From Geoglobus sp. (GTDB taxonomy: Archaea > Halobacteriota > Archaeoglobi > Archaeoglobales > Archaeoglobaceae), in assembly GCA_027019885.1 (NCBI GenBank), contig JALUWC010000049.1, positions 1-15,437 of the forward strand: a stretch of 15,437 bases of DNA. The letters run 5' to 3'. Both the position numbers and the translations under genes were made by a program. The notes beneath the pieces are model-generated. The model made no database searches and was not told the DNA's origin. It worked only from the letters and a program-made list of their open reading frames with translations. Below, piece after piece: positions 1-15,437 of the stretch (positions are counted from its first letter, which is position 1; each line of letters begins with the position of its first letter).

Positions 1-604
1 TGGTGATGGAGGTATAATATCTCTCGGAGCCAATCTCTGGAATATGGCAGTTGTAGATGTGTTCGTAGGCTGGTACACCTTCAAAATCTTGGAAAAAAGC
101 GGCAGGTTTGTGGCATCGTTCTTAGCAGGATGGCTCGGCATAACAACTGCTGCAATATTCGCCGGACTCGAGTTAGGTCTTTCAACATCGTTCAAATACT
201 CAATTGCCGTTGCTGTATCAGCGATGGGTATGTGGCATGGATTGCTTGGACTGATAGAAGGCTTCATAACTGCAGGAGTGGTGGGATACATCTACTCAAA
301 CAGACCGGATCTGGAGATAAAGAGCGCAGAAAGAATAAGTGTAAAACCACTCATTGCAGTTGGCATTCTCATTCTGTTATCACCCCTCTTTGCATACCTT
401 GCAGAGGTCGTGGGCTATTCAGAACCTCTTGAAAACGTGGCAAATGCATTTGGTCTCCATGAACATCAGATTTACTCAGGGCTGCTTCCAAATTACACAA
501 TACCCGGTTTGAATGAATATCTCGGAACACTGATCTCGGGGATCGTTGGTGTGGCAATATTTTTGTCTCTTGCACTGATGAGAAGACATGCATCTGCTAA
601 TTGA
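1..604 (+). CDS. cbiM: CbiM/NikM-type metal ECF transporter substrate-binding (S) subunit with fused CbiN-like C-terminus, 5'-truncated
   Basis: This is the membrane substrate-capture subunit of a cobalt/nickel ECF importer. The reading frame is open from base 2, so the gene begins outside the window. The first visible residues, GDGGIISLGANLWNMAVVD, match the conserved CbiM motif around GDGG..LGAN..NMA; the methionine at base 44 is internal. About 200 residues are visible. Hydrophobic helices are followed by a C-terminal unit with two membrane segments flanking an outer loop ending in LLPNYTIPGL. That layout resembles the CbiN/NikN (PDGLE) component, so M and N parts appear fused. The gene overlaps cbiQ by 17 bp, which indicates one operon. 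The N-terminal metal-ligand region (MHI..G) is not visible, so cobalt and nickel cannot be separated. Confidence 0.9.
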   Translation, partial: GDGGIISLGANLWNMAVVDVFVGWYTFKILEKSGRFVASFLAGWLGITTAAIFAGLELGLSTSFKYSIAVAVSAMGMWHGLLGLIEGFITAGVVGYIYSNRPDLEIKSAERISVKPLIAVGILILLSPLFAYLAEVVGYSEPLENVANAFGLHEHQIYSGLLPNYTIPGLNEYLGTLISGIVGVAIFLSLALMRRHASAN

Positions 605-1319
605 GAAAAGCATTAAATCTGCTGCTTCCTATTTTCAGGATTTTTTTATACATGAATACACGAAAGTATCGTATCTTCATCAAGTCCATCCGTCTGTCAA
701 GATTCTCTGCACATTCGCTCTGATATTGCTTTCAATCGCAACCTTTGATGGAAGAAGAATTGCACTCGTTCTCATTTCTCTTTATTTACTTGCCTTTAAT
801 ATTGGACTTGATGTCAGAATTCTGTTTAAGAGGAGTATTTTATTTGCAGCCTTCTCATTCCTAATCGTTCTTCCCATTTCAGTCTTTGAAAGAAACTACG
901 TATATCTGTTTCTATTCCCTCTGAGGGTCTTTTCGTCTATCTCAGCTCTTCAACTCTTCATTCTGACAACAAGATTCAGCGAGATTCTTTACGGGCTGAA
1001 AAAACTGAAAATTCCGGAGACGATGATAAATGTGATATGGCTGACATACCGCTACGCAATTTCCATGTTCAGGGATCTCCTCAACATCCTTGTTGCAAGG
1101 GAGGCAAGAAGACTTAAAACAAGCAGCCATCTTGACACGCTCAAAGGCGGAAGCAAAGCCCTCGGTTTATTTCTGCTCAGAAGTTTTGAGACCGCTGAAA
1201 AAATTGAGATGGCAATGAATTCAAGAGGAAGAGGAATAAGCTATGACGGTAATTACAGTTCAGGATTGTTTTATATTATCTATACAGCAGGTGTTGCAGC
1301 ATGGTGGATGATGCTCTGA
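588..1319 (+). CDS. cbiQ: CbiQ/EcfT-type transmembrane component of cobalt/nickel ECF transporter
   Basis: This is the energy-coupling membrane subunit that links the ATPase to the CbiM-type S component. It has 243 residues, the normal size for the family. It has hydrophobic segments near 38-52, 58-72, 83-100, 104-128 and at the C-terminus (227-243). It carries the two cytoplasmic coupling signatures of EcfT proteins: AREARR at 170-175 and NSRGRG at 211-216, the latter in the usual A/S-R-G position that contacts the ATPase. The ATG at 588 lies inside the end of cbiM (17 bp overlap), and its end overlaps cbiO by 19 bp, so translational coupling is likely. Family assignment is firm. The metal transported is not determined. 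Confidence 0.93.
   Translation: MHLLIEKSIKSAASYFQDFFIHEYTKVSYLHQVHPSVKILCTFALILLSIATFDGRRIALVLISLYLLAFNIGLDVRILFKRSILFAAFSFLIVLPISVFERNYVYLFLFPLRVFSSISALQLFILTTRFSEILYGLKKLKIPETMINVIWLTYRYAISMFRDLLNILVAREARRLKTSSHLDTLKGGSKALGLFLLRSFETAEKIEMAMNSRGRGISYDGNYSSGLFYIIYTAGVAAWWMML
1289..1293 (+). promoter_or_regulatory. Shine-Dalgarno for cbiO
   Basis: AGGTG, complementary to the archaeal 16S 3' end, sits 7 nt upstream of the ATG at 1301 and within the cbiQ coding end. It supports the chosen cbiO start. Confidence 0.5.
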
Positions 1320-2011
1320 TATCCGGAATAGATATCTCCTACACCTATCCGGATGGCACGAAAGGATTCAACAGGCTTACAGTTCATGTTAAAAAGGGGG
1401 AGAAGGTTGCTCTGATAGGCCCAAATGGGTGCGGGAAGTCAACTCTCATGATGGTTTTGGCTGGACTTCTAAAACCTGAAACCGGAAGAGTTCTGATAGA
1501 AGGTAGAGATATGCACAGTAACATTGACAGCATAAGGAGAAGAATTGGTTTCGTCTTCCAGGATCCGGATGTCTTTCTCTTCAACCCGTCAGTTGAGGAT
1601 GAGCTCAGATACTCCCTTGTTCAGCTTGAGATGGATGTGTCGGAGATGGATATGCTCGTAAATGAGTTTTCGAAGGTATTTAACCTTGAGAATATCCTTC
1701 ACAAGCCACCATTCAGGCTCAGCGGTGGGGAGAAAAAGAGGGTGGAGGTTGCAAGCGTTCTCATATACAATCCTGATATAATCTTCCTTGACGAGCCTAC
1801 AAGCAACGTTGATGGGAAAACAAGAAGAAAGATTATAGAGACCCTTGAGACCTATAACGGGACTCTGATTTTATCAACCCATGAGCTTGAAATTGCTGAA
1901 AAAATTGCAGACAGAATTATTTTAATGGATCAGGAGAAAAGGATGGTGCTCGATGGTGGGTTGGAAACTCTTGAAAACAGATCATTTCTGGAGGAAATAG
2001 GCGTAATCTGA
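1301..2011 (+). CDS. cbiO: CbiO/EcfA-type ATPase of cobalt/nickel ECF transporter
   Basis: This is the cytoplasmic ATPase of the importer, 236 residues, with all ABC motifs intact. Walker A is GPNGCGKST (40-48), the Q-loop is VFQDPD with Q87, the ABC signature is LSGGEKKR (140-147), Walker B is IIFLDEP (160-166) followed by the D-loop SNVD, and the switch histidine is STHE (H194). A Shine-Dalgarno-like AGGTG at 1289-1293 lies 7 nt before the ATG, inside the end of cbiQ, which supports this start. Only one ATPase is present, as in CbiMNQO/NikMNQO systems, where it acts as a homodimer. Its 3' end overlaps the convergent truD by 30 bp. No obvious terminator separates the two. Confidence 0.95.
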   Translation: MVDDALISGIDISYTYPDGTKGFNRLTVHVKKGEKVALIGPNGCGKSTLMMVLAGLLKPETGRVLIEGRDMHSNIDSIRRRIGFVFQDPDVFLFNPSVEDELRYSLVQLEMDVSEMDMLVNEFSKVFNLENILHKPPFRLSGGEKKRVEVASVLIYNPDIIFLDEPTSNVDGKTRRKIIETLETYNGTLILSTHELEIAEKIADRIILMDQEKRMVLDGGLETLENRSFLEEIGVI

Positions 2012-3310
2012 CTTCATAACCTCTCTGAGGAAAGAGGTTGCAAAACATCCCTTTGGCAGAAAGAATTCCATACTAACGTCATTTTCCCTAAGATACATCT
2101 CAAGCATGCTGAAGTCGAAAGGAATTTCGGCGGATCTGTAAGAACCTTTCGAGCTGAACTCGGGATACTCCCCATTGAAGTCCTCAAGCTCAATCTCTTC
2201 ATTTTCAAGAATCTCCTGAAGTTTTTCACCAGCCCACCCCTTCAGTTCTGCCCGATATCCCGGGAGTGGAAGGGCAAGAAATGCGTATCCATTCTCCGAA
2301 AGAAATCTCACCCTTCCGAAATTTGTCTCTTTAACCTCAACAAACTCCTCTGAACTGACCATGTATCCTCTCTTTCTAATCAAAAAATCTGCAAAATCAC
2401 CTTTTTCTATGATCTTCAGAGATCCAAACTCCTCAATTCTCTTAGAAAGTAGCATGTTGAAGAGATATGACTGGTAGGCGTGAATGAACATCATTTTAAG
2501 GTTCTTGGGAAGGGAAAGGAGTGCCTCAAGCTCTGATTTGCCCTCCCTCAGCTTTTGAAGCAGGCTTCGCTCATATACAAGATACTTTGGAAGCTCTCTC
2601 AAACCAGTTTTCGGATCCCTTTCATTCCACAGACTCTCTCTCACTCTTCTGACGTCTTCATCCTCTGTCTCCGATGGCTTGGCCACATATGTCCAGAATG
2701 CTTCCTTATACTTTCTCAGAATTATGAGTTTCCCAACTTCATGGGTTATGAACCTGAGCGTCCCAAACCTCTGGATGCCAAAAAAGTTCGGGATCCCTCT
2801 TTCTTTAAGCTCCTCCACAATCTCAGGCAGGTTTCCGGGCTTTGAAACCGAAGCAATGGCAACTCTGAATCTGTTCCCGACTAAATCTCCGAGCTTTAGA
2901 CGTCTCTGGAGATATCCTGCAATTTCTATTTCAGCATCCTTTATCTTCACACTCTTGATCCTTTCATCCATACCATCTCTCAGCGGGATTGAAAGATACT
3001 GAACTGTTAGAGCTCTCTTGTCCTTTGTTCCCGCGTATCCTATTGCCTTTCTGCTCATGTGAAGCGCATTCGACAGTATCCTGACAAAGTTCATCGTGTC
3101 CCAGTTCCTCTTTGTTACTTTAATGACAATGTACTTCCCGCTCTCCTTCAGATCCACATCCAGAATCTCTTCAACAAAAAAATCGTCCTCGCTTTCCTTT
3201 ATTCTCCCACCTACGCCCTCTGTCCTGGATATGTAGCCGTGTATCCCAGCTTTTCCCTCAATCATCTCCAAAGAAGGCATCGAGGGTGAGCGTTTTTTGT
3301 CTCTTTCCAT
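1982..3310 (-). CDS. truD: tRNA pseudouridine synthase TruD
   Basis: This enzyme converts a uridine of tRNA (U13 in the bacterial family) to pseudouridine; archaeal and eukaryotic (Pus7) members may modify other positions. It has 442 residues, usual for archaeal TruD, which is longer than the bacterial form. The N-terminal block GGRIKESEDDFFVEEI (34-49) is the conserved family start. The catalytic motif GTKDKRA places the nucleophile at D97. NFFGIQRFG is the conserved second motif. An excellent GGAGGT at 3327-3322, 11 nt before the ATG at 3310, favours this start over the internal methionines at 3280 and 3265, although homology begins only after the latter. The first 53 bp overlap the end of rfcL, so the two are probably co-transcribed. 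Confidence 0.94.
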   Translation of the reverse strand: MERDKKRSPSMPSLEMIEGKAGIHGYISRTEGVGGRIKESEDDFFVEEILDVDLKESGKYIVIKVTKRNWDTMNFVRILSNALHMSRKAIGYAGTKDKRALTVQYLSIPLRDGMDERIKSVKIKDAEIEIAGYLQRRLKLGDLVGNRFRVAIASVSKPGNLPEIVEELKERGIPNFFGIQRFGTLRFITHEVGKLIILRKYKEAFWTYVAKPSETEDEDVRRVRESLWNERDPKTGLRELPKYLVYERSLLQKLREGKSELEALLSLPKNLKMMFIHAYQSYLFNMLLSKRIEEFGSLKIIEKGDFADFLIRKRGYMVSSEEFVEVKETNFGRVRFLSENGYAFLALPLPGYRAELKGWAGEKLQEILENEEIELEDFNGEYPEFSSKGSYRSAEIPFDFSMLEMYLRENDVSMEFFLPKGCFATSFLREVMKSDYAYFLQK

Positions 3311-4703
3311 GATCGGTCTTTACCTCCTTCTCTTTCTCTTCCACCTCTCTCCCGGCCTCTTTCTCCTCAAGAACCTCATCTGTGTCCATTCTTGTATAGG
3401 TAGAAAGAAACGTCTCATCCTCCACCCTGTGCAACCTGTGCTTCTCTACGAATTCTGCAATCTCTTCAGCCTTCTCGCCCCCAGCCATAAACTCAAGCTC
3501 ATCTTTTGTAAATGTGTAAAAAGCAGAAATTCTGGAGGCCGTTTGGGTGTCAAGCCTTTCAATCAGATACCTGACAAAGTGGTACTGCTCCATGGCCTTT
3601 CTGGATGACATGTGAGAGTACCTTCCAATCTTTTTCATGATGTTTCTGAACATCTCTCTCCTTTTCCTCGCATACATCAGCTTTTTCCATACGGAAGGCG
3701 GCTGGTATCTGGTAAACCCTCTCTTTGGCTCATCCCTGACACTCTGCACTCCTGTGGTCATAAGATAGGTTGAGTACTTCCAGAGCCTGTAGAACTGTCT
3801 TTTCCTCACTCTGCCAAGAAAGATGTCTGCTCTTGAAACGATCCTGTAGGCTTTGAAGAGAGTCTCACCCCCATATTCAAGCGGCAGGTTCTCCTCTATC
3901 CACATTATCAGATCGTCCGGGCTTTCATCAAGCAGCATCGCATCGCTGTGAGCAGGAACCTTTGTCTTGAACACCTTCTGAAGAAATCTGAAAATGTCTA
4001 TCTCCTGCGTTCTCTTTCCCGTGACAACATCTTCAGGCCTTACAACATCTCTTCCTTCGACTATTGCCTGAAGATCGTTTATCGCCGCTCTTAGATCCCC
4101 GCCAGAGTTTTCGGCTATGAGCTTCAGAACCTCCCTGTCACACCTTACACTTTCCCTGAGACATATCCTTTCAAGCACCTTCGCAATCTGGTTCTTTTTA
4201 AGTCTTTTGAAGTTTACCATCTCCACCTGTTTTCTCAGATCAGACGAAAGGCTGTATGGATCGTTTGCAATGAGAATCATGGGCTGGGGTGGTTTTCTCT
4301 TCACTATTCTCAGAAGAGCCCCCTCTCCACCAGCATCCTCCTTTTTGTGAACGTTGTCAACCTCGTCAAGGATTATCAGTTTCAGTCTTCCAGCCTTGGA
4401 CGAGAGGAACTCGCCATCATCGCTTATCGTCTCGTTGAAAGCTCCCTCTCCCACTATTCTGTTTATTATGTTCCAGCTTCTCTGATCGCTTGCATTCAGT
4501 TCAACAATCTCCCATCCCATTGTATTTGCAAGGGCAATTGCGAGGGATGTTTTTCCGACTCCAGGAGGGCCTGCAAGCAGCAATGGCTTCTGCCTTTCCC
4601 CTTTTTTCCATTTCTCAGCCCACGATACTACCTTCTGGATCAATGGCCTGTCTGCAACAACATCATCGAGGCTTTCAGGTCTGTACTTCTCGACCCACAG
4701 CAT
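3258..4703 (-). CDS. rfcL: Replication factor C large subunit (clamp loader)
   Basis: This is the large subunit of the archaeal clamp loader, which opens the PCNA ring and places it on primed DNA with RfcS. It has 481 residues. The N-terminal LWVEKYRPESLDDVV is the typical RFC box. Walker A is GPPGVGKT (45-52), Walker B is LIILDEVD (109-116), sensor 1 is ILIAND near 143-148, and sensor 2 is in GGDLRAAINDLQAI. The tail after about residue 440 is highly charged (KEKEVK) and ends in TLTLDAFF, a PCNA-interacting (PIP-like) motif with T in place of the usual Q. There is no Shine-Dalgarno; a TATA element about 28 nt upstream of the ATG suggests a leaderless message. truD begins within its 3' end. 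Confidence 0.96.
   Translation of the reverse strand: MLWVEKYRPESLDDVVADRPLIQKVVSWAEKWKKGERQKPLLLAGPPGVGKTSLAIALANTMGWEIVELNASDQRSWNIINRIVGEGAFNETISDDGEFLSSKAGRLKLIILDEVDNVHKKEDAGGEGALLRIVKRKPPQPMILIANDPYSLSSDLRKQVEMVNFKRLKKNQIAKVLERICLRESVRCDREVLKLIAENSGGDLRAAINDLQAIVEGRDVVRPEDVVTGKRTQEIDIFRFLQKVFKTKVPAHSDAMLLDESPDDLIMWIEENLPLEYGGETLFKAYRIVSRADIFLGRVRKRQFYRLWKYSTYLMTTGVQSVRDEPKRGFTRYQPPSVWKKLMYARKRREMFRNIMKKIGRYSHMSSRKAMEQYHFVRYLIERLDTQTASRISAFYTFTKDELEFMAGGEKAEEIAEFVEKHRLHRVEDETFLSTYTRMDTDEVLEEKEAGREVEEKEKEVKTDHGKRQKTLTLDAFFGDD
3322..3327 (-). promoter_or_regulatory. Strong Shine-Dalgarno for truD inside rfcL
   Basis: GGAGGT read on the minus strand, 11 nt before the ATG at 3310. It is the only good ribosome-binding sequence near the three candidate truD starts, and it decides the start in favour of the longest form. 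It is embedded in the rfcL coding region (acidic/basic tail). Confidence 0.6.
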
Positions 4704-4726
4704 TCAGAATAGGATTGTGTCAGGAG

Positions 4727-4735
4727 ATATAATAA
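4727..4735 (-). promoter_or_regulatory. TATA element of rfcL (leaderless)
   Basis: Minus-strand TTATTATAT centred about 28 nt before the rfcL ATG (4703), with no ribosome-binding site between. The position fits an archaeal promoter whose transcript starts at or next to the ATG. Confidence 0.55.
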
Positions 4736-4760
4736 TCATTTGCTTCACAGGAGGGGCAAG

Positions 4761-4770
4761 GAAAATATAA
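4761..4770 (+). promoter_or_regulatory. TATA element of the MrfA-like helicase gene (leaderless)
   Basis: Plus-strand GAAAATATAA centred about 28 nt before the ATG at 4794, purine-rich upstream (BRE-like), and no Shine-Dalgarno near the start. rfcL and the helicase gene thus have separate, divergent TATA boxes in a 90-bp gap. Confidence 0.55.
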
Positions 4771-4793
4771 CATATCTCTGGATTCCAGTCTGA

Positions 4794-7079
4794 ATGAATG
4801 CAGATGACTTCTTCTGTCCCTCATGCAAGAGAATCAAAAGCAGATGTGCATGTCACAAAAAGAGCATCGCTGAAAAGAACATGGAGATTTTCAGGGAATC
4901 ATGCAGGGATGAGAGCCTGAAAAGCATTTTTCAGGCAGATTATGAGGTTGTTGATTTCAGGGAGATTGAGGCAGATGCCTTTCCATCTGTGCCGGTGGAC
5001 TCTCTGAACATAACCGGGGAACTGAAAATTGCCCTGAAGAGTAAAGGGATACTCAGGCTTTACGAATTCCAGAAAGAGGCTCTTGAACTGATCAGGAATC
5101 GAAGAGATGTTATAATCACCGCTCCAACCGGAATGGGAAAGACGGAGGCGTTTGCAATTCCCATGATTGAAATGCTGAAGGATGGGGGGAAGGGCCTGAT
5201 CATCTATCCAACAAAAGCTCTAACCAAGGATCAGCTTGAGAAGATCGCTCATTACGCCGGTTCATGTGAGCTAAATGCAGTTAAATTTGATGGTGATTCT
5301 GGATATGGCGAGAGAAAAAAGGTTTACAGCGGAAAAGCGGACATAGTTCTGACAAATCCGGACATGATTGACCACCATCTTCGCAATACACCTGAATTCA
5401 GGGAGTTTGCTGAGCAGACAAGGATAATTGTTTTTGACGAGCTCCATTCCTATTCAGGCTTTCTCGGGTCCAGCATATACTGGCTTGTGCGGAGAATTGA
5501 GAGATTCACATCACCACAGATTGCTGCATGCTCTGCAACAATCGACAACCCTGATGAGTTTGGAAGACTGCTGTTTGACAGGAATTTTGACGTTGTCAGA
5601 TTTGATGGAAGAGGCTCACCGCAGAGAATGATGGTTGTTTGCGGAAGCTTTTACGATGCTGTCAGGGATCTGGTTCTCAGGCTTGGAGGCAGGAAGATTT
5701 TGATTTTTGGAAACAGCTACAAGTCAGTGGAGACAGTGGCCTGGATTCTTGAGAGAAATGGAATCAGATGTCTGGTTCACAAGGCTGGATTGCCAAAAAA
5801 AGAGAGGGAAAGAGCTGAGAGAATGTTCAGGGATGGCAGGATCAGGGTTCTTGTATCCACATCAACCCTTGAGCTTGGAATAGACATAGGAGATGTTGAC
5901 TGCGTCATCAGCGAGCTTGTTCCATTTCCGGTTTTTCTTCAGAGAGCTGGAAGAGCGGGGAGAATGAAGAACAGAGGTCTTGGAATCCTCGTTCTGAGAG
6001 ACGAGACTGCCATAGGAGAATACTACAGAAGGAACATAGATGAATACTACAGGGAGAAAATGATGTGCTATGCTGAAAGATGGAACGAGCTTGCTGCGAG
6101 GCACCACATCCTCTCAATGGCCAGGGAAATGCCCCTGCTGAAAAATGAGGTGGAAAGAGAGATTGCGGAGAGGATGGTTGATGAGGGGTTGCTTATTGAT
6201 GCTGGAGACTTCTACATAGCTCAGCCTGATCAGCAGCTGAACTCCGGCATAAGAGGGGCCGGAAAGAGAGTAAAAATTGTTTTTGATGGCAGGGTGATCG
6301 GAGAAAGGGCGCTTCCAATGGCGGTCAGGGAGCTTCATCCAAACGCTGTATTTCTGCACAACAGAAAGAGGTACGTTGTAGAGAGACTTGATCTGAAGGG
6401 GATGAGGGCCATTGTAGAGGAGACAGATGCGAATCTCACAACATCACCGATATACACCGCACTTCCAAAAGTTGTCAGAGTTGCCGAAAAAATGGAGCAT
6501 CCTGTGAAAGCCCACTACTGCGAGATGGAGCTGGCGGTTGTGGTTAGCGGGTACACCGTGAGAAAACCCTTTGATGATGAAAAGGTGAGGGTCGAGTACT
6601 TGGCCAGACCTCTGTCCTATACATTCAGAACAAGGGGATTCGTTTTCACAAGCCCCTATCCTGAGAAAATGAATTATGAGGATTTCTTTGCTGGCTCTTT
6701 TCATGCACTTGAGCATGCGATAATTGAAACAAGCGACGCAATAACCGGAGGAGGAAGCAACGCAATCGGAGGGATATCAACCTCCGATGGGTACATATTT
6801 GTTTACGATGCCACGGAAGGTGGGAATGGCATGAGCAAGCTTCTGTTCAGCAGAATGGACAGGGCGTTCCGCATATCCCTTGATGTTCTCGAAAACTGCG
6901 ATTGCAAGAGGGTTGATGGATGCCCGAGATGCACATACAGCTACCAGTGCGGCAACAACAATCACCCACTGAACAGAATTGGGGCAATAGACATTCTGAA
7001 AAAGATTGTTTCAGGGGTTAAGAGGAGCGCTGATCTGTCGATCTTTGAGGAAGTCAGGGATTTTGTGTACTACCCATAA
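4794..7079 (+). CDS. MrfA/Hrq1-like SF2 DNA helicase with C-terminal MZB (DUF1998) zinc domain
   Basis: This is an ATP-dependent SF2 helicase resembling bacterial MrfA (mitomycin repair factor, formerly YprA) and eukaryotic Hrq1, which act in DNA-crosslink repair. It has 761 residues. Motifs in order: Q/EFQKEAL near 91-97, motif I APTGMGKT (110-117), Ia YPTKALTKDQ (138-147), Ib TNPDMID, motif II DELH (215-218), motif III SAT (247-249), motif V STSTLELGIDIGDVDCVI and motif VI QRAGRAGR. The C-terminal cysteines C702, C704, C710, C713 and C719, in CDC...CPRC...C, form the MZB zinc site. An extra N-terminal cluster CPSCKRIKSRCAC (8-20) looks like a second zinc knuckle. All catalytic motifs are intact. 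A repair role is by family only. It stands alone, divergent from rfcL. Confidence 0.9.
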   Translation: MNADDFFCPSCKRIKSRCACHKKSIAEKNMEIFRESCRDESLKSIFQADYEVVDFREIEADAFPSVPVDSLNITGELKIALKSKGILRLYEFQKEALELIRNRRDVIITAPTGMGKTEAFAIPMIEMLKDGGKGLIIYPTKALTKDQLEKIAHYAGSCELNAVKFDGDSGYGERKKVYSGKADIVLTNPDMIDHHLRNTPEFREFAEQTRIIVFDELHSYSGFLGSSIYWLVRRIERFTSPQIAACSATIDNPDEFGRLLFDRNFDVVRFDGRGSPQRMMVVCGSFYDAVRDLVLRLGGRKILIFGNSYKSVETVAWILERNGIRCLVHKAGLPKKERERAERMFRDGRIRVLVSTSTLELGIDIGDVDCVISELVPFPVFLQRAGRAGRMKNRGLGILVLRDETAIGEYYRRNIDEYYREKMMCYAERWNELAARHHILSMAREMPLLKNEVEREIAERMVDEGLLIDAGDFYIAQPDQQLNSGIRGAGKRVKIVFDGRVIGERALPMAVRELHPNAVFLHNRKRYVVERLDLKGMRAIVEETDANLTTSPIYTALPKVVRVAEKMEHPVKAHYCEMELAVVVSGYTVRKPFDDEKVRVEYLARPLSYTFRTRGFVFTSPYPEKMNYEDFFAGSFHALEHAIIETSDAITGGGSNAIGGISTSDGYIFVYDATEGGNGMSKLLFSRMDRAFRISLDVLENCDCKRVDGCPRCTYSYQCGNNNHPLNRIGAIDILKKIVSGVKRSADLSIFEEVRDFVYYP

Positions 7080-7082
7080 TGC

Positions 7083-7619
7083 TCAGAATGTCATGTAGGG
7101 CTCAGTGAGGTATTTCCACAGTATCGCAATGGCCGAGAGAACGATAAGAACATCCTTCAGAGTGGAGTAATCAACCCGCATGATCTCTGATAGAACCCTT
7201 GAGCCGGAGTACATCTCCCCCTTCTGAATTACCGATAGCATCCATGTTGTTCCAATGATGCTCGATGCTGCACCGACCATGAAGAAAATTTCGGTCAGCT
7301 GAGATAGAAAGAGTCCAGCTCCGAGAAACGGAATGAAGTCTGTTATGTGGTGGAGGCAGCATGCAACCATGCTTCCCCCCGTAACAGATGTGCTGGCTAT
7401 GGCGTTGCAGCTCTTGCCAAAGGATCTGATGTGGGTGAAAAGCGCTATTTGAAGCCCAAAGCCCATGTCAATGATGGCGATGTATGGGAGATAGTTCTTC
7501 AGATTCCAGTAAACCGCCTCACTGCCACCTGTGAGGTAGTTTATTCCAGCGTAGAACAGGATCAGGAGTGCTGAACCGAGAAAGCCATAAATCAGCCTTC
7601 TGTCTGCTAAGTCTCCCAT
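7083..7619 (-). CDS. Multi-spanning membrane protein with CCxHH motif, possible metal site
   Basis: A 178-residue membrane protein I do not recognise by name. Hydrophobic segments lie near 9-27, 44-63, 83-106, 112-131 and 155-171. The striking feature is GGSMVACCLHHITDFIPFLG at 81-100, with C87, C88, H90, H91 and D94 at the start of the third segment, plus C71. Clustered Cys/His/Asp in a membrane segment suggests binding of a soft metal such as copper, or of haem. Its start overlaps the end of the upstream gene by 13 bp, so the two are co-translated, and it lies downstream of a DUF411 (copper-site) gene. It ends 3 bp from the convergent helicase gene. The metal role is an inference from motif and context. 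Confidence 0.75.
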   Translation of the reverse strand: MGDLADRRLIYGFLGSALLILFYAGINYLTGGSEAVYWNLKNYLPYIAIIDMGFGLQIALFTHIRSFGKSCNAIASTSVTGGSMVACCLHHITDFIPFLGAGLFLSQLTEIFFMVGAASSIIGTTWMLSVIQKGEMYSGSRVLSEIMRVDYSTLKDVLIVLSAIAILWKYLTEPYMTF

Positions 7620-8041
7620 TTCAGAACCCTCTCTCCATCAATGTTTATCTTCAGGCTGAAACTCATCTGGCTGTATATCTCTTTAAGAGCCTCCTCTGGA
7701 AACTCCATGAATCCGTATCTGTGGTGACCCCATGATCTCTCATCTTCTTTCCATGAAATCGGCCTGAACTCCTTTCCACCAACCACAAGAACGGTCGAGT
7801 TTTTCAGATCAAATCTGTAAAGATTGCCTGAATGAGTGTCAAGGCGGAGGTAGAACGTCGCCTTTTTAAGATCAGGATACTTCGGATTGAGGAACACTGC
7901 TGTAACCTGAATGTTTCCCTCACTGATTTTTGTAAGCTCATCTTCGCTAAATGACCTGTTTGTTACCTTGTTTTTCATTGCAAGCCCTGCAAATGCTACA
8001 CCAATCAGTATCAGGATTAATGCAAGCTTTCTCATTTCCAT
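7607..8041 (-). CDS. Anchored extracytoplasmic protein of unknown function
   Basis: A 144-residue protein, not recognised. An N-terminal hydrophobic segment (about 5-22) after a MEMRK start would act as a membrane anchor or uncleaved signal, leaving a roughly 120-residue outer domain with alternating hydrophobic strands, probably beta-rich. SWGHHRYGFMEF (103-114) contains adjacent histidines H106-H107 that could bind metal. The start at 8041 is chosen because a TATA element (8072-8062) lies 26 nt upstream, fitting a leaderless message; M3 is an alternative. A 19-bp dyad fills the space between TATA and ATG. It overlaps the CCxHH membrane-protein gene by 13 bp and sits 39 bp downstream of the DUF411 gene, suggesting a shared extracytoplasmic function. 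Confidence 0.75.
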   Translation of the reverse strand: MEMRKLALILILIGVAFAGLAMKNKVTNRSFSEDELTKISEGNIQVTAVFLNPKYPDLKKATFYLRLDTHSGNLYRFDLKNSTVLVVGGKEFRPISWKEDERSWGHHRYGFMEFPEEALKEIYSQMSFSLKINIDGERVLKWET

Positions 8042-8042
8042 A

Positions 8043-8061
8043 TTTTACATTTGATGAAAAA
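8043..8061. promoter_or_regulatory. Candidate operator, copy B of a 19-bp dyad
   Basis: Read on the minus strand this is TTTTTCATCAAATGTAAAA, an imperfect palindrome (7 of 9 pairs). It differs from copy A (8598-8616) at one base of 19, and the identity continues through the following T-ATGG. It lies between the TATA box and ATG of the 7607-8041 gene, ending 1 nt before the ATG, exactly as copy A does before the methyltransferase gene. The position would block transcription start, so a repressor site is the simplest reading. Confidence 0.6.
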
Positions 8062-8072
8062 CAATATAAAAA
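8062..8072 (-). promoter_or_regulatory. TATA element of the 7607-8041 gene
   Basis: Minus-strand TTTTTATATTG centred 26 nt before the ATG at 8041. It lies in the 39-bp gap after the DUF411 gene, so the two-gene unit 7607-8041/7083-7619 probably has its own promoter. The two T5 tracts read on this strand (here and at 8061-8057) could also serve as an oligo-T terminator for DUF411 transcripts. Confidence 0.55.
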
Positions 8073-8080
8073 TGTTTCCA

Positions 8081-8566
8081 TCAGAGCTTTATGAACACCT
8101 TTCTGCCAGAATCAGACAGGATGTATATCACAAAGGGCCCTTTCTTTTCTCCAGGCATTCCAGGAGAGCCGGATGGCATTCCTGGGAGAGAAATTCCCTT
8201 TATATGGGGTTTATTCTTTAACAGCTCATCTATCGCCTCGACTGGAACATGTCCCACGACAATGTAGCCGTTTGTTACAGATGTGTGACAGCTTGCCATC
8301 TCACTGGGAATTCCAAGCTCTCTTTGCATCTCAATTATGTTTTGAACCTCCACCACATCAACCTTATAACCCCTGGATCTTAGATATTCCGTGTAAAGGT
8401 TACAGCATCCACAGTATTTTCCCTTGTAAACCGTAACAGCCCTGTCAAATGCTACTGATTTGATGTTTTTCTCGTTCCCATTTCCAGAGTTTCCGAAATA
8501 CCAGTATCCTGCAGCCAATCCAGCAGTTAAGGCGATAATCACTGCAAGGTAAGCGAGTTTGCTCAT
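8081..8566 (-). CDS. DUF411 (CopG-like) copper-site protein, membrane-anchored
   Basis: A 161-residue DUF411 protein. Bacterial CopG, of this family, is a periplasmic copper-resistance protein with a thioredoxin-like fold and a cysteine-bridged copper cluster. Features, numbered from the start chosen here: anchor or signal segment 5-24, VTVYKGKYCGCC with C52, C54 and C55 at the end of the first strand, C93-H94 in ASCHT, H106 in VVGHVPVE, and LPGMPSGSPGMPG (127-139), all hallmark positions of the family. The start at 8566 (MSKLAYLAVI) is preferred over an in-frame ATG at 8605, because a TATA box at 8588-8596 would otherwise lie inside the gene and is centred 26 nt before 8566. It shares that box with the divergent methyltransferase gene. 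Copper as the ligand is a family inference. Confidence 0.88.
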   Translation of the reverse strand: MSKLAYLAVIIALTAGLAAGYWYFGNSGNGNEKNIKSVAFDRAVTVYKGKYCGCCNLYTEYLRSRGYKVDVVEVQNIIEMQRELGIPSEMASCHTSVTNGYIVVGHVPVEAIDELLKNKPHIKGISLPGMPSGSPGMPGEKKGPFVIYILSDSGRKVFIKL

Positions 8567-8587
8567 AGAGGAGGCAGGAAAGACAGG

Positions 8588-8596
8588 TATATAAAT
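8588..8596. promoter_or_regulatory. Single shared TATA box for divergent DUF411 and methyltransferase genes
   Basis: The sequence TATATAAAT (plus strand), read ATTTATATA on the other strand, is near-symmetric and is the only TATA element between the two genes. Its centre (8592) is 26 nt from the ATG at 8618 on the plus strand and 26 nt from the ATG at 8566 on the minus strand. No Shine-Dalgarno precedes either start, so both transcripts are probably leaderless. On the minus strand the upstream purine run AAAAAG makes a better BRE than the plus-strand AAAGACAGG. Confidence 0.65.
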
Positions 8597-8597
8597 C

Positions 8598-8616
8598 TTT
8601 TTCATCAGATGTAAAA
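8598..8616. promoter_or_regulatory. Candidate operator, copy A of a 19-bp dyad
   Basis: TTTTTCATCAGATGTAAAA is a 19-bp dyad with 8 of 9 complementary pairs around the central A at 8607. It fills the space between the shared TATA box and the methyltransferase ATG at 8618. For the divergent DUF411 gene it lies directly upstream of TATA, over its BRE. A bound protein could therefore block the methyltransferase promoter and at the same time repress or activate DUF411. Copy B matches it at 18 of 19 bases and a weaker copy C at 16 of 19. Confidence 0.65.
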
Positions 8617-8617
8617 T

Positions 8618-9265
8618 ATGGTCAAGAAAGGCACTGACAAAAGAAGATACGACAGAGTGGCAGGAGTGTACGACATTTTCGAGTTGCCAATGGAGTTGAT
8701 GGCATTTTCTAAATGGCGGTCTGAGCTTTTCAGATATGTTGAGAGTGGGAAAATTCTTGAAGTGGGAATTGGAACAGGAAAGAACATCTTATATTACAGT
8801 AATTGGGATGTAGCTGGTCTTGATATAAGCCATAAAATGCTCAAAAAAGCAGTAAAAAGAGCGTTCGATTTGAATAAAAAAATTGATTTTGTTCAGGGAG
8901 ATGCTGAGTATCTTCCATTCAGGGATGAGAGCTTTGATGGCGTAATATCCACATACGTCTTCTGCTCAGTTGAGAATCCAGAAAATGGTCTTAAAGAGCT
9001 TTACAGAGTTCTTAAAACTGGTGGAAGAGCATATTTTCTTGAGCATGTGCGAAGTGAGAATGAGATTGTGGGAAAGCTGATGGATGCCGTCAATCCAGCA
9101 ATCAGGGTTATAGGTCCTGAAATCAACAGGAAGACAGTTGAAAACATAAAAAATGCTGGATTCATCATTGTAAGGGATGTGAAGCTCATGTTATCGGTTT
9201 TCAGGCTTGTAATTGCTGAAAAAGCGTTCAACCAAGCTGTTTCAGATATTCAAGGACATCATTGA
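8618..9265 (+). CDS. Class I SAM-dependent methyltransferase (UbiE/METTL7-like)
   Basis: A 215-residue methyltransferase. Motif I is ILEVGIGTGK (46-55), the acidic residue of motif II is D69 in GLDIS, and GDAEYLPF (94-101) and the later FDGVISTYVFCSV/VLKTGGRAYFLEHV blocks are standard for the Methyltransf_11 type. The N-terminal RYDRVAGVYDIFELP and the LEHV block resemble UbiE and METTL7-like enzymes, some of which methylate thiols or small molecules. The true substrate cannot be read from the sequence. The start is supported by the shared TATA box 26 nt upstream. The gene is divergent from DUF411 and carries the operator-like dyad in its promoter, so it may act on the same stress. Its 3' end overlaps the convergent cytochrome gene by 38 bp. 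Confidence 0.85.
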   Translation: MVKKGTDKRRYDRVAGVYDIFELPMELMAFSKWRSELFRYVESGKILEVGIGTGKNILYYSNWDVAGLDISHKMLKKAVKRAFDLNKKIDFVQGDAEYLPFRDESFDGVISTYVFCSVENPENGLKELYRVLKTGGRAYFLEHVRSENEIVGKLMDAVNPAIRVIGPEINRKTVENIKNAGFIIVRDVKLMLSVFRLVIAEKAFNQAVSDIQGHH

Positions 9266-9713
9266 TGTCTTTCTCAGACATCTGCCATCTCGGCATGCAG
9301 AGATCAAGCTCTTCACCCTCATCACCAACTCCCTTTGTAATCGCTCTGATTATATCTTCCTTGCTCATTCCGTGAGTTTTATTTAGAGTTGAGTATCTTA
9401 TGTCGGGTGTTTTTATCCCGCACATCATTGGATAAATTCCACCTTTCCCATCATCGCCGTGGCAGCTTGCACACCCTCCACCATGCATGTACAGCCATTG
9501 AGGCCCAGCAGTGAATGGAATCCTCTCGCCTCTATCGTTCACCCCAGTCATGAAGATCATCTCGCCATTGGATGAGTATTCTGCTTTGTTTGGCAGTCTG
9601 TACTGCTGGTATGGCATGTAACTGCCAAAGCCGTAATGGAATATGTTTGCAGCAAGAAATCCTGCCACAAATGCAAGAACTGCGATAAGAACAACGTTCA
9701 GATTCCGCTCCAT
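9228..9713 (-). CDS. Membrane-anchored mono-haem c-type cytochrome
   Basis: A 161-residue extracytoplasmic electron carrier. The N-terminal hydrophobic segment (about 7-24) acts as an anchor or signal. The single haem-attachment motif is CASCH at 81-85, inside GGGCASCHGDDGKGG, a typical class I cytochrome c context. The likely axial methionine is in LCMPRWQMSEKDI (M140 or M145), followed by the usual C-terminal helix NDVLEYLKQLG. Two further cysteines, C98 (MMCGIKTPD) and C139, could form a disulfide or add a metal ligand. A TATA element 26 nt before the ATG supports this start and a separate promoter. The neighbours are a membrane-anchored regulator upstream and the methyltransferase, whose end overlaps antisense by 38 bp. 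The redox partner is unknown. Confidence 0.9.
   Translation of the reverse strand: MERNLNVVLIAVLAFVAGFLAANIFHYGFGSYMPYQQYRLPNKAEYSSNGEMIFMTGVNDRGERIPFTAGPQWLYMHGGGCASCHGDDGKGGIYPMMCGIKTPDIRYSTLNKTHGMSKEDIIRAITKGVGDEGEELDLCMPRWQMSEKDINDVLEYLKQLG
9255..9269. repeat. Perfect 15-bp palindrome in a convergent coding overlap
   Basis: GACATCATTGATGTC is a perfect 7-1-7 palindrome around 9262. It covers the methyltransferase stop codon and, on the other strand, the codons for DINDV near the cytochrome C-terminus. It has no T-run and lacks the outer T/A arms of the dyad at 8598-8616, so I record it only as structure. Confidence 0.4.
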
Positions 9714-9733
9714 AGATTATTTGTCAGGTTCGT

Positions 9734-9743
9734 CATATATATT
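9734..9743 (-). promoter_or_regulatory. TATA element of the cytochrome c gene
   Basis: Minus-strand AAATATATAT centred 26 nt before the ATG at 9713, within the 39-bp gap after the regulator gene. No ribosome-binding site lies between, so the transcript is probably leaderless. The operator-like dyad seen in neighbouring promoters is absent here. Confidence 0.6.
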
Positions 9744-9752
9744 TCTTGGCCT

Positions 9753-10253
9753 CTATTCCTTGATCCAGTCACTCACGTAAATCCTGTAGGTTTTCCCGAA
9801 CCTCTCTCTGTATATCAGATCCTTTTCCTCAAGCTTCTTTATTATCATTGAAATTTTTGAGTGAGAAAATCCGGTTCTGAAATGCAATGAATCCTGCGTT
9901 ATGCCCTCATTCTCGACGACAATTCTGAATATTTTCTTCTCATCCTCATCGAGAAGCTTTTCTGCAACGGCGATTTTTTCACAACCCTCATTTTCCTCTG
10001 CCTCAATGATCTCGTCCTGGTCTCCTGTATCCGTCTGGGCGGTGTTCTTACCTTGCTGCTGCCTGTCTGCCTGTATCTGGAACATTATCGGGATTACGAC
10101 GAGCACTATCCCTGTTAACGCCAGAATTGACGGCACAATTCCGTAGAGTGGAGACACCATCATGGAGTAATGGTGAGACTGAGGAGCTATTGTGTACGAC
10201 AGGGAAAGCAATACGAGACCGGCTGCTATTGTCACCATGTACTCATTTTTCAT
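9753..10253 (-). CDS. Membrane-anchored winged-helix (MarR-like) transcription regulator
   Basis: A 166-residue predicted one-component regulator. Two membrane segments (about 7-24 and 36-58) are joined by a short outer loop holding QSHHYSMM, with H27-H28 and M31-M32 as possible metal ligands. A polar, acidic linker (60-97) leads to a C-terminal winged helix (about 100-160). There, LLDEDEKKIFRIVVENEGIT, then DSLHFRTGFSHSKISMIIKKL and the wing YRERFGKTYRIYV match the archaeal membrane-linked HTH pattern. The start at 10253 is chosen because a TATA element (10285-10278) lies about 28 nt upstream; an in-frame ATG at 10304 would place that TATA inside the gene. A dyad related to the upstream operators overlaps the start codon, suggesting autoregulation. 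It may sense metal or redox state at the cell surface; this is inference. Confidence 0.8.
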   Translation of the reverse strand: MKNEYMVTIAAGLVLLSLSYTIAPQSHHYSMMVSPLYGIVPSILALTGIVLVVIPIMFQIQADRQQQGKNTAQTDTGDQDEIIEAEENEGCEKIAVAEKLLDEDEKKIFRIVVENEGITQDSLHFRTGFSHSKISMIIKKLEEKDLIYRERFGKTYRIYVSDWIKE

Positions 10254-10264
10254 CAGGTGGAAAT
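10246..10264. promoter_or_regulatory. Candidate operator, weaker copy C, overlapping regulator start
   Basis: TTTTTCATCAGGTGGAAAT on the plus strand matches copy A (8598-8616) at 16 of 19 bases, including the first 11 in a row. It covers the ATG of the membrane-anchored regulator (10253-10251), about -11 to +8 relative to a leaderless start. The dyad symmetry is poorer than in copy A, and part of it is coding. It is a plausible autoregulatory site but could be chance. Confidence 0.4.
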
Positions 10265-10277
10265 TAACGGGTGTATT

Positions 10278-10285
10278 GATATATC
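10278..10285 (-). promoter_or_regulatory. TATA element of the membrane-anchored regulator gene
   Basis: GATATATC, preceded on the minus strand by the purine run AAGAAAAA (BRE-like), centred about 28 nt before the ATG at 10253. It supports the shorter start of this gene. Confidence 0.55.
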
Positions 10286-10338
10286 TTTTTCTTGGATGCA
10301 TCACAACATCAATCGCCGTAGAATTACAGAAAATAAAG

Positions 10339-10381
10339 TTTTAAAAGCACTCCGGGATTTTCTCTCTCAGTCGAAGGGTGA
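10339..10381 (+). promoter_or_regulatory. Promoter and ribosome-binding site of the PPOX gene pair
   Basis: TTTTAAAA at 10339-10346 is a TATA-like element preceded by an A-rich stretch; a transcript start about 26 nt on (near 10369) would leave a leader of about 19 nt. GGTGA at 10377-10381, 6 nt before the ATG at 10388, is a good Shine-Dalgarno. Unlike the neighbouring promoters this one is leadered. It is divergent from the regulator promoter in a 134-bp gap that otherwise shows nothing. Confidence 0.5.
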
Positions 10382-10387
10382 AATGTG

Positions 10388-11590
10388 ATGGAAAAATGGA
10401 TTTACGAGTTGATTGTTGAGAAAGTGCCTCCATTCTCATTCCTTGACAGAGAGAATGCTGTGCTATTCCAGCTCTTGATAATGCTGATCGCCGGTCTTTT
10501 GATCTCATATCTGGCAAACTTACCTCCCATTTCAGCAGTTATGGGAGCTCTTGCAATATTTGTTGTTGTGCTGTGGAGCAGACTTACACTTGTTCTCGCT
10601 CCAATGATCAGAACTTTCAGGCCTTCATTGAGTGAAAAAGAAAAGGAGGTTGTTGAAAATTACAGAAAGCTTCTTTTCAGCAAATACAGACCTGAATTTA
10701 TAATTGGTGCAGGATTTTTTATCCCTCTCACATTTCATCTCTTTTCAAATGGTGTGGTGTTCGAGCATTACCTCAGGAGTAACAGGTATGTAATCTTTTT
10801 CGCATTAATTCTCGTGTGGGACATTGCTTACAGAGCCGGAATAGGATTCTGGGTTTGTTTGATGAACTTAACCAGATCCTGGAAGCTTCTAATTGCCTCC
10901 AAGCAGAGGAAATCAATGGACTACACCTTTCTGAATGATCTGAAGACCATGCACAGAATTGACAGAAACAGTCTCCTTTTTGGCTCAGCCGGTTTTTTGC
11001 TCCTCCCTGTTGTAAGCATAGACACGACTCTGGTGGCAGGCGTTATGCTCTACTCTATAACCCTGATAGGACTTTCATTTCTGTCAATTCTGATAATCAG
11101 GCGAGTTCCATGGCTTCCACCTGATATGGTTGACCTCCTCACCACGGCTAAATTTGCATACATCGGACTTACAGGCAGCAAATATCCTCATCTAACCCCA
11201 GTTGTTCAGGTGTTTGACGGGCACGACCTATTCTTTGTCACCTCGAGAAAAAGCGTTAAATTCAGACTTATGAAGAAGAATCCAAGGATTGCAGTTTTAA
11301 TCGACGAGAGAGACGAGAGAGATTTCTTCAGAAACAGAGCGATAATGATATACGGATACGTGAGAATTTATGACTCATGGCATATTGTTCTCCATCTGAT
11401 AAAGTTACTGAGAGTTTTGAGGCTTTTCAGAACAAAGTACGGGCTGTATCTGAGAAAATATGGAGAAAGAAAGGAGATGCTTCCCGATGCATGGAGACTC
11501 ACCCCAATAATGAAGAGGGTTCCAGTTGAGGTTATCCCCGAAAAGGTTGTTTACTGGAGGGGAGCAAGAAGAATCAGGATAAGGTTGTGA
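10388..11590 (+). CDS. Multi-TM protein fused to a C-terminal PPOX-type flavin-binding split barrel
   Basis: A 400-residue two-part protein. The N-terminal 240 residues hold about six membrane segments (near 26-43, 48-68, 105-123, 133-158, 197-215 and 217-238), with a charged inner loop around 75-100. From about 250 on, AKFAYIGLTGSKYPHLTPVVQVFDGHDLFFVTSRKS and the later FRNRAIMIYGYVRIY and VVYWRG match the pyridoxamine 5'-phosphate oxidase-like fold, which binds FMN, F420 or haem in different members. The ATG at 10388 is preferred over the GTG at 10385 because GGTGA lies 6 nt upstream. The next gene encodes a free-standing version of the same domain and starts at its stop codon. The role is unknown; a membrane-bound flavin or F420 oxidoreductase is possible. 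Confidence 0.75.
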   Translation: MEKWIYELIVEKVPPFSFLDRENAVLFQLLIMLIAGLLISYLANLPPISAVMGALAIFVVVLWSRLTLVLAPMIRTFRPSLSEKEKEVVENYRKLLFSKYRPEFIIGAGFFIPLTFHLFSNGVVFEHYLRSNRYVIFFALILVWDIAYRAGIGFWVCLMNLTRSWKLLIASKQRKSMDYTFLNDLKTMHRIDRNSLLFGSAGFLLLPVVSIDTTLVAGVMLYSITLIGLSFLSILIIRRVPWLPPDMVDLLTTAKFAYIGLTGSKYPHLTPVVQVFDGHDLFFVTSRKSVKFRLMKKNPRIAVLIDERDERDFFRNRAIMIYGYVRIYDSWHIVLHLIKLLRVLRLFRTKYGLYLRKYGERKEMLPDAWRLTPIMKRVPVEVIPEKVVYWRGARRIRIRL

Positions 11591-12048
11591 TGATCATGCT
11601 TGCTCAGGAAGTCAGGGAGCTGCTCAACACGAATTATTTTGGATATCTCTGCACAAAGGGAGTATATCCCCACATCACACCCATATTCTTTGTCTATGAT
11701 CAAAGAAGCTCGATATACTTCATGTCAGAATATGGCTCAAAAAAGATAAGAAACATTCTCAGAGACAGGCATGTGAGTCTTGTGGTTGATGTCAGAGATG
11801 AGGATGATCCATTCAACAACGAGGGAATTCTGATCTCTGGAACTGCCAAGGTTTACATCCCAGGGGAGGTGGAAATGTATGAATATGACATCCTGTACAC
11901 TGTGTACGAGCTATTCAAATCCAAATACTCTGAGTTTGTTGAGTTTGAGGACAGAGGGGATGTGATAGTTGAGATAAAGATCGACAGGATAGGTTACTGG
12001 AAGGGTCCGTTTTTCAAAAGCTTTAGAATGACTGAAAAGAGTCATTAG
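11590..12048 (+). CDS. PPOX-type split-barrel protein (FMN/F420/haem-binding family)
   Basis: A 152-residue soluble protein of the pyridoxamine 5'-phosphate oxidase-like superfamily. NYFGYLCTKGVYPHITPIFF near the N-terminus, KKIRNILRDRHVSLVVDV, the glycine in ILISGTAKVY and the ending RIGYWKGPFF are typical positions of the fold. The same blocks in the same order occur in the C-terminal half of the preceding protein, so the two are tandem paralogues. The ATG at 11590 overlaps the preceding stop by one base, with AAGGT a few bases upstream; GTG 11587 and ATG 11596 are alternatives. Its end overlaps the convergent methyltransferase gene by 4 bp. The cofactor and substrate cannot be told from sequence. 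Confidence 0.8.
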   Translation: MIMLAQEVRELLNTNYFGYLCTKGVYPHITPIFFVYDQRSSIYFMSEYGSKKIRNILRDRHVSLVVDVRDEDDPFNNEGILISGTAKVYIPGEVEMYEYDILYTVYELFKSKYSEFVEFEDRGDVIVEIKIDRIGYWKGPFFKSFRMTEKSH

Positions 12049-13394
12049 CTCTTTACAGATAGCCTTGATATGAAGAATCCTGAAGTGTTGTGGATGTGCG
12101 GGTAAAGCCTGACAACCCTCTCAGCCCTGTCAAAAACCTTTCTGCCGTACTTCCTTATCCCCGGCATGCCCACAGGAAGATTGAGCTTTTTAACCTCAAA
12201 AATACCGTTCAGCTTCATCAGATTTTCCTCATTCTCCTCAAACGTTATGCTGCAGGTGGAGTAAATGACCTCATCTGCTATTTTTGCTGAGTTTCTGAGC
12301 ATGTTCCTCTGAAGTTTTAAAAGAGCCTGAAGCTTTTTTGGAGAGTATCTCCACTTGATGGATGGATGGCTTCTTACAGATCCTGTCGAGGAGCAGGGAG
12401 CATCCAAGAGCACCTTCTCTGCCAGATACCTGAACTTTGTGCCGTCGTAGACTGTACATTCAACATTTCTGACTCCAAGCCTCTTCAGCCTTACCTTCAT
12501 CCTCTCGATCCTCTCTTTTGAGCTGTCCACAGCAATTATCCTTCCTCTATTTTCCATAAGTGCTGCTAAATGGCTTGTTTTCGATCCCGGAGCAGATGCG
12601 AGATCCACAATAACATCTGCTGGCTCAGGATTGACCGCAATCGAGACAAGACAGGAAGCAAGGTCCTGAATGACAAAATCCCTGTCGTACCCATCGAGAA
12701 TAGTTAGGGGTTTCACATAAGACACAACTCTGAAAACCTCGGGGAGAGGTGTTTCTTCAAGAACCACCTCCTGCCTTTCAAGTCGTCTAACTGCCTTCTC
12801 TTCAGAGCTCAGCAGGGTGTTAACGCGAATGTACGCTGTCTGAGACAGGTTCGACATTAAGAGTTTCTCGTAATCAGAGGTGATTTTTTCAGCAATCCTC
12901 ACATACCACTCGGGGTGGAAGTACTTCAGGGCTATGTACTTTCTCCTGCTTCTCTTTTTTATTTTCTCAAGCTCCTCATCAACATCAACATTTTCAGCAT
13001 TTCTCAGAATTGCATTAACAAAACTCGCTGCTCTTGGGCTCACTTCCTTTGCAATTCTGACAGCACTATCTGTGGCTAAGGGTGGCGGAACTGATTTAAA
13101 ATACATCTCGTAAATTCCTATTTTCAGGAGATTTATCAGAAACGGGTTTATGCTCTTTAAATTCCTGAATCCAAGAGCTTTCTCGAGTATGAAGTCTATG
13201 AAGTTTCTTCTCTTGAGCACTTCAAAAACGTAGGCGTGAACGCTGCCCCTTACTCTGTAATCGATGTCAACATCTTCGAAGTACTCTCTGAGCGCTGACT
13301 TTGCCGATAAGCTGCTACTTTCGACAACTGCAAGCACTTCGGCTGCAAGTTTTTGTGTCGGGATTACATCACTACCATCTGTGCGTGAGGACAT
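12045..13394 (-). CDS. RsmB/NOL1-NOP2-Sun family RNA m5C methyltransferase with NusB-like N-terminus
   Basis: This enzyme makes 5-methylcytosine in rRNA or tRNA. It has 449 residues. The N-terminal 150 residues resemble the NusB-like RNA-binding domain of bacterial RsmB (AAEVLAVVE...; PFLINLLKIGIYEMYFK; AVRIAKEVSPRAASFVNAIL). The catalytic half has the SAM motif DLASAPGSKTSHL (264-276), AVDSSKERI (288-296), motif IV DAPCSSTG (C334, which assists release) and motif VI YSTCS (C381, the nucleophile). All key residues are present. The start at 13394 overlaps the DUF424 gene by 31 bp. A GGAGG abuts the ATG directly, which is too close to be an ideal site, so the exact start is uncertain. It is the last gene of the minus-strand translation cluster. 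The target base is not predictable here. Confidence 0.9.
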   Translation of the reverse strand: MSSRTDGSDVIPTQKLAAEVLAVVESSSLSAKSALREYFEDVDIDYRVRGSVHAYVFEVLKRRNFIDFILEKALGFRNLKSINPFLINLLKIGIYEMYFKSVPPPLATDSAVRIAKEVSPRAASFVNAILRNAENVDVDEELEKIKKRSRRKYIALKYFHPEWYVRIAEKITSDYEKLLMSNLSQTAYIRVNTLLSSEEKAVRRLERQEVVLEETPLPEVFRVVSYVKPLTILDGYDRDFVIQDLASCLVSIAVNPEPADVIVDLASAPGSKTSHLAALMENRGRIIAVDSSKERIERMKVRLKRLGVRNVECTVYDGTKFRYLAEKVLLDAPCSSTGSVRSHPSIKWRYSPKKLQALLKLQRNMLRNSAKIADEVIYSTCSITFEENEENLMKLNGIFEVKKLNLPVGMPGIRKYGRKVFDRAERVVRLYPHIHNTSGFFISRLSVKS

Positions 13395-13660
13395 CCTCCT
13401 ACTCTCAGAATTCTCTTTTCATCAACGATACCTATACTAACGGCAAGTTTCACAGCTCTCTCACCTGATATGTTTGCTATTGTGGCCTGTTTCAAAGCTC
13501 TTTTAACCTCATCCTCTTCAAAAACCTCCTTTCCGTAGAATTCCTCCTTAATCTCAAGTCTGAACTCGCCCTCTCTGAAATCCTTGCCAACTATCTCTTC
13601 ATCGCAAACCGCAACCATCATTTCTCCTTTAACCCTGTATATCTTCATCCTGAAGCTCAT
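13364..13660 (-). CDS. DUF424 family protein
   Basis: A 98-residue archaeal protein of the DUF424 family, function not established. Family-like blocks are MKIYRVKGEMMVAVCDEEIV at the N-terminus, GEFRLEIKEEFYGK, then a helix ANISGERAVKLAVSIGIVD and the closing RVGGCPHAQMVVM. The ATG at 13660 overlaps the aIF2 beta stop as ATGA, which indicates coupled translation; M5 (13648) is an alternative. An upstream in-frame extension reads through aIF2 beta codons and is not real. DUF424 genes next to aIF2 beta and an RNA methyltransferase suggest a role around translation, but that is context only. Confidence 0.85.
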   Translation of the reverse strand: MSFRMKIYRVKGEMMVAVCDEEIVGKDFREGEFRLEIKEEFYGKEVFEEDEVKRALKQATIANISGERAVKLAVSIGIVDEKRILRVGGCPHAQMVVM

Positions 13661-14064
13661 AATCCCTTGACAGAGTGTTTGGCGCCGCACGCAAGGCATT
13701 TCACAAACAGAACTCTCTCCTCTCTGACAAACTCTGTGTCTGGAGCTCCACATTCCTTACAGAGAACGTAAGTTCTGACGTAGTCATCAACTTCTTTCTG
13801 AACCTCCCTTTCGGTGAATTTTCCCTGAAGTATGAGCCTTCCAGATTCTGTAACACCAGCGGTTCCCAAAGATTTTACTATGTACTTATAGAGGTGAGTT
13901 TCATTTCTATTTATTGCCTTTGCAATTGAGCCAAAATTTTTGACAATCGTCCTGCTCCCCTCTTTCTGCACACTAACCCTCGGAATCTCAAACCTGTCTC
14001 TACTCACAACTTTTTCGGGGAGCATGCTGTATGCTCTTTCAAGCAACTCCTCATAGTTCTTCAT
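13657..14064 (-). CDS. eif2b: Translation initiation factor aIF2 subunit beta
   Basis: This is the beta subunit of archaeal IF2, the GTPase complex that brings initiator Met-tRNA to the ribosome. It has 135 residues, the normal archaeal length. The N-terminal helix MKNYEELLERAYSML docks on the gamma subunit. The core alpha/beta domain follows (RFEIPRVSV; TIVKNFGSIAKAINRNETHL; YIVKSLGTAG). A C-terminal zinc ribbon has C102-C105 and C123-C126 (CKEC...CLAC). GAGG 7 nt before the ATG supports the start, which overlaps the DUF123 gene by 14 bp. The assignment is secure. Confidence 0.97.
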   Translation of the reverse strand: MKNYEELLERAYSMLPEKVVSRDRFEIPRVSVQKEGSRTIVKNFGSIAKAINRNETHLYKYIVKSLGTAGVTESGRLILQGKFTEREVQKEVDDYVRTYVLCKECGAPDTEFVREERVLFVKCLACGAKHSVKGL

Positions 14065-14455
14065 GATTCAGCCTCTCGGCGAGTATGTAATTAAGTTTTT
14101 TCGCTTCCTCGATAAATCTTCCGGGATATGTTGGGGAGTAGAAAAGATGAGAGTGACATCTGCAGTCAGAGCTTCCAAAGCCTTTTATGCTCTCCATAAA
14201 GCCGGATGCAAATTCTGCAAGTGTGTGCTCATCAGCCCTGCATCTGAAGGCTTCAATGGCCTGAGCCTCGATACTGAGATAATCCACATGCCAGTGAAGT
14301 TTCTTGTGTCTTGAAAAGTGTCTTTTCACTCTTTTTGAAAACCCTCTTTTTGCAGAGCCGACATAGATATAATATCCCTTTCTGAACTCGATCTCTCCAA
14401 GCTTCCCAATCTGGATCTTCTTGTCTCGATCAAGCTTGAAAATCACAAAGTACAT
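14051..14455 (-). CDS. DUF123 / GIY-YIG-like nuclease-fold protein
   Basis: A 134-residue protein of the DUF123 family, which belongs to the GIY-YIG nuclease superfamily (Uri-type). GYYIYVGSAKRG (27-38) corresponds to the GIY...YIG signature, followed by SKRVKRHF, then HWHVDYL (54-60), the E76-H77 pair and SSDCRCHSHLFY (96-107) with clustered Cys/His. The related domain is fused to endonuclease III in some archaea, hinting at DNA repair, but no activity is known to me for the stand-alone form. It begins 3 nt after the DUF362 stop and overlaps aIF2 beta by 14 bp, so it is inside the operon. Confidence 0.88.
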   Translation of the reverse strand: MYFVIFKLDRDKKIQIGKLGEIEFRKGYYIYVGSAKRGFSKRVKRHFSRHKKLHWHVDYLSIEAQAIEAFRCRADEHTLAEFASGFMESIKGFGSSDCRCHSHLFYSPTYPGRFIEEAKKLNYILAERLNHEEL

Positions 14456-14458
14456 CTC

Positions 14459-15437
14459 TCATACCACTTCTCGGATGGTGTAGTTCCTGATACCCAGACC
14501 GAGCTCTTCGGCATACTCAATCTGTCTTGATGGAGATGTCCATTCCCAGAAATCGTCTTTAATCAGAGCTTTTGATGTTTTCTCCTCACTCAAATAAGCC
14601 TGCATGCTTGCATTATCAATGGCCACAATATCTCTGGAGGCAAAAATCCCAATGTCCGGGACTTGCTGAACACTGCTGTATGGATGGCAGTCACAGTGAG
14701 GAGTGATATCCATTGCAAAGTTTATGAAGGCAAAATTATCCAATCCAACAACATCCATAACCCCTTTTGTTGATTCAGCTATTCTCTCTGCAATATCATC
14801 TCCATCAAACCACGGTCCGATTTTGACTGCCTGATATTCGCACACCTCATAACAGCCTAAGCATTTCATGCACCTTGAAGCATCAACTCTGTAGTCGATT
14901 ATGGCATCAAACGGGCATATCTCAATGCACTTGTTGCATTTGGTGCATTTATTCAATTCAATTTCGGGCGGGGATGGAAGGTGTATGTCAAATTTCGTGG
15001 TTTTTGTAACACAGCCAACTCCAATGTTCTTCATCGCCCCTCCAATCCCACCTCTCATGTGAAGTTTGAAGTGGGTTGCAACAACAACAAAATCAGCCTC
15101 AGCGATGGCCTTTGCAACATAGACCTCTTTCAGATGCTTCCCATTGACTTCAGTTCTGACCCCATCAAATCCCCTGAGGCCATCAGCTATGATTATCGGT
15201 GCATTCACTGTTTGAGGTGTGAATCCATTCTCTTCAGCGATTTCAAGCCTTCCTATGGCTGTGCACCTGTCTCTCAAAATTCCCAGCCCTGTTGTCTCGG
15301 TTACAAAAACTCTCGCTCCTCTCTCCTTCAGCATTCCAACGACCTTTCTGATGAATAGTGACCTGAGCATTTTTGTTGTGCCTCTATCGCCAAAATGAGT
15401 TTTTACAGCGACGGTGTCCCCATCATATATGCTGTCA
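14459..15437 (-). CDS. DUF362 family iron-sulfur protein with two 4Fe-4S motifs, 5'-truncated
   Basis: The frame stays open to the window edge and the residues before the first methionine (TVAVKTHFGDRGTTK) are the conserved DUF362 beginning, so the start lies outside the window; the ATG at 15370 is internal. About 325 residues are visible. VVVATHFKLHMRGGIGGAMKN is the central family motif. A ferredoxin insert has CTKCNKCIEIC (C164, C167, C170, C174 of the visible part) and CMKCLGCYEVC (C189, C192, C195, C199), giving two 4Fe-4S clusters. CDCHPYSS follows, a further Cys/His group. The role is unknown; electron transfer or enzyme activation has been suggested from such domains. It is the first visible gene of the minus-strand operon. 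Confidence 0.9.
   Translation of the reverse strand, partial: DSIYDGDTVAVKTHFGDRGTTKMLRSLFIRKVVGMLKERGARVFVTETTGLGILRDRCTAIGRLEIAEENGFTPQTVNAPIIIADGLRGFDGVRTEVNGKHLKEVYVAKAIAEADFVVVATHFKLHMRGGIGGAMKNIGVGCVTKTTKFDIHLPSPPEIELNKCTKCNKCIEICPFDAIIDYRVDASRCMKCLGCYEVCEYQAVKIGPWFDGDDIAERIAESTKGVMDVVGLDNFAFINFAMDITPHCDCHPYSSVQQVPDIGIFASRDIVAIDNASMQAYLSEEKTSKALIKDDFWEWTSPSRQIEYAEELGLGIRNYTIREVV

Follow-up and report, generated by a model that had tools for sequence, protein, structure and literature searches.

The window analysed here, the whole stretch of 15,437 nucleotides from a Geoglobus genome, contains two almost identical short palindromes, each immediately in front of a gene and both next to a gene for a DUF411 protein. 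The question is whether they are operators and, if so, which protein would bind them.

Two palindromes around the DUF411 gene

Copy A (TTTTTCATCAGATGTAAAA; 8598-8616, plus strand), whose core TTTTCA-TCAGA-TGTAAA has one mismatch to TTTACA-N5-TGTAAA, precedes a class I SAM methyltransferase gene (Methyltransf_11; 8618-9265, plus strand). Copy B (TTTTTCATCAAATGTAAAA; 8061-8043, minus strand) precedes gene B (7607-8041, minus strand), which encodes an anchored, probably extracytoplasmic protein. Direct reading of the sequence confirmed the match reported at these positions in an earlier note on this DNA, 18 of 19 bases, or 23 of 24 once extended through ATATGG. Both copies are also palindromic and placed between a TATA box and an ATG, as had been claimed, with the qualification that the palindromes are imperfect; each ends one base before the ATG (at 8618 and, on the minus strand, at 8041).

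The TATA-like boxes, as read from the sequence, would be TATATAAA (8588-8595, symmetric) for the methyltransferase and TTTTTATATTG (8062-8072, minus strand) for gene B. Their spacing to the ATG, about 25-27 nt, is consistent with leaderless starts of both genes. The first box also lies about 25 nt from the ATG (8566, minus strand) of the gene for the membrane-anchored DUF411 protein (8081-8566, minus strand), a point omitted in the earlier note. This box is probably shared by the two genes, which places copy A at the flank of a divergent promoter, from which the DUF411 gene is likely controlled.

The longer DUF411 open reading frame (8081-8605) matched PF04214 with 79.6 bits, and 113 residues could be aligned with the copper proteins 6wis/6wje (E 6.6e-20), which we take to be CopG; the CGCC and SCHT motifs are common to both, whereas the window protein is archaeal, N-terminally anchored and found in a different gene neighbourhood. 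The gene B product has no match in Pfam or NCBIfam; its DTH and GHH motifs are invariant in an alignment of 4 sequences, and its structure model reached a pLDDT of 83.2. Downstream of gene B lies memD (7083-7619, minus strand), encoding a membrane protein with a CCLHH motif, also without a match in Pfam or NCBIfam. Gene B (DTHSG...GHH) and memD form a two-gene unit in Archaeoglobales and in Methanoperedens-type loci.

Within the window, the pattern was matched 3 times with up to 3 mismatches, against 0.07 matches expected, and only 1 of 200 shuffled windows reached the same number. The possibility, named in the earlier note as an argument against an operator, that the motif is widespread at random positions was checked in the assembly (2.77 Mb): copies A and B are the only sites with 0-1 mismatch, and when up to 3 mismatches were allowed, 18 sites were found, compared with 3 for a reversed control pattern. 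The third match in the window (10246-10264, minus strand, 3 mismatches), of uncertain status, overlaps the start codon of a winged helix-turn-helix (wHTH) gene, REG. A match is found at the equivalent place in one related genome (G028), and weaker ones in two others (G029, G030); their conservation may be explained by the right half, which overlaps coding sequence.

Conservation of the site and extent of the regulon

Promoters were compared in a set of 57 genomes of the order, labelled by G numbers, G000 being the present assembly. DUF411 matches were found in 13 of them and gene B matches in 11. The search of related Archaeoglobales, proposed in the earlier note as a check, showed that the site recurs directly upstream of orthologues: of the methyltransferase gene in G028, G029, G023, G025 and G026, and of gene B in these five (truncated by the contig end in G029) as well as in G031, G033 and G055. 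In most genomes with sites, the cluster proteins are only about 45-70% identical to those of the window, so that chance preservation of a non-coding match is unlikely; this retention at orthologous promoters supports the claim of a common operator.

For promoter counts, the 17-bp core TTTACA-N5-TGTAAA was searched with at most one mismatch. It was present before gene B in 8 of 11 genomes, the present one included (the misses are G009, G010 and G011), before the methyltransferase in 5 of 13, before CcmH-type genes in 8 of 11 and before HCP-like genes in 6 of 8, as compared to 1 of 153 other ORF starts used as a control. None of 13 REG promoters and none of 17 Archaeoglobales promoters of BlaI-type repressor genes carried it. 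For gene B, all hits of the search were counted, while the other loci were partly picked for having a site or BlaI; since the genomes are related, Fisher values calculated on these counts are not probabilities of independent events.

The same data bear on the idea that copies A and B arose by duplication of promoter DNA and are devoid of a regulatory role. In its favour, they are the only two close copies in the assembly and lie about 550 bp apart, but in several genomes the orthologous positions hold sites with differing half-site changes, and the core also fronts unrelated genes. We regard this origin as extremely improbable, and consider the palindromes, with high probability from sequence comparison, to be real operators.

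Sites were also found upstream of CcmH/CcmF operons (G000:C137, G027, G028, G030, G025, G009, G010, G011, G031), in tandem 25 bp apart upstream of CcmH in G009, G010 and G011, upstream of thioredoxin-like genes (G003, G010, G032) and upstream of a rhodanese/thioredoxin pair (G031). A site with altered outer bases precedes a gene whose product, a membrane protein, bears an AHCPLC motif (G000:C507, G028:C24). A genome-wide excess of the motif was present in G028, G025 and G031; none was observed in G001 and G014, which have REG and no strong BlaI match, nor in G023, although BlaI is present there (10 vs 9). The small, local regulon proposed in the earlier note is upheld as a regulon only, since the core also fronts cytochrome c maturation and thioredoxin-like genes, here and in relatives, and its extent had been drawn too narrowly. 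As to its centre on a copper-site protein, gene content is what backs the copper theme, and the best candidate repressor is encoded on another contig.

Some further occurrences were recorded. An identical site, TTTTACATCCAATGGAAAA, lies just upstream of a TATA-like box in two loci (L109, G025:C1:1393382; L111, G026:C1:328371), fronting the possible ATG of a gene to which no function is assigned. The Ccm operon of G000:C137 is headed, downstream of sites, by a small gene (L169:228-623; also L175, L181, L189). Its product has a signal-like N-terminus, contains a KCTLCHVQSSGYGGLNPFG motif and scored 46.6 bits against NCBIfam diheme_GEGP (cut-off 300). In G042 and G048, both lacking a strong BlaI match, TTTACAN5TGTAAA was frequent when one mismatch was allowed (33 vs 12 for the control in G042, 22 vs 9 in G048).

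Candidate regulators

The candidate is a BlaI-type (Penicillinase_R) repressor of 117 aa (G000:C137:4095-4448), outside the window. It matched PF03965 with 57.4 bits, above the curated cut-off of 22.6, and MecI over profile residues 10-112 (E 9.2e-06), a match outscored by the MarR-type regulator 6jbx (E 3.3e-07). Strong BlaI-type matches (E<1e-20) were found in 17 of the 57 genomes, and in 13 of 16 mapped genomes BlaI and Ccm genes share a fetched locus (the exceptions are G023, G024 and G055). A profile search of named genomes, some of which contribute two loci, produced 49 BlaI loci, ten from Archaeoglobi and 39 from others, titled as Methanoperedens/Methanoperedenaceae, Methanosarcina, Methanolobus, ANME-2, Methanosarcinales/Methanosarcinaceae and, in five cases, 'uncultured archaeon'. 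This spread is a lower bound, because the search patterns were derived from an Archaeoglobales alignment.

In the non-Archaeoglobi loci, mostly from Methanosarcinales, the core, with no more than one mismatch, is present in the repressor's own promoter in 38 of 39 cases, in 32 with a gap of three bases to the ATG, whereas about 0.8% of random windows from the same loci match as well. Of all spacers, 5 is the one that fits (38 of the 39 promoters); a spacer of 2 fits none. The Archaeoglobales BlaI promoters are a weakness of the case, as their site is degenerate: 11 of 17 have two to three mismatches. In Methanosarcina and Methanolobus (L222, L224, L225, L229-L232, L236, L238), the interval separating blaI from a divergent FtsX/ABC/FtrD-like operon contains three palindromes in a row, spaced about 24-28 bp.

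A gene for a small membrane zinc protease (HExxH) adjoins 44 of the 49 repressor genes. Among 39 aligned proteases, H157, E158, H161 and E187 are invariant, and so is, in all 39, a CxxxC...MxC set composed of two cysteines, C6 and C10, and an MxC pair, M65 and C67. This set is predicted to lie, probably, outside the cell, and the topology would place the catalytic domain inside. The proteins, of 188-238 aa as read, end soon after the protease domain, and their C-termini contain no beta-lactam-binding sensor domain.

The second-choice binder is REG itself (9753-10253, minus strand), a protein with two hydrophobic helices and a wHTH domain (DUF7343). It would bind the sites while tethered to the membrane and sense copper directly through its interhelix loop, APQSHHYSMM. 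Strong REG matches (E<1e-20) occur in 20 of the 57 genomes, with several copies in some, and in all 17 with a strong BlaI match. In the window as well as in G028 and G029, REG is part of this gene cluster, and it is near the methyltransferase or DUF411 gene in G025 and G026; the weak site overlaps its start, and in G031 the operator separates gene B from a divergently oriented REG-like gene. In G029, sites and REG are present, and a strong BlaI match was not found. The reverse exception is G032, in which no REG match was found and an exact core is located on a contig beginning inside the gene for the protease partner. Besides, the promoters of REG genes lack the core, as reported above, and in G001 and G014, where REG is present, the motif is absent from the REG or methyltransferase promoter examined. 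Moreover, a search confined to the 49 fetched BlaI loci showed REG in just one of them (L199), and yet the palindrome is kept at nearly all the non-Archaeoglobi BlaI promoters. Binding by REG is accordingly judged improbable; with its His/Met-rich loop between the hydrophobic helices, the protein is possibly a separate metal sensor.

The operators most likely belong to the BlaI-type repressor with its BlaR1-like protease. We hold this pair to be a quite probable account of copies A and B, in which operator, position and link to BlaI come from comparison, and repression, cleavage, signal and topology are inferred.

Known relatives, signal and proposed mechanism

Proteins of the BlaI family act as dimers, and in the BlaR1-BlaI and MecR1-MecI systems the repressor is cleaved upon a signal. 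The staphylococcal systems were compared by using structures 1okr and 8exs. As in these systems, the Penicillinase_R repressor gene adjoins one for a membrane zinc metalloprotease, the repressor's own promoter carries a palindrome, and the structure model of the protease aligns with the membrane and protease part of BlaR1. Unlike BlaR1 and MecR1, the archaeal partner has the invariant Cys/Met set in place of a beta-lactam sensor domain. Its profile match is to M48 (28.1 bits in the present assembly, cut-off 20.3), whereas M56 was not among the matches at E<=0.01 in this assembly and stayed below the cut-off for the G003 partner (16.5 bits vs 31). Bacterial BlaI/MecI operators have TACA/TGTA half-sites at a spacing of 2, as opposed to 5 in the archaeal sites. 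Finally, the genes targeted in archaea relate to copper and to cytochrome c maturation, and their promoters are archaeal.

CopY/CopR are Penicillinase_R copper repressors of Firmicutes, acting at the cop box TACANNTGTA; they share with the archaeal system the wHTH family, TACA...TGTA half-sites and copper-related targets, and differ from it by the spacer. CopY binds metal through C-terminal CxC motifs. No CxC was found in any of the 49 archaeal repressors, and no cysteine at all in 43 of them (one of the 49, L241, was read as 23 aa only), so that copper sensing of the CopY type by the repressor is unlikely. The score against NCBIfam CopY_TcrY, 29.9 bits, is also below the cut-off (121.95).

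Copper is suggested as the signal by gene content. DUF411 lies in or near the regulon; HMA-type P-ATPases, which may handle copper, are near sites in two relatives (L207, L190); and three Methanoperedens-type loci (L207, L209, L237) have gene B/memD no more than 6 kb away from BlaI. A serious alternative, which we consider possible, is that the same switch responds to thiol redox or to cytochrome c maturation status, not to copper; it is a variant of the preferred account, which leaves the signal open. The operators often front CcmH/CcmF, thioredoxin-like and DsbD-like genes, such as the DsbD-type gene with upstream sites in L207, and a disulfide could form in CxxxC. On the other hand, the invariant methionine of MxC would fit a soft metal, and the copper-related genes listed above are in or near the regulon. 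The operon next to BlaI in Methanosarcina, Methanolobus and Methanosarcinaceae loci encodes an FtsX/MacB-type permease and an FtrD-like protein (FtsX in 13 and FtrD in 10 of the 39 non-Archaeoglobi loci).

For the BlaI-type repressor with its protease, the following mechanism may be proposed. By family analogy, the repressor would bind copies A and B as a dimer, and by occupying the interval between TATA box and leaderless start would block assembly of the transcription complex; at copy A it would adjoin the TATA box that probably serves DUF411 as well. Envelope Cu(I), or a shift in thiol redox, would be sensed at the CxxxC...MxC set, upon which the protease would cleave the repressor, as in the bacterial systems, and copper-handling and cytochrome c maturation genes would be derepressed. 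It is a plausible, still tentative, reading that cytochrome-rich archaea (Geoglobus, Ferroglobus, Archaeoglobus, Methanoperedens, Methanosarcina and relatives) use a compact counterpart of BlaR1-BlaI, combining an extracytoplasmic Cys/Met sensor of Cu(I) or of the envelope thiol state with a cytoplasmic zinc protease that destroys BlaI, to co-ordinate the handling of copper and the maturation of cytochrome c.

The model predicts a fixed-spacer operator, a regulon and four ligand residues, and is testable in Methanosarcina. Transmembrane signalling by repressor proteolysis is known mainly from antibiotic sensing in bacteria; if the reading is correct, it would also operate in archaea, and those that reduce metals or oxidise methane would have a named regulator of copper handling and cytochrome c maturation.
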